Positions 1 through 64,000 of a stretch of 64,000 bases of DNA are shown in pieces. A program made the translations under genes and the position numbers. The notes beneath the pieces are model-generated. The model made no database searches. It saw only the letters and a list, made by a program, of their open reading frames with translations, and was not told the DNA's origin. The DNA is from Timema cristinae (Eukaryota > Arthropoda > Insecta > Phasmatodea > Timematidae), in NCBI GenBank assembly GCA_039000515.1, contig JBCFYV010000024.1:15415422-15479421 (forward strand), read 5' to 3'. Every line of letters starts with the position of its first letter. The first letter of the stretch is position 1.

Positions 1-110
1 TATGGTGGTGATTACATTATAGTCAAAGAAACATGTGACTAATTATGGTGGTGGTTATATTATAGTTAAAGAAACATGTGACCAATTATGGTGGTGATCA
101 TATTATATCT
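1..110. repeat. Short tandem repeat, ~44-bp unit
   Basis: About 2.4 copies of a unit beginning TATGGTGGTG and ending AAACATGTGAC-AAT (starts near 1, 45 and 89). Copies differ by a few substitutions. The array probably extends left of the window. Confidence 0.7.
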
Positions 111-479
111 ATTACGGTTATGAACGTGAACGTTCAGCAACGATTGCTTATATCAACACACGACTTACAAACTAACGTAAATTTAGAGCATATAAAACAT
201 CCATCCCTCCGGAAGTTTATTCATCATTGTAAAAGAAAAAAATCCTTATTTCACCAATGACCAATTTTTTTCCCCATGCTGTAAATCTAACCTAGGACCC
301 TAATTTCAATAGACAGATATGGTATCATACTGAGATAAGGTGTTAGACTATATGTAACTTTCAAAATATAAACAATAATGTTTCTCAAGTAAAACTTTAT
401 ATTTTTGATTGATATCTGGACCAAAATATTTTCGTTTAGAAACATTTTTTCCAAACAACTTTCTTTAAACCTACTTTTG
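111..479. other. Unannotated AT-rich stretch
   Basis: No ORF, repeat or RNA signature that I can support. The 60-codon frame starting at 78 overlaps the tandem repeat and shows no domain-like features. Confidence 0.5.
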
Positions 480-715
480 TGGCCACATGGTATAGGGCGT
501 CACTCTTGTGTTAGACTAGACTGTCAATGACAAGGGGATTGGGATTCTAATCCCGGTCGGTGTATTGAGGGTCGTAAATGGTTTTCCACCTTACCTCCAC
601 GTAAATATAGATATACTTCCACCAAATTCCACTTTCCTCACCCCTAGATCATTAACGTAAGTATTACATATGCATATAATCTGAACAGGTAGCAAGAAGT
701 GGTGTTAAAAAATAA
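480..715 (+). mobile_element. SINE family B copy (tRNA-derived)
   Basis: The head resembles a Ser/Leu-type tRNA promoter: an A-box-like TGGCCACATGGT region near 481 and a B-box-like GGGATTCTAATCCC near 539. It is followed by the family's GTGTATTGAGG, a CTCCACGTAAAT block and a tail ending near AACAGGTAGCAAGAAGTGGTG. The same order of blocks recurs in the copy at 1312 and in many others in this window, which is why I treat it as a family. Confidence 0.7.
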
Positions 716-1120
716 TTTGAATAATAAGCCTGGTTAGGTTAGTCGATGGCTAAATGTGCCAACCTCCACTTGGCAGTATTGCCACTTAGTGAAACTGGCT
801 GTGACCAAACTGAGCGCTTCAACAGGTCCAGTTGAGAGAACCACTCATCAATATGGGACAATTCATCCAATACAAGATATGGTTACGTCACAAGTCTCTC
901 ATATGGAGGGGGAGACGGGGAGAGGTGACTATCCACCATATGCTAATCAGGAAAATAGTCCATCTTATTGTACTTTCAACAATAATATACAGATTGTAAC
1001 TTAAACTAGTGTCAAATATTTTAGGGGCTTATACCCAAAACAAAAGGGCATACAAACACAGCCCTAGAAAGGCTTAGTTTTAGAGTTATTAAAGGTTTTC
1101 CTCAAAGAGGGATTGGCCGT
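716..1120. other. Unannotated stretch
   Basis: An 82-codon open frame lies at 756-1004, but it has no recognisable domain, no splice context and no second copy. I do not call a gene. Nothing else is visible. Confidence 0.4.
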
Positions 1121-1312
1121 GGGGGATCCATTGAATTGCTTGCTCGATCACCAAATTTGAAACTAATGGATTTTTATTTCTGAAGAAATTCAAAGTCATT
1201 TGTTAACGCAACTTCAGTTCCTGATGTTGAGGTTTCAATAGAGCTTATCTCAAATTGATATGAGCAAATACGTAGCACCTCAGATGTATTCTACAAATTA
1301 CGAACCCGCTTA
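1121..1312 (+). pseudogene. Tc1/mariner-like transposase C-terminal relic
   Basis: Reading from 1121 in one frame gives a decayed match to the C-terminal third of mariner transposases. The ARSPxLxxMDF block (third acidic residue region, near 1146-1180) is followed by a VNATSVPDVEV-like segment and a TSDVFYKLRTRL-like end. At least two in-frame stops break it, so it is dead. The catalytic core and terminal repeats are not visible. A SINE B copy begins directly at its 3' end. The family call rests on the motif order; the exact mariner clade cannot be told. Confidence 0.6.
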
Positions 1313-1545
1313 GGTGGCCGCGTGGTCTAACGCGCTACTCTTTCAGTAGGCTAGACTGCTGATGATGGGGAGATTGAGGTTTGAATCTCGGTCGAGTGTA
1401 CTGAGGGGGGTTACCCCTAAATGGTTTGTCACTCTTCCTCCACGCAAATTCTGCTACACTTCCTATTAATATAACCTTCCTCTTACCTAAAACTATTAGC
1501 GTACACAAGCTTATAACCCAAACTAGTAGTCAGACACGATGATAA
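1312..1545 (+). mobile_element. SINE family B copy
   Basis: The best preserved B copy in this part. A-box-like TGGCCGCGTGGTCTAACGCG starts near 1316 and B-box-like GGTTTGAATCTCGG near 1378. Then come GTACTGAGGGGGGTT, a CTTCCTCCACGCAAATT block near 1434 and a tail with TATTAGCGTACACAAGC and AGTCAGACACGATG. The tRNA head suggests a tRNA-Ser or tRNA-Leu ancestor. The tail is related to that of SINE family A. Confidence 0.75.
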
Positions 1546-3259
1546 AAAACAAAAAAACAAACAGAATGTGACAAAGCATGGAACGCAGGCTCAGAAGATG
1601 TATCTAACCAGGAGGACTCCATTTTGATCAATTTTCGAAAAAAAAATTAAAGGTTCTGTCTTGTGTTTTTGTTTGTTTCTGTTAAGCCTTGTCTTGCTTA
1701 TTGCATTACTCGTTTTGGATTTCTTATTAAAGTGATTGGTCCTTTTCATTTGGCGTGGAAATGCAGGGCCATGGGAACAAACGGTTATCTACAAGAATTT
1801 TTATTGTTTTGCCATTTTTTTTTTCTGAAAGGGTTTGTTCAAGAATAGGACCATGTTGACTAACTTATACTTTTGTATATACACACCTCCTATGTAATTT
1901 TAACAGTGACCAAATAACTATCGATAAAACTGACATTTTTCAATAGAAAACTCCCGGTTTCATAACAAAAATAAGAAAACGTAACCATTATTAAACATCG
2001 ATACGTTATTATCTTAGAAGGAGTGTTGAAAATATTAACATAAAAATTTCACTCGTTCTCGAGAAAACTGATATTTCCAAACGTATGATTTTTCCGCAAG
2101 ACCTGTCCGGTAGCTAGCGCCGTCTACGGTTTCCATGATACATCTGTTATTGTGGGTGCGGAAGGATACTGTGGTTGGTTGTGAAGCCACGCCATGCCTT
2201 CCACTCACCCACCCACCATCCCACAAAAGAGACTTGCATTCGGCAGGGCAAAGGGCCTTAATTTAATTATAAATTTCCTCCTAAATCAAAAACTAAGATT
2301 TTCTAGATCCACTTACCCTATTTGATCGATGGTAATACACCCCATAATATTTGAAACCAATTAAAATTCTCTATTTATATAGGGATGAATGTAATTTTGA
2401 AAATAACCTATGTTTAGCCTTGATTATTTTCACCACATTTAGAACCTTTTCTAATTATATTTAGCAGAATAACAAAAAACATGGTTACAATTCTAGCATT
2501 AAATATTTTTGTTGACAACTAATTTTAAAGTCAAAGCCTTACACAAATTTAATATTGCACTATCTAAAAACCTATTTCAATTCCTTAAATAGGTTATGTA
2601 TGTTGTGGTCTAATTTTAAAATAAGGAACTTTTAAAATATATAAACTTTATTTTGTGGTCAACATTGGTAACATTTTTCTGTATTCTTAGTTTTATTTTA
2701 TAGGTATTGATAATATATATATCAAATATGGCATCTGCAAAGTACATGTCTTGATGGATGAATGCGTGAAAAAAGAGTTAATCATATTTTTAGCTTTCAT
2801 GTAAATCCCTTCCTTAGATATTTAGACTGCATTGACTTGAAAACATTTGCTATGTTTTATAGGTTTTATTTAAAAGATTATTATAGAATTTAAAATATTT
2901 ACAGACAATAACTATTTCTATAGAATTAAGAGCAAGTGTGTCACTGCTTCAAGTATGCCCAATTGTAACGTTCAGAACTAAATTATTATATTCCAAAACA
3001 CAAAAATGTAAAATAATAGCTTCAACAAGTATAATCTTAAATCTAAACTCCCATTATTACTCTTAAAATAGAAGAACGTAAAGTCTAGCACCAAGCTTAT
3101 ATTGAAATTGACCTCTCTTAGTAAACTGGCATGCCAATGGAGGGTTAATTATATTTCTTAATATGAAATTCCCTTTGATTTACAGGTTTTACAGAAGGAA
3201 TTCCCTTTTTTACAGTAACTTTTGATAACCAACCATTGCAGATAAAGGTTGCATGAACC
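1546..3259. other. Unannotated AT-rich DNA
   Basis: Longest ORFs are 61 codons (1663-1848, +) and 63 codons (2035-2226, -). Neither shows a domain or signal. No repeats with other parts of the window were recognised apart from homopolymer and AT-rich tracts. Confidence 0.4.
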
Positions 3260-4488
3260 AGATATTTGCATTGCAACAAGTGATTGTGAAATGTATGGCA
3301 TTAAGGAAGAAACTTTATTGTGAACTTGCTAATCTGGATGAAGCGTACGATCAGATGAATAGAAGTATGGAATGAAATGTTCTGATAGAGTATGGTGGGA
3401 ATGCATGGTTAGTGAATGCAAGTATGGTGGTGTGTGATGGAAGTAAATCGTTCGTTAAAGTGGATGGGGCTTTGAGCGAATGGTTTGACATTGAGCAGGG
3501 TGTTAGACAAGGTGTGTTATAACTCCATGGTTGTTTAATGTAATCATGGATAAGTGTATGAGGGATGCTTGTGAGGACGTGGTTGGCGTAAAAATGAGCA
3601 ATGTGGATGTGAGAGTGCTGTTATATGCAAATGATACAGCATTAATGACTCAAAGAGAATGAAAGTGACTCACAGCATTAATTAAGTTGTTTGAATGTAG
3701 TGACAGCCAGAATGGATCTTCGTTTAAATGTCTACAAAACTGAGGTGATAGGTTTTGATAAGTACAGCTCAGGAAATGACTGTGATTTTAGTATAAATGG
3801 AAAACTGTTAGAACAAGAGTATGATTTTGTGTATCTGAGCACAATGTTCTGTATAAATGGAAGGATATATGGTGAAATCTACAAACGGGGGAATACATCT
3901 CGGAAATTAATTGGATGTTTGTGGACTATTGTAAAGAATGAAGTAGTATTGAAAGAGGCAAAGATGGCAGTATATAAAAGTGTGTTGACGCCAACATTAT
4001 TTTATGGATCTGAAGCGTGGATTTGTCAGGAGAAACACAATATCAAGGTAAATGCAGTTGGATTGAGGTATATAAAAAGTGTATGTGGAAAAGCTCCATA
4101 GACAGAGTCAATGAAGAATGGGTGCTGAAGGAGTATGGTTTGAAAGGTAATTCAATAGGTAAATGTGAAAAACGCATCTTACTACGTTGGTTTGGGTATG
4201 TTAAAAGGATGAGTGTGGATTGGGTGACAAATCAAATATATGTAGGTAGAGTTTGTGGATCAAAATAAAGTGGCAGGACATGTAATTATGTAGAAGAATG
4301 TGTGAAAAAGAGACACATTAAGAGCTTTAAGAATAAAATAACATGTATGACTCTGTGTGTGGATGTTGTTGAAGAAAAGGGAGTAAGCAAGGATAGGTAA
4401 GTGTGGAGAAAGTTAGTGAGGATGGATTAAATATGGAGTTTTTTTATAGCTATGTGAACAGTTTCTTGCTTACCCTGTAAGGGGGCGA
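3260..4488 (+). pseudogene. Non-LTR retrotransposon (LINE) relic, RT and 3' end
   Basis: Decayed reverse transcriptase of a non-LTR element. The RT block WFDIEQGVRQGV lies at 3481-3519. The catalytic box reads LLYANDTA at 3618-3641, so the first Asp of the usual YADD pair is Asn. The downstream thumb and C-terminal part is the open frame 3691-4101, with the familiar YGSEAW-like and NAVGLRYIKS-like blocks. It continues in another frame at 4017-4268 (LLRWFGYVKRM, typical of the C-terminus of these LINEs). Several stops and frameshifts separate the blocks. The 3' end, CTTGCTTACCCTGTAAGGG near 4467, is shared with a second copy at 15943-16440. The element then runs into an (ATGT)n tract. The clade (Jockey/CR1-like) is uncertain. 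Confidence 0.75.
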
Positions 4489-4973
4489 CGTGATTGTGTA
4501 TGTATGTATGTATGTATGTATGTATTTATGTATGTATTGTATGTATGTATGTATGTATGTATGTATGTATGTATGTATGTATGTATGTATGTATGTATGT
4601 ATGTATGTATGTATGTATGTATGTATGTATGTATGTATGTATGTATGTATGTATGTATGTATGTATGTATGTATGTATGTATGTATGTATGTATGTATGT
4701 ATGTATGTATGTATGTATGTATGTATGTATGTATGTATGTATGTATGTATGTATGTATGTATGTATGTATGTATGTATGTATGTATGTGTGTATGTATGT
4801 ATGTATGTGTGTATGTATGTATGTATGTATGTATGTATGTATGTATGTATGTATGTATGTATGTATGTATGTATGTATGTATGTATGTATGTATGTATGT
4901 ATGTATGTATGTATGTATGTATGTATGTATGTATGTATGTATGTATGTATGTATGTATGTATGTGTGTACATA
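4489..4973. repeat. (ATGT)n microsatellite, ~485 bp
   Basis: Almost uninterrupted TGTA/ATGT tetranucleotides with a few ATGTGT variants near 4786-4810. It begins immediately at the LINE 3' end, so it is probably an expanded LINE tail. All reading frames are open simply because the tetranucleotide contains no stop in three of its frames; there is no protein here. Confidence 0.95.
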
Positions 4974-5017
4974 CATAAAATAATTAAATGATATTTTTCA
5001 TCTAACTTACTATTGTG

Positions 5018-5230
5018 AAGTCCGACACCTTAGCTCATTTGGTAGCGTGTCTCTCTACTGAGTTAAGAGTCCCGGGCTCAATTCCTGGAATGTCCGAAAA
5101 TTATGTCATAAGTGAAGCGTAAGATTTCCCGTTTAAGGTGATGGGGGTTAGGGGTTGTGTGTCTTCTAGATTTATGTTAGTTTTATAAGTCGTGTTCTGT
5201 TATAATCAGTCAGTTCAGAAAGTGAATGAT
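5018..5230 (+). mobile_element. tRNA-derived SINE copy (tail related to family E)
   Basis: tRNA-like head: CACCTTAGCTCATTTGGTAG (A-box region, near 5026) and GGGCTCAATTCCTGG (B-box region, near 5074). The body then ends CGTGTTCTGTTATAATCAGT and AGTTCAGAAAGTG near 5183-5225. The same ending closes the family E copy at 11275-11555. Boundaries are approximate. Confidence 0.55.
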
Positions 5231-5509
5231 AAGTACTTGTACTAAATGGAAAAAATGAAATGACAACTCATGCTATCGGTGCTTATAACAGTATAGTTGA
5301 CCTTGATGTGGAAACTTATGCAGATGCTATAAGCAACTCTTTGTTTCAAGGATGAATAAAGGGGAAGAGATAAATATAGGACAGGTATTAGAATCAACGT
5401 TCTTACTTCACTAGTTCGCTTTTCCTTCAATGCAAAGCTCTACTGTCTAAATCTTGCGGCTTAATGTAAAAACTTCAAATTACTCCAGTTGTATTTAAGT
5501 TCTTTGTGT
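5231..5509. other. Unannotated stretch
   Basis: A 62-codon frame on the minus strand (5242-5430) shows no recognisable features. Nothing else is supported. Confidence 0.4.
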
Positions 5510-6411
5510 TAAATCCTCTGTATTTACCTGATTTCTCACAGACACAAAAATATCCCTGTGTTTACCTGGTTTTATGCATACACAAAATATTCCCTTTGTT
5601 TACCCGGTTTGATCAAGACGCAAAATATTATCTGTGTTTACCTGGTTATATCCAGACACAACATATTCCTTGTGTTTACCTGGTTCTATCCAGACACAAA
5701 ATATTCCCTGTGTCTACCTGGTTCTAGCCAGACACAAAATATTCCCTGTGTCTACCTGGTATTATCAAGACGCAAAATATTATCTGTGTTTACCTGGTTA
5801 TATCCAGACACAAAATATTCCCTGTGTTTACCTAGTTTTAGCCAAACACAAAATATTCCCTGTGTTTACCTGGTTCTATCCAGACACACAATATTCCCTG
5901 TGTTTACCTGGTTCTATCCAGACACAAAATATTCCCTGTGTCTACCTGGTTCTAGCCAGACACAAAATATTCCCTGTGTCTACCTGGTATTATCAAGACG
6001 CAAAATATTCCCTGTGTCTACCTGGTTCTAGCCAGACACAAAATATTCCCTTTGTTTTCCCAGTATTATCAAGACGCAAAATATTATCTGTGTTTACTTG
6101 GTTATATCCAGACACAAAATATTCCCTGTGTTTACCTAGTTTTAGCCAAACACAAAATATTCCCTGTGTTTACCTGGTTCTATCCAGACACACAATATTC
6201 CCTGTGTTTACATGGTTCTATCCAGACACAAAATATTCCCTGTGTCTACCTGGTTCTAGCCAGACACAAAATATTCCCTGTGTTTACCTGGTTCTATCCA
6301 GACACAAAATATTCCCTGTGTCTACCTGGTTCTAGCCAGACACAAAATATTCCATGTGTTTACCTGGTTCTATCCAGACACAAAATATTCCCTGTGTTTA
6401 CTCGTTTCTTC
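5510..6411. repeat. 38-bp minisatellite with higher-order structure
   Basis: About 23.5 copies of a 38-bp unit built around TGTTTACCTGG, TCCAGACACAAAATATTCCC. Units fall into sequence types (TTCTATCC, TTCTAGCC, ATTATCAAGACGC, TTATATCC, TTTAGCCAAAC). Units 7 to 12 (starting at 5747) recur in the same order as units 15 to 20 (starting at 6051). This gives a 304-bp (8 x 38) higher-order period. Because 38 is not a multiple of three and the unit lacks stops in all plus frames, three overlapping long frames are open; I regard them as a by-product. Confidence 0.95.
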
Positions 6412-7654
6412 CTGTTTTCCAGATGCGTGACAACCCTGTAATGTAATATAAAAATACACTTTCATAAAACTAAGTGTGGTTTGCTAACTACTAGACCTAC
6501 TTATTATATACCGAATAGCTAATCCTTTTACATCGGACATTGATGCATTGGCAAAAAAAAAACACGTTAAGTTTCTCTTTCTTTAAGAGTCGTGTATTGT
6601 ATAAAATCCGGCCCCTTAGTTATCACCTTTATTCCTTCGGCTTTGCCCGTCTGTCTCATTATGATTCCTTCTACAACATTCCGCTTTTAGCGTAAGTCTT
6701 GTTAATGTTCTTTTAAAACGATGAATTTCATTTCTAACAATCGCAAACGAGGCACGTAACCACATACTGCTGAAATACCATGAAGAGGAATCATGTTTGT
6801 GGCTGAATGATGGTTTGATTTAAAGGTTCAAGATACTTTCCATCGGGTTTCTAAGGAAGAATAATCGAGAGCCTTGTTATAAAAAGTGATCCTCATTTCG
6901 AAACTAGTTTTACCCTTTTAAATGACCTATTAATCGTGTGCCGAACAACAGTTGCAAGGTTTAATCCTAAGATATCTCATAGTATTTACATGGATTGAAT
7001 AGACATGCAATATAGTTGCTAAGTACGATTATAATCACCTCTAGTTATATTATTTATTGTCACTACCCCCCTTATGTGGGGGCCTGGAATCTGTCAGGAT
7101 GTCTTTGGCCGAGGATAAGTTTGAGGTGATGGGGTATACTAGTGTGGGTTCATTATTGACGTTAGACTTGGCTTTTCAAAGGTTTATTAATACTATTATA
7201 TCTACTACAAATGTGATGTTAGAAGTGAAGTTAGAATGAAAGAACTTAAATAATATTATGAAGCGTGTGACAAAATGAGGTGTTATGACGTTAATCCAAT
7301 GACTCCTAGGTGATCTCTACACAGTCACCAAACCGGGTTCCCTAGGCTAGAGCGGCAGCCTCTGAGACTGGTACCGAGGGACCGGCGTCTTAGTCCGGTA
7401 GCCCCGAAATTGGCAGAGTGACCCTTAGCCTTTTATTTTCTGTAGTCAACCATGAGGGGCTCAATTTCCCTAATTTTAACCGGTCCTCCACCCTGGTTCC
7501 TCCCTAAGGAATGCTGACAACAATTTTGTGGTCAGTTCCTCCAATTTATTTGTTTATAGAATAATCATAATAACCTCGCAACTTTCGTTTTGTCATTCAC
7601 TATTCATAACATACAATATTACAAATTTACCAATTGAGGCCGTTCGGTTACATT
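6412..7654. other. Unannotated stretch with a GC-richer patch
   Basis: Mostly AT-rich and featureless. At 7290-7440 there is a GC-richer segment (ACCAAACCGGGTTCCCTAGG, GGTACCGAGGGACCGGCG) that looks like part of an old retroposon, but I could not assign it. ORFs of 60 and 80 codons (7057, 7528) are not supported; the second runs into the SINE C copy. Confidence 0.4.
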
Positions 7655-7835
7655 ATATTGAAAAATTACACCTGGACACGGGAATCGAACCCATAACGTT
7701 TGCCTGTCTTAGTACGTGGTCTAACCACCGAGCTATCCGGGAGTCATTCAGTACCCAGGAACATTATTAACTCAAATTTGAAGGCAGAGTCTGTGATGGA
7801 TGAGCTGAAACAGTACTACTACATATGAGTAATTA
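7655..7835 (-). mobile_element. SINE family C copy (tRNA-derived)
   Basis: On the minus strand the order is GGCAGAGTCTGTGATGG (as a reverse block near 7781), a tRNA-like head with CCGGATAGCTCGGTGGTTAG, and GGGTTCGATTCCCGTGTCCAGG ending near 7670. The same composite recurs at 24560-24760 (+) and 35710-35910 (-). The intact B-box and A-box suggest a Pol III head. Confidence 0.65.
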
Positions 7836-8124
7836 ATAGTATATCATGAGCTCTCAGAAAACGTAACCATCTTCGACTCGGGAGGTTTTTATGATGTCTA
7901 TAAAACTGTGACGACTGTGCAAATGCGCATATTATTATGAGGGATTAAATAGACACGCTATTGTAGTTGTTAAGTACGTTTATGGCCGCATATAAATATC
8001 AATGCAAGGTAAGCTTATTACCTTTCAGGATAAACGATGCTTACAAACCAGATATCTAGATATCAGTAAGCTACTGCCATTAGCTTAATCCGTTTATTCA
8101 CGCGGCCATGCATCGGCATTCCTG
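7836..8124. other. Unannotated stretch
   Basis: No ORF or repeat recognised. Confidence 0.4.
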
Positions 8125-8345
8125 TATTCACGCTTCAGTGGTCGAATGGTCTATGACGTCACTCTCACGATATACTGGACTGTCGATGGTTGGGATATCG
8201 GGGTTTCTAATCCAAATCGAGTGTACTGAGGTTTTTTTTTAATAAATAGTTTTCTGCTCCCCCTCCACGGAAATTACTGTACAATTAATCTACATTTAGC
8301 CTTACTCATCAATAATACAACGTGATTGGTTCAAATGCGTACAAC
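8125..8345 (+). mobile_element. SINE family B copy (diverged)
   Basis: Head AGTGGTCGAATGGTCTATGA near 8141 and GGGGTTTCTAATCCAAATCG near 8200, then GTGTACTGAGG, a CTCCACGGAAATT block and a tail with GCGTACAACCC. Same block order as the copy at 1312. Confidence 0.65.
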
Positions 8346-8923
8346 CCAAATGGTAACAAAACAAATCGTTGTTTTAAATATGGTTTTTATTCAAGTAAAT
8401 TACTTTGACTTACTTAATTATAAATAAATCACGCACTACAACTGCAATCTATAACGGACGAGAACTGTTTCTACTTGTGTGAACGAAGAGATGTATTTTA
8501 CTTTATTAGTCAATAGACTATACTAAATACATTCTATAAATAAGGCTTAAAATCAATTTATAGCTGAATGTTTTAGCAACTAAAGACTTCTTACATGATA
8601 TTTATAAGTAGGTGTATTGAAAAGTACATTGACAAAGTAAATGCTTGATTTAAAATGAAATATTCTCATTCTTAGAAAGTTTAACTACTTCACTTTACTC
8701 TTTTTGTTATTTTTATTTTTTTCAATATTAAACTGGTTTGGTCAATAACTTTAGTTACCGTACTAACATATTTAATGAATTCACTGCCATTTCTAATGGT
8801 TTTGATTTAGCTTTGACCACATTAATTATTCGCATCCTGATTTCTTGGTTTAGGTAACTTCTTAGTGTAAATCAACCTAGTAGCTGTTTAGAAAAATAGA
8901 ATACCATATTTTAATGTGTTGGC
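8346..8923. other. Unannotated AT-rich stretch
   Basis: No ORF over 60 codons and no recognised repeat. Confidence 0.4.
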
Positions 8924-9188
8924 GGTGACCTGGCTGTCTAGGGGTAAGGTGTCGGACTTCTGTGCTGGCGGCCAGGGTTCAATCCTCGGTCCCGGCACAG
9001 ATTTATCTGATTACCAAACCCTTCCTTCACCTCTGACAAGACATCTTGTAAATGTAGGGAATGCCAGGCCTCCACCGTGGTTTGGATTCCACGTTAAACT
9101 GTAGGTCCTCCATTTCATCTCACAATCACCCTACCATTACACATTAGCGTAAGTGCGTATAACCCGAACGGGTAGTAAGACGCGGTGC

Positions 9189-9241
<53 letters not shown>

Positions 9242-9262
9242 GTGATAATAATAATAATGTGT
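8924..9262 (+). mobile_element. SINE family A copy, full length
   Basis: The head GGTGACCTGGCTGTCTAGGG starts near 8924. It is followed by the B-box GGGTTCAATCCTCGG near 8973, the fixed body (TTATCTGATTACCAAACCC, AATGCCAGGCCTCCACCGTG, CTACCATTACACATTAGCGT), the tail CCCGAACGGGTAGTAAGACG and GCGGTGCTAATAATAATAAT. The (AAT)n run decays into GAT/AAT mixtures. Length without the microsatellite is about 275 bp. The A and B boxes indicate a tRNA-derived, Pol III-transcribed non-autonomous retroposon. Confidence 0.9.
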
Positions 9263-9907
9263 TAGTATCCACAGAAAGTTAAACTAAACGAAGCTAAGTT
9301 ATGCCTTGCTACGCTGCGCTATGTTTTTTTTTCTGATTGCTGGCCGGGAAATGTTTCTATTTCCTGTCTTAAGCCATCTTACGTCACGCATGCGCATAAC
9401 GCACCTTGGACTGCTTATTGAACAGACGCATTGCTGGAATGTTTAAATTAACCAAATAAGTGTTGAAATTTTGTTTTCAGTTTGTTTCACGTGAATTTAA
9501 TTAATATTTTATCTAGTTTTTATCTCTAATAAGTGATTTTATATTGAAATGAAATCATTAATTGATAAAGTTAAACAACCTTCATATTTTACATTATTTT
9601 TTCCTCTTCCAAGACAGCGTCTGGTAGCAGCATATCCTCTTCCTCAATACTATTGTCTGAGTTTAGTTAATGCCATAACGTAACCTGACTGGAGAAGACC
9701 AGAAAGAAACAACAATGAATTCGGAAGTAAAAGAGGAACCATAGCTTATTTTAGAAATGACTATGAAATCAAACTGACCAAACTTTATTACAACATAGCA
9801 TAGCTTAGCGATCTGTAGGACCTAGCCTTTAGCAAAGCAAATCCTAACTTAGCTTAGCTTTAAGTGTGAACTGGCCCTTAGAACTATATTCATAGTCGAG
9901 TATAGTG
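9263..9907. other. Unannotated stretch
   Basis: Contains AGCTAAGTTATGCCTTGCTA near 9298 and a loosely inverted AGCATAGCTTAGCGATCTG near 9797. These could be ends of an old foldback element, but pairing is too poor to call. Confidence 0.35.
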
Positions 9908-10063
9908 CGTCTCAAGTGCGGTTTGACCCCAAATGTAAGACCTAAACCTACCTAACTAGAATGGAATGGGCCAATCTCGCATATAAAACTGGCCCTTTCT
10001 ATTCTGATCTAGTTAGGTTAGGTCTTAATGTTTGGTATTGAGCCGCACTTGAGGCGTAGGGGA
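9908..10063. mobile_element. Foldback (MITE-like) inverted repeat, copy 1
   Basis: Two arms of about 65-70 bp flank a short centre. CGTCTCAAGTGCGGTTTG, AAGACCTAAACCTACCTAAC and AATGGAATGGGCCA on the left are answered on the right by the reverse complements GGCCCTTTCTATTCTGAT, TTAGGTTAGGTCTT and GCCGCACTTGAGGCG. A diverged second copy lies at 12362-12510. No coding capacity, so a non-autonomous foldback element is the best description. Confidence 0.65.
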
Positions 10064-10232
10064 GACCAGAGCATGTTGCAAAACTTTTAACTTTTTTATT
10101 TGTAGAATTTTTTATTTGTCAATACATCCTTTTTATTTTTACAGGTATAAAAATATATTATTTCCTGGATGATTGAAGAAAGTGCGTTTTATTATTTTAT
10201 CTTTTTATTTAGTTTAGCAAAATTATTTCGAT

Positions 10233-10444
10233 TCAGAGTCTGCATATGTTGCATGTTTCTCCTTTAAAGGAACATGTTTCAACACCAGTAGAGATATGTT
10301 GCAACAATGGTTTTAAATCATCAAATTCGTCATATATATCAAAGACAAAGTTGATGCATGTGACAATATTTTTGTTGGTGTGTACATAGCCAATGTATCC
10401 ACATTTTATAAACCCTGCTCTGCATCCACTCTTTAAGTTCCTTT
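10233..10444 (-). other. Hypothetical open frame of ~71 codons
   Basis: A minus-strand frame ends near 10233 and opens at 10448, just inside a 5'-truncated SINE A. It encodes a Cys-containing, non-repetitive peptide (residues such as KSGCRAGFIKCGY and VETCSFKGETCNICRL). I do not recognise a domain. The composition is less AT-biased than its surroundings, so it may be a fragment of an old exon or of a transposon gene. No start context or splice site is convincing. Confidence 0.2.
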
Positions 10445-10619
10445 CCAAACCCTTCCTTCACCTCTGACAAGACATCTTGTGAATGTGGGGAATGCCAGGC
10501 CGCCACCGTGGTTCGGATTCCACGTAAAACTGTAGGTCCTTCATTTCATCTCACAATCACCCTACCATTACACATTAGCGTAAGTGCGTATAACCCGAAC
10601 GGGTAGTAAGACGCGGTGC

Positions 10620-10671
<52 letters not shown>
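10445..10671 (+). mobile_element. SINE family A copy, 5' truncated
   Basis: Starts in the body at CCAAACCCTTCCTTCACCTC and runs through the common tail to (AAT)n (10620-10671). The tRNA head is missing. Nearly identical to the equivalent part of the copies at 8924 and 18810. Confidence 0.85.
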
Positions 10672-11274
10672 TTAATTTCCTCACCGTATTCCTTATTTCA
10701 CACCAAACGATACGTCTGGCCGTTACCTGTTGAGACATTTTCAAAATCTATGCTCACCTCTGCAAGTTTTATTTTATTCTTTATTGAATTGTTATTCTTT
10801 TGCGAATTAGTTGAAAGCTTTTTTAAGCTTTAGTTTGTTATCTTGTAAAACTAATTTTTCTTATTCTAACGTGACTTTTTCTTTGGTGTCTGAGATTAAA
10901 ACAAATTACAATTTGTACACTAATTTTTAATTATAGCGCGTACTAATGCAGTTTTAAGCTGTTGGTTACGTAAGGTACTGGGAACGAGTGGATTTTAACA
11001 AAATAGAACCTATGGTGTGTATTGATATAAAAACATAGAGCCTACACTATGTGTTGGTTTGAAAACATATATTTTATAGATTGATAAACAATAAAATCAA
11101 ACTATATTATTACAAATGACAAACAAATTGTTGATTTATTTATTTATACCTCGCTTCTATCTTTAGTACTCTTATGTGCTAACCATGGGCTTAGGGATAA
11201 TTTAATTTTGGGAGGGGAAGGTTTCAAAATCGTTTATGACATGATATTAAGACTTACTACTAAACCTTAAAGTT
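10672..11274. other. Unannotated AT-rich stretch
   Basis: No ORF or repeat recognised. Confidence 0.4.
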
Positions 11275-11555
11275 GATCTCTGTGGTTTTGTGGTAAAGTG
11301 CTCGCCTCAGGGCCTGATTTTTGTGGGTACAAATCAAGCTGAGGTTGACGGATTTTACTTGAGCGATAAAAATGCGTAGCACAACTTCCTTCGATGGGGA
11401 AGTAAAGCCGTTGGTACCATATCCATTGTGGCAAGTAAAATAACCTTGAAAATACCTTTCACGGAAAAATTGGTGTGCCCTTTAACTCTCGCTCATAGAA
11501 AATTTCGCGTGCTGTTATAATAAGTCTGTTCATAAAGTGCACGTTAAATATCTCA
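11275..11555 (+). mobile_element. SINE family E copy (tRNA-derived)
   Basis: The head GATCTCTGTGGTTTTGTGGT and TGTGGGTACAAATCAAGCTG look like degenerate A and B boxes. A conserved body follows: TGAGCGATAAAAATGCG, GGGGAAGTAAAGCC, CATTGTGGCAAGTAAAATAA and AAAATTGGTGTGCCCTTTAA. Better copies lie at 27740-28000 and 32450-32695, and a fragment at 17480-17640. Confidence 0.65.
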
Positions 11556-12361
11556 AATAAAAATAGACGAAATATGAATTCCTAAAAATAAGAATATTGT
11601 CACTTTATACGGTAGTGGTAGAACTTTATTTGTGTGACAGGGGTAGAGGGGTGGGGGTAAGTAACCTAAAATGTTTAGAGTACTTCTACCCCGCTCTACC
11701 CTAGATATTAGAAAATGGTATGCTTCTAAAAGCTAATTGAATTGTTCCTTCTTTGGATTGATTTTGAAAATTATACGCTTTTCAAATATATTAAAAAATT
11801 ATTGGGATATCTTTTAAATTTTTTTAAATTTGGATATTCCTAGAGGATATTTGGTGTTGTCTCCTTCGGCAAATTTTTGAAAATTGAATGCTATTAAAAG
11901 CTAATTGAAAAGGTCCCTTACGGGTATTTAAAAAAAAATTGAATGCCTCTATAATCAATTTATAGTGATATCCACCTGATTTTTTTAAAAATTAAACGTA
12001 TAGCCCGAACAGATAGTAAGACGTGATGCTAATTAATAATAATATTGATATTTGAAAATTAAATGCCTCTAGAAGCAATTTGAATTTTGATACAAGGGCA
12101 TATTTAAGCTTCATATTAAAATCTTTTGAAATTGTAGAGGGGGGTTTGACCCCCATAAACTCCCTCCTACGCTCATAGTGCTAAAAATAAGTTATTTCTA
12201 ATCCCATATATAAATGAGTTGTTAATATTTGTAATTATTTTATTTAAGATTGATATATTTACATATTATTTTAAACTATTCCCACGTTTGTGGGGTAAAT
12301 TACAACTATCCCCAGTTTCCCCTACTAAGTTTGAGTATGAATTTGATCTATAGTCATATCT
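11556..12361. other. Unannotated stretch with an isolated SINE tail
   Basis: Runs of TTTTTAAATTT-like, weakly repeated text (TTGAAAATTGAATGC, CTAAAAGCTAATTGAA near 11735-11960) suggest an old tandem structure. At 11995-12050 a stray SINE A/B-type tail (AGCCCGAACAGATAGTAAGA, then AATAAT) is present without a body. Nothing coding. Confidence 0.45.
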
Positions 12362-12510
12362 AGCAGGCCTCAAGTGCGAGTAAATACTAGATACAAGATG
12401 ACAACTTTCTTAACCAAAGTGGAATGGGCTAAATTCACATATTAAACTAGTCAATTCCATTTTGCTCTAGGTAGGTGTCGTCCTGTATTTAGTAAAGCAC
12501 CGTTCTTTAA
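12362..12510. mobile_element. Foldback (MITE-like) inverted repeat, copy 2
   Basis: Diverged relative of 9908-10063. GCCTCAAGTGCGAGTAAATAC and GTGGAATGGGCTAAATTCAC on the left are partly matched in reverse by AATTCCATTTTGCTCTAGGT and GTATTTAGTAAAGCACC on the right. Confidence 0.5.
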
Positions 12511-12544
12511 AAGTCTGATTATGAAACTGAGCCAGTCTATTGTA

Positions 12545-12955
12545 GCAGATGGACAGGATAGAACTAGCTCAAGGTAGGGATAGGGTTTAATGAGGTGGAC
12601 TGGATAGAACTAGTTCAAGATAGGGATAGGATGTAATGACGTAAACTGGATAGAGCTAGCTCAAGGTGGGATAGTATGTAATGAGGTGGACTGGATAGAA
12701 CTAGCTCAAGGTAGGGATAGTATGTAATGAGGTGGACTGGATAGAACTAGCTCAAGGTAGGGATAGGGTGTAATGAGGTGGACTGGATAGAACTAGCTCA
12801 AGATAGAGATAGGATGTAAAAAGGTGGACTGGATAGAACTAGTTCAAGGTAGGGATAGTATGTAATGAGGTGGACTGGATAGAACTAGCTCAAGATAGAG
12901 ATAGGATGTAAAAAGGTGGACTGGATAGAACTAGCTCAAGATAGGGATAGGTGCC
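12545..12955. repeat. 46-bp minisatellite, array 1
   Basis: About nine copies of a unit with the core GAGGTGGACTGGATAGAACT and AGCTCAAGGTAGGGATAG. Variant units (AAGATAGAGATAGG, AAAAAGGTGGACTGG) alternate. A second, more diverged array of the same unit lies at 57340-57740. Confidence 0.9.
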
Positions 12956-13529
12956 GTACTTTTGTAAATGTGACGTTGAACCTTCGAGTTCCTGGTGTCA
13001 TAGAGAAAGTAAGTAAGTTACTTCTAAATGGCTATTGCTGAAAAAATTAAGGTGCGCTATTCACTGTACTATATTGATCACTGTAAGCCTGCTTTACGTA
13101 ACTTGACACATAACAGTGCAGTACACCATCATTGATGTTGATTTTTAAAAGGCAAATATCCAACATTCTTAAAACACCTCACAAGCCATTAATTTATTTG
13201 GTCTAATTATAAATTTAATTTTTTCAAAAATAAACATTTTAACTAATTAATTTAACTAAATTCTTTCCATGGAACTACGTGATGCAGAAGCAGTCAGACT
13301 TGTTTGTTTATCCACGCATTATTTAGAAGCACATTATTTTAGGAACATGGTCGATCACATTTTGTTGCTAGAGCGCCGTAGGGTCCAGTTGCGCACGCTT
13401 CAAATCCGACACACTTTGGATGGGTTTTGTATTCAAATCAAACCTGTTTCCTTTTTTCTCGGAAGCCAAACACAAATCAGTATTTAGTCGGTATCAGTTC
13501 TGCTATGTCGTCTCGAGTGGACCGTCAAG
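12956..13529. other. Unannotated stretch
   Basis: Frames of 72 and 70 codons (13269-13487, 13427-13639) show no domain; the second reads into the tandem repeat downstream. Not called. Confidence 0.35.
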
Positions 13530-14100
13530 GCCTCGTCACATTATCTGTTGACTTAGAGCAGAGCATTGAGTACGCTTCTCTGAGATCCTCTACTTTTGTC
13601 CAAATGGTGCCATCAAGGACTCGTCGAGATATCTGGTGACGTAGAACAGAACAGTGGGTACTCTAATCTGCTCTCTGATATTGTCGTCCCAAGTTGATTA
13701 TCTAGGTCTCGTCACATTATCTGGTGACGTAGAACAGAGCATTAGGTAATCTAATATGCTCGCTGATATTGTCATCCCAAGTTTATTATCTAGGTCTCGT
13801 CACATTATCTGGTGACGTAGAGCAGAGCATTGAGTACGCTTCTCTGAGATCCTCTACTTTTGTCCAAATGGTGCCATCAAGGACTCGTCGAAATATCTGG
13901 TGACGTAGAACAGAGCAGTGGGTACTCTAATCTGCTCCCTGATATTGTCATCCCAAGTTGATTATCTAGGTCTCGTCACATTATCTGGTGACGTAGAACA
14001 GAGCATTAGGTAATCTAATATGCTCCCTGATATTGTCATCCCAAGTTTATTATCTAGGTCCCGTCACATTATCTGGTGACGAAGAGCAGTACAGAAGGTA
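13530..14100. repeat. Compound tandem repeat, ~267-bp period
   Basis: CTCGTCACATTATCTG-TGAC recurs at about 13532, 13708, 13798, 13974 and 14063. The full block from 13530 (including CCTCTACTTTTGTCCAAATG and CTGCTC-CTGATATTGTC) restarts near 13797. Each block has three related sub-units of roughly 90 bp. About 2.1 blocks are present. Confidence 0.85.
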
Positions 14101-15109
14101 CTCCTTGTAGACCACTGCGGATACTCCACTATCTCCATACACATATAGGATGTTTCCGTACTTAAATCAGAAATGAATTCAATATAAGCCCTCTATTAAC
14201 GCTAACGTGTAAGATCAAATATAATAACGACCATTATCGGAACAACAAGTAGGTATCATGGAAACGTGTGTGTATTTCATCTGCGTTATTTTTAAGCACA
14301 AATGCATGCACTAAAGAGATAAACGCGTTTTATTATATCGAATTGATTAGCGATTTCCCTGTCTTTAAAACCAATTAAAGTGAAATATGTTTGTTTGCAA
14401 AAAAATGTTTTAGAGAAGGGATTTAAAATAAATATATGTGTAATAAATATAAACTTAAAAATCATATTTAAATATGTCAGATTATTTCTAAATATAAATA
14501 AGTTTTAATTTATTAATACATTACAGATTCCTGAAAAGAGTTTGTGTTGGGAGTTTTTTTACTACTCCCAAAACAATTAAAAAAACAATGACCGTGTGAA
14601 TGCAAGTTATATATTTCGTAGTAGCTACTACGCTGGTTAGTTTTTAATATTTTCCATTTTATTTCCAGTATAGCTTCCTCTGCCGAATTGAGTAATATTT
14701 CCCGCGTGTTGAGTACTAGTGAGCAGAATAACATTTATCAGCGTTATGTATCCCAGACGAGCATGAGGAAAAACCTTAAGAAAATCAGGTACCAGGGCTA
14801 CTTACAATACTAGCCTAATATTATGTAATTGGTCTACTTTATTAAACGTTTTCTTTTTCAAATAAGACACGCTTGTTTGATTGGCTGTTATGGCATAATA
14901 TTAAGAAGGACAATCATCATCTTATTATTTTAGTATTTTTGAATCAAATAATTAGTGAGACCAATATTTAGGTTGGTAATTACTAAGGAAATTTGTTTAC
15001 GTGCGCCAAATCATGCTATCTGACCAGGATATCCTCCTAATTCACTAATAGTGGTAGGGATGCCTAAGATAGGAATAATTGGAAATGACCTCGTATTTTA
15101 TGGCGGTAG
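14101..15109. other. Unannotated AT-rich stretch
   Basis: A 73-codon minus frame (14513-14734) has no recognisable feature. Nothing else supported. Confidence 0.4.
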
Positions 15110-15215
15110 AGAAGAAAACATTTTGGCGATAAACATCTCAGTACACTCATCCAGGATTAGAACCCTAACCTGTCCATTACCAACAAACTGGACCAGATGA
15201 TATTGACGTTTATTC
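15110..15215 (-). mobile_element. SINE family B head fragment
   Basis: In reverse: TCAGTACACTCATCCAGGAT, TAGAACCCTAACC (B-box region) and GGACCAGATGATATTGACG. Same arrangement as the head of other minus-strand B copies. Confidence 0.5.
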
Positions 15216-15776
15216 TGCGTGTCCATCAATGTTGATACAATGTTTTACTGAGCTAGCATTTAAAGCAGAGGTTTCCAACCTAAGGGTCGCAGCCCTGTTC
15301 AGAGTCTCGGTGTGTTTCGGAGGCCGAATATGTGGCTTAGAACGCATGCTAAGGTTTTAAATATAAAGTTAATTTTAAAATGATTCTAATGTTTATAAGA
15401 AGGTTTGAAATAAGAAGAGAAATGTGATATTTAAAATTTTAAGTATATAAAATTATTTAAAAGTGTGTTAACAAAAACATTGTTTTATGCATGTGAACAA
15501 AAACGGATTTACAATATAAGCCCACCAGGCAATGCGACTAGAGGCAGCGGCACATTTTGTATGATCATTTTTTTTTTTTTATGTTTTGTTTTTAATAATT
15601 AAGTTTAAAAATTAAAGCTAGAACTACGATATTTATTTTTAAATGACTGCACTTTGCAATCGTTTTGTAGCTGACGTGTCTCCCCTTCTATATAATGTTA
15701 ACTCAAGCTACTGTAGGGTATATACATGCCTGATTACCTTTCGTAGAAATATTTTCTCAAATACTAACTTCCATCG
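15216..15776. other. Unannotated AT-rich stretch
   Basis: Short GC-richer part near 15270-15340 unassigned. Overlapping frames at 15643-15938 are produced by the poly-C/poly-G patches downstream and are not genes. Confidence 0.35.
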
Positions 15777-15893
15777 TCCCCCCCCCCCCCCCAACACCTC
15801 TTTAATCAAAAACTGCCTAAAGCCCTTGACCAAAAAAAAATTGGGAGGGAGTGGGAGGGAGTGGGAGGGAGTGGGAGGGAGTGGGGGGAGGGG
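15777..15893. repeat. Poly-C run and G-rich decanucleotide tandem repeat
   Basis: A run of about 16 C at 15777-15792. Fifty bases on, about four copies of GGGAGGGAGT at 15841-15884, ending in GTGGGGGGAGGGG. The G-rich part has at least eight G3 runs, enough for a G-quadruplex on the plus strand. Confidence 0.85.
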
Positions 15894-15942
15894 CATATCA
15901 TAATTACGCCTAGGGTGCAAACATTTTATATCCGCCACTGGA

Positions 15943-16440
15943 TGTAAAGCGTAGGTTTGTTATGAGAAACATAAGAGCAAGGTGAATGCCATTGGAATGA
16001 GATAACTAAGATATGTGTGTGGAAAAACTCGTATGGACAGTCAGTATTGAATGTGTGGTTCGAAAGGGAATACAATAGGTCAAAGTGAAAGAAGCGTGTT
16101 ACGTTGGTTTGGACTTGTTGAGAGGATGAGTTTGGATCGAGTGACGAAAATATGAAGGTAGAGTGTGTGTGGAGCAAAAGGAAGAGGTAGGCTATATAAG
16201 ACGTGGTTAAATGTTGTAGAAGAATGCGTGAAAAAGAGAAACACTCAAAGTTATAAGAATAAAAGAGGATGTATGACGGTGTATGGATGTTGTTGAAGTG
16301 AAGGGAGTATGCTGCAAGGGTAGGGAAGTTTGGAGGAAGATAGTGAGGAAGGATTAAATACAGAGTTTGTTTTAGCTATATGTAGAGTTTCTTGCCTACC
16401 CTGTAAGGGAATGGTGTCATTAGGTATTGATGTACAGCAT
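15943..16440 (+). pseudogene. LINE 3'-end fragment, second copy
   Basis: Collinear with 4030-4488: TTACGTTGGTTTGGACTTGT (the LRWFG block) near 16097, GTTGTAGAAGAATGCGTGAA near 16212, GAGAAACACTCAAAGTTATA, and the same terminus CTTGCCTACCCTGTAAGGG near 16391. A short ATGTATGT remnant follows instead of the long microsatellite. Frames are broken, so it is a dead copy of the same family. Confidence 0.75.
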
Positions 16441-16639
16441 GTATGTTTGTGTGTTAGGTTTACTTACTTTACTGTAGACCTAATTACTGTATATTGTTTG
16501 TGCGAGCGGCTCTACTAGAGTAGCTTCCAAAACTCCCTCTGACTGGTATGATTTTTGAGTGAAATCTTAGTCGCATTCGTCAATTTATAATTATTTAAAA
16601 ATTACTGAGCACGTGATGTTGAACGTCACGTTCTTTTGG

Positions 16640-16730
16640 TTTAGTTTTCCGGTGACGTGGAGGTCAGAATTCAAATCTCGGCTGGGTGTATTGACGGTGA
16701 TTTTCACTAAATGGTTCGGCATTAGATGAC
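16640..16730 (+). mobile_element. SINE family B fragment
   Basis: GGTGACGTGGAGGTCAGAAT, TCAAATCTCGGCTGGGTGTA and TTTTCACTAAATGG match the head and first body block of family B. Confidence 0.5.
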
Positions 16731-17479
16731 AAACTTTTTAAACGAAGAGAAAAATCTGTCATTAAATTCCAGGATACCTTTAGAAAATATTTAACAACTG
16801 TTGATATCACCACTTGAAGAAAATTAAACTCATGTTTATACTGGAGCAATATTTGATTTTTGACCAAATATAATGTAATGTATAAAAACTGCAAAAATAC
16901 TGCCCATAGCTCCCACCTCATTGAACTCATGTAGACTGTCGTGAGCAGACGAGAGAGGTGATAAGTTAATAGTCATCAAATACACCTTAGATCTTGCCCG
17001 TCAGTCACTCTGGTATAGCCCGCGGCTGCTTGGCCCACTTCACAAGCCAGCCAACCTCCCCTTACCCAGACCCGACCCTGGGTCGTGACCCAAGGGTTAA
17101 CTAGCCTCTAATCAACCCGGCACCGCAATACAACAACAACAACAACATTATGCCACGCAACTTAAAAGCTATCATTTATTTCTAACGAAAGTAAAAGTGA
17201 ATATAACAGTTTGTGAAATAGCTTACGATTAAACAGCTCGTAAAAACGTTGGGGCACAAAAGTTTTACTGTTAAAATGTCAATTAATAAAATTGTTGTTT
17301 TAATAATTATTATTAATCTATTAAGTTTGTGTGAACTCTCTTACCTACCAGCGTTGAGGTCACACAAGATACCAGGTGAATTGACGGAGTCTTTGTAATT
17401 CTGACATCCTCGATTGAAACTATTTAAAATAAAACTATTACCACGTCTTACTGTCCGTTCAGGCTGTTATTATATCAGC
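16731..17479. other. Unannotated stretch with GC-rich retroposon-like patch
   Basis: 16990-17110 is GC-rich (TGGTATAGCCCGCGGCTGC, CCCAGACCCGACCCTGGGTC) and ends in CAACAACAACAACAAC, which looks like a retroposon 3' end of unknown family. An 88-codon minus frame (16664-16930) overlaps the SINE fragment and is not supported. Confidence 0.4.
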
Positions 17480-17640
17480 ACAGGATAATTTCTATGAGCG
17501 AGAACGAAAGGGCCTACCAATTTTGGGGGGAAAGCTATTTTCATATGCCTCCCTGAACAATCGGTCGACCCCGGCTGGGTTTGAGTCCCCGAACATCGGG
17601 TCCTGAGGTGAGCCCTTTACCCTAAGACCACATAAGTATA
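17480..17640 (-). mobile_element. SINE family E fragment
   Basis: In reverse it contains CTATGAGCGAGAACGAAAGG, CTACCAATTTTGGGG, GACCCCGGCTGGGTTTGAGT (B-box region) and CGAACATCGGGTCCTGAGG, matching the family E ends at 32450-32695. The middle of the body is deleted. Confidence 0.6.
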
Positions 17641-17644
17641 CTAT

Positions 17645-17812
17645 TAATTACGGTGATTGGTTAAACAAGATGAAGGTTAAATTCAAAAGAAGTGTAGGCG
17701 CATTTTCGAAGAGGGAGAGTGGAAAAATATCTAGGGAAAACTATTTTCGTTATACCCGACCAGAATTTTAACCCTAATATCTTCGCCATCGCCGGTCCAG
17801 TGAGTTAAACAA
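17645..17812 (-). mobile_element. SINE family B copy (diverged)
   Basis: In reverse: AAGATGAAGGTTAAATTC, AAGTGTAGGCGCATTTTCGA, TACCCGACCAGAATTTTAAC and GCCATCGCCGGTCCAGTGAG. Same order as other reverse B copies. Confidence 0.55.
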
Positions 17813-17818
17813 TATATA

Positions 17819-18137
17819 TTATATATATACTATTATTATACTACTATAAAGCTACACGACTGACTGACCCACTTTTATATGAGCTAAAAACTTGAAATTT
17901 GGCAAACTTACAGCTTCTATTCTGTAGCCGACGGTAGAATTCCAAAAAGTTAAAAAAACGATTTAACACAGAAAAAATTCAAAATGTCGGAGCAACTTAA
18001 AAGTTGGTGTGGACCTTTCTTTGGATGTAGCTTGTAGCTAAACGGTAAGACCTATCAAAAAACGGCTCTGGAATTACATTAGTTTACATCCACTTGCAAA
18101 TAAAACGCACTGGGGGCTATGGGGCGTAGCACCCAAG

Positions 18138-18180
<43 letters not shown>
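17819..18180. repeat. Dispersed repeat of unknown family with TA-rich end
   Basis: Block containing AGCTACACGACTGACTGACC, AACTTGAAATTTGGCAAACT and GCACTGGGGGCTATGGGGCG, ending in (TA)n at 18138-18189. The only second copy here is its mirror at 49925-50249. The wording resembles ends of widespread insect repeats, but I cannot name it. Confidence 0.4.
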
Positions 18181-18189
18181 TATATATAT

Positions 18190-18420
18190 CAGCACCGCGT
18201 CTTTCTACCCATTAGGGTTGTACGCATATTTAATTACACTAATGTGTTAGGGAAGATAAAAGTTGAATTTAAAGTAAGTGTGCTCACATTTGCGTGGAGG
18301 AAGAGTGAAAAACCATTTATTAACAAGCCATCCCAAGTAAACCCGACAGGAATACGCACCCCAATCTTCCCGTCACCAGCAGTCCAGTATATTGTGAGAG
18401 AGGCTATTAAAGAATATTAA
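18190..18420 (-). mobile_element. SINE family B copy (left arm)
   Basis: Complete reverse copy from tail CAGCACCGCGTCTTTCTACC through CACATTTGCGTGGAGGAAGA to head ACCAGCAGTCCAGTATATTG. Mirrored at 49690-49925. Confidence 0.75.
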
Positions 18421-18797
18421 TAGTCTCTTAAGTGATCGTAGTTGTTTTACTTCCTCTGGTTCAAATCCTGGTCAAGAGGAGGTATACTGAATAAGCCACC
18501 TAAAAGTCCATTAGAAAATTTGCGAGATGCGTTTCAGACATCCAGAAATAACGAGTCATTGATTTTAAGAATTGGCTTGTTAATTTTAAATATGGTTCAC
18601 GCTAAAATGGAGGTAAAAGATTCCCTTAGAATAAAGACATTTGATTTTATGATATACATTTTTTTTTTATAATTTAATGAAAAGTTGAAATTATCTTAAC
18701 ATCAAAAGCGTTTCATGAGAAATATCACACTTCTGAGAACAAAGTTAATGGTTCCAAACAATGATCTAAACTTCTTCAAACTAATAAAGTAAACGTT
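18421..18797. other. Unannotated stretch with a 76-codon frame
   Basis: An open frame at 18442-18672 (+) is unchanged in the mirror (49439-49669). It encodes a basic peptide with no domain. Identity between arms is expected from recent duplication and is not evidence for function. Confidence 0.3.
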
Positions 18798-18809
18798 TAA
18801 TTTACTCAC

Positions 18810-19084
18810 GGGTGACCTGGTGGTCTAGGGGTAAGGTGTCAGACTTCTGTGCTGGCGGCTGGGGTTCAATCCTCGGTCCCGGCCCAGATTTATCTGAATA
18901 CCAAACCCTTCCTTCACCTCTGACAAGACATCTTGTGAATGTGGGGAATGCCAGGCCTCCACCGTGGTTCGGATTCCATGTTAAACTGTAGGTCCTTCAT
19001 TTCATCTCACAATCACCCTACCATTACACATTAGCGTAAGTGCGTATAGCCCAAATGGTTAGTAAGACGCGGTGCTAATAATAA
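18810..19084 (+). mobile_element. SINE family A copy with target duplication (left arm)
   Basis: Full-length A copy bounded by a perfect 12-bp duplication TAATTTACTCAC (18798-18809 and 19085-19096). This defines the true ends: it starts GGGTGACCTGG and ends GGTGCTAATAATAA. The same duplication is kept in the mirror. Confidence 0.95.
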
Positions 19085-19463
19085 TAATTTACTCACCAAG
19101 GAAAATTTTAAGATAATAACTAAGAACAGGTATTGGTTTTAAAAGCTCAGAACTGCCATTTCCATAGTAAATAACGTAGTGTGGGAGTATTTTCCTTCAA
19201 GTAGGGGCTGCCCTTAATTCCTACAGAATTGTTTTCTCTAGGTATAATTCCGTAAGGATTTAATGTTCAGTTGTAAATTGTGGGAATTGGAAAAGTCGTT
19301 GAATGTTGAGAAATGGCTCATTTATAAAATAAAAGTTTTCCTGTATCTTTCATTCAATGCCTAAAATTCTCCTCTAAGTTCACTCCTGTAGAAAACATGT
19401 TGTCAGGGCCAAGCCATTGACGAGTAAACCCTTAAAGATATAATAGTTTGAGGCCTCATTCTA

Positions 19464-20016
19464 CAGAATATTCCTGGTTTAAATGGCTGAACTTTGGGAA
19501 GTGATGAGGGATCAAAAAACGAAATTAAAACGTATTATGGAGATTTTCTAGATTTCTCTTTCCTTCCGCGGAAACAACAAAAAAACTAGATAAAAATAAA
19601 ATAGGCAGTTATTAAATAAAATATTTTATTTATTTATTTAGTTAAAGTTGATGCCCTCCAGCCCGGAGACAAGCATTTCACCTATCAATGACAGAAAGAG
19701 TGGCTGGCCGACATTGTGTAACTGTTGTTTATTCTCACTCTTGTGTTATCTTTTGTCCCGTAATGATTCAAGGTCATTAACAGGCACTTAATACACTTTT
19801 TGCTTGAGAGCTACCCATACAAAAATATCTAATGGCATTAAATCAGGTGAACGTGGAGGCCAAGCCACAGGTCCAACATGACGAAGCCATCTTCCAGGAA
19901 AATTAATATTAAGCCATTGTCGATAATATCCGCAGAAAAGCGTGTTTTTATATAGTTTTTTGCTGGAAGCTAAAACGAACAAATCTACAAAAGCCGTTCA
20001 ATTCAGGAACACTCTG
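19464..20016 (-). mobile_element. Internally deleted Tc1/mariner-like element (left arm)
   Basis: Imperfect terminal repeats (CAGAATATTCCTGG at the low end; CAGAGTGTTCCTG in reverse at the high end) are flanked by TA. The minus-strand frame 19788-19982 holds only the transposase C-terminus, including GPVAWPPRSPDLMPLDIF with the third acidic residue. Decayed text (VNDLESLRDK-like, then LVSGLEGINF-like) continues to about 19640. The helix-turn-helix and first two catalytic residues are absent, so the element is non-autonomous. It is exactly the same length (553 bp) in the mirror. Confidence 0.75.
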
Positions 20017-20139
20017 TATATAACTTCTACCAGTGAAAAGTTTTGAATATATTTTATGCGATAGTCTTCCTTCATCGCTGCAACGGTCCCTAGTACAACT
20101 TTATACTTACTGGAGAAACTGGCCAACTCTTGTTAATTG

Positions 20140-20345
20140 ATGGAAACGTGGACAAAGGCGTCATTCTTGCCTTCTCTTGCTTACCTATGTTGGATAGGTG
20201 AGGGTTCAAATCCTGATTGGGTGTACTGAAGTGTTATTTTTTCCTAAATTAATTTCTACTCTCTCTTACTATGTAAATGCTGGTACACTTCTAAATTCTA
20301 CCTTCCTTATCCATGCTCTATTAGTAAATAATCTTATTTTTGGTA
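20140..20345 (+). mobile_element. SINE family B copy (left arm)
   Basis: AAACGTGGACAAAGGCGTCA, GGGTTCAAATCCTGATTGGG (B box), TGTACTGAAG, then the CTTACTATGTAAATGCTGG block. Tail truncated. Mirrored near 47785-47975. Confidence 0.6.
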
Positions 20346-21329
20346 ATACAAATATATGAATTAGTTTTTAAAAAAACTGGCTTTGCTTATAAAGTCAGTA
20401 AATAAAATATTTAATTTTTGTTGAGTATTATAATAAGTCAACGTTTATTTTTAATCCTATAGTGCAACAAATAGAAAATTATGAGTAATTTTTAAATACC
20501 TAGAAAACCAAATATTAACTTTAAAAATATCCTATTTCCTAGTAATTGTTTCTTTTTCTTATTTGGTTACAATATGGCCGTTATAATATCCAATTCAAAA
20601 ATATACATTTGACAATTCTCTTTGGTTGGGGATATAAAGTTATTAATCTGAGAGAACTTTGTTTTTGTTATTGATTGCTATAGTTAAATATCACTTATCA
20701 ACATAATTGAAAATAATTCGTATTTTAAAGGCCAAGAAGACAACTTTGCGAGACTAATTCGATTTATTTCGTGCATGTATTCTAAGTCCGAAAATGATAC
20801 AGTGAGTTTTTGAATACATTCTTAGAGCCATTTTGATAATCTATGTAAAAGTATATAAAAATAAGTCTCATGAAATCTCTATCTTTTTACCTATTAGTGT
20901 AAATATGTGTATGGGTAGTCAAGATGCGATAAACAAAAATCAAAACAAATGATATGGTGCACTGGCTTTCTCTCGTTTTTATCTTAAAATAGATAACTAC
21001 TCAAAGCCCGTAAGATTTATGAAACTAACGAGATAATAGTTATATACATTGTTGTAGAAACATTACACCAAAGATCATAAATGAAATAATATACACTGTT
21101 ACTTACTCTACGGCATTAGAAACTAGCAACACTGCTACACAAAAATTGAGCAAAGAGTAACATCTTTGTCCACCAAAGAACATAAGAATCAAATTCGTTT
21201 TCATAGAGCTTAATTAAAAAGTATAAATTATATATTTCCTTATAGGTCATAAATAATGGGTTTTATATAAATATATTTCAAATAAAAGAATGTTATCAAT
21301 AAAACAACATTACAATGATAAGTTTATTA
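20346..21329. other. Unannotated AT-rich stretch (left arm)
   Basis: No ORF above 60 codons and no recognised repeat besides the mirror copy. Confidence 0.4.
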
Positions 21330-21800
21330 CGTATCTCAAATAGTTGTAAAGAACTGATGAAAATTGGAAAATTTCCCTGATGTAAACTTTCCTCAAAGTC
21401 ATTTTCATGAAAAAAATGAGAATTTCAATCGTTTTTATTATTATAATCAATGTCTGTAAATAAAATTTAATCAAAATCGTTAAAGTGAATTTCAAGAAAA
21501 TCGATTATTTGTTCTCATTCTCCATTCAGTAAATTACCTTTAAATTTAAGGTTGGATATCTAATTTGTAAACCACTCGGGAGGATTTTATGAAAACCCTG
21601 GATATCAAGTTTTAACCCAATCGGTGAAATAGTTTTCATACACAGACAAACAGACAGACAGAAGGCATTGCGAAAACCATTTATTTGTTTCAGGGAGTCA
21701 TGAAACTTCGACATTTATCAAAATCACAAGCTCAAGTTTTTTGACGATCACAATACTTTCTCTCTGAGGTGTTGAGATAAAGTTAAAATTGCTTTCAAAC
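21330..21800. repeat. Dispersed repeat family G, copy 1 (left arm)
   Basis: Blocks: TATCTCAAATAGTTGTAAAG, TTTAATCAAAATCGTTAAAG, TCAGTAAATTACCTTTAAAT, ATCAAGTTTTAACCCAATCG, a CAGACAGACAGA stretch, GTCATGAAACTTCGACATTT and CAATACTTTCTCTCTGAGG. The same blocks in the same order occur at 26530-27070 and 28400-29150. It looks like a non-coding, several-hundred-bp interspersed element of unknown class. Confidence 0.65.
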
Positions 21801-22309
21801 ATAGCCATTAGATAAAATATCAGTGAAGAAAAAATATATGTTTCTACATAAACAAATTGAAAACTTGAACCAAATATAGCATCCATCTTCATATTTAAAA
21901 TACCAAAATGGTGTATTTTTAAACTACAAAATTATTCCATTAAATTACTCAACATCTTGTCAGATGAGGTTGCAAGATTATATAAACACGAAACATGAAT
22001 TCACACCAAACACGAACCCATTGTAACCACATAAGAATCGTTACCTGCTCAGCTCGAAGAATAATAATAATGGAATACATTTAAATTGCTCGCCCTTGCC
22101 ATTCGTGCTATCCAAATCACTTTTAATTGGACGAAAATGGTTGTTTGCATTACTTAAGAGTTCTCGTAATGTTTGGTTTTCAGGCGGTATGTTAGGCACG
22201 CGAGGTTATGCCTAGAGATTCACGTATAGTCCATTGCTAGATGATCAGTTTGAGCAACTTTAAAACAGATAATCATACTTTTATTTTATTACTGTTAGCT
22301 GGTTACGAG
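21801..22309. other. Unannotated stretch (left arm)
   Basis: A 64-codon minus frame (21698-21892) crosses repeat G. Nothing supported. Confidence 0.35.
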
Positions 22310-22430
22310 GTTTAAGGGGGGGTGGGAGGTAGTAGGGGCCACGTTCGTCGATAATCAAGAGCAGAATTGAAATGTGGTCACTCGATCACTCAATGAGCAC
22401 TAAGCCACTAAGCCACGCTTCACTATAAAA
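22310..22430 (-). mobile_element. tRNA-like segment, possible SINE head (left arm)
   Basis: In reverse: GTGGCTTAGTGGCTTAGTGC (A-box region) and CACATTTCAATTCTGCTC (B-box region) at about 80-bp tRNA spacing. Mirrored near 45690-45800. No body recognised. Confidence 0.4.
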
Positions 22431-23254
22431 TCGGAATGGAAGAACCAATCAGATTTCAAAAACAATTGACTCTATAAGTGCACATTAGCGTTAAACTCAA
22501 CACGTGCATGCATTTACAAAACAAGATATAAGATAATAACTGCATCCTTCGTAAAAAAAATATTTGAAAAAAAACTTTTTTGTTTTCCTTATGCAGCATG
22601 TTTCATTACCCAATCGAGCGCTTATGTACCAAAATTAGTACATTTTGTAATTATTACCAGCCTAATTACTGCGCTAATGGTTTTTGGGATGAGGAATATT
22701 ATATTCAAGTCTATTCCACTGTTATTCTCCCATATGCTAGTTAATACCTTGAAAGTGCTACCGGACTACATCCCTCAAGTAAGATTAAAAAAAAATTATG
22801 AATTGAAATTTCCATTTGCACAGTGTTATCAGTTTCATATTTTTGAAAATGAATGAATAAAAATAATCCAACAATATCTCACCACGATGGTCACGTAGTT
22901 TAGTTTGTCAATTTCGCTCAAACTGGATTGGTGTTTACTGGAGGGTGAGTTATAATATTGACCGGGTGTACTCAGGGTTTTTATCGCCTTAAGAGCTGTC
23001 ACTGTGGTTTTCCCATCCTCTCTTCCCACTAGTACGGTTGCATTTTCGTTAAGCAAACTTCCCTATCCCACTTATATCTTAGAATAAGTCATTAATAGCC
23101 TAAATATATATAATATATTATATTAGAACAACTACAAATAATTATTATTACAAACACTGGCGTGCATAGATATTTTTACTTAAGGGGTCACTGGGATCTC
23201 ATCAACAAGCTTCCTTCCTTTTTCTGGTTTTACGGCGGACCGCTTGTATTAATA
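22431..23254. other. Mostly unannotated; SINE B-like remnant near 22885-23060
   Basis: GACCGGGTGTACTCAGGG and CCCATCCTCTCTTCCCACTA near 22960-23030 resemble the middle of SINE B. The rest is AT-rich without features. Confidence 0.35.
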
Positions 23255-23276
23255 TTTTATGAATTATCTGCGAACC

Positions 23277-23311
<35 letters not shown>

Positions 23312-23515
23312 GAATTATCCCCTCACCTATTAATATATATATACATATTTTATGAATTATCCCCTCACCTATTAAATAAATAAATATATTCATATTTTAT
23401 GAATTATCCCCTCACTTATTAAATAAATAAATATATTCATATTTTATGAATTATCCCCTCACCTATTAATATATATATATATTTATATTTTATGAATCAT
23501 CCCCTCACGACATAT
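23255..23515. repeat. AT-rich tandem repeat with (TA)n spacers (left arm)
   Basis: Five to six copies of TTTTATGAATTATCCCCTCA plus CCTATTAA, separated by (TA)n or AATAAATAAATATATTCA, spaced about 60 bp. Mirrored at about 44600-44870 with different TA lengths. Confidence 0.8.
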
Positions 23516-24559
23516 ATATGAAATCTCAGACTCACTCCCTGATTGACTCATCACTACATCTCCTCAACCCCTTGACCTGAACATTTTGAAATTCATCAAG
23601 TCGTAGGTATTTTATAGAAAAGGTCTTACGAAACTAAACCGCTAAAAGAGTAGAACTAGTTGAAACATTTTCAATGATATAACCTTATCTTTTAAACCTC
23701 TAATGCTGTAATGATGAAACTCATCAGGGATGTTCTTTTAGATAACCGGTCAGAGATTTTTTTTTAAATTCATTTCATTAGGGAGTAAAGAAGAAAGGGG
23801 AACGATTTTCCGTCTAACTTCTTAAGACCTCTCGATTAAGGCTCTAAGTAAAATTAATAAACTACCTGACATTTATTCTTAAAAATTGTTCGTGATGGAG
23901 ACTCAATTAATAAACATTATTGAAACAAATATCACGATTAAATTTCAATCAGCTATTGCAAAAGTGATTAATAAGTGTAGGGATATTTTATTAATAAATG
24001 TAAATCAATTCCTTATATATATATTAGCTAACGTATATCAGTGCTTCATATCTATTAATGAGTGTAAATTAGTACCAGTACTTAACAATATATTCAGTAC
24101 TCGGATTGGGAAATTATAACAACCAGAACGGTAATAACTAACAACCAATAATTCCTTAATCTATTTTACAGCATGAAACTATTACGATGGTAGATAGAAC
24201 CTATTGCATTGTCTATATACACTTCAATAAGTTGCATGCTGTGTCATGCCAGTTTAGTTGAATTTCATTAAAATGAATATCATATTGCAGTTAACGATAC
24301 TAATATAATTCATTGTTTATTACAATTAATTAATATTGATTTATATTGAAACAAAAAATACACTGTTACAGTAAAACGATATAAAATATGTAACCATTTA
24401 AGTAGGCACTAGTCTAAAGCCATTTAATATTCATTATTAATTAAAATAATCCATAATCAAATTCAAAACTAATTATTTTCAGTATAAGAATTAATAAATA
24501 CATCTGGTAGCTCGTTATCTTAATAAAAAATCATACATTTCTAACCGACGATTCCAGCA
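23516..24559. other. Unannotated AT-rich stretch; Gypsy-1 empty site
   Basis: A 77-codon frame (23886-24119) has no recognisable feature. At about 24390-24396 lies the uninterrupted target (TGTAACCATTTAAG on this strand) into which the Gypsy element of the right arm is inserted. Confidence 0.6.
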
Positions 24560-24760
24560 TGTCCATCACAGACTCTGCCTTAAAATATGAGTGAAGAATT
24601 ACCCTGTGCACGGGATGATTCTTGGATAGCTCAGTGGTAAGAGCAGTGGCGTGCTAAGCCAATGGTCCCGGTTTCAATTCCCGTGTCAAGGTGTCATTTT
24701 TCAATCTTCAGAAATAGAACAGAAATACCCCCATGCGGCCTAACGTGTTTATTAGTTTGG
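24560..24760 (+). mobile_element. SINE family C copy with tRNA-like cloverleaf (left arm)
   Basis: A leading block CCATCACAGACTCTGCCTTA precedes a tRNA-like stretch at about 24627-24697. That stretch has GGATAGCTCAGTGGTAAGAG, an anticodon-type stem TGGC/GCCA around the loop GTGCTAA (anticodon position GCT), and GGTTTCAATTCCCG. Its acceptor-like stem pairs with one mismatch plus wobbles. A real Ser(GCT) tRNA would need a long variable arm, which is absent. With copies at 7655 and 35710, a SINE is more likely than a functional tRNA. Confidence 0.6.
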
Positions 24761-24940
24761 CTAAAATCAATTTTAGTGTAAAATTTTCACAGGATATTCT
24801 TTGTTTACTTTAGGGTTGCAAGAATACATTGCATTATTCAATTGTGGTATAGCTTATATGTTATCATATAAGTGTAATTTGTTTGTAGTTTGTCAAGGTA
24901 AAATTGCTAACTTTCAATATGATGATGATTGTGATGATGA

Positions 24941-24999
<59 letters not shown>

Positions 25000-25020
25000 G
25001 CTTGTCAGGCTACATCAACC
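24761..25020. repeat. Unannotated sequence ending in (AAT)n tract
   Basis: (AAT)n at about 24944-24999 after GATGATGATTGTGATGATG. The 74-codon frame here ends in a run of Asn encoded by the microsatellite. Mirror at 35450-35517. Confidence 0.6.
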
Positions 25021-25247
25021 TGTAGTTCAGTTTGCGAAAAGTTTAGTTAGTATCAATGTAATCTTACCCAGGGGACGACCTAGTGTACTAACCGTTCATC
25101 ATATTCGTGGAGGCTCTTTCCATGTCCCGATGAGATTAAATGATGATGATAGTGAATACGATGGGATGGAGCCAATGAATTTATTAACCTAACGTAAGAC
25201 TAATTATCCAAACCCTGGTGACCATGGGAATTATTCCACTTTCGAGG

Positions 25248-25335
25248 AAAATCCCCCGGTACCAGCCGAGAATCAAACACTGGACCTCTAGGTCAGTATC
25301 CAGAGGATCTCGGACCATTATACCACGGGGATTGT
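25248..25335 (-). mobile_element. tRNA-like segment, SINE family D (left arm)
   Basis: In reverse: CCCCGTGGTATAATGGTCCG (acceptor side and A box), CTGACCTAGAGG (anticodon arm region), GTTTGATTCTCGGC (B box) and GGTACCGGGGG closing an acceptor-like stem. Mirrored at 35116-35203. Associated downstream sequence suggests a SINE or a tRNA pseudogene. Confidence 0.5.
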
Positions 25336-26138
25336 GTGTTTGCATCTGACTAGAAATACCGGGGTTCGGTGTTTGTTCCCAATCGGCTGTGGTATTGTGT
25401 GAGCTTTACACTAAGTCCTTTCTCATTTTCTTATCATGTAACCAAAAATACGTTACTCTTCTTCTCTAAGGGAGGGTAAAAGGAAAGGCTAGACAAGGCC
25501 AGTATGTGCGCAGTTTTTATAACAAAAAAACCTTTTGGACAAACTATATCAAAAATGGCTTCAGAAGATAAGTTTAGTTTAATTTTCTAAATAGGGTAAT
25601 CTCACCAATTCTTTATTATTTGTCATGAACATAGTAGCGTTGCAACCAAATGTATTCTCTTCATTTTAAAAGATTCTGTTTGAATGACTTTATTTTTTAT
25701 TTTTATTTAAAAATGTACTTAGTTATTCTGGCGAAGTTAAAGTGTTACAGCTTGTCTTACACTTAACCAAGTTACAAAAAATATAATTAATGACACAATG
25801 ACATCGTACTCATGACAAATATTTAATAAATGTTCGGTTTATTATGCGTAGGAAATCAAACTAAATTAATCTACTCAGAATATGCTTTAGTTGTCTGAAA
25901 AATGTTTTTTGTTATAAAAATACCGACCAAATACCTTATTTCGTGTTCTCTTCCACCTCATCTTAAAACGCAACTACTTAACATCTTGTTCTGATTATAT
26001 ATAATATTATATCTCAAATAACTATAAGAAAACTAAACAAAAAATGGTATATTGAAGAACTCAAATCTGCTAAAGGCATGTAAATGGCGTACGAATAACT
26101 GTTTGTTATTTTATTTGATGTGTTCCGGTTGCCTTTAG
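25336..26138. other. Unannotated AT-rich stretch (left arm)
   Basis: No supported feature. Confidence 0.4.
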
Positions 26139-26320
26139 GAGAACAAGCGGTTTCCAATCTTGGGAACATTGTTCGGACTCTTGAGTGATAACATGAGAGA
26201 CAGACATGCGCACTTAAGGTACATCAAGTGTTGGCCAGCCCGCTGCTGCAGGTCAAAGAGCAGAACCTGGCAAAGAGGAAAAACGAACAAGTCTTCCATC
26301 AACTGTAGACGTCAAGGGAA
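26139..26320 (+). other. Candidate isolated exon, 182 bp (left arm)
   Basis: A GC-richer island in AT-rich DNA. It is preceded by a pyrimidine-rich acceptor-like TTGCCTTTAG and followed by GTAAGA, and it is open from GAG at 26139 to the donor. The encoded stretch is basic and Cys-rich at its end (RYIKCWPARCCRSKSRTW). No family is recognised. The mirror copy (34131-34312) keeps the same length. Without transcripts or a neighbouring exon this is only a candidate; an old repeat fragment is an alternative. Confidence 0.3.
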
Positions 26321-26529
26321 GTAAGACACCGCCATTAGGTATGTAACGAGGAATTGCATAACGAGGAGTACTTAGGTCGTAATGGATAATTCAAAAACAG
26401 TATCCACACAGCTGTTGTTTACTATTTATCTATATAAAATAACTAATTTTAGGTAATTATATTAAGTAGTTTGTATAAGTAAAAATGTAACGATGTATGC
26501 TAAAAAAATTGAGAGTAGCCATGTTGTTT
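26321..26529. other. Unannotated stretch (left arm)
   Basis: Nothing recognised. Confidence 0.4.
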
Positions 26530-26885
26530 GTAATATTGATCAATGCTTGGAAATGAAATGTAATTAATATCGTTAAAGTCAATTTTGATCAAATAGAGTT
26601 TTATAGTCTATTTTCACCTTTCAGTAAACTACCATTAATTTTAGGGTTAGATGTCCAATTCCAAAAATCCCTCGGGCCAATCCTATGAAAACCCTGATAC
26701 AAAGTTTTAGCCAAATCGGTAAAATAGTTTAGGTTCTACTCCGAGGTACAGACAGGTAGACAGATGGACAGACAGAAATACAAAAGCTACTTTCTTGGAT
26801 TCGGGGTCATGAAACGTCAAAATTCATAAAAATATAAAGTTCAATTTTTTAAATCCCAATACTTTCTCTACCTGAGGTAACGAGA

Positions 26886-26947
<62 letters not shown>

Positions 26948-27080
26948 GCACCGCGTCTTACTACCCGTTCGGGTTATACGCACTTACACTAATGTGTAAT
27001 GGTAGGGTGATTGTGAGATGAAATGAAGGACCTACAGTTTAACGTGGAATCCGAACCACGAGAAAGTAAAAGGAGAATAA
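26530..27080. repeat. Dispersed repeat family G, copy 2, split by a SINE (left arm)
   Basis: Blocks as in copy 1: TTTTGATCAAATAGAG, TCAGTAAACTACCATTAATT, AGACAGGTAGACAGATGGAC, GTCATGAAACGTCAAAATTC and AATACTTTCTCTACCTGAGG. It is interrupted at 26891-27057 by a SINE A and resumes with GAGAAAGTAAAAGGAG. Confidence 0.7.
26891..27057 (-). mobile_element. SINE family A copy, 5' truncated, with target duplication (left arm)
   Basis: Minus-strand copy: (TTA)n, then AGCACCGCGTCTTACTACCC, up to AACGTGGAATCCGAACC. The 11-bp duplication ACGAGAAAGTA lies at 26880-26890 and 27058-27068. The truncation point is inside the body, so the head is missing. Mirrored at about 33390-33557 (+). Confidence 0.9.
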
Positions 27081-27200
27081 AACACTTAGTGATCAAACAC
27101 ACTCCATTCATCAGGTAGTAATCGAGCCTTTGCCTCCCAAGTCTGCATCATTCACATTATCCGTATAGCCAACTTAGTCATAACACTCTTAAATACAAGT

Positions 27201-27488
27201 AGGTGGCCTGGTGGTCTAAGGGTAAGGTGTCAGACTTCTGTGTTGGGGGTTCTGTGTTAAATCCTCGCTCCCGGTACAAATTTATCTGATTGCCAAACCC
27301 TTTCTTCACCTCTGAAAAGAAGTGTATTAATCACAAGTTGTGGATGTGTTGAATGCCAGGCCTCTTCGGTGGTTCGGATTCCACGTTAAACTGTAGGTCC
27401 TACATTTAATATCACAATCCCCCTACCATTAAACATTAGCGTAAGCGCGTATAACTCAAACCGATAGTAATACGCGATGCTAATAGTA
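27201..27488 (+). mobile_element. SINE family A copy, older (left arm)
   Basis: AGGTGGCCTGGTGGTCTAAG head, CTGTGTTAAATCCTCGCTCC B-box region, and an extra GTGTATTAATCACAAGTTGT block inside the body. The tail ACTCAAACCGATAGTAATAC is diverged and (AAT)n is nearly lost. Imperfect flanking duplication AAATACAAGTA / TAATACGAGTA. Mirrored at 32945-33240. Confidence 0.8.
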
Positions 27489-27739
27489 ATTTAATACGAG
27501 TATCTATTTGTAGCTTTTCACAAATTGTAGTAGATACGTGTAGGTTCCATACAATCATTGTTTTTTAATGTTCATACCATATAGCTCAACAAAAACATTA
27601 TTAACACAATTTGTAAGAAGTAAATATTAATAATAACGTTACAATAATGTGTAATAAGCTACTTTTACAAAAAAAATAAGGAATGTATGTATATATGTAG
27701 CATTTGGGGATATCATAGTTTTGTTGGTCTACATTAGAG

Positions 27740-28000
27740 TGGTTGACCTCGGTGTTCTTGAGGTAAGGTACTCCCTAAGGACCCGATGTTCGTGGGTTAA
27801 AACCCAGCTGAGATCGACTGGTTGTTTATGAGCGATAAAAATCCGCAAAATAACTTCTTTTCGGAGGTGAAGTAAAGCCCGGATCCATCTTTATTGTGGC
27901 ATGTAAAAGAACCCTTTAATGTATGAGAAAATGCCTTTCCAGCAAAATTGGTATGTCCTTTCACGCTCACGCATTGAAATTCAGTAATGAAGGCAATAGA
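27740..28000 (+). mobile_element. SINE family E copy (left arm)
   Basis: GTTCTTGAGGTAAGGTACTC head, CGTGGGTTAAAACCCAGCTG B-box region, then GAGCGATAAAAATCCGCAAA, GGAGGTGAAGTAAAGCCC, CTTTATTGTGGCATGTAAAA and AAATTGGTATGTCCTTTCAC. Mirrored at 32450-32695. Confidence 0.7.
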
Positions 28001-28399
28001 TACTCACTATATGAACTCTCCTAGTACATGAGATTTCTACCAGATGATACAGGCAGCACTAACCAGCCAAAGGGCTGAGTTAGTCCAGCTTTGGATGGAT
28101 AGAAATCACATCAAACCTTAGGGTTAAAGACAAAAGAGTGGTGGAGGGTCAAACATTGGCTAAAAACGTATAATAAAGTTTATTTTTTACCTTCATAGAT
28201 AAATTCTTAAATCCATATACTGTATTTTGTATTATTTCGCACTCTACATCTTATTACCCTTTCGAATTATCCACATATTTACAATGATGGAGTAAGGATG
28301 AATAAGGAATAATTAATATTAATTGTGTATGCATTTACATGGAGGGAAAGTGGTAAACTATTTATAAATAAATGGTACGGTACCAACTACAACTTTTTA
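28001..28399. other. Unannotated stretch with a degraded SINE B remnant
   Basis: Reverse-oriented CTACATCTTATTACCCTTTC, TGCATTTACATGGAGGGAAA and GGTAAACTATTTATAAATAA near 28240-28370 look like an old B copy. Confidence 0.4.
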
Positions 28400-29150
28400 A
28401 TGAGAAGATATTTTGTATCTCAAATAGTAACGGAGAAATAATAAAAATTGAAAAATTTCCCTCAAGTAAACTACCCTCAAAGTAATTTTTATCATTTTTT
28501 ATAGTAATAAAGTGTCTAGATAATATAACATTTAATCAAAATCGGTGACCTGGTGGTCTAGAGGTAAGGTGTCGGACTTCTATGCTGACGACCGGGGTTC
28601 AATCCTCGGTCCCGGCACAGATTTATCTGATTACCAAACTCTTCGTTCACCTCTGACAAGATGTGTATTAATCACAACTTGTGAATGTGAGGAATGCCAG
28701 GCCTCCACCGTGGTTCGGATTCCACGTTAAACTGTAGGTCCTCCATTTAATCTCACAATCACCCTATCATTACACATTAGCGTAAGTGCGTATAACCCGA
28801 ACGGGTAGTAAGACGCGGTGCTAATAATAATAATAATCAAAATCATTAAATCTAATTTTGATAAGATAATTCTTTTCTATTTTTTGCCCTTCAGTAAACT
28901 ACCCATAAATTTAGGGTTGGACATTTAATTACAGCCCCTCGGGGAGGAACTAATGAACACCCCAGATACCAAGTTTTAACCCAATCTGTAAAATAGTTTC
29001 AGCTCTAGTCCGAGGCACAGACAGACAGATGGAATTGAGAGAATCAATTTTGGTTTCATGGGGTCATGAAACGTCAACCTTTATCAAAATCTCAAGTTCT
29101 AATTTTTTGACAATAACAATATTTTCTCTCCGAGGTGTTGAGAGAAAGTC
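28400..29150. repeat. Dispersed repeat family G, copy 3, split by a SINE (left arm)
   Basis: First part 28400-28543 (TTGTATCTCAAATAGTAACG, TTTCCCTCAAGTAAACTACC). Second part 28845-29150 (CAGTAAACTACCCATAAATT, CAAGTTTTAACCCAATCTGT, CACAGACAGACAG, GTCATGAAACGTCAACCTTT). The nested SINE A at 28544 separates them. Confidence 0.75.
28544..28834 (+). mobile_element. SINE family A copy nested in repeat G (left arm)
   Basis: Full-length copy with perfect 10-bp duplication AATCAAAATC (28534-28543 and 28835-28844). Intact boxes: GGTGACCTGGTGGTCTAGAG and GGGGTTCAATCCTCGG. About five AAT units at its end, against roughly 26 in the mirror copy at 31512. Confidence 0.95.
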
Positions 29151-29927
29151 AAAATCACCCTCAGTATACACGTTCGGGGTTAGTTTGAAACCCAACCACC
29201 TCATTACCGGGAAACCAAACCAAATGAACACATTATTTGGTTCGTGATCCCACCGATTTCTTTATAAATTTTGTATTAAATTTATTTCTAAGATAGTGTT
29301 AATAAATAAACTTAGATTGAATCAGGTATTTAGTGTATATTGTCTCAAATGCTTATATATATATTCGTCCAATAATCTCAAACATAAACCGTCAACGTAA
29401 TGAGAGATCCTGTTGATTTAACCGTTGACCTTCAACTAAAAAAACAATTTAAGCAAGTCAGTAAAAAAAGAACATTACAAATATTCCTCTTGATGCCCTC
29501 AAGAATCATTCATTTATACACTTGATGGTCTCTCATTCATCAGAAGAGTCGTCTTGCCTTGTAGGTGGTTTCTGCAACTTATTCTATCTTACCGCGGGGT
29601 CAATGAGCTCTGGCTTTGGGGGTTAAAGGTGATAAACCCCCTGGGATCTTTTAAATATTGATTTGACTCCATGCTTGCAGATGGTAGTACTGTGCAGGAA
29701 CAATTGTGACCGCCGTAAAAATGATGGATCACCTAGGAAGTATTCATACGGGTTCGATTTTTAGGATAGATTGTTGTGTATTCGCACAGTAAATATTGAA
29801 AACCTATTCTGAATAATAACAATAGCTCATCAAAAATATAAAATTGCATTATTATTTTTATTTGAAAAACTTATATCTGTGAAAAATAAATTGGGGCAAG
29901 TGTTTTTCTCGTATTTGTTTAAGAAAC
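29151..29927. other. Unannotated stretch up to the gap (left arm)
   Basis: Contains a moderately GC-rich patch near 29530-29720 with no recognisable coding or repeat signal. Mirrored at 30425-31190. Confidence 0.4.
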
Positions 29928-30027
29928 NNNNNNNNNNNNNNNNNNNNNNNNNNNNNNNNNNNNNNNNNNNNNNNNNNNNNNNNNNNNNNNNNNNNNNNNN
30001 NNNNNNNNNNNNNNNNNNNNNNNNNNN
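29928..30027. other. Assembly gap, 100 N
   Basis: Exactly 100 N, the usual placeholder for a scaffold gap of unknown size. It lies at the centre of the inverted duplication. Confidence 0.98.
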
Positions 30028-30424
30028 TGGTTATTTAATATTTACAAAATAAAGAAATAAAATTATTTAATGATGCCAAAGAAGTATAACTTCTCACGCG
30101 TGTACATAAGTACACACACCCATTTTTTTAAATATATTTATTAGAACATTTAACTAGGCGAATAGAGGTTAGAAGGTGCTCAATAGTTGTAACCATATTT
30201 ATTTTATTAAATACATAGGTTCGACTTCAAATTTACGAAAATGTAAATTTTCAAACATTGTCTAATCTAAGAAGTGAGCATAAAATTTGCCATACATAAA
30301 TATTTTGTAAATATATATGGATTTTTTTCATCGTGGATTAAGCCATTGAAGGTCGAGACAAACACATGACAAGATGGCAACCACGCTAAAGACCATCCTA
30401 TCAAAAACACCCAGATGATTCCGT
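30028..30424. other. Single-copy segment between gap and right arm
   Basis: About 400 bp with no counterpart in the left arm. In the orientation of the left arm this sequence would lie just beyond 29927, i.e. where the left contig stops. No features seen in it. Confidence 0.6.
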
Positions 30425-31199
30425 TTCTTAAACAAATACGAGAAAAACATTTGCCCCAATTTCTTTTTCACAGTGATATAAATTTTCAAATATAAATAAT
30501 AATGCAATTGTATATTTTTGATAAGCTATTGTTAGTTATTATTCAGAACAGGTTTTCAATGTTTACTGTGCGAATACACAAAAATCTATCCTAAAAATCG
30601 AACCCGTATGAATACTTCCTAGGTGATCCATCATTTTTACGGCGGTCACAATTGTTCCTGCACAGTACTACCATCTGCAAGCATGGAGTCAAATCAATAT
30701 TTCAAAGATCCCAGGGGGTTTATCACCTTTAACCCCAAAGCCAGAGCTCATTGACCCGCGGCAAGATAGAATAAGTTGCAGAAACCACCTACAAGGCAAG
30801 ACGACTCTTCTGATGAATGAGAGACCATCAAGTGTATAAATGAATGATTCTTGAGGGCATCAAGAGGAATATTTGTAATGTTCTTTTTTTACTGACTTGC
30901 TTAAATTGTTTTTTTAGTTGAAAGTCAACGGTTAAATCAACAGGATCTCTCATTACGTTGACGGGTTCTGTTTGAGATATATTGTACGAATATATATAAG
31001 CAATTGAGACAATTTACAATAAATACCTGATTCAATCTAAGTTTATTTATTAACACTATCTCTGGAAATAAATTTAATACAAAATGTATATAGAAATCAG
31101 TGGACACACGAACCAAATAATGTGTTCATTTGGTTTGGTTTCCTGGTAATGAGGTGGTTTGGTTTCAAACTAACCCCGAACCTGTATACTGAGGGTGAT

Positions 31200-31511
31200 T
31201 TTGACTTTCTCTCGACACCTCGGAGAGAAAATATTGTGATTGTCAAACAATTTGAACTTGAGATTTTGATAAAGTTTGACGATTCATGACCCCATGAAAC
31301 AAAAAAAGTTGTTCTCGCAATGCCATCTGTCTGTCTGTGTGTCGGACTAGAGATGAAACTATTTTACAGATTGGGTTAAAACTTGGTATCTGGGGTGTTC
31401 ATTAGTTCCTCCCCGAGGGGCTGGAATTAAATGTCCAACCCTAAATTTATGGGTAGTTTACTGAAGGGCAAAAAATAGAAAAGAATTATCTTATCAAAAT
31501 TAGACCTAATG

Positions 31512-31590
<79 letters not shown>

Positions 31591-32030
31591 GCACCGCGTC
31601 TTACTACCCGTTCGGGTTATACGCACTTACGCTAATGTGTGATGGTAGGGTGAATGTGAGATTAAATGGAGGACCTACAGTTTAACGTGGAATCCGAACC
31701 ACGGTGGAGGCCTGGCATTCCTCACATTCACAAGTTGTGATTAATACACATCTTGTCAGAGGTGAAGGAAGGGTTTGGTAATCAGATAAATCTGTGCCGG
31801 GACCGAGGATTGAACCCCGGCCGTCAGCATAGAAGTCCGACACCTTACCCCTAGACCACCAGGTCACCGATTTTTGATTAAATGTTATATTATCTAGACA
31901 CTTTATTACTATAAAAATGATGTAAACTCTCATTTTCTCATAAAAATTACTTTGAGGGTAGTTTACTTGAGGGAAATTTTTCAATTTTTATTATTTCTCC
32001 GTTACTATTTGAGATACAAAATATCTTCTC
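31200..32030. repeat. Repeat family G copy 3, mirror (right arm)
   Basis: Reverse complement of 28400-29150, split by the SINE A at 31512-31868. Confidence 0.75.
31512..31868 (-). mobile_element. SINE family A nested in repeat G, mirror (right arm)
   Basis: Counterpart of 28544-28834 with an expanded (TTA)n tail at 31512-31590. The head ends at CACCAGGTCACCGATTTTTG. The target duplication on the microsatellite side is blurred by the expansion. Confidence 0.9.
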
Positions 32031-32449
32031 ATTAAAAAGTTGTAGTTGGTACCGTACCATTTATTTATAAATAGTTTACCACTTTCCCTCCATGTAAATG
32101 CATACACAATTAATATTAATTATTCCTTATTCATCCTTACTCCATCATTGTAAATATGTGGATAATTCGAAAGGGTAATAAGATGTAGAGTGCGAAATAA
32201 TACAAAATACAGTATATGGATTTAAGAATTTATCTATGAAGGTAAAAAATAAACTTTATTATACGTTTTTAGCCAATGTTTGACCCTCCACCACTCTTTT
32301 GTCTCTAACCCTAAGGTTTGATGTGATTTCTATCCATCCAAAGCTGGACTAACTCAGCCCTTTGGCTGGTTAGTACTGCCTGTATCATCTGGTAGAAATC
32401 TCATGTACTAGGAGAGTTCATATAGTGAGTATCTATTGCCTTCATTACT
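32031..32449. other. Unannotated mirror stretch
   Basis: Mirror of 28001-28399; same degraded SINE B remnant. Confidence 0.4.
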
Positions 32450-32695
32450 AAATTTCAATGCGTGAGCGTGAAAGGACATACCAATTTTGCTGGAAAGGCA
32501 TTTTCTCATACATTAAAGGGTTCTTTTACATGCCACAATAAAGATGGATTCGGGCTTTACTTCACCTCCGAAAAGAAGTTATTTTGCGGATTTTTATCGC
32601 TCATAAACAACCCGTCGATCTCAGCTGGGTTTGAACCCACGAACATCGGGTCCTTAGGGAGTACCTTACCTCAAGAACACCGAGGTCAACCACTC
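32450..32695 (-). mobile_element. SINE family E, mirror (right arm)
   Basis: Counterpart of 27740-28000. The 78-codon open frame across it is a by-product. Confidence 0.7.
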
Positions 32696-32944
32696 TAATG
32701 TAGACCAACAAAACTATGATATCCCCAAATGCTACATATATACATACATTCCTTTTTTTTTTTTTGTAAAAGTAGCTTATTACACATTATTGTAACGTTA
32801 TTATTAATATTTACTGCTTACAAATTGTGTTAATAATGTTTTTGTTGAGCTATATGGTATGAACATTAAAAAACAATGATTGTATGGAACCTACACGTAT
32901 CTACTACAATTTGTGAAAAGCTACAAATAGATACTCGTATTAAA

Positions 32945-33240
32945 TTACTATTAGCATCGCGTATTACTATCGGTTTGAGTTATACGCACTTACGCTAATG
33001 TGTAATGGTAGGGGGATTGTGATATTAAATGTAGGACCTACAGTTTAACGTGGAATTCCGAACCACAGAAGAGGCCTGGCATTCAACACATCCACAACTT
33101 GTGATTAATACACTTCTTTTCAGAGGTGAAGAAAGGGTTTGGCAATCAGATAAATTTGTACCGGGAGCGAGGATTTAACACAGAACCCCCAACACAGAAG
33201 TCTGACACCTTACCCCTAGACCACCAGGCCACCTACTTGT
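32945..33240 (-). mobile_element. SINE family A, older copy, mirror (right arm)
   Basis: Counterpart of 27201-27488. Confidence 0.8.
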
Positions 33241-33374
33241 ATTTAAGAGTGTTATGACTAAGTTGGCTATACGGATAATGTGAATGATGCAGACTTGGGA
33301 GGCAAACGCTCGATTACTACCTGATGAATGGAGTGTGTTTGATCACTAAGTGTTTTATTCTCCTTTTACTTTCT

Positions 33375-33487
33375 CGTGGTTCGGATTCCACGTTAAACTG
33401 TAGGTCCTCCATTTCATCTCACAATCACCCTACCATTACACATTAGTGTAAGTGCGTATAACCCGAACGGGTAGTAAGACGCGGTGC

Positions 33488-33560
<73 letters not shown>
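33375..33560 (+). mobile_element. SINE family A, truncated copy, mirror (right arm)
   Basis: Counterpart of 26891-27057, flanked by TACTTTCTCGT on both sides. The (AAT)n tail is about 23 units here against about 19 on the left. Confidence 0.9.
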
Positions 33561-33561
<1 letters not shown>

Positions 33562-34130
33562 TCTCGTTACCTCAGGTAGAGAAAGTATTGGGATTTAAAA
33601 AATTGAACTTTATATTTTTATGAATTTTGACGTTTCATGACCCCCGAATCCAAGAAAGTAGCTTTTGTATTTCTGTCTGTCCATCTGTCTACCTGTCTGT
33701 ACCTCGGAGTAGAACCTAAACTATTTTACCGATTTGGCTAAAACTTTGTATCAGGGTTTTCATAGGATTGGCCCGAGGGATTTTTGGAATTGGACATCTA
33801 ACCCTAAAATTAATGGTAGTTTACTGAAAGATGAAAATAGACCAAAAAAAAACTCTATTTGATCAAAATTGACTTTAACGATATTGATTACATTTCATTT
33901 CCAAGCATTGATCAATATTACAAACAACATGGCTACTCTCAATTTTTTTAGCATACATCGTTACATTTTTACTTATACAAACTACTAAATATAATTACCT
34001 AAAATTAGTTATTTTATATAGATAAATAGTAAACAACAGCTGTGTGGATACTGTTTTTGAATTATCCATTACGACCTAAGTACTCCTCGTTATGCAATTC
34101 CTCGTTACATACCTAATGGCGGTGTCTTAC

Positions 34131-34312
34131 TTCCCTTGACGTCTACAGTTGATGGAAGACTTGTTCGTTTTTCCTCTTTGCCAGGTTCTGCTCTTTGACC
34201 TGCAGCAGCGGGCTGGCCAACACTTGATGTACCTTAAGTGCGCATGTCTGTCTCTCATGTTATCACTCAAGAGTCCGAACAATGTTCCCAAGATTGGAAA
34301 CCGCTTGTTCTC
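34131..34312 (-). other. Candidate isolated exon, mirror (right arm)
   Basis: Reverse complement of 26139-26320, same length, same flanking acceptor- and donor-like bases. Confidence 0.3.
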
Positions 34313-35110
34313 CTAAAGGCAACCGGAACACATCTAATAAAATAACAAACAGTTATTCGTACGCCATTTACATGCCTTTAGCAGATTTGAGTTCTTCAAT
34401 ATACCATTTTTGTTTAGTTTTCTTATAGTTATTTGAGATATAATATTATATATAATCAGAACAAGATGTTAAGGAGTTGCGTTTTAAGATGGGGTGGAAG
34501 AGAACACGAAATAAGGTATTTGGTCGGTATTTTTATAACAAAAAACATTTTTCAGACAACTAAAGCATATTCTGAGTAGATTAATTTAGTTTGATTTCCT
34601 ACGCATAATAAACCGAACATTTATTTAATATTTGTCATGAGTACGATGTCATTGTGTCATTAATTATATTTTTTGTAACTTGGTTAAGTGTAAGACAAGC
34701 TGTAACACTTTAACTTCGCCAGAATAACTAAGTACATTTTTAAATAAAAGTAAAAAATAAAGTCATTCAAACAGAATCTTTTAAAATGAAGAGAATAAAT
34801 TTGGTTGCAACGCTACTATGTTCATGACAAATAATAAAGAATTGGTGAGATTACCCTATTTAGAAAATTAAACTAAACTTATCTTCTGAAGCCATTTTTG
34901 ATATATTTTGTCCAAAAGGTTTTTTTGTTATAAAAACTGCGCACATACTGGCCTTGTCTAGCCTTTCCTTTTACCCTCCCTTAGAGAAGAAGAGTAACGT
35001 ATTTTTGGTTACATGATAAGAAAATGAGAAAGGACTTAGTGTAAAGCTCACACAATACCACAGCCGATTGGGAACAAACCCCGAACCCCGGTATTTCTAG
35101 TCAGATGCAA
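34313..35110. other. Unannotated mirror stretch
   Basis: Mirror of 25336-26138; nothing recognised. Confidence 0.4.
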
Positions 35111-35115
35111 ACACA

Positions 35116-35203
35116 CAATCCCCCGTGGTATAATGGTCCGAGATCCTCTGGATACTGACCTAGAGGTCCAGTGTTGGATTCTCGGCTGGTACCGGGGGAT
35201 TTT
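35116..35203 (+). mobile_element. tRNA-like segment, SINE family D, mirror (right arm)
   Basis: Counterpart of 25248-25335, with CCCCCGTGGTATAATGGTCC and GTTGGATTCTCGGCTGGTAC. Confidence 0.5.
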
Positions 35204-35449
35204 CCTCGAAAGTGGAATAATTCCCATGGTCACCAAGGTTTGGTTAATTAGTCTTACGTTAGGTTAATAAATTCATTGGCTCCATCCCATCGTATTCACT
35301 ATCATCATCATTTAATCTCATCGGGACATGGAAAGAGCCTCCACGAATATGATGAACGGTTAGTACACTAGGTCGTCCCCTGGGTAAGATTACATTGATA
35401 CTAACTAAACTTTTCGCAAACTGAACTACAGGTTGATGTAGCCTGACAA

Positions 35450-35451
35450 GC

Positions 35452-35516
<65 letters not shown>

Positions 35517-35517
35517 T
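35450..35517. repeat. (ATT)n microsatellite, mirror
   Basis: Counterpart of the (AAT)n at 24944-24999, slightly longer. Confidence 0.85.
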
Positions 35518-35709
35518 CATCATTACAATCATCATCATATTGAAAGTTAGCAATTTTACCTTGACAAACTACAAACAAATTACACTTATATGATAACATA
35601 TAAGCTATACCACAATTGAATAATGCAATGTATTCTTGCAACCCTAAAGTAAACAAAGAATATCCTGTGAAAATTTTACACTAAAATTGATTTTAGCCAA
35701 ACTAATAAA

Positions 35710-35910
35710 CACGTTAGGCCGCATGGGGGTATTTCTGTTCTATTTCTGAAAATTGAAAAATGACACCTTGACACGGGAATTGAAACCGGGACCATTGGCT
35801 TAGCACGCCACTGCTCTTACCACTGAGCTATCCAAGAATCATCCCGTGCCCAGGGTAATTATTCACTCATATTTTAAGGCAGAGTCTGTGATGGAAATGC
35901 TGGAATCATC
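35710..35910 (-). mobile_element. SINE family C, mirror (right arm)
   Basis: Counterpart of 24560-24760. Confidence 0.6.
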
Positions 35911-36060
35911 GGTTACAAATGTATGATTTTTTATTAGGATCACGAGCTATCAGATGTATTTATTAATTCTTATACTGAAAATAATTAGTTTTGAATTTGA
36001 TTATGGATTATTTTAATTAATAATGAATATTAAATGGCTTTAGATTAGTGCCTACTTAAA

Positions 36061-36064
36061 TGGT
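36061..36064. repeat. Gypsy-1 target duplication, 5' copy
   Basis: TGGT before the element, repeated at 43703-43706. Joining the flanks at one copy reproduces the left-arm sequence around 24390. Confidence 0.9.
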
Positions 36065-36213
36065 TGATGTGCCTCTCTGTTCAGGCAGCCTTCTTTCCTT
36101 CGCACTTGCACCGGCCGCTTCACCTTCCCTCCCTACTGCCGGTCCGGCCCACAGTCCATGTTGTCTGAGCCGTCCGTGACGCTCTTACCTCTATAATCAA
36201 CTCCCTTCTTCCT

Positions 36214-36316
36214 ATTGGCTCGCTTGGCGGCCAATAGCACTTTCGTTTTCCCGAACCAATGGGAAGCTCCCTCTTCTCTGATTGGACCAGGCCAGGCAGC
36301 AGTGGAGGGTATATAA
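36214..36316 (+). promoter_or_regulatory. LTR promoter: four CCAAT-type boxes and TATA
   Basis: ATTGG at 36214-36218, CCAAT at 36231-36235, CCAAT at 36256-36260, ATTGG at 36281-36285, then TATATAA at 36310-36316. A poly-A signal AATAAA follows at 36385-36390. The spacing fits a Pol II LTR promoter with transcription starting roughly 30 bp after the TATA. The same set recurs in the 3' LTR, shifted by 6587 bp. Confidence 0.7.
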
Positions 36317-36430
36317 CACGGTGATTTCTGGAGCAGATGCAGTGGTGAGCCAACCTTGGGGAACCACACTCATACGAAAGAGCCAATAAATCGTCGTTTG
36401 CAGCAAGTGTCATCGCTATTCTCATTCCAC

Positions 36431-36632
36431 CGCAATCTACCCTACCTCCCACCGCGACTTTACGTTGCCGGGAATCTACCCTACCTCCCACCGCGACTTT
36501 ACGTTGCCGGGACTCTACCCTACCTCCCACCGCGACTTTACGTTGCCGGGACGCTACCCTACCTCCCACCGCGACTTAACGTTGCCGGGACGCTATCCTA
36601 CCTCCCACCGCGACTTTACGTTGCCGGGACTC
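36431..36632. repeat. 39-bp tandem repeats inside the LTR
   Basis: Five copies of a unit with CTACCCTACCTCCCACCGCG and ACTTTACGTTGCCGGGA. They lie downstream of the TATA box, in what would be the transcribed R/U5 part. The 13-codon periodic frames across them are by-products. Confidence 0.9.
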
Positions 36633-37117
36633 TATCCTACCTCTCCACCCTTCCCCATCCACTTGTCCTCGTCATCACGGGATGGTCTACACTCGCCGCG
36701 CCGGCAAAGCCCACCGACGGAAGACCCTGGAGAAAACAGCACCGACCAAACAGTACTCAACTCGTGGACCCATTCTCTACGTTCCCGTCTACAACCACCA
36801 GACCCCCGAACACCCACACACTGCGCCCACATCTCCCAGCATCCCTGCCGCCGAGTCATCTCAGGCCTCCCCTCGTCTTCCCCTCTCACCGACCACCCGA
36901 CTCCCCCCTACTCCAATTTCCCCTTTAACCCCTGAGGGCTATCATTTACATCCCCTAGCCACCCCCCAACCCGCCTACGTTTTCTCCCCCATCTCTCTCC
37001 TTACCCCACCCACAAGACCCACGAGACCGGTACCTAATCACAAAGGCCAGTCGGAAGCTGCAGTTCCAGTAAAACCAGCTACCTCCCTCGAAACCACAAG
37101 ACATGGGATAACAGTTC

Positions 37118-37136
37118 TGGCGCCTAAACGTGGGGC
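37118..37136 (+). promoter_or_regulatory. Gypsy-1 primer-binding site (tRNA-Lys type)
   Basis: TGGCGCCTAAACGTGGGGC begins four bases after the LTR. It differs by a small change from the TGGCGCCCAACGTGGGGC complementary to tRNA-Lys1,2, which the second element (59271) has perfectly. Confidence 0.85.
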
Positions 37137-37218
37137 AACTCAAGACACGGGACGGATGTCCAACGGACCGACTACACGACCCCAGAACACCACACAACAC
37201 TTCCGGGAGTGAACAAAA

Positions 37219-37411
37219 CCCGGTGGCGCCCAAACTACCTCACCAAAGAAAACTACCTCACCAAAGAAGACTACCTCACCAAAGAAGACTACCTCACCAA
37301 AGAAGACTACCTCACCAAAAAAAAAGACTACCTCACCAAAGAAGACTACCTCACCAAAGAAGACTACCTCACCCAAGAAGACTACCTCACCAAAGAAGAC
37401 TACCTCACCAA
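37219..37411. repeat. 18-bp leader repeats after the primer site
   Basis: About ten copies of ACTACCTCACCAAAGAAG, one with extra A residues. The array starts right after GGTGGCGCCCAAA, a second primer-site-like motif. It is open in the gag frame (DYLTKE repeats) but lies before the first good ATG, so it is probably untranslated leader; an N-terminal extension cannot be excluded. Confidence 0.8.
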
Positions 37412-37421
37412 AGTAGACAAG

Positions 37422-38543
37422 ATGGTTATGACTAGAAGTCAAAAGTGTAACAACCCATCGTGTACCCCAGGAGGGGACCGACATTATGTAACCTGCACAA
37501 ACTGCCAAAAGCCCTACCACAACCTTTGCATTGGCTGGGCAGACGAGCCACGTGACATCAATGAACCAGCCTACCGGTGCACCACCTGCACCGAAGCACC
37601 AGTGGAAGTACGGTATTGCCCAGGGTTAACCTGTACTGGAGAAGATGGCCGAGAGGTTGTCTGTGAGGACTGTAGACAATACTACCACTACCAGTGCCTG
37701 GGCTGGAAAAATGAGCCTAGAGACCTCAGGGGCCTATTCTTCCGATGTCCGCCGTGCCAACGGTCCACCTCATCAACTGCCAGCGCACCACCATACCAGC
37801 CGCACCTGACTGCCACCTACCAACGCCAGTGCTCAAGCTCTTACCACCTACCAACTCTACCAGACTTTCACGGTCGAGGGCATGAAGACCCTACTACTTT
37901 TACCCAACGCTGTGAGGTTCAGCTCAGGACCGCTCGAGTAGACCCGCTAGAATGGGTACCTACCACCCAACGGCAGCTTAAAGACACCGCCGCTCAGTGG
38001 TGGAAGCTATATGGCGAATATATAACGACTTGGGAAGAGTTCAAGCAACGACTAACGCACCACTTCGCCAGTACAACCACCATAGCCTCTCTCCACGCAG
38101 AGCTATACGGAAAGGAACAGGCCCAGTCTGAACCCGTCGAGATATTCCTTCGACACAAGGTACGATTGCATCAACGCTTGTCCCCCACAACGCCATCATC
38201 AGAGATAATACCACTGTTAATTGAATTGGTCCGACCAGGACTAAGACCTTTTCTGCGAGCCCCACACCCTCAAGAATTAGAAGAACTTATAACTAGGGCT
38301 GTATCTGTGGAACGTGACCTGGCTAAAAATCCGGCAACAGGGACGACACGCTCCATCAAGACCCCAACAACTGCAGCTGACCCACGACCTCCAAAATGTT
38401 ACCACTGCCCAGGGTACCACTTTCACCGGGACTGCCCAGTGCTAAATCAACGCTACCCAGAGAAAGACAGATCGGGAAACGCCAAGCCAGAGGACAACAG
38501 GGCCCCGCCTCTGGGAGACAGGAACCAGGGCCGCCACCAGTAA
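37422..38543 (+). CDS. gag: Gypsy-1 Gag with two PHD-like fingers, 373 aa
   Basis: Structural polyprotein of the retrotransposon, expected to form the particle that packages its RNA. I start at ATG 37422, the first ATG after the leader repeats. Two Cys/His modules lie at residues 9-56 and 66-112, with identical ligand order C-x4-C-x9/10-C-x2-C-x4-H-x2-C-x16-C-x2-C, a PHD-like C4HC3 pattern. A retrotransposon-gag core follows at about 145-305 (AAQWWKLYGEY, FKQRLTHHF, ELYGKEQ). A zinc knuckle CYHCPGYHFHRDC sits at 326-338, with one residue fewer than the usual CX2CX4HX4C. The frame overlaps pol and is linked to it by a -1 slip site at 38474. The PHD modules are unusual for Gag; the second element has one too. 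Confidence 0.9.
   Translation: MVMTRSQKCNNPSCTPGGDRHYVTCTNCQKPYHNLCIGWADEPRDINEPAYRCTTCTEAPVEVRYCPGLTCTGEDGREVVCEDCRQYYHYQCLGWKNEPRDLRGLFFRCPPCQRSTSSTASAPPYQPHLTATYQRQCSSSYHLPTLPDFHGRGHEDPTTFTQRCEVQLRTARVDPLEWVPTTQRQLKDTAAQWWKLYGEYITTWEEFKQRLTHHFASTTTIASLHAELYGKEQAQSEPVEIFLRHKVRLHQRLSPTTPSSEIIPLLIELVRPGLRPFLRAPHPQELEELITRAVSVERDLAKNPATGTTRSIKTPTTAADPRPPKCYHCPGYHFHRDCPVLNQRYPEKDRSGNAKPEDNRAPPLGDRNQGRHQ
38474..38514 (+). promoter_or_regulatory. Gypsy-1 -1 ribosomal frameshift signal
   Basis: Slippery heptamer G GGA AAC at 38474-38480, with GGA and AAC in the gag frame. A 6-base spacer is followed by a 7-bp stem CCAGAGG (38487-38493) / CCTCTGG (38508-38514) with a 14-base loop. The shift leads directly into the protease frame. 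The same heptamer in the same phase is present in the second element (63702). Confidence 0.85.
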
Positions 38544-39391
38544 TAAACAGCGTCAATCCCTCAACATCCCAACCACTCCCAAGAGTTATGTGCGAAACTC
38601 CTCACGGTCCCCTACTAGCCCTATTAGATACCGGAGCTACTGCTAATTTCATCCAATACCAACAACTCACCCCTACAAACCTGAAGAACTTACTTCCTTT
38701 CCCCACACCAATCCACCTGGCCAAGGTTGGGAGTGACCTTACCATCCGAGGCCAGATAACTTTACCGCTAACCATGCAAACCCTAGAAGCCAACGTCACG
38801 TTCCTGGTGTCCGATGAACTCCGAGAACCACTTATTCTGGGACAACCATGGTTCACAGAACAGAAGGTAATCCTGGACTACGAGAACAGCCGAGTGCTTT
38901 TTGGAAACCAGGGGCGTCATACTCTATACTGGATGCCAAGACTCAATGAGGATCCCCCGCCGGTTCCTCAAGACAAGATCAGACAACACGCCCCAATAGA
39001 ACGTCAAGAACAACTCCTTAGACTACTAGACCAACACCGAGCCGTTTTCAACACTCAGGGACCTCTGCGAAGAACACGCAGCATCAACCATCAAATTCGA
39101 CTCAAGGACAACCAACGGATTATGGTACGGCCTTACCGCTATTCCCCTGCGAAAAACGCGCTAATTGAAGACCAGGTTCAGGAGATGAAAGCCCAGGGGA
39201 TAATAGAACCCGGAAACTCTGAATACAATTCACCCATTGTAATTGTGGAAAAAAAGGACAAAACTCCCCGTTTCTGCATTGATTTCCGACAACTGAACAC
39301 CGCCACTATCGATGTCACTCCCCCGCTGTCAACGTACATGACACTCTTCGAGATTTGGGAGACGCAGAAATATTTACCACCCTCGATATGA
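38475..39391 (+). CDS. pol: Gypsy-1 Pol part 1: protease and start of RT
   Basis: Entered from gag by the -1 slip; the open frame itself runs from 38396. Aspartic protease with the DTGA active site (Asp codon 38627-38629) followed by NFIQ, and the ILGQPWF-like C-terminal block near 38835. RT begins with the region ending GIIEPGNSEYNSPIVIVEKK and RFCIDFRQLN near 39180-39300. After the LST at about 39330 the frame drifts and stops at 39391, while the RT continues one base over in the frame open from 39355. This indicates a one-base indel near 39330-39345. Confidence 0.85.
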
Positions 39392-40755
39392 AATCAGGGT
39401 ACTGGCAGATTCCCTTACACCCCGATTCCAAACCCCTGACTGCTTTCACCACGCCCAACGGAGAAACCTTGCAATTTACAGTTATGCCTTTCGGATTAAA
39501 GGGAGCCCCGAGTACTTTTCAGCGACTGATGAGTCAAGAAGTGTTAGCAGGGTACACCGGCCAGTTCTGTCTCGCCTACCTTGACGACGTGATAATCTAC
39601 TCAAAGACATGGGATGAGCACCTCAACCACTTGAGCAAGGTTTTAGAAAGATTTGAGCTCCACCAACTGACCTGCAATCTGGAAAAATGCCAGTTCGGCA
39701 AGACTGAGTTGGAATACCTTGGCCATATCGTTTCTAGCCAAGGAAACGCCCCACAACCACAGACGATCAAAGCAATCACGGAAGCCCCAACACCAAGAAA
39801 CCGTAAACAGCTCCGACAACTACTGGGCCTCTGCAACTGGTTACGAGAATTCGTGCCCCAAATGGCGGAACTAACAGCACCTCTCACCGAACTTCTAAGA
39901 ACCAAATCCCGGTGGATGTGGAACTCCCAAACAGAAACCGCTCTACACACACTCAAAGAAGCCTTCAGAGACCTACCACCCTTAAGTCGTCCCGATCCAT
40001 CACGAACCTTTACCCTACAAACTGACGCTAGCGGGATTGGACTAGGGGCAGTACTGTACCAAGAAGATGATGCGGGCAAACGAATCATCAGCCATACCAG
40101 CGCGAAGCTAACCCCTACAGAGCAACGGTACCATAGCAACGAGCAGGAGTGCCTCGCTATCGTCTGGGCCATCAAGAGGTATAGACATTACCTGGAAGAT
40201 AAACCTTTCATACTACGCACGGATAACCGAGCTCTCACCTGGCTGAACACGATGAAAGACCAACGGACCAAGCTGACGAGATGGGCACTCTTGCTCCAAG
40301 AGTTTCAATTTTCCCTGGAACACTGCCCGGGAAAACAGAACGATCTACCTGACGCGTTATCACGCCAACCCGACAGCGAGAACACCAGTTCAGAGACTCA
40401 AGACTGGGACCGGATGACCCCGCCCTCGGTCACAGGACTAGCACCACCCGAACCCGATGCACTACTAGTCCTACAGAACCAAGATGCACCTCTACATGAG
40501 CTAGTCAAGACGGAACAAAGACAGGATACAGAGATCCAAACTCAAGTTAACCGTTGGAAGGCTCTGGATACCCAAACTCGACCACCCACCAAAACAACCG
40601 ACGCTCGGTTCTGGGATGAGCACTATGTCAAGGGAGACAATATCTGGAGACGCGAAGAAAGGGAAGGACCATGGAAACTCATTGTTCCAGTTCAAATCCG
40701 ACAACAGGTTATTTGGACATACCACGACCACCCTCACGCAGGGCACCCGGGATAA
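39355..40755 (+). CDS. pol: Gypsy-1 Pol part 2: RT, RNase H, integrase zinc-binding start
   Basis: Reverse transcriptase palm with FTTLDMKSGYWQIPL (first catalytic Asp), MPFGLKGAPSTFQRLM and the YLDD box (39577-39588). Then comes the connection domain and RNase H with LQTDASGIGLGAVL, SNEQECLAIVWA and LRTDNRALTWL, supplying the acidic triad. The part before the stop reads YHDHPHAGHPG, the two His of the integrase zinc-binding HHCC module. An in-frame TAA at 40753-40755 cuts the frame; reading on without a shift reaches the two Cys (NCILC) near 40830. Confidence 0.9.
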   Translation: MGDAEIFTTLDMKSGYWQIPLHPDSKPLTAFTTPNGETLQFTVMPFGLKGAPSTFQRLMSQEVLAGYTGQFCLAYLDDVIIYSKTWDEHLNHLSKVLERFELHQLTCNLEKCQFGKTELEYLGHIVSSQGNAPQPQTIKAITEAPTPRNRKQLRQLLGLCNWLREFVPQMAELTAPLTELLRTKSRWMWNSQTETALHTLKEAFRDLPPLSRPDPSRTFTLQTDASGIGLGAVLYQEDDAGKRIISHTSAKLTPTEQRYHSNEQECLAIVWAIKRYRHYLEDKPFILRTDNRALTWLNTMKDQRTKLTRWALLLQEFQFSLEHCPGKQNDLPDALSRQPDSENTSSETQDWDRMTPPSVTGLAPPEPDALLVLQNQDAPLHELVKTEQRQDTEIQTQVNRWKALDTQTRPPTKTTDARFWDEHYVKGDNIWRREEREGPWKLIVPVQIRQQVIWTYHDHPHAGHPG

Positions 40756-40979
40756 GACGAGACGACACGAGCCATTCAGCGAGGCTACACCTGGAAAGGC
40801 CTCCGAACGGAAGTCAGCAACTACGTTCGTAACTGCATACTCTGTGCCTGTCGTAAGACCGGGGGGTATCAAGGGAGAGAGCCTCTAAGACCCCGTCAAC
40901 CACAACGCCCCTGGAAAGTGGTAGCCTTAGACCTCATGGGGCCATACCCCGAAGTCGCAGAGGAAAGAAGTTCATCCTA
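40756..40979 (+). CDS. pol: Gypsy-1 Pol part 3: integrase Cys pair and first catalytic Asp
   Basis: Same frame as part 2 after the stop. It contains YTWKGL, the Cys pair CILC and the first DDE Asp in ALDLMGPYP (GAC at 40930-40932). The frame ends with TAG at 40977-40979, and integrase resumes in another frame. A single-base indel near 40950-40965 explains this. Confidence 0.75.
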
Positions 40980-41897
40980 GTGATTACGGATCTCTTCTCA
41001 AGATGGGTAGAAGTATTTCCACTCGCGTCAACAGAGGTCAGACAGATAATCCAGACGATGGAACAACAATTCTTCCCACGATGGGGATATCCAAAACATC
41101 TCCTGTCCGACAATGGTCCACAGTTCATTAGCCGAGCTTGGGCGAACGCCTGTCAAAAGTGGGATGTCGAAGCCTGGACAACCCCAATCTACCACCCCCA
41201 AGCCAACCCCACGGAAAGAAGGAACCAGGAACTAAAGAAGGGAATCCGACTCCAAATCTCGGAGAATCATCGAGAATGGGATACCTTCCTGCCTATGATC
41301 GCCTTCAATCTACGATGCCGCAAGAATGGGGCCACCGGAATGTCTCCGAGTGAACTACTACTTGGCCGAACGCTATACAGGCCCGGGGAGTGGAGATTTG
41401 AAACCCCAGTACGAGAGCAGGAAGACAACGAGAACCCCAGCCAAGGATCCACCCAAAGAGAAGAACGGGCGCGAGTAAATCAAGCAAATTACCAACAACG
41501 ATACACCCAACCTCCAGCACGGCCCGCCAAACCCTTCCAGAACGGTGATCTGGTGCTAGTTCGAACCCAACCACTCTCTAATGCAACAGAAGCCTACTAC
41601 GCCGGCTTTGCCCCCAAATGGGAAGGACCCTACCCGGTGAGCAAACGAAGAGGAGGGGTCTACTGGGTTACCTACCCAAATGGTCGATCCAAGAAAATAC
41701 ACAGGGGACAACTACGTCCTGCACCCCCTGGTGAAAACACCGGGAAACCGCAGCTACCCAAACTACTCACAACCATGGACCCCGCACCCAATAACACCGA
41801 GGGAACAAAAGGACTGGACCCTCCCCTACCAAATAGTTCTGGATGGAGTACCAGACTGCGACCTCGACGACCTCCAATCCCTCCCAAGACAGGGTGA
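40980..41897 (+). CDS. pol: Gypsy-1 Pol part 4: integrase core and GPY/F domain
   Basis: Continues the integrase core: ITDLFSRWVEVFP, second catalytic Asp in LLSDNGPQF (GAC 41109-41111) and Glu in NPTERRNQE (GAA 41214-41216). Asp to Glu is 35 positions, one fewer than usual; the HPQANPTER block seems to lack one residue of the common HPQxNGQTER, possibly a codon deletion. The C-terminal part has KWEGPYPVSKRRGGVYWV and KKIHRGQLRP, the GPY/F module typical of many Gypsy integrases. No chromodomain is visible. The frame ends at 41897 in a Pro/Arg-rich tail. The first codon given (GTG) is not a real start. Confidence 0.9.
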   Translation: MITDLFSRWVEVFPLASTEVRQIIQTMEQQFFPRWGYPKHLLSDNGPQFISRAWANACQKWDVEAWTTPIYHPQANPTERRNQELKKGIRLQISENHREWDTFLPMIAFNLRCRKNGATGMSPSELLLGRTLYRPGEWRFETPVREQEDNENPSQGSTQREERARVNQANYQQRYTQPPARPAKPFQNGDLVLVRTQPLSNATEAYYAGFAPKWEGPYPVSKRRGGVYWVTYPNGRSKKIHRGQLRPAPPGENTGKPQLPKLLTTMDPAPNNTEGTKGLDPPLPNSSGWSTRLRPRRPPIPPKTG

Positions 41898-41929
41898 GGC
41901 CAAAGACCCGGGTACACGGCTACTCAAGC

Positions 41930-42140
41930 GCCGTGCGTGACACAGTGCGTGGTCACAACAACCAATGCGGGATGCGTAAAACGATGCGTGGGTGCGCCAA
42001 CACAGGGCGTGGTCCCTCAACCCAGTGCGTGACGTGAACATAATGGTGCGTGGTTACACAACCAAGTGCGTGACGTGAACATAATGGTGCGTAGTTCCAC
42101 AACCAAGTGCGTGACGCCAACATCACGGTGCGTGGTGAAA
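41930..42140. repeat. Degenerate GTGCGTG-rich tandem repeats after integrase
   Basis: Repeats of CAAGTGCGTGACGTGAACAT and AATGGTGCGTGGTTACACAA, period about 41 bp, two good copies and several degraded ones. Untranslated. Confidence 0.8.
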
Positions 42141-42187
42141 ATCACACCCACTGTGGCTACCCCACTCAGTAAACACTGTCAAAGTGT

Positions 42188-42434
42188 GGCCCTAAAAAGG
42201 GCTGATTATGTGCGATAACTTGTTGGCCCTAGAAAGGGCCGTCTTATTTACTGTATTTGTTTGGCCCTGAAAAGGGCAGATTATGTGTTGATTTTTTTTT
42301 GTTGGCCCTATAAAGGGCCGTTTTTGCCATATTTTATTGGCCCTAAAAAGGGCAGATTGTGTGTTGATTTTGTTACTGGTAACGCTAAGAAGGGCAGTCT
42401 TATTTACTGTATAGTTTTGGCCCTAAAAAGGGCC
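42188..42434 (+). repeat. Array of seven GGCCCT/AGGGCC hairpins in the 3' untranslated region
   Basis: GGCCCTAAAAAGGGCC-type short palindromes start at about 42188, 42225, 42263, 42304, 42339, 42380 (degenerate) and 42419. Spacers alternate between AGATTATGTGTTGATTTT-like and GTCTTATTTACTGTAT-like, so the true repeat is a dimer of about 76 bp. The palindromes are conserved while loops vary (AAAA, AGAA, TGAA, ATAA). Confidence 0.9.
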
Positions 42435-42642
42435 GTAGTGTATTTTCGTTATTATTATTTATTTGTCATATATTTACGTTTTCTTTTTTTTTCTCTCTCT
42501 GTGTCCATCAGAACTATTGAATCTAATCAATGTTAAAATTAGTATTAAATTAGCCCTAAGATATATGTAAGATGTAAATAATTTGTTGATGTAAAAATTT
42601 ATGTAGACCAGAGGTCACCCGTGTGCAAGTGCGCAAGCCAGT

Positions 42643-42651
42643 GTGGGGGAT
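42643..42651 (+). promoter_or_regulatory. Gypsy-1 polypurine tract
   Basis: GTGGGGGAT directly before the 3' LTR, the expected position for plus-strand priming. Short and G-rich. Confidence 0.6.
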
Positions 42652-43702
42652 TGATGTGCCTCTCTGTTCAGGCAGCCTTCTTTCCTTCGCACTTGCACCG
42701 GCCGCTTCACCTTCCCTCCCTACTGCCGGTCCGGCCCACAGTCCATGTTGTCTGAGCCGTCCGTGACGCTCTTACCTCTATAATCAACTCCCTTCTTCCT
42801 ATTGGCTCGCTTGGCGGCCAATAGCACTTTCGTTTTCCCGAACCAATGGGAAGCTCCCTCTTCTCTGATTGGACCAGGCCAGGCAGCAGTGGAGGGTATA
42901 TAACACGGTGATTTCTGGAGCAGATGCAGTGGTGAGCCAACCTTGGGGAACCACACTCATACGAAAGAGCCAATAAATCGTCGTTTGCAGCAAGTGTCAT
43001 CGCTATTCTCATTCCACCGCAATCTACCCTACCTCCCACCGCGACTTTACGTTGCCGGGAATCTACCCTACCTCCCACCGCGACTTTACGTTGCCGGGAC
43101 TCTACCCTACCTCCCACCGCGACTTTACGTTGCCGGGACGCTACCCTACCTCCCACCGCGACTTAACGTTGCCGGGACGCTATCCTACCTCCCACCGCGA
43201 CTTTACGTTGCCGGGACTCTATCCTACCTCTCCACCCTTCCCCATCCACTTGTCCTCGTCATCACGGGATGGTCTACACTCGCCGCGCCGGCAAAGCCCA
43301 CCGACGGAAGACCCTGGAGAAAACAGCACCGACCAAACAGTACTCAACTCGTGGACCCATTCTCTACGTTCCCGTCTACAACCACCAGACCCCCGAACAC
43401 CCACACACTGCGCCCACATCTCCCAGCATCCCTGCCGCCGAGTCATCTCAGGCCTCCCCTCGTCTTCCCCTCTCACCGACCACCCGACTCCCCCCTACTC
43501 CAATTTCCCCTTTAACCCCTGAGGGCTATCATTTACATCCCCTAGCCACCCCCCAACCCGCCTACGTTTTCTCCCCCATCTCTCTCCCTTACCCCCACCC
43601 ACAAGACCCACGAGACCGGTACCTAATCACAAAGGCCAGTCGGAAGCTGCAGTTCCAGTAAAACCAGCTACCTCCCTCGAAACCACAAGACATGGGATAA
43701 CA
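42652..43702 (+). repeat. Gypsy-1 3' LTR, 1051 bp
   Basis: Same landmarks as the 5' LTR: TATA at 42897, AATAAA at 42972, 39-bp repeats from 43018. Two extra homopolymer bases relative to the 5' LTR. Confidence 0.95.
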
Positions 43703-43706
43703 TGGT

Positions 43707-44595
43707 TACATATTTTATATCGTTTTACTGTAACAGGATATTTTTTGTTTCAATATAAATTAATATTAATTAATTGTAATAAACAATGAATTGGATTAGT
43801 ATCGTTAACTGCAATATGATATTCATTTTAATTAAATTTAACTAAACTGGCATGACTTAGCATGCAACTTATTGAAGTGTATATAGACAATGCAATAGGT
43901 TCTACCATCGTAATAGTTTCATGCTGTAAAATAGATGAAGGAATGATTGGTTTTTGGTTGTTAGTTGTTAGTTGTTACCGTTCTGGTTGTTAAAATATCC
44001 CATTCCGAGTACTGAATATATTATTAAGTACTGGTACTAATTTACACTCATTAATAGATATGAAGCACTGATATACGTTAGCTAATATATATATATATAT
44101 ATATACACATAATAAGGAATTGATTTACATTTATTAATAAAATATCTCTACACTTATTAAGCACTTTTGCAATAGCTGATTGAAATTTCATCGTGATACT
44201 TGTTTCAATAATGTTTATTAATTGAGTCTCCCTCACGAACAATTTTTATAAATAAATGTCAGGTAATTTATTAATTTTACTTGGAGACTTAATCGAGAGG
44301 CCTTAGGAAGTTAGACGGAAAATCGTTCCCCTTTCTTCTTTACTCCCTAATTAGATGATTTTTTTTAAAAATATCTCTGGCCTGTTATCTAAAAGAACAT
44401 CCCTGATAAGTTTCATCATTACAGCATAAGAGGTTTAAAAGATAAGGTTATATCTTTGAAAATGTTTCTCAACTAGTTTTACCCTTTTAGCGGTTTAGTT
44501 TCGTAAGACCTTTTCTATAAAATACCTACGACTTGATGAATTTAAAAATGTTCAGGTCAAGGGGTTGGGGAGATGCAGTGATGAGTCAATCAAGG
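43707..44595. other. Unannotated mirror stretch
   Basis: Mirror of 23516-24390; AT-rich without features. Confidence 0.4.
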
Positions 44596-44787
44596 AGTGA
44601 GTCTGAGATTTCATCTATATGTCGTGAGGGGATGATTCATAAAATATGAAAATATATATATACATATATATATATATATTAATAGGTGAGGGGATAATTC
44701 ATAAAATATGAATATATTTATTTATTTAATAGGTGAGGGGATAATTCATAAAATATGTATATATATTAATAGGTGAGGGGATAATTC

Positions 44788-44836
<49 letters not shown>

Positions 44837-44870
44837 GGTTAGCAAATAATTCATAAAATATTAATATAAG
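44596..44870. repeat. AT-rich tandem repeat with (TA)n spacers, mirror
   Basis: Counterpart of 23255-23515; the longest (TA)n (44790-44832) is longer than on the left. Confidence 0.8.
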
Positions 44871-45689
44871 CTGTCCGCCGTAAAACCAGAAAAAGGAAGG
44901 AAGCTTGTTGATGAGATCCCAGTGACCCCTTAAGTAAAAATATCTATGCACGCCAGTGTTTGTAATAATAATTATTTGTAGTTGTTCTAATATTATATAT
45001 ATATATATATTTAGGCTATTAATGACTTATTCTAAGATATAAGTGGGATAGGGAGGTTTGCTTAATGGATATGCACCCGTACTAGTGGGAAGAGAGGATG
45101 GGAAAACCACAGTGACAGCTCTTAAGGCAATAAAAACCCTGAGTACACCCGGTCAATATTATAACCTCACCCTCCAGTAAACACCAATCCAGTTTGAGCG
45201 AAATTGACACACTAAACTACGTGACCATCGTGGTGAGATATTGTTGGATTATTTTTATTCATTCATTTTCAAAAATATGAAACTGATACCACTGTGCAAA
45301 TGGAAATTTCAATTCATATTTTTTTTTTTAATCTTACTTGAGGGATGTAGTACGGTAGCACTTTCAAGGTATTAACTAGCATATGGGAGAATAACAGTGG
45401 AATAGACCTGAATATAATATTCCTCATCCCAAAAACCATTAGCGCAGTAATTAGGCTGGTAATAATTACAAAATGTACTAATTTTGGTACATAAGCGCTC
45501 GATTGGGTAATAAAACATGCTGCATAAGGAAAACAAAAAGTTTTTTTTCAAATATTTTACGAAGGATGCAGTTATTATCTTATATCTTGTTTTGTAAATG
45601 CATGCACGTGTTGAGTTTAACGCTAATGTGCACTTATAGAGTCAATTGTTTTTGAAATCTGATTGGTTCTTCCATTCCGATTTTATAGT

Positions 45690-45800
45690 GAAGCGTGGCT
45701 TAGTGGCTTAGTGCTCATTGAGTGATCGAGTGACCACATTTCAATTCTGCTTTAGATTATCGACGAACGTGGCCCCTACTACCTCCCACCCCCCTTAAAC
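45690..45800 (+). mobile_element. tRNA-like segment, mirror (right arm)
   Basis: Counterpart of 22310-22430. Confidence 0.4.
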
Positions 45801-46299
45801 CTCGTAACCAGCTAGCAGTAATAAAATAAAAGTGTGATTATCTGTTTTAAAGTTGATCAAACGGATCATCTAGCAATGGACTATACGTGAATCTCTAGGC
45901 ATAACCTCGCGTGCCTAACATACCGCCTGAGAACCAAACATTACGAGAACTCTTAAGTAATGCAAACAACCATTTTCGCCCAATTAAAAGTGATTTGGAT
46001 AGCACGAATGGCAAGGGCGAGCAATTTAAATGTATTCCATTATTATTATTCTTCGAGCTGAGCAGGTAACGATTCTTATGTGGTTACAATGGGTTCGTGT
46101 TTGGTGTGAATTCATGTTTCGTGTTTATATAATCTTGCAACCTCATCTGACAAGATGTTGAGTAATTTAATGGAATAATTTTGTAGTTTAAAAATACACC
46201 ATTTTGGTATTTTAAATATGAAGATGGATGCTATATTTGGTTCAAGTTTTCAATTTGTTTATGTAGAAACATATATTTTTTCTTCACTGATATTTTATC

Positions 46300-46790
46300 T
46301 AATGGCTGTGATTGAAAGTAATTTTAACTTTATCTCAACACCTCAGAGTGAAAGTATTGTGATCGTCAAAAAACTTGAGCTTGTGATTTTGATAAATGTC
46401 GAAGTTTCATGACTCCCTGAAACAAATAAATGGTTTTCGCAATGCCTTCTGTCTGTCTGTTTGTCTGTGTATAAAAACTATTTTACCGATTGGGTTAAAA
46501 CTTGATATCCAGGGTTTTCATAAAGTCCTCCCGAGTGGTTTACAAATTAGATATCCAACCTTAAATTTAAAGGTAATTTACTGAATGGAGAATGAGAACA
46601 AATAATCGATTTTCTTGAAATTCACTTTAACGATTTTGATTAAATTTTATTTACAGACATTGATTAGAATAATGAAAACGATTGAAATTCTCATTTTTTT
46701 CATGAAAATGACTTTGAGGAAAGCTTACATCAGGGAAATCTTCCAATTTTCATCAGTTCTTAACAACTATTTGAGATACGTAATAAACTT
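46300..46790. repeat. Repeat family G copy 1, mirror
   Basis: Counterpart of 21330-21800. Short frames across it differ by a few residues between arms (for example Met/Ile and Ser/Leu), showing divergence of roughly 2 percent here. Confidence 0.65.
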
Positions 46791-46799
46791 ATCATTGTA

Positions 46800-47780
46800 A
46801 TGTTGTTTTATTGGTAACATTCTTTTATTTGAAATATATTTATATAAAACCCATTATTTATGACCTATAAGCAAATATATAATTTATACTTTTTAATTAA
46901 GCTCTATGAAAACGAATTTGATTCTTATGTTCTTTGGTGGACAAAGATGTTTCTCTTTGCTCAATTTTTGTGTAGCAGTGTTGCTAGTTTCTAATGCCGT
47001 AGAGTAAGTAACAATGTATATTATTTCATTTATGATCTTTGGTGTAATGTTTCTACAACAATGTATAGAACTATTATCTCGTTAGTTTCATAAATCTTAC
47101 GGGCTTTGAGTAGTTATCTATTTTAAGATAAAAACGAGAGAAAGCCAGTGCACCATATCATTTGTTTTGATTTTTGTTTATCGCATCTTGACTACCCATA
47201 CACATATTTACACTAATAGGTAAAAAGATAGAGATTTCATGAGACTTATTTTTATATACTTTTACATAGATTATCAAAATGGCTCTAAGAATGTATTCAA
47301 AAACTCACTGTATCATTTTCGGACTTAGAATACCTGCACGAAATAAATCGAATTAGTCTCGCAAAGTTGTCTTCTTGGCCTTTAAAATACGAATTATTTT
47401 CAATTATGTTGATAAGTGATATTTAACTATAGCAATCCAATAACAAAAACAAAGTTCTCTCAGATTAATAACTTTATATCCCCAACCAAAGAGAATTGTC
47501 AAATGTATATTTTTGAATTGGATATTATAACGGCCATATTGTAACCAAATAAGAAAAAGAAACAATTACTAGGAAATAGGATATTTTTAAAGTTAATATT
47601 TGGTTTTCTAGGTATTTAAAAATTACTCATAATTTTCTATTTGTTGCACTATAGGATTAAAAATAAACGTTGACTTATTATAATACTCAACAAAAATTAA
47701 ATATTTTATTTACTGACTTTATAAGCAAAGCCAGTTTTTTTAAAAGCTAATTCATATATTTGTATTACCAAAAATAAGAT
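46800..47780. other. Unannotated mirror stretch
   Basis: Mirror of 20346-21320; nothing recognised. Confidence 0.4.
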
Positions 47781-47784
47781 TATT

Positions 47785-47975
47785 TACTAATAGAGCATGG
47801 ATAAGGAAGGTAGAATTTAGAAGTGTACCAGCATTTACATAGTAAGAGAGAGTAGAAATTAATTTAGGAAAAAATAACACTTCAGTACACCCAATCAGGA
47901 TTTGAACCCTCACCTATCCAACATAGGTAAGCAAGAGAAGGCAAGAATGACGCCTTTGTCCACGTTTCCATCAAT
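47785..47975 (-). mobile_element. SINE family B, mirror (right arm)
   Basis: Counterpart of 20140-20345. Confidence 0.6.
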
Positions 47976-48094
47976 TAACAAGAGTTGGCCAGTTTCTCCA
48001 GTATGTATAAAGGTGTACTAGAGACCGTTGCAGCGATGAAGGAAGACTATCGCATAAAATATATTCAAAACTTTTCACTGGTAGAAGTTATATA

Positions 48095-48647
48095 CAGAGT
48101 GTTCCTGAATTGAATGGCTTTTGTAGATTTGTTCGTTTTAGCTTCCAGCAAAAAACTATATAAAAACACGCTTTTCTGCGGATATTATCGACAATGGCTT
48201 AATATTAATTTTCCTGGAAGATGGCGTCGTCATGTTGGACCTGTGGCTTGGCCTCCACGTTCACCTGATTTAATGCCATTAGATATTTTTGTATGGGTAG
48301 CTCTCAAGCAAAAAGTGTATTAAGTGCCTGTTAATGACCTTGAATCATTACGGGACAAAAGATAACACAAGTGTGAGAATAAACAACAGTTACACAATGT
48401 CGGCCAGCCACTCGTTCTGTCATTGATAGGTGAAATGCTTGTCTCCGGGCTAGAGGCCATCAACTTTAACTAAATAAATAAATAAAATATTTTATTTAAT
48501 AACTGCCTATTTTGTTTTTATCTAGTTTTTTTGTTGTTTCCATGGAAGGAAAGAGAAATCTAGAAAATCTCCAAAATACGTTTTGATTTCGTTTTTTGAT
48601 CCCTTATCACTTCCCAAAGTTCAGCCATTTAAACCAGGAATATTCTG
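48095..48647 (+). mobile_element. Internally deleted Tc1/mariner-like element, mirror
   Basis: Counterpart of 19464-20016, same 553-bp length, TA-flanked. The transposase C-terminal fragment frame is 48114-48323. Confidence 0.75.
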
Positions 48648-49026
48648 TAGAATGAGGCCTCAAACTATTATATCTTTAAGGGTTTACTCGTCAATGGCTT
48701 GGCCCTGACAACATGTTTTCTACAGGAGTGAACTTAGAGGAGAATTTTAGGCATTGAATGAAAGATACAGGAAAACTTTTATTTTATAAATGAGCCATTT
48801 CTCAACATTCAACGACTTTTCCAATTCCCACAATTTACAACTGAACATTAAATCCTTACGGAATTATACCTAGAGAAAACAATTCTGTAGGAATTAAGGG
48901 CAGCCCCTACTTGAAGGAAAATACTCTCACACTACGTTATTTACTATGGAAATGGCAGTTCTGAGCTTTTAAAACCAATACCTGTTCTTAGTTATTATCT
49001 TAAAATTTTCCTTGGTGAGTAAATTA

Positions 49027-49301
49027 TTATTATTAGCACCGCGTCTTACTACCCATTTGGGCTATACGCACTTACGCTAATGTGTAATGGTAGGGTGATT
49101 GTGAGATGAAATGAAGGACCTACAGTTTAACGTGGAATCCGAACCACGGTGGAGGCCTGGCATTCCCCACATTCACAAGATGTCTTGTCAGAGGTGAAGG
49201 AAGGGTTTGGTAATCAGATAAATCTGTGCCGGGACCGAGGATTGAACCCCGGCCGCCAGCACAGATGTCTGACACCTTACCCCTAGACCACCAGGTCACC
49301 C
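49027..49301 (-). mobile_element. SINE family A with target duplication, mirror
   Basis: Counterpart of 18810-19084; duplication GTGAGTAAATTA at 49015-49026 and 49302-49313. Confidence 0.95.
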
Positions 49302-49689
49302 GTGAGTAAATTAAACGTTTACTTTATTAGTTTGAAGAAGTTTAGATCATTGTTTGGAACCATTAACTTTGTTCTCAGAAGTGTGATATTTCTCATGAAA
49401 CGCTTTTGATGTTAGGATAATTTCAACTTTTCATTAAATTATAAAAAAAAAATGTATATCATAAAATCAAATGTCTTTATTCTAAGGGAATCTTTTACCT
49501 CCATTTTAGCGTGAACCATATTTAAAATTAACAAGCCAATTCTTAAAATCAATGACTCGTTATTTCTGGATGTCTGAAACGCATCTCGCAAATTTTCTAA
49601 TGGACTTTTAGGTGGCTTATTCAGTATACCTCCTCTTGACCAGGATTTGAACCAGAGGAAGTAAAACAACTACGATCACTTAAGAGACT

Positions 49690-49925
49690 ATTAATATTCT
49701 TTAATAGCCTCTCTCACAATATACTGGACTGCTGGTGACGGGAAGATTGGGGTGCGTATTCCTGTCGGGTTTACTTGGGATGGCTTGTTAAAAAATTGTT
49801 TTTCACTCTTCCTCCACGCAAATGTGAGCACACTTACTTTAAATTCAACTTTTATCTTCCCTAACACATTAGTGTAATTAAATATGCGTACAACCCTAAT
49901 GGGTAGAAAGACGCGGTGCTGATAT
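49690..49925 (+). mobile_element. SINE family B, mirror (right arm)
   Basis: Counterpart of 18190-18420. Confidence 0.75.
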
Positions 49926-50249
49926 ATATATCTTGGGTGCTACGCCTCATAGCCCCCCGTGCGTTTTATTTGCAAGTGGATGTAAACTAATGTAATTCCA
50001 GAGCCGTTTTTTGATAGGTCTTACCGTTTAGCTACAAGCTACATCCAAAGAAAGGTCCACACCAACTTTTAAGTTGCTCCGACATTTTGAATTTTTTTCT
50101 GTGTTAAATCGTTTTTATAACTTTTTGGAATTCTACCGTCGGCTACAGAATAGAAGCTGTAAGTTTGCCAAATTTCAAGTTTTTAGCTCATATAAAAGTG
50201 GGTCAGTCAGTCGTGTAGCTTTATAGTAGTATAATAATAGTACATATAT
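49926..50249. repeat. Dispersed repeat of unknown family, mirror
   Basis: Counterpart of 17819-18180, cut by the gap. Confidence 0.5.
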
Positions 50250-50349
50250 NNNNNNNNNNNNNNNNNNNNNNNNNNNNNNNNNNNNNNNNNNNNNNNNNNN
50301 NNNNNNNNNNNNNNNNNNNNNNNNNNNNNNNNNNNNNNNNNNNNNNNNN
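50250..50349. other. Assembly gap, 100 N
   Basis: Second 100-N placeholder. It ends the right arm, so the contig between the two gaps is 20222 bp. Confidence 0.98.
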
Positions 50350-50470
50350 GAAGATGTATGTAGGTATGTATGTAGTATGTATGTATGTATGTATGTATTA
50401 TGTATGTATGTATGTATGATGTATATACGTATGTATGTGTAATATGTACGTATGTATGTATATAATACTA
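50350..50470. repeat. (ATGT)n-rich microsatellite, imperfect
   Basis: GTATGTATGTATGTATG runs with interruptions at the start of the next contig. Confidence 0.85.
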
Positions 50471-51999
50471 TATATTTCCATTCAGAAATAAATGATGAAG
50501 ATTTTCTCTTTTGATTTTTTTAAAGAAGCAATCTACACTGGTGGCTATGTTATGGTCAAAGCCCAAAACCAGCCAATTCTCAAATCAGCTGGACTCTTTG
50601 CACATTGGCCAGCTAGGCCTGTCAAATCACGAAATATTGATGGGAGAAAACTTAAATTCGCGTTCTGGGCAGCCAAAATCCTAATTGACCACGACATCCT
50701 GGCTAGTGCCTGAAGTGCTGAATAGTATGACACAACAACCTCCGATCCTAACCTAACCTAATCTAACCTAACCTCTGGGTATTTTAAAAGTTAATCAACC
50801 TTCTACTCATAATCATTATCATATGCGTGAAGAGGCACTGAAAATTTAGATAGTAAATTATCATAAATTTCGTGCTTTGTCCAGTTTTATATGGACATAT
50901 CCAAAACGGGCCTGCCAACCCGAAATGATGGTAAATTATTATATATTTCATTCTTTGGTTTATTTTGGTTGCCAGTGTTAGAAGTGGCCGGTAATTTCAT
51001 GTACTGAATAGTCTTTGGACTTTAACATAACATTTACACTGAATAAAGCGTCAGTCTCGACTGGTATAGCTTGTTTGTGACAAAGGGGTTGGGTCTCGAA
51101 TTCTGGCTGTCTCCAGTGAGTTAATTTTTCCTTAATATACAAATTTTGATATATTCCCTCTATAAATATATACTCTTTTATTAAAGGCCTATAAATTCTG
51201 ATTGTTCGAGAGATTGTTATTTCGTGGTGCAAAAAATAGTATGCCTTGAGTAATCGCTTTCATTATCACCTCTGTAATTATAAACAAAAATATTATAAAA
51301 GCAGTGTAAGGGTGTTAATGTGAAAATGAAAAGCTGAGAAACATGATTCACTAGTCTTCGAGTCATGTGTGAAACATGTGTCCACTTTGTGGTATGTTAA
51401 GATGTGTGATGACCCAACATTTGTAACTAAATGCAGTCCATGGAAGTTTTACCATCAACAATGTGGACTCCACCCACATTTTGATCTAGGTACGTCCAAA
51501 TAGTGGCGTCCTTGCTTTTCCGGTAACCATTCATTCAATATTACAACTAGAGTAAATTCGTCATGGGAGTGTTAATAACTGACAGCCAGCATATGATGTA
51601 AAAACAGTTAAAATAAAAACAAAGTGTTTTTACTAAAGGTTTTGACTTTCAAAAGTGACATCAAATCCACATAAATGTTCTTGCAGATCATTTAGTTTGG
51701 CGAATGGATATATGAGAGTATATCTGCTAGCTGACACCACCACTCCTATGATATATGGGATGTACACATATTATTTTAGGTTTAAAAGTCACCTGTACTA
51801 CTGGTCATGCTATGCATATTCATGCAAATTAGAACCTTCGAATTTTCAGCTCCTAAGCTGCTGTATAAATCATATAATATAAGTTGAGCCTGATCATATA
51901 TAATTCTTGGATGAGTTAATTTTACAAAAATGAATTAGATTTAATTTTCATTAAAAATAAATATTTGATAAAATATGATTTAAAGTTTTTAATGTTTGT
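50471..51999. other. Mostly unannotated; short telomere-like run
   Basis: A 73-codon frame at 50492-50713 has non-repetitive sequence (ILKSAGLFAHWPARPVKSRN) but no recognised domain. It is followed at 50747-50771 by five to six CCTAA-type units. Other frames (84 codons at 50978, 75 codons at 51655) have no support. Confidence 0.4.
50747..50771. repeat. Interstitial telomere-like CCTAA run
   Basis: CCTAA CCTAA CCTAA TCTAA CCTAA CC: degenerate complement of the arthropod TTAGG telomere repeat. Too short to mark a chromosome end. Confidence 0.6.
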
Positions 52000-52340
52000 T
52001 AGTATTTAGTTTTCATCCCTATATAGTCCGGTTTGTCAGTGACAGGGAGGTTAGTGTTCAAATCTTAGATAGGGGTGCGGAAGTTTTTTTTTGCCTAAAT
52101 GGTTATTTAATTGCCATTCACGATATTTTTTTATTTACCACTACGTCCTACTACTTGATTAGGCAATAAGAATATGTGCTAACTACGATCATGAGTTATG
52201 GATTATAAAGGTTTAGTCTAGAGGAAGTGTCGGAAGGATGTAAAACCATTTAGGGAAATCACTCTGAGTCCCCCCGATAGGGATTTGAACCCCGATCTCT
52301 CTGTACGGCACCAAAGCAGGTTTAAGGCAAATGTTGGTAC
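52000..52340. mobile_element. Two SINE B fragments, head to head
   Basis: Plus-strand piece at about 52010-52150 (GTCAGTGACAGGGAGGTTAG, TTCAAATCTTAG). Minus-strand piece at about 52215-52320 (ACCATTTAGGGAAATCACTC, GGGATTTGAACCCCGATC). Confidence 0.55.
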
Positions 52341-52564
52341 ATTTATTTTAAAATTCTACTTTCTCATCTTTAACCCTACTAGAGTAAGTATTCAAAAAGC
52401 TTGTATGGTAAGATAAAACCATACTGCACACTTTGATTACTCTAAAAGGTAGCAGTACCACTTGATAGGTTACACTATGTATCATGAGCTATGCCATAGT
52501 GGAAGCGTACAAGCTAAGTTTGCTAGTTTTCAGGAAAGCCAACTAATCCAACTTGTAAACATTA

Positions 52565-52815
52565 TTTTAGCATCGCGTCTAACTACCCATTCGGGTTATT
52601 TGTTTATGCACTAATTATGTTAATGGGCTATAAATGAGGAAGCTTGAATTTATAGAAAGTTTTCCCGTACTTGCGTGGAGACTGGAGATAAAGAGAGTGA
52701 GAAACCATTTAGGAAAAACCATCTTACGGTACACCCAACCGGGATCTAACCCCGATATCCTTGTCAACTGCAGTCTAGTCGATTGCGAGAGTAACGCCTT
52801 AATCCATACGGACAC
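52565..52815 (-). mobile_element. SINE family B copy, near full length
   Basis: From tail AGCATCGCGTCTAACTACCC through TACTTGCGTGGAGACTGGAG to head GGGATCTAACCCCGATATCC and ACTGCAGTCTAGTCGATTG. The 92- and 87-codon frames across it are by-products. Confidence 0.75.
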
Positions 52816-54199
52816 CGAAGAGGACTGTACTCTTCTTAAAAGAATAATTATTTTGGGATTAAAAATTATACATGCCATAATATTAAAACCCGTTTATGAT
52901 TTAGATTTATAGAGATATTTTTCTATAATCTCAAATAAGAAAAACAATATTTTGTATTTATTAAGAAACTGGATGAAAATGTAGTTGTTTAAGATAATTA
53001 TTTGTTTATTCCACTCGACAAATTAAGCTTCACAAAAATATTAATTCAATATAGAATAGTAGCTTTGCACACACAATGAAACATCATCAAGATGGATAAT
53101 ACGAAGAGAAAATGCGCGTGAGTGTCATGTTTAGACTTGAAATAGATGAGGATAACTCAGTAGTAGCCATCAAAGTGATTGATGCGTGGCAGACAGGTGA
53201 TCTTAAAGAGTTGGACTGCTGTTAGGAACAACTTCAAACAAAATAGACCGACACACAAAACCAGAGATAATGTTATTTAAAAATCCTAATCTTGGAGAGT
53301 AGAACTCACCAATCATATTTATTTCGAACAGTAAAATTGTTTAAATATACATACATCTTTTTATGATTCTGTGCTATGCACATTAGTAAGAGATTTATTT
53401 TTAATTCATTGGCAAGCAATAAAATGTATAAATATCCTTGCCTACTCGAAATCAAAAGACATGTATTAATGACGTATTTATGTATCTTATTACAACTTTA
53501 GCTGAAGGATACCTTTAAAAGGAAGTCCAGAAACACGTAGATCTCTGAAATAGGAACTTCCGGACGCCGATTGCTTAGAATAGTGTTCCTCAAAGTGTGA
53601 TCCTCAGACTACTGGTGGTCCATGGTGGCCTATCAAGGGATCCATAGGTTCCCAGGAAGTTTAGTAATAATAATGAATTGAAGAACGTTGATAATATATC
53701 ATACAAACATTTGACACACCTACGCTTCTTTATTTCTTACCTCGGTAGATAAGATACAAGTCACATAAGATAGACTGTACCCAACCTTGAGTCAACAAAT
53801 TTAAACAATTGTTTATAAAAATATTATGAGGCATGAAATGTTAAGATTAATCAAACCACAATTACTTACTAATTCAATGTATTTATATGGTATTTCTTAC
53901 AACTTTTTTACATTTAATATAATAGATATGTAATGAATTAATTTTTGTGTTCCCTAAAATGAAATAGCTTGGCACTTTTGTTGTCCTGCAAAATATTATA
54001 TTCAGGCCACACTCCCTTTTTCTCCCAGGGCCCCGATTGTCCCTTAGTGCTCATAACTTTTCTTTGATAGTCCTCCGGTACGAAATTTTTATATACACTG
54101 GGTCTTAGACATTCCAAAAAATACATTTGAGGAATCTAACGTGCACTCTCTGAACCAACTGATTATATCAGTGCACGACTGATAAACTAGCTCAAAACT
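52816..54199. other. Unannotated AT-rich stretch
   Basis: 53575-53680 (TGTTCCTCAAAGTGTGATCC, GGTGGTCCATGGTGGCCTAT) resembles a dispersed repeat end I cannot name. A 62-codon minus frame (53938-54126) is unsupported. Confidence 0.35.
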
Positions 54200-54370
54200 T
54201 GAACAGGCACAACATCCAGCCCCCCCCCCTCCCCTCCCAGACTTAAGTTCATAACCAAGAAAAGGTAAACTCCAATTTAACTATTTATAGTTTTTTTTGG
54301 CCATGCCAGAAATCAAACTTGAGACTCTTAGCTCCGTTGAATACTGACTGAGTTATAGCTTCATGCTCTG
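54200..54370 (-). mobile_element. tRNA-like SINE fragment
   Basis: In reverse: AAGCTATAACTCAGTCAGTA (A-box region) and CAAGTTTGATTTCTGGC (B-box region), next to a C-rich run at about 54219-54236. Confidence 0.4.
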
Positions 54371-55755
54371 AGCTGTATTAAATATCTGATAGTGATAAAA
54401 CAACACTTGTACTAAAGTTATTAAATTATTATAAAAAATAAGCTACAGTTCTAATTTCATTGGAAGAACCTTTCCTGATACTTATAAAAGATCACGGATC
54501 TAAGATATGTAGCTGTCACGTGTGATATGGATTAATCAATACCTATTAAATAACACTCATAAAAATGTAAAATGTTATCAATTTTAACCACTTTTATTTG
54601 TATTTTATAAATGGCTTTTCCTATGACTATAGCTATAATATATTACCCTAAATTTTATTTAATTAGAATACTTTCTCTACTAGGCTTAGGAGTTTAAACA
54701 TACAAATTTTTAGGTTTAAAAATATATTAAAATAATAGGTTAAGACTAGAATATCTAGGGTATGTTATTGAAAGTACTAAATTATTTTCTACGCCATTTG
54801 TAATCGAATAAACTACTTTCAACCTAAGTCTGTTTCCAATAAACCAAAGGAATGGGCTACCCATATTATTAATAAATATATTGATTATCAATAACAAAAT
54901 GAGGGAAATAATTGTTCAAACCTCAGTAAACCAATAAAAGTACTTAAAAAATACAACACACTTTTGCAAATTGGAAATACAATTTAAAAGAAGAAGTGGG
55001 GGATAAGAGAATTATTTATTTTATCAGGTAATGTATTTTATTTAGTATACATATTATTCAGAAATGTAACATACATATAAATACAACATTTTAGTTATCA
55101 AAGCTATTTATTTCAAGATGTTAATTAGTTTGTTTGCTGTCACCTTCTTTCACTAACAACTCTTTCTGTACACATATATGTACTAATTACACTTACGTGT
55201 TAAATATGAGGTAGGTTGAATTTAAAGGAAGTGCACTCTGAATTTGCGTGGAATTAGAGTGTAAGCGTGTAGCCATTTAATAAACCACCACCAGTACATC
55301 TAACTAAGGTACAAAATAATATTTAAAAAAATATAATTCAGAATAAATTATTTTATAAATAGATATAGGGGGATATAATTGAAATGTATTAAGTCAATTT
55401 GCGTACGAAATTGAAAAGAATTAACATTTATAAGTGTTATATATTATAAATATAATAAGATTTAAGAAAGTTTTAGGCATGACACAAGAGATAACCTACA
55501 GTTGTTAAGAATTAATGATATTATAAAATTTAGAAAAAATTTTGACACGTTAAAAATATAATATCTAAAAAGTATAAAAATTACATTGAGTTTGTAAAAA
55601 ACTATATGGGTTAATCAATAAAAATAATATAAAAGAGCATGTTGTACACAATATAGCTAATGAGTAAAAAATTGGATGGTGCTGTACAATTGACGTTAAA
55701 GAGAAACGCAATAAAGCTATGTTTAAAACATAAGAATTATATTCTTTTGATATTT
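54371..55755. other. Unannotated AT-rich stretch with SINE B remnant
   Basis: 55190-55310 (reverse: GTGTTAAATATGAGGTAGGT, AATTTGCGTGGAATTAGAGT) is an old B fragment. Nothing else. Confidence 0.4.
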
Positions 55756-55839
55756 ATGATCCCTTGTTTCTTTCATATGGCAGCTAAGTTTGACATTAAT
55801 AGACAACCTAGCTGCCAAGTGCAAGGAACAAGGGATCAT
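55756..55839. ncRNA. Imperfect 37-bp hairpin, miRNA-like shape
   Basis: Left arm 55756-55792 and right arm 55803-55839 pair over 37 positions with about five mismatches or wobbles and a 10-base loop. The outer 13 pairs (ATGATCCCTTGTT / AACAAGGGATCAT) are perfect. The size fits a pre-miRNA or a very small foldback element. No known miRNA seed was recognised, and no second copy was seen in this window. Confidence 0.4.
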
Positions 55840-56739
55840 AAACAACATATAACTTTTTACAAAATCGATGTTACGTAATTTATATACATTTTAGATCTTT
55901 TATTTTTAACGTAATAAAATGTTTTCCCAATTTTATAATATTATAACTTCATAAAACCTGTAATGTAGCCCTTGTATCATGCCTAATATATCCTTAAATC
56001 TTCTTATAATTCTGTTAAATCACAATTCAATATGTTAATATTTCTAAATTTTTTATAAATGTATTTAATACATTTTAACAACAGATAATTTTCACAAAAA
56101 TGTTTTCTGAATTATAATTTTCTTAATACTATTATATCACGTTCACTATTAAAATTATTGAAATTTTCTTTCTAAACAAGGTACCAAACCCGATATCCCC
56201 GTAATCTAAAGTCCACTCTATTATGAGGGTGACGTCTTGGTGTTATACCATTCGAGTATGGAAGTGGGTCTAATCAGTTGAATGATATAATAACAAGGCA
56301 TCTGTAGTAGCTTAGTGAATTAATGGTGGAATCATTTTAGATCTAGTCATGTACAAAATAACCTCAAACTATATGTTTTAAATACATTTCATAATAAACC
56401 AAACAGTATAAAACAGTCACTCGTTTCATTCAATAAAAATCTCACACGAGAGACTTTAACGAGCATGTCAAAGACGAACTTTCTCACCACAGGTTTCCAC
56501 CTTTATTAGAAAGGCAAAAAATACGTCACAATACGGTAATAAAGCCAACTCATTCAGAAACCGGTGGACATTACAGCCTTTTGCTCAAGTCTTATTTTAA
56601 ATGTATTTTATATTAATTTGAAATAGATTAATAAGAGTGTTTAAGATTTAATAACCGTTTAGAAAAGTATTTATTACAAATAAAAAACATTGAAATTAAT
56701 TGTGTCTAATAAAGTTACAATGTAAATAATACTATTTAA
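55840..56739. other. Unannotated AT-rich stretch with SINE B head remnant
   Basis: 56185-56260 (reverse: ACCAAACCCGATATCCCCGT, AAGTCCACTC) resembles the B head. Otherwise featureless. Confidence 0.4.
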
Positions 56740-57205
56740 AGCATACCTGCTACCCCTTCTATCCTACGGACTGGAAGCAGCAACCCTAATTAGGGAGACA
56801 ACTATTGAATACAAGAAGTAGAAATGTAATTCCTTCTATCGAGTTTTCTTCGGAAAACAAGGCGTGATAAAATAAGGAATGAAGAAGTACGCCTAAATCT
56901 AGGTTTGCGACAAAGAGTAATTTATCTGCTGGAAGTGACATGGCTGGAAGGGTTTTGGCAATATGATGAGAATGAGACCTTCAAGAATACCAAGGGGTTA
57001 TTTTTTTAAAGATGGTGGGTGGAAAGAGACCAATATATATTTGGATACAACGGTTGAAAAAAGACCATAAGGGCTCTACAGTTGGAGAATATGCTGAAGG
57101 AAGTGTTTGTGGCGTGATAGAAATGCACGGAGGAGAATTTTTTGTATCCACACTTGACCCGCCGGAGTGTGATATTGATAATGTGGAACGTACTTTATAG
57201 TTCAT
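56740..57205 (+). pseudogene. Second LINE family relic, RT C-terminus
   Basis: Broken frames reading LLPLLSYGLEAATLI near 56749, then RRDKIRNEEVRLNLGLRQR near 56852, then VGGKRPIYIWIQRLKKDH near 57015. This is the characteristic order (YGxE block, RRDKIRNEE block, GKRPxGR-like block) of the C-terminal part of non-LTR reverse transcriptases. Stops and frameshifts are frequent. It differs in sequence from the LINE at 3260 and is probably another family. Confidence 0.65.
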
Positions 57206-57339
57206 TTCATGGATTATTAATCTTATTAATTAACAGTTTATGTATTCAGACACTGGACAAATTACTTTTGACAATGGTTACTGTTAAAACTATCACTGGG
57301 CGTGCTGGAGGTGCTAATTAGGAGGTTATCTAACTGTAA

Positions 57340-57740
57340 CAACAGTTTATAGATTTAATATTAATAGGGTGTAATGAGGTGGATTGGATATAATTAACTC
57401 AGATATAGATAGGGTGTAATGAGGTGTATTGGATATAACTATCTCAAGATAGAGATAGGGTGTAATGAGGTGTATTGAATATAACTAACTCAGATAGGGA
57501 TAGAGTGTAAGGTGGACTGGATATACTAGCTCAAGATAGGGGTAGTGTGAAATGAGGTAGAAATAGCTCAAGATAGGGTTAGGATGTAAAAAGGTGGACT
57601 GAATATAATTAGTTCAGATAGGGATAGGCGTAGTGAGACGGACTGGATAGAACAACGTAGTTCAAGATTGAGATGGTGTTTAATGAGGTGGACTGGATAG
57701 AGCTCGTTCAAGATAGGAATAGGTGGCGTACTAATGTAAG
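57340..57740. repeat. 46-bp minisatellite, array 2
   Basis: Eight to nine diverged copies of the unit seen at 12545 (GTGTAATGAGGTGGATTGGA, AACTCAGATAGGGATAG), with more indels. Confidence 0.85.
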
Positions 57741-58335
57741 TGAGGCAATAAAATTATAGTAAGTAAGTAATTTAACTAAATGTAGTAAGTAAGTAATCTT
57801 AATATAGCTTAATTTTCCATTAGCTCACACTGCACAAATATATATATATATATATTAATGTGTTATACTTTATTTTTAAGTTGATTATATTTTACGCTAC
57901 TACTTCTCCTTTACAGAAAAGAAGAGGCAAATTTTTCATTATTCAATTCATAAAATTGAAATATTTACATGGTATTCAGTAAACAGAACAAACCATACAC
58001 CTACATATACCTAACATCAAGAATAAATACTAAGAAAGGGTTTTCAATTTGCGTTGTTGCACTAGAGTTTCTAATGTAACCCACAACAGTGACAAATATT
58101 CCAGGGTTCTAGTCCTGGTTAGATGTACTGAGTCTCCCACTTCCCAACGCAAATTCAAGTCCATTTCCTTAGAAATTATATAATTCTCATCCCCCCCCCC
58201 CTCATTATTGCGAATAATATTCGGATAGCCCAGTCAAGGAGTAAAGCGAACTAAACACCCAAAAAAACTACCTTTGTATGCAAAACTATATATGGATAGG
58301 GCTTTATAGATTGAAATGATAATTTATTATGAATT
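57741..58335. other. AT-rich stretch with (TA)n and a SINE B copy
   Basis: (TA)n at 57836-57855. A plus-strand SINE B at about 58050-58235: TTGCGTTGTTGCACTAGAG, CCAGGGTTCTAGTCCTGGTT (B box), GATGTACTGAG and CCAACGCAAATTC. Confidence 0.55.
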
Positions 58336-59267
58336 TGTTGTGCGACTCTAGTGACCATTCCGAGACCACGTCGCCCTTAACCCTTTCTTCCTTGACCCCC
58401 CCCCCCCCCCCCACGTGGTCCGCTAAACGGGCCACCGCCCTCCCCAAGGCCCGTCCACTAAGTTCCAAACACTCTAAGAGATCGCGCCAGGACGAAGGGC
58501 TCGATCAAGCTAAAGACCATAAACAATAAAAGGGAAAAAACCCTATTCAAAGGTAAAAACATGTAACAATGATGCAGTAGTTTTAGTCTTAGAATAAGAA
58601 TAAGAAGGTTAAAATAGACATGATAGAATAAGTTAGAGAATAAGACCGAGGAGGAGGGTTGGGCCCACCCTCCTCTCGATGATAGAGATTGCACATGTAC
58701 GGACATAAGAAAAAATAAATAATAAACACTACCTGACTACTACCTATTGATTTAGTTTCATTTCTTTAACCCAAACACTCCTTTGCGCTCAGAACCATTC
58801 GGGCTGCCAATTATACTTCACCCCTCCCCCCTCCTTCTTTCTTATAATTTTTTTGTGCGCTCAGAACCATTCGGGCCGCCACTCCTCATGACCCCCTCCC
58901 CCCCCTACAACACCATTCCCTTACCGTCGCAGCAAGTGAGGTATCTGCCGTAAGGCCAGAGGGGAGCAACACCGTATTTTCAAGGCCCTCCTCACACAGA
59001 CACCTTTTCCATATCCATCTGCGTCATCCCCCCCCCCCCCGTTCCTCCGAAACCTGTTCCCACGCAATCCACCTACCGATTACGACCCCTCTCTCTTCCT
59101 CCTCCTTACAATCTAGTCAATTATCACCCCCTGCCCCTCTCAGACCCCAGAAGAACTCATATAAAATGCCTAACCAATAAAAAGGTGCAGCTGAAACTTC
59201 GCGACCTAGGTTTATAAGACACCCCGTTCAACTCCCCGAAGCATGAAAAACCAGTCGAGGAACAACA
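58336..59267 (+). repeat. Gypsy-2 5' LTR, ~932 bp
   Basis: Inferred from TGTTGT at the start, ACAACA at the end (perfect 6-bp inverted ends), the sharp change to GC/C-rich sequence at 58336 and the primer site three bases after 59267. It contains poly-C runs (58398-58412, about 59030-59040), a two-copy repeat of GCGCTCAGAACCATTCGGGC (58785 and 58857), and TATA-like ATATAAAA near 59159 followed by CAATAAAA near 59175. The start is less certain than the end because the 3' LTR is not in the window. Confidence 0.75.
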
Positions 59268-59270
59268 AGA

Positions 59271-59288
59271 TGGCGCCCAACGTGGGGC
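59271..59288 (+). promoter_or_regulatory. Gypsy-2 primer-binding site (tRNA-Lys1,2)
   Basis: TGGCGCCCAACGTGGGGC, a perfect match to the standard tRNA-Lys1,2 primer site as I know it. It starts three bases after the LTR. Confidence 0.9.
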
Positions 59289-59441
59289 AACTTCTCCTGA
59301 ACAGAAGAAGAGAAGAGTGACCGGCTGAAGCCATCAGAGAACCCAAAGCCTAAACACTCACCACTTTTCCGAGTTCAGAAAAACTCGGTGGCGCCCTAAA
59401 AAAAAAAAAAAAAAAAAAAGCCAAGACGTACCCGACATCAG
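59289..59441 (+). other. Gypsy-2 leader with A-run
   Basis: Contains a second GGTGGCGCCCT motif near 59389, as in Gypsy-1 near 37220. An uninterrupted run of about 20 A at 59399-59419 stands where Gypsy-1 has its 18-bp repeats. No good ATG remains before the PHD region. Confidence 0.6.
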
Positions 59442-59529
59442 TGCGGTTTTCCCACCTGCCCCGGAAGAGGAGAAAGAACAATCTGCTGTGATAAGTGCGA
59501 GGACTGGTATCACTTCCTCTGCTTAAACT
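59442..59529 (+). pseudogene. gag: Gypsy-2 gag fragment 1: first six ligands of PHD-like finger
   Basis: Reads C-x4-C-x9-C-x2-C-x4-H-x2-C (CDKCEDWYHFLC near 59492-59523), identical in spacing to both Gypsy-1 modules, then is cut by the transposon at 59530. The last two Cys lie after the insertion (ICQPC near 62939-62953). Excluding the insert and one AACT copy, the spacing between sixth and seventh ligand is 16 residues, the same as in Gypsy-1. The start codon region is missing or mutated. Confidence 0.8.
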
Positions 59530-59726
59530 GAATCGTTTTTTGGAGAAAGGTCACATATCCTTAAAGTTAAATTTTTCAGGAGAGACAAAAAACTACGTAA
59601 CTAATTCCGGACTAAGGTGACATCCAAACCAAAATTCACCAATCAAAAGCACATGAAAATACATGTTTGGACATTAGAATAAAGTCAAAATGTAAAACAA
59701 TTTTTATATAAAAAATTGATAAAAAC

Positions 59727-59744
59727 AAAGGACATGTGTCCTTT
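59727..59744. promoter_or_regulatory. Subterminal palindrome of the transposon
   Basis: AAAGGACA TG TGTCCTTT, a perfect 8-bp inverted repeat with a 2-base centre, followed by CAATAATAAAT. Related half-sites lie near the other end (62718, 62863). Candidate transposase-binding sites. Confidence 0.55.
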
Positions 59745-60033
59745 CAATAATAAATAGGACATTCTTGATAAATCTTAAGTGTTTCTTGATATTTAACTCA
59801 TTTTTACAACAGCGCAATGTAAATATTTGTAAAAAAAGTCCATTACAATAAGTTGATCAATATAATATTAATAAAAAAATGGGCGTTTATTAACCAATTT
59901 GTCAATATTAGGCAACATTAAACACAGAAATCTAGAATAAGACTGTAATTCTTCTTAAATAATCACATTGAAACTTAAATACACAGTAATTTTGCACTTT
60001 ATGTTAGGCCTACTTTAGTATTTTGAGAGTTCA

Positions 60034-61696
60034 CTATGCATCTTTATCATCATCATCATGGTTCACTGTTGGCCATTCAAGTATTTCTTCATAAAACCCT
60101 AGATGCTCTGAGTTTACATACTGCACTACTTTCCTAATATCATCTATCTTTTTCCTGTTGATTGGATTTTTGTCCTGATAAGCTTTAGATGTTGGCAACT
60201 TTACTTTCCGGATAGTGCTGTCATCAGTTTTGTGAAGGAGCCTGAATGTGTATTGTTGCAGCCCATCAATGAAATCCAAGGCACAGACATTTCCTGGAGA
60301 TTTTGCATCGAATACAAGCATCGAGTACTGTGAAATTCCAAATGATACTTTTTTATCCTTTGGAACATTACTACCGAGAGATTCTACAGAGAGTGTGGTT
60401 TTCTTGTAATGTTCCTGCCACCAAGTTTTAAAATCCAAAATATCTGCAGTGTTAATCACATTGACACAGAAGTTACCTTTCTTGCTTGCCTCTGCTATGT
60501 AACGTGCATACTGATCAGGAGTGTAAACTCTGTCAATCTTCTTCAGATACCGCTTTATTACTCCAAAATCTCTGTCACAAGGGAGGAAACTGTGTCCCCT
60601 CACAGGAAAGTACTGAAAAATCTTTGAGAATCGACCTGTAACTGTCAATGCAGAAAGAAAACGAGCAACAGTATGGTTACGGATTTGGCCTCCACAGCTG
60701 TCTGAGAACACGTGCAACACTTTTACTTTTTTAGGTAGAACATAATCAATATAGTGTTTTATGAAAGAACACACCTCATTTGGACCTTTTCTAGCCAAAC
60801 CCTCATGGTAAACATACATTTCACTTTTCCCTGTAACGACATTCTGAATGCAAAAGTTATTTACCCACAACTGTCTGAAATAGAAAATTTCCTGCACAGG
60901 GACATGTGGCAATGGAAGATTCTGCATATAATCAAAGACAATAGCGGACACTTGGTCATCACGTTTTCCGACTTCACGTATTTCATTTAATTTGTTGTAA
61001 AACTTTTTCGATCTTCTGACATGAACAACTTTTTCGGCAACTGCTACTCTTTTTGCACGATCATTAAGTGCGGGGCTTTTAATCTTTACACTAAGTTGTT
61101 CACAAGTGGAACAAACATCTTTTTGAGGCCTTCCAAATTTATAACCGTAGTTTTCCTTGAAATATGTGTAGTAAAAGTTGTACTTCACTTTTGCTTCAGG
61201 GTGCTTCTGTACAAAAAGCTGGTACATTTTAGTCACATTGAGTTGAGAGTCAAGGTAGACTTGATCAGATCCTGAATAGTGAGATTGTTTTGTGGGGAAA
61301 CATTCAATATGGTTCTTCACCAGTTCTACGATTTCTCCTGGAATAGAATGAGATTTTGGATTGAGACCTCTTCCATCCCTTGGAGACCTCCCTTCAAGAA
61401 GAAGTCCTGATATACGTCGAATACGTTTTTCACCTATATTGAGCAAATTTATTAAAGCTTTCTTACAAACGGGAACTCTTGTGCCTCCATTCAAAACATG
61501 ATAACAGAAGCCACTTTTTCTTGGTTTCTTCTTTTCAACAGGACCATGGGATCGTCGGCGGGCTATGGGCCTGACTTCGATGAGCCCTTGTAAAAAAATA
61601 TCTTGCTCATCCTTCGAAGTGAAATCATTATAGAAGTGTGTGAATATGGTCAACTTTTCTTCTTCAGATAATGCATCTAAACATTTCTTGTGGCAT
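60034..61696 (-). CDS. DUF7869-type transposase-like protein, exon 2
   Basis: Main exon of a two-exon gene (protein 618 aa including exon 1; this exon supplies residues 65-618). The open frame extends upstream of the first TTG to an acceptor TTTTTAG at 61697. Visible features, numbered on the full protein: a Cys-rich start at the junction (C64, C66, C70), a Cys pair CSTC at 260-263, FDYMQNLPLP with D320, FSDSCGGQIRNHTVARF with D397, and GHSFLPCDRDFG with H433 and D439. These are the hallmark blocks of DUF7869-type proteins. I infer an RNase H-like catalytic core with D320, D397 and D439 as candidate acids. The C-terminus is acidic (NHDDDDKDA). The frame is fully intact, suggesting recent activity. 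Confidence 0.85.
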
Positions 61697-62358
61697 CTAA
61701 AAACAATAAAAGTAATGATTATATTTTATAGTAGTTTTTAATTCTGTTAATTTCCTGTGTTAACACATGCTTCAAAAATAAAAAATAAACCTCCATAAAT
61801 TTCTCAGTTACTGTTTAACTGATGCAAACATATATGCAACAATGCCATGTTTACATGCCTTACAGTTAGACGTGTGCTAATAGAGTTTTTTTTATCGAAT
61901 AAAATGGCAAATTTCATATAGTACAAATCGAATAACTTAACAAAGTCAGTTTTAATGGAAATTATTTTTATTATTTTTATTTATTTCAAAAACAGTGTTT
62001 TATATTTAATTATTGGAAGAGAGCAAAGAATACCACAAAACAATATTTGACACCTCTTATAATTTTTCTTTGGTTTCACACACCTTAAAGCATATCCAGG
62101 TTCGTCACCCCTTACATTTCTTTCATGTTTGAAAACCTTAAAATGTTAAATTTACTTGACACCCCTTAAAATCTCTATTCTCTGTCTGGGTCGCCTCCCT
62201 GTCTGGCTATCTAACAACAAACTGACAATGCACACTCATTAATGTTGACCTTGGAAACATACTTCCAAGCCCCTTACCCTCATTTTCATGACTTGAAAGA
62301 TGGTAAAGTAGCAATTATGTCTAACCTACTCACTAGACTATGGACGTTCATTAATATT

Positions 62359-62395
<37 letters not shown>

Positions 62396-62446
62396 CATCA
62401 TCATCATCATCAACGCATAAGCTAACATTTGCTGTTTAGTACTTAC
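61697..62446 (-). other. Intron of the transposase-like gene, 750 bp
   Basis: Donor G|GTAAGTAC at 62446 and acceptor TTTTTAG|A at 61697, phase 2: the split codon GG|A gives Gly. It contains a (ATT)n/(ATC)n microsatellite at 62356-62410. Confidence 0.8.
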
Positions 62447-62640
62447 CCACATATTGTGCCCATCTGCTTTTCAGCAATAACAGTCCCACTATAGCTCTGG
62501 TGTTGTTCTCCTCTTAAGTTCGCTTTCTTTATGAGGCGAGCTTTATATTTATCTTTATGTCTATTTCTTCGTTTTCTTTTTCCTTGTTCTACACCATTTT
62601 CTTCGACAGAAGACACCGACTCACTTCCAGTAGCATCCAT
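62447..62640 (-). CDS. DUF7869-type transposase-like protein, exon 1
   Basis: Starts at ATG 62640 and gives 64 codons plus two bases. The peptide begins MDATGSESVSSVEENG, then is very basic (KRKRRNRHKDKYKARLIKK), a likely nuclear localisation or DNA-contact segment. It ends in GTIC just before the junction, where exon 2 adds further Cys residues (C-x-C-x3-C). The strong donor and matching phase make the join convincing. The 256 bp between the ATG and the terminal repeat should hold the promoter; I see no clear TATA. Confidence 0.8.
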
Positions 62641-62896
62641 CTTTGTGAGCTAACTGAATTTTGCAAGGCATGATGGGAGCTGTAGACAGCCATTTAGTAT
62701 TGAAAAGGCATATGTCCAGGACAAGTGCCCTTTCAAAAACAAAGTAAAACTTGTATTATTTTTATCTCAGTGGCTAACACTAGGAAATGTGCCAGTTATT
62801 CACAGAAATGTCCGCAGACGTGCAGAGAGTAATGTAACGCATATAACTCAATTTCGCAAAAAAGTGGACAAGTGACCTTTCAATAATAAACCATTC

Positions 62897-63721
62897 AACT
62901 GGGAAGAAAAAGACAGGGATACCACCGGGCTCCAATTCATCTGCCAACCCTGCAATGAAAAGACGGCCGCTTAGCACGACGAACTTGAAGAACTCCGCCG
63001 AAAGGCAAGCCAATCCCCCGCCATACTAGCCACCAATCCCACGCAGCCCACCTTCCAGCCTATTCTCCCCGGATTCTCAGGCCTGGACCATGAAGACCCG
63101 GCAGCATTCCTGAGGAAGTGCGAAGCAATCCTCCAGGACAGCAACACACCCAAGGAGCTATGGACAACGCTAGTGAAGGAAAGATTGAATCAAGACGCCG
63201 TGCAGTGGTGGAAATACTATGAGGGATATTCCAACACTTGGGGAAGAACTTCAAAAAAGGCTTCAAGAACGATTCGACTCTCCACCACTGAGAGTCAAAC
63301 TCCAAGCGAAGCTATATGGGGAAGCCCAGACAGCCAGAGAATCTACCGACCACTTCATTCTCAGAAAGATGAGACTGTACAAGCGATTCTTCCCCACCGC
63401 TCCCGACGAGCAAATTCTACCCCTCATAAGTGAGCTCCTCCACCCCACCATACGGCCATTTATCACCTCCGTCCCACCCACTACCATAGACCAATTACTA
63501 GAGCGAGCTCAGGCAGTGCAACAAGATATACTCCCATCCTCCCCTCATGAGCCGCCCAGGGCCCCTTCCCCTCCGAAATACCCGACCCCCTCCTCAATGT
63601 CACTTCTGTCCCGCCCAGCATTTCCACCGAGAGTGCCCCGTACTCCTCGCAAGAAGAACCATGGACAGACCACACGACGCACAAACCACACAACCTAGCG
63701 CGGGAAACGGAACCAGGGGAT
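62897..63721 (+). pseudogene. gag: Gypsy-2 gag fragment 2: PHD end, gag core, zinc knuckle
   Basis: Resumes the PHD finger (FICQPC) but soon hits a TAG near 62970. The gag core follows in other frames: PGFSGLDHEDPAAFLRKCE and DAVQWWKYYEGY near 63066-63230, then RLQERF, KLYGEAQ and ILPLISELLHPTIRPF in the frame open from 63219, and the zinc knuckle CHFCPAQHFHREC near 63598-63636 in a third frame. The knuckle has the same CX2CX3HX4C spacing as Gypsy-1. At least two frameshifts and one stop make it non-functional as read. Confidence 0.85.
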
Positions 63722-63747
63722 GAAAACGAGGCCGAACTCATCCCCGG
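63702..63747 (+). promoter_or_regulatory. Gypsy-2 -1 ribosomal frameshift signal
   Basis: G GGA AAC at 63702-63708, in phase with the zinc-knuckle frame. A short spacer leads to a stem GGGGATGA (63716-63723) / TCATCCCC (63738-63745), extended by CC/GG with one bulged A. The gag stop lies within the stem. The -1 frame runs straight into the protease. Sequence and loop differ from Gypsy-1 but the layout is the same. Confidence 0.85.
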
Positions 63748-64000
63748 CCCAACAGGCCATACTTAGCAGTGGACCACCGGCCAACTTACCCCGAATCCCA
63801 GTTCGCACGCCCTCAAGAGAGCTTCGAGCCGTCCTAGACTCTGGAGCATCACAGAACTTCATCAGGACCTCAGCCCTCGACTCTCACACACGGGAACGGA
63901 TGGTCAAGGCACCCACCTCGGTGTCTCTAGCCAAGAAAGGAACGGAACTAAACATTCGAGGCCACTGCCAGCTACATATAGAAATAGGACTCAAGAAAAT
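63703..64000 (+). CDS. pol: Gypsy-2 Pol start: protease (partial)
   Basis: Frame reached by the -1 slip and open to the window end. Aspartic protease active site DSGAS followed by QNFI (Asp codon 63837-63839), then LNIRGHCQL, matching the order in Gypsy-1 (LTIRGQITL). RT and the rest lie beyond 64000. Confidence 0.85.

Follow-up and report, generated by a model that had tools for sequence, protein, structure and literature searches.

The 3367-bp segment described here lies within a 64,000-nucleotide stretch of the Timema cristinae genome (referred to below as the window) and is very probably a class II cut-and-paste transposon carrying one gene, for a DDD transposase that belongs to the DUF7869 family. 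The element in the window is recently mobile. The evidence says that the DUF7869 family is a transposase of the retroviral integrase kind, and we infer that the family of the window element moves by transposition. An initial annotation had already read the gene as the transposase of a cut-and-paste element, and this reading is supported, since none of the three contrary outcomes it had named (a lack of further copies sharing the ends, a lack of terminal repeats at other DUF7869 loci, and a predicted structure lacking an RNase H-like fold) came out. The result is a solid functional interpretation for a domain that had none, and the mechanism is ordinary. DUF7869, a Pfam domain without a named function, can be read as a transposase, and "uncharacterised" DUF7869 genes should be inspected for terminal repeats before they are treated as host genes.

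Element boundaries and insertion site

The initial annotation had placed the boundaries of the element correctly, and both the AACT target duplication and the imperfect terminal inverted repeats that it described are present. The features of the element and its flanks are as follows.

59401..59529, plus strand: left flank, PHD-finger part of a Gypsy gag interrupted by the element
59526..59529, no strand: target site duplication AACT, left copy
59530..62896, no strand: whole transposon, 3367 bp, delimited by terminal inverted repeats, target site duplication, empty sites and further copies
59530..59560, plus strand: left terminal inverted repeat, 31 bp
59730..59754, minus strand: subterminal copy of the 25-bp end motif (23/25), candidate transposase-binding site
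62693..62717, plus strand: subterminal copy of the 25-bp end motif (20/25), candidate transposase-binding site
62719..62743, minus strand: subterminal copy of the 25-bp end motif (22/25), candidate transposase-binding site
62866..62896, minus strand: right terminal inverted repeat, 31 bp
62897..62900, no strand: target site duplication AACT, right copy
62901..63200, plus strand: right flank, the same Gypsy gag continuing

The termini of the element begin GAA, and its two 31-bp ends, read inward, match at 24 of 31 positions. Among 20,000 first-order Markov samples of both end regions, the mean was 9.1 matches and the maximum 19, with no sample reaching 24. Subterminal motifs, likewise noted in the initial annotation, were evident from a 25-bp motif that forms the inner portion of the right repeat. 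This motif recurs at four end-proximal places with 23, 22, 20 and 19 of 25 matches, the last being the left repeat, whereas in 40 shuffled elements the best match was 16 on average and 18 at most. All five motif sites lie within 230 bp of an element end, two on the left (19 and 23) and three on the right (20, 22 and the motif itself at 25/25).

When the window flanks are fused at a single AACT, they form an in-frame zinc finger, CCDKCEDWYHFLCLNWEEKDRDTTGLQFICQPC, and the insertion is precise. A second Gypsy copy in the same window, with open frames between 37209 and 41897, belongs to the kind of element into which the transposon inserted. Its PHD fingers and retrotransposon gag domain score above the Pfam cut-offs, and two capsid matches score slightly under theirs. 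Domains for reverse transcriptase, RNase H and integrase are present as well, and the domains lie in separate open frames. Because this copy has both PHD fingers and a gag domain, the host sequence can be identified as a Gypsy gag. Empty sites, which the initial annotation had proposed seeking in related Gypsy copies, were found with the left flank as a query against its own genome. This yielded 40 matches, of which 10 loci were fetched, one being the window. All nine of the others, some of which may duplicate one another, run from one AACT into the right flank. Seven agree with it at 71-78 of 80 bases, L057 agrees at 13 of 13 bases before its contig ends, and L058 visibly continues with a 1-bp shift that leaves an ungapped count of 24/80. 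L053 and L054 have one difference each within the first two bases past AACT.

Copies of the element in the genome

A search of 1.29 Gb of genome identified at least 14 further full-length copies at K2P distances of only 0.39-0.78% from the window copy, together with older full-length copies at 3.7%, 8.2% (two) and 22%. The 14 young copies stand for nine distinct sites, because L015, L016, L017, L018 and L020 share one flank and L019 and L021 another; their ends are held in common, as had been anticipated for further copies. Having near-identical copies within one genome, the family's activity is directly testable. A terminal-repeat pattern allowing at most one mismatch found 51 ends genome-wide, including those of the known copies, while the reversed control pattern found none genome-wide.

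Both ends could be placed in 29 of 39 fetched loci, and 19 of these 29 have identical 4-bp flanks. The 10 loci missing a perfect duplication are mostly diverged copies or ones in which the script misplaced an end; L013, with AATT/ACTT flanks, is a young exception. Once the window and one split copy (L044/L045) are counted, perfect 4-bp duplications occur at 16 distinct sites, consisting of AATT (11), AACT (2), ATTT (1), AAAT (1) and ATAT (1). The split copy (G000:C7570:690839-702418) is young and divided by an insert of ~7.8 kb at element positions 2909-2914, where a 6-bp overlap looks like a 6-bp target duplication; a copy on C4677 has the same split. The five copies sharing one flank are spread over four contigs (C798 twice, C34, C1182 and C3940) and reflect either host duplication of a single insertion or redundancy among contigs. 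The frame of L015 is open; the genes of the other four are affected by single-base indels that differ between copies and may be sequencing errors. That the whole pattern arises from misassembly or chance repeats has a negligible probability: the end repeats are indeed imperfect and redundant assembly may account for some of the duplicate copies on small contigs, but the observed end match was beyond all of the Markov samples, and 16 distinct insertion sites as well as empty sites occur in the same assembly.

The initial annotation had also suggested looking for internally deleted versions flanked by 4-bp duplications, and six with large deletions were found (L027, L028, L029, L036, L037 and L039). 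Each has its own perfect duplication, which is what mobilisation by the transposase of complete copies would be expected to leave. Five of the six retain all five 25-bp motifs at ≥18/25, and L039 retains four. A separate derived copy, L038 (G000:C935:71357728-71363220), contains a 58-bp piece of former coding sequence (element positions 835-892) repeated in tandem dozens of times.

The DUF7869 protein and its relatives

A single gene was found within the window element. The two exons, canonical splice sites and 618-codon open frame described in the initial annotation are all present on the minus strand without an internal stop, and the three aspartates it had proposed as catalytic are located as it stated.

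62447..62640, minus strand: transposase gene exon 1, start ATG at 62640
61697..62446, minus strand: intron, 750 bp, GT-AG
60034..61696, minus strand: transposase gene exon 2, DUF7869 / RNase H-like core
60931..60933, minus strand: codon of D320, candidate first catalytic aspartate, end of strand 1 (70/70 rows of A1, 54/54 of A2)
60700..60702, minus strand: codon of D397, candidate second catalytic aspartate (70/70 of A1, 54/54 of A2)
60574..60576, minus strand: codon of D439, candidate third catalytic aspartate, GHSFLPCDRDFG block (69/70 of A1, 53/54 of A2)

Here, A1 and A2 are alignments of DUF7869 proteins with 70 and 54 rows, respectively, and the three residues are thus nearly invariant (at least 69/70 and 53/54 rows). 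Judging from this conservation and the predicted fold, D320, D397 and D439 probably form the catalytic triad of a metal site. The assignment to DUF7869 also held, as Pfam PF25273 matched at 31.2 bits against a gathering cut-off of 26 and was the sole Pfam match above cut-off; NCBIfam gave no match. The best protein match of the gene, 99% over 90%, is from Timema poppense.

The gene had been called intact, which is true of its reading frame. However, residue 403 (60682-60684), within the motif GGQN-(R/K/N)-N, is I in the window copy, whereas 66 of the 70 rows of A1 and 53 of the 54 rows of A2 have N at this position, the window being the exception in A2. The window copy therefore reads GGQIRN, while L009, L011, L012, L013, L014 and L015, the six other copies found to combine an open 618-codon frame with the GGQ motif, all read GGQNRN. 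Since I replaces a nearly invariant N, the window copy is open yet may be impaired or less than fully active. We compared the state of the gene in 19 full-length copies (the window plus 18), seven of which combine a start codon, GT-AG and an open 618-codon frame (the window, L009, L011, L012, L013, L015 and L019). L019 has its open frame without the GGQ motif, L014 has an open 618-codon frame but AT at the splice donor, and the gene is broken in the remaining 11. GT-AG intron sites are found in 16 of the 18 other copies.

A fold prediction, called for in the initial annotation, gave an RNase H-like core matching integrases and transposases; the best structural matches of this modeled core are retroviral integrases. 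With Foldseek, the full model had no PDB match below 0.001, and the core alone had 13, with foamy virus integrase first and the nuclease NurA among them. Two viral models matched below 0.001, one of a herpesvirus terminase subunit and the other of a Gag-Pol fragment, which can be read as reflecting the common RNase H-like fold. NurA and terminase nucleases are present in the Foldseek lists and absent among the best 50 listed by VIA; families missing from such lists were not counted as excluded. When the 539-aa open frame was compared by sequence with solved structures, nothing matched up to E 10. Pattern matches numbered 9 in viral contigs and 30 in bacterial and archaeal genome contigs, none of which was confirmed as a relative.

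The same genome holds many other DUF7869 loci: one protein search yielded at least 83 matches and another, with the protein of a second family, at least 85, although one copy can yield several matches. This second family is represented by L048, a 3301-bp element with ~30% protein identity to the window gene, a DUF7869 match of 41.9 bits, ends matching at 23/24 and ATTT on both sides. Its ends were read in nine copies (L048, L049 and end pieces of seven more), seven of which have perfect 4-bp duplications at six distinct sites, namely AATT (4), ATTT (1) and ATAT (1, within an AT repeat and so weak). As for the other two, L062/L063 is consistent with AATT on the assumption that one G was lost, and L049 is one base off. 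Another locus, L051 (47% identical), has an end match of 20/24 with AAGT on both sides, while L050 has no end repeats above background (17/24). Thus, among the loci whose ends were read, terminal repeats accompany the second family and L051 and are missing from L050, and the proposed tie between this protein family and mobility now extends to two transposon families and a third locus.

Database searches returned 309 and 332 DUF7869 proteins, the named ones seen being from insects and fish, and the second family has relatives in insects and in the fish Phoxinus, Carassius, Labeo and Salmo. One record (P0123), named for a U5 snRNP 116-kDa N-terminal domain, is joined to the second DUF7869 family and is probably a gene-model chimera across a transposon. 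Many DUF7869 proteins are recorded as uncharacterised, some from chromosome-sized contigs, which together with the broken gene in 11 of 19 full-length copies would suit a DUF7869 gene that is cargo or a domesticated host gene, with an unrelated transposase moving the ends. We regard this as very improbable, given that the DUF7869 gene is the only one found in the element, that two families ~30% identical in protein and different in end sequence have the same 4-bp, mostly AATT duplication, and that the predicted fold of the protein is of the integrase type and its DDD triad is conserved.

Proposed mechanism and comparison with known superfamilies

With the DUF7869 protein as the transposase, a conventional cycle can be proposed. 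The transposase would bind the repeated 25-bp motif at several sites per end and pair the two element ends, after which the D320/D397/D439 metal site would cut the element out. For insertion, the target, preferably AATT, would be cut with a 4-bp stagger, and repair by the host would turn this into the target duplication. Internally deleted copies retaining both ends could be moved in trans.

Retroviral integrases are DDE enzymes. The window protein shares their core fold and the order of their catalytic residues, but differs from them and from Ginger in being DDD and in lacking any Pfam rve match or PDB sequence match; with no rve domain and DDD rather than DDE, a Ginger or other integrase-derived element was rejected. 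Zator, with its 3-bp duplication, and EnSpm/Chapaev, whose termini begin CAC, were likewise rejected, as the element has 4-bp duplications and GAA termini. Six further superfamilies could be set apart by their duplications. Tc1/mariner, including Mos1 and SETMAR, is described as making a 2-bp TA duplication (PMC10741241) rather than one of 4 bp, and no solved mariner transposase matched in sequence. Published accounts give TTAA for piggyBac and also for Kolobok (PMC9587614), a sequence seen at 0 of 16 sites here, and 7-8 bp for P, 6 bp for IS3EU and 3 bp for Academ, all differing from 4 bp. Duplications of 4 bp are described for Ginger1/2 and IS481EU as well, but these belong to the integrase/IS481 kind, and the IS481EU ends are TNT or TGT, unlike GAA.

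The Sola superfamily, with its Sola2 group, reportedly goes back to Bao et al. in 2009. From its anatomy and published descriptions, the window element appears likely to fall in or next to Sola, most likely Sola2. It is possible, but rather unlikely, that DUF7869 elements are instead a superfamily apart that shares DDD and 4-bp duplications with Sola by chance. The likeness to Sola rests on descriptions rather than sequence, the partial Sola texts searched offering no motif or sequence usable for comparison; Pfam, in which the window gene is a PF25273 member, gives DUF7869 no function, and we found no mention of DUF7869 in the literature searched, nor any description of the window family in the excerpts covering new superfamilies and AATT duplications. 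Less likely still is the full form of this proposal, a widespread animal superfamily apart from Sola that is recently mobile in insects, present in fish and AATT-preferring, with 25-bp binding-site arrays at each end. Against separation, the duplications of the six superfamilies above differ and Ginger1/2 and IS481EU are of another kind, whereas DDD, AT-rich 4-bp duplications and size agree with what is published of Sola and Sola2.

Sola is one of 20 DDD/E superfamilies (PMC9587614) and, according to one account, comprises DDD transposases with 4-bp duplications, terminal inverted repeats and sizes of mostly 2-9 kb (PMC10741241). The Sola2 duplications reported for dictyostelids are AT-rich, conforming to AWWT in one species and being ATAT, AAAT and ATTT in another (PMC3627910). 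The window family departs from AWWT at its two AACT sites among 16, and the Sola2 examples described there are amoebozoan, carry Fanzor genes and in one case have an 888-aa transposase, compared with 618 aa here. By description, then, the window element resembles Sola in its DDD triad, 4-bp AT-rich duplications, terminal inverted repeats and size.
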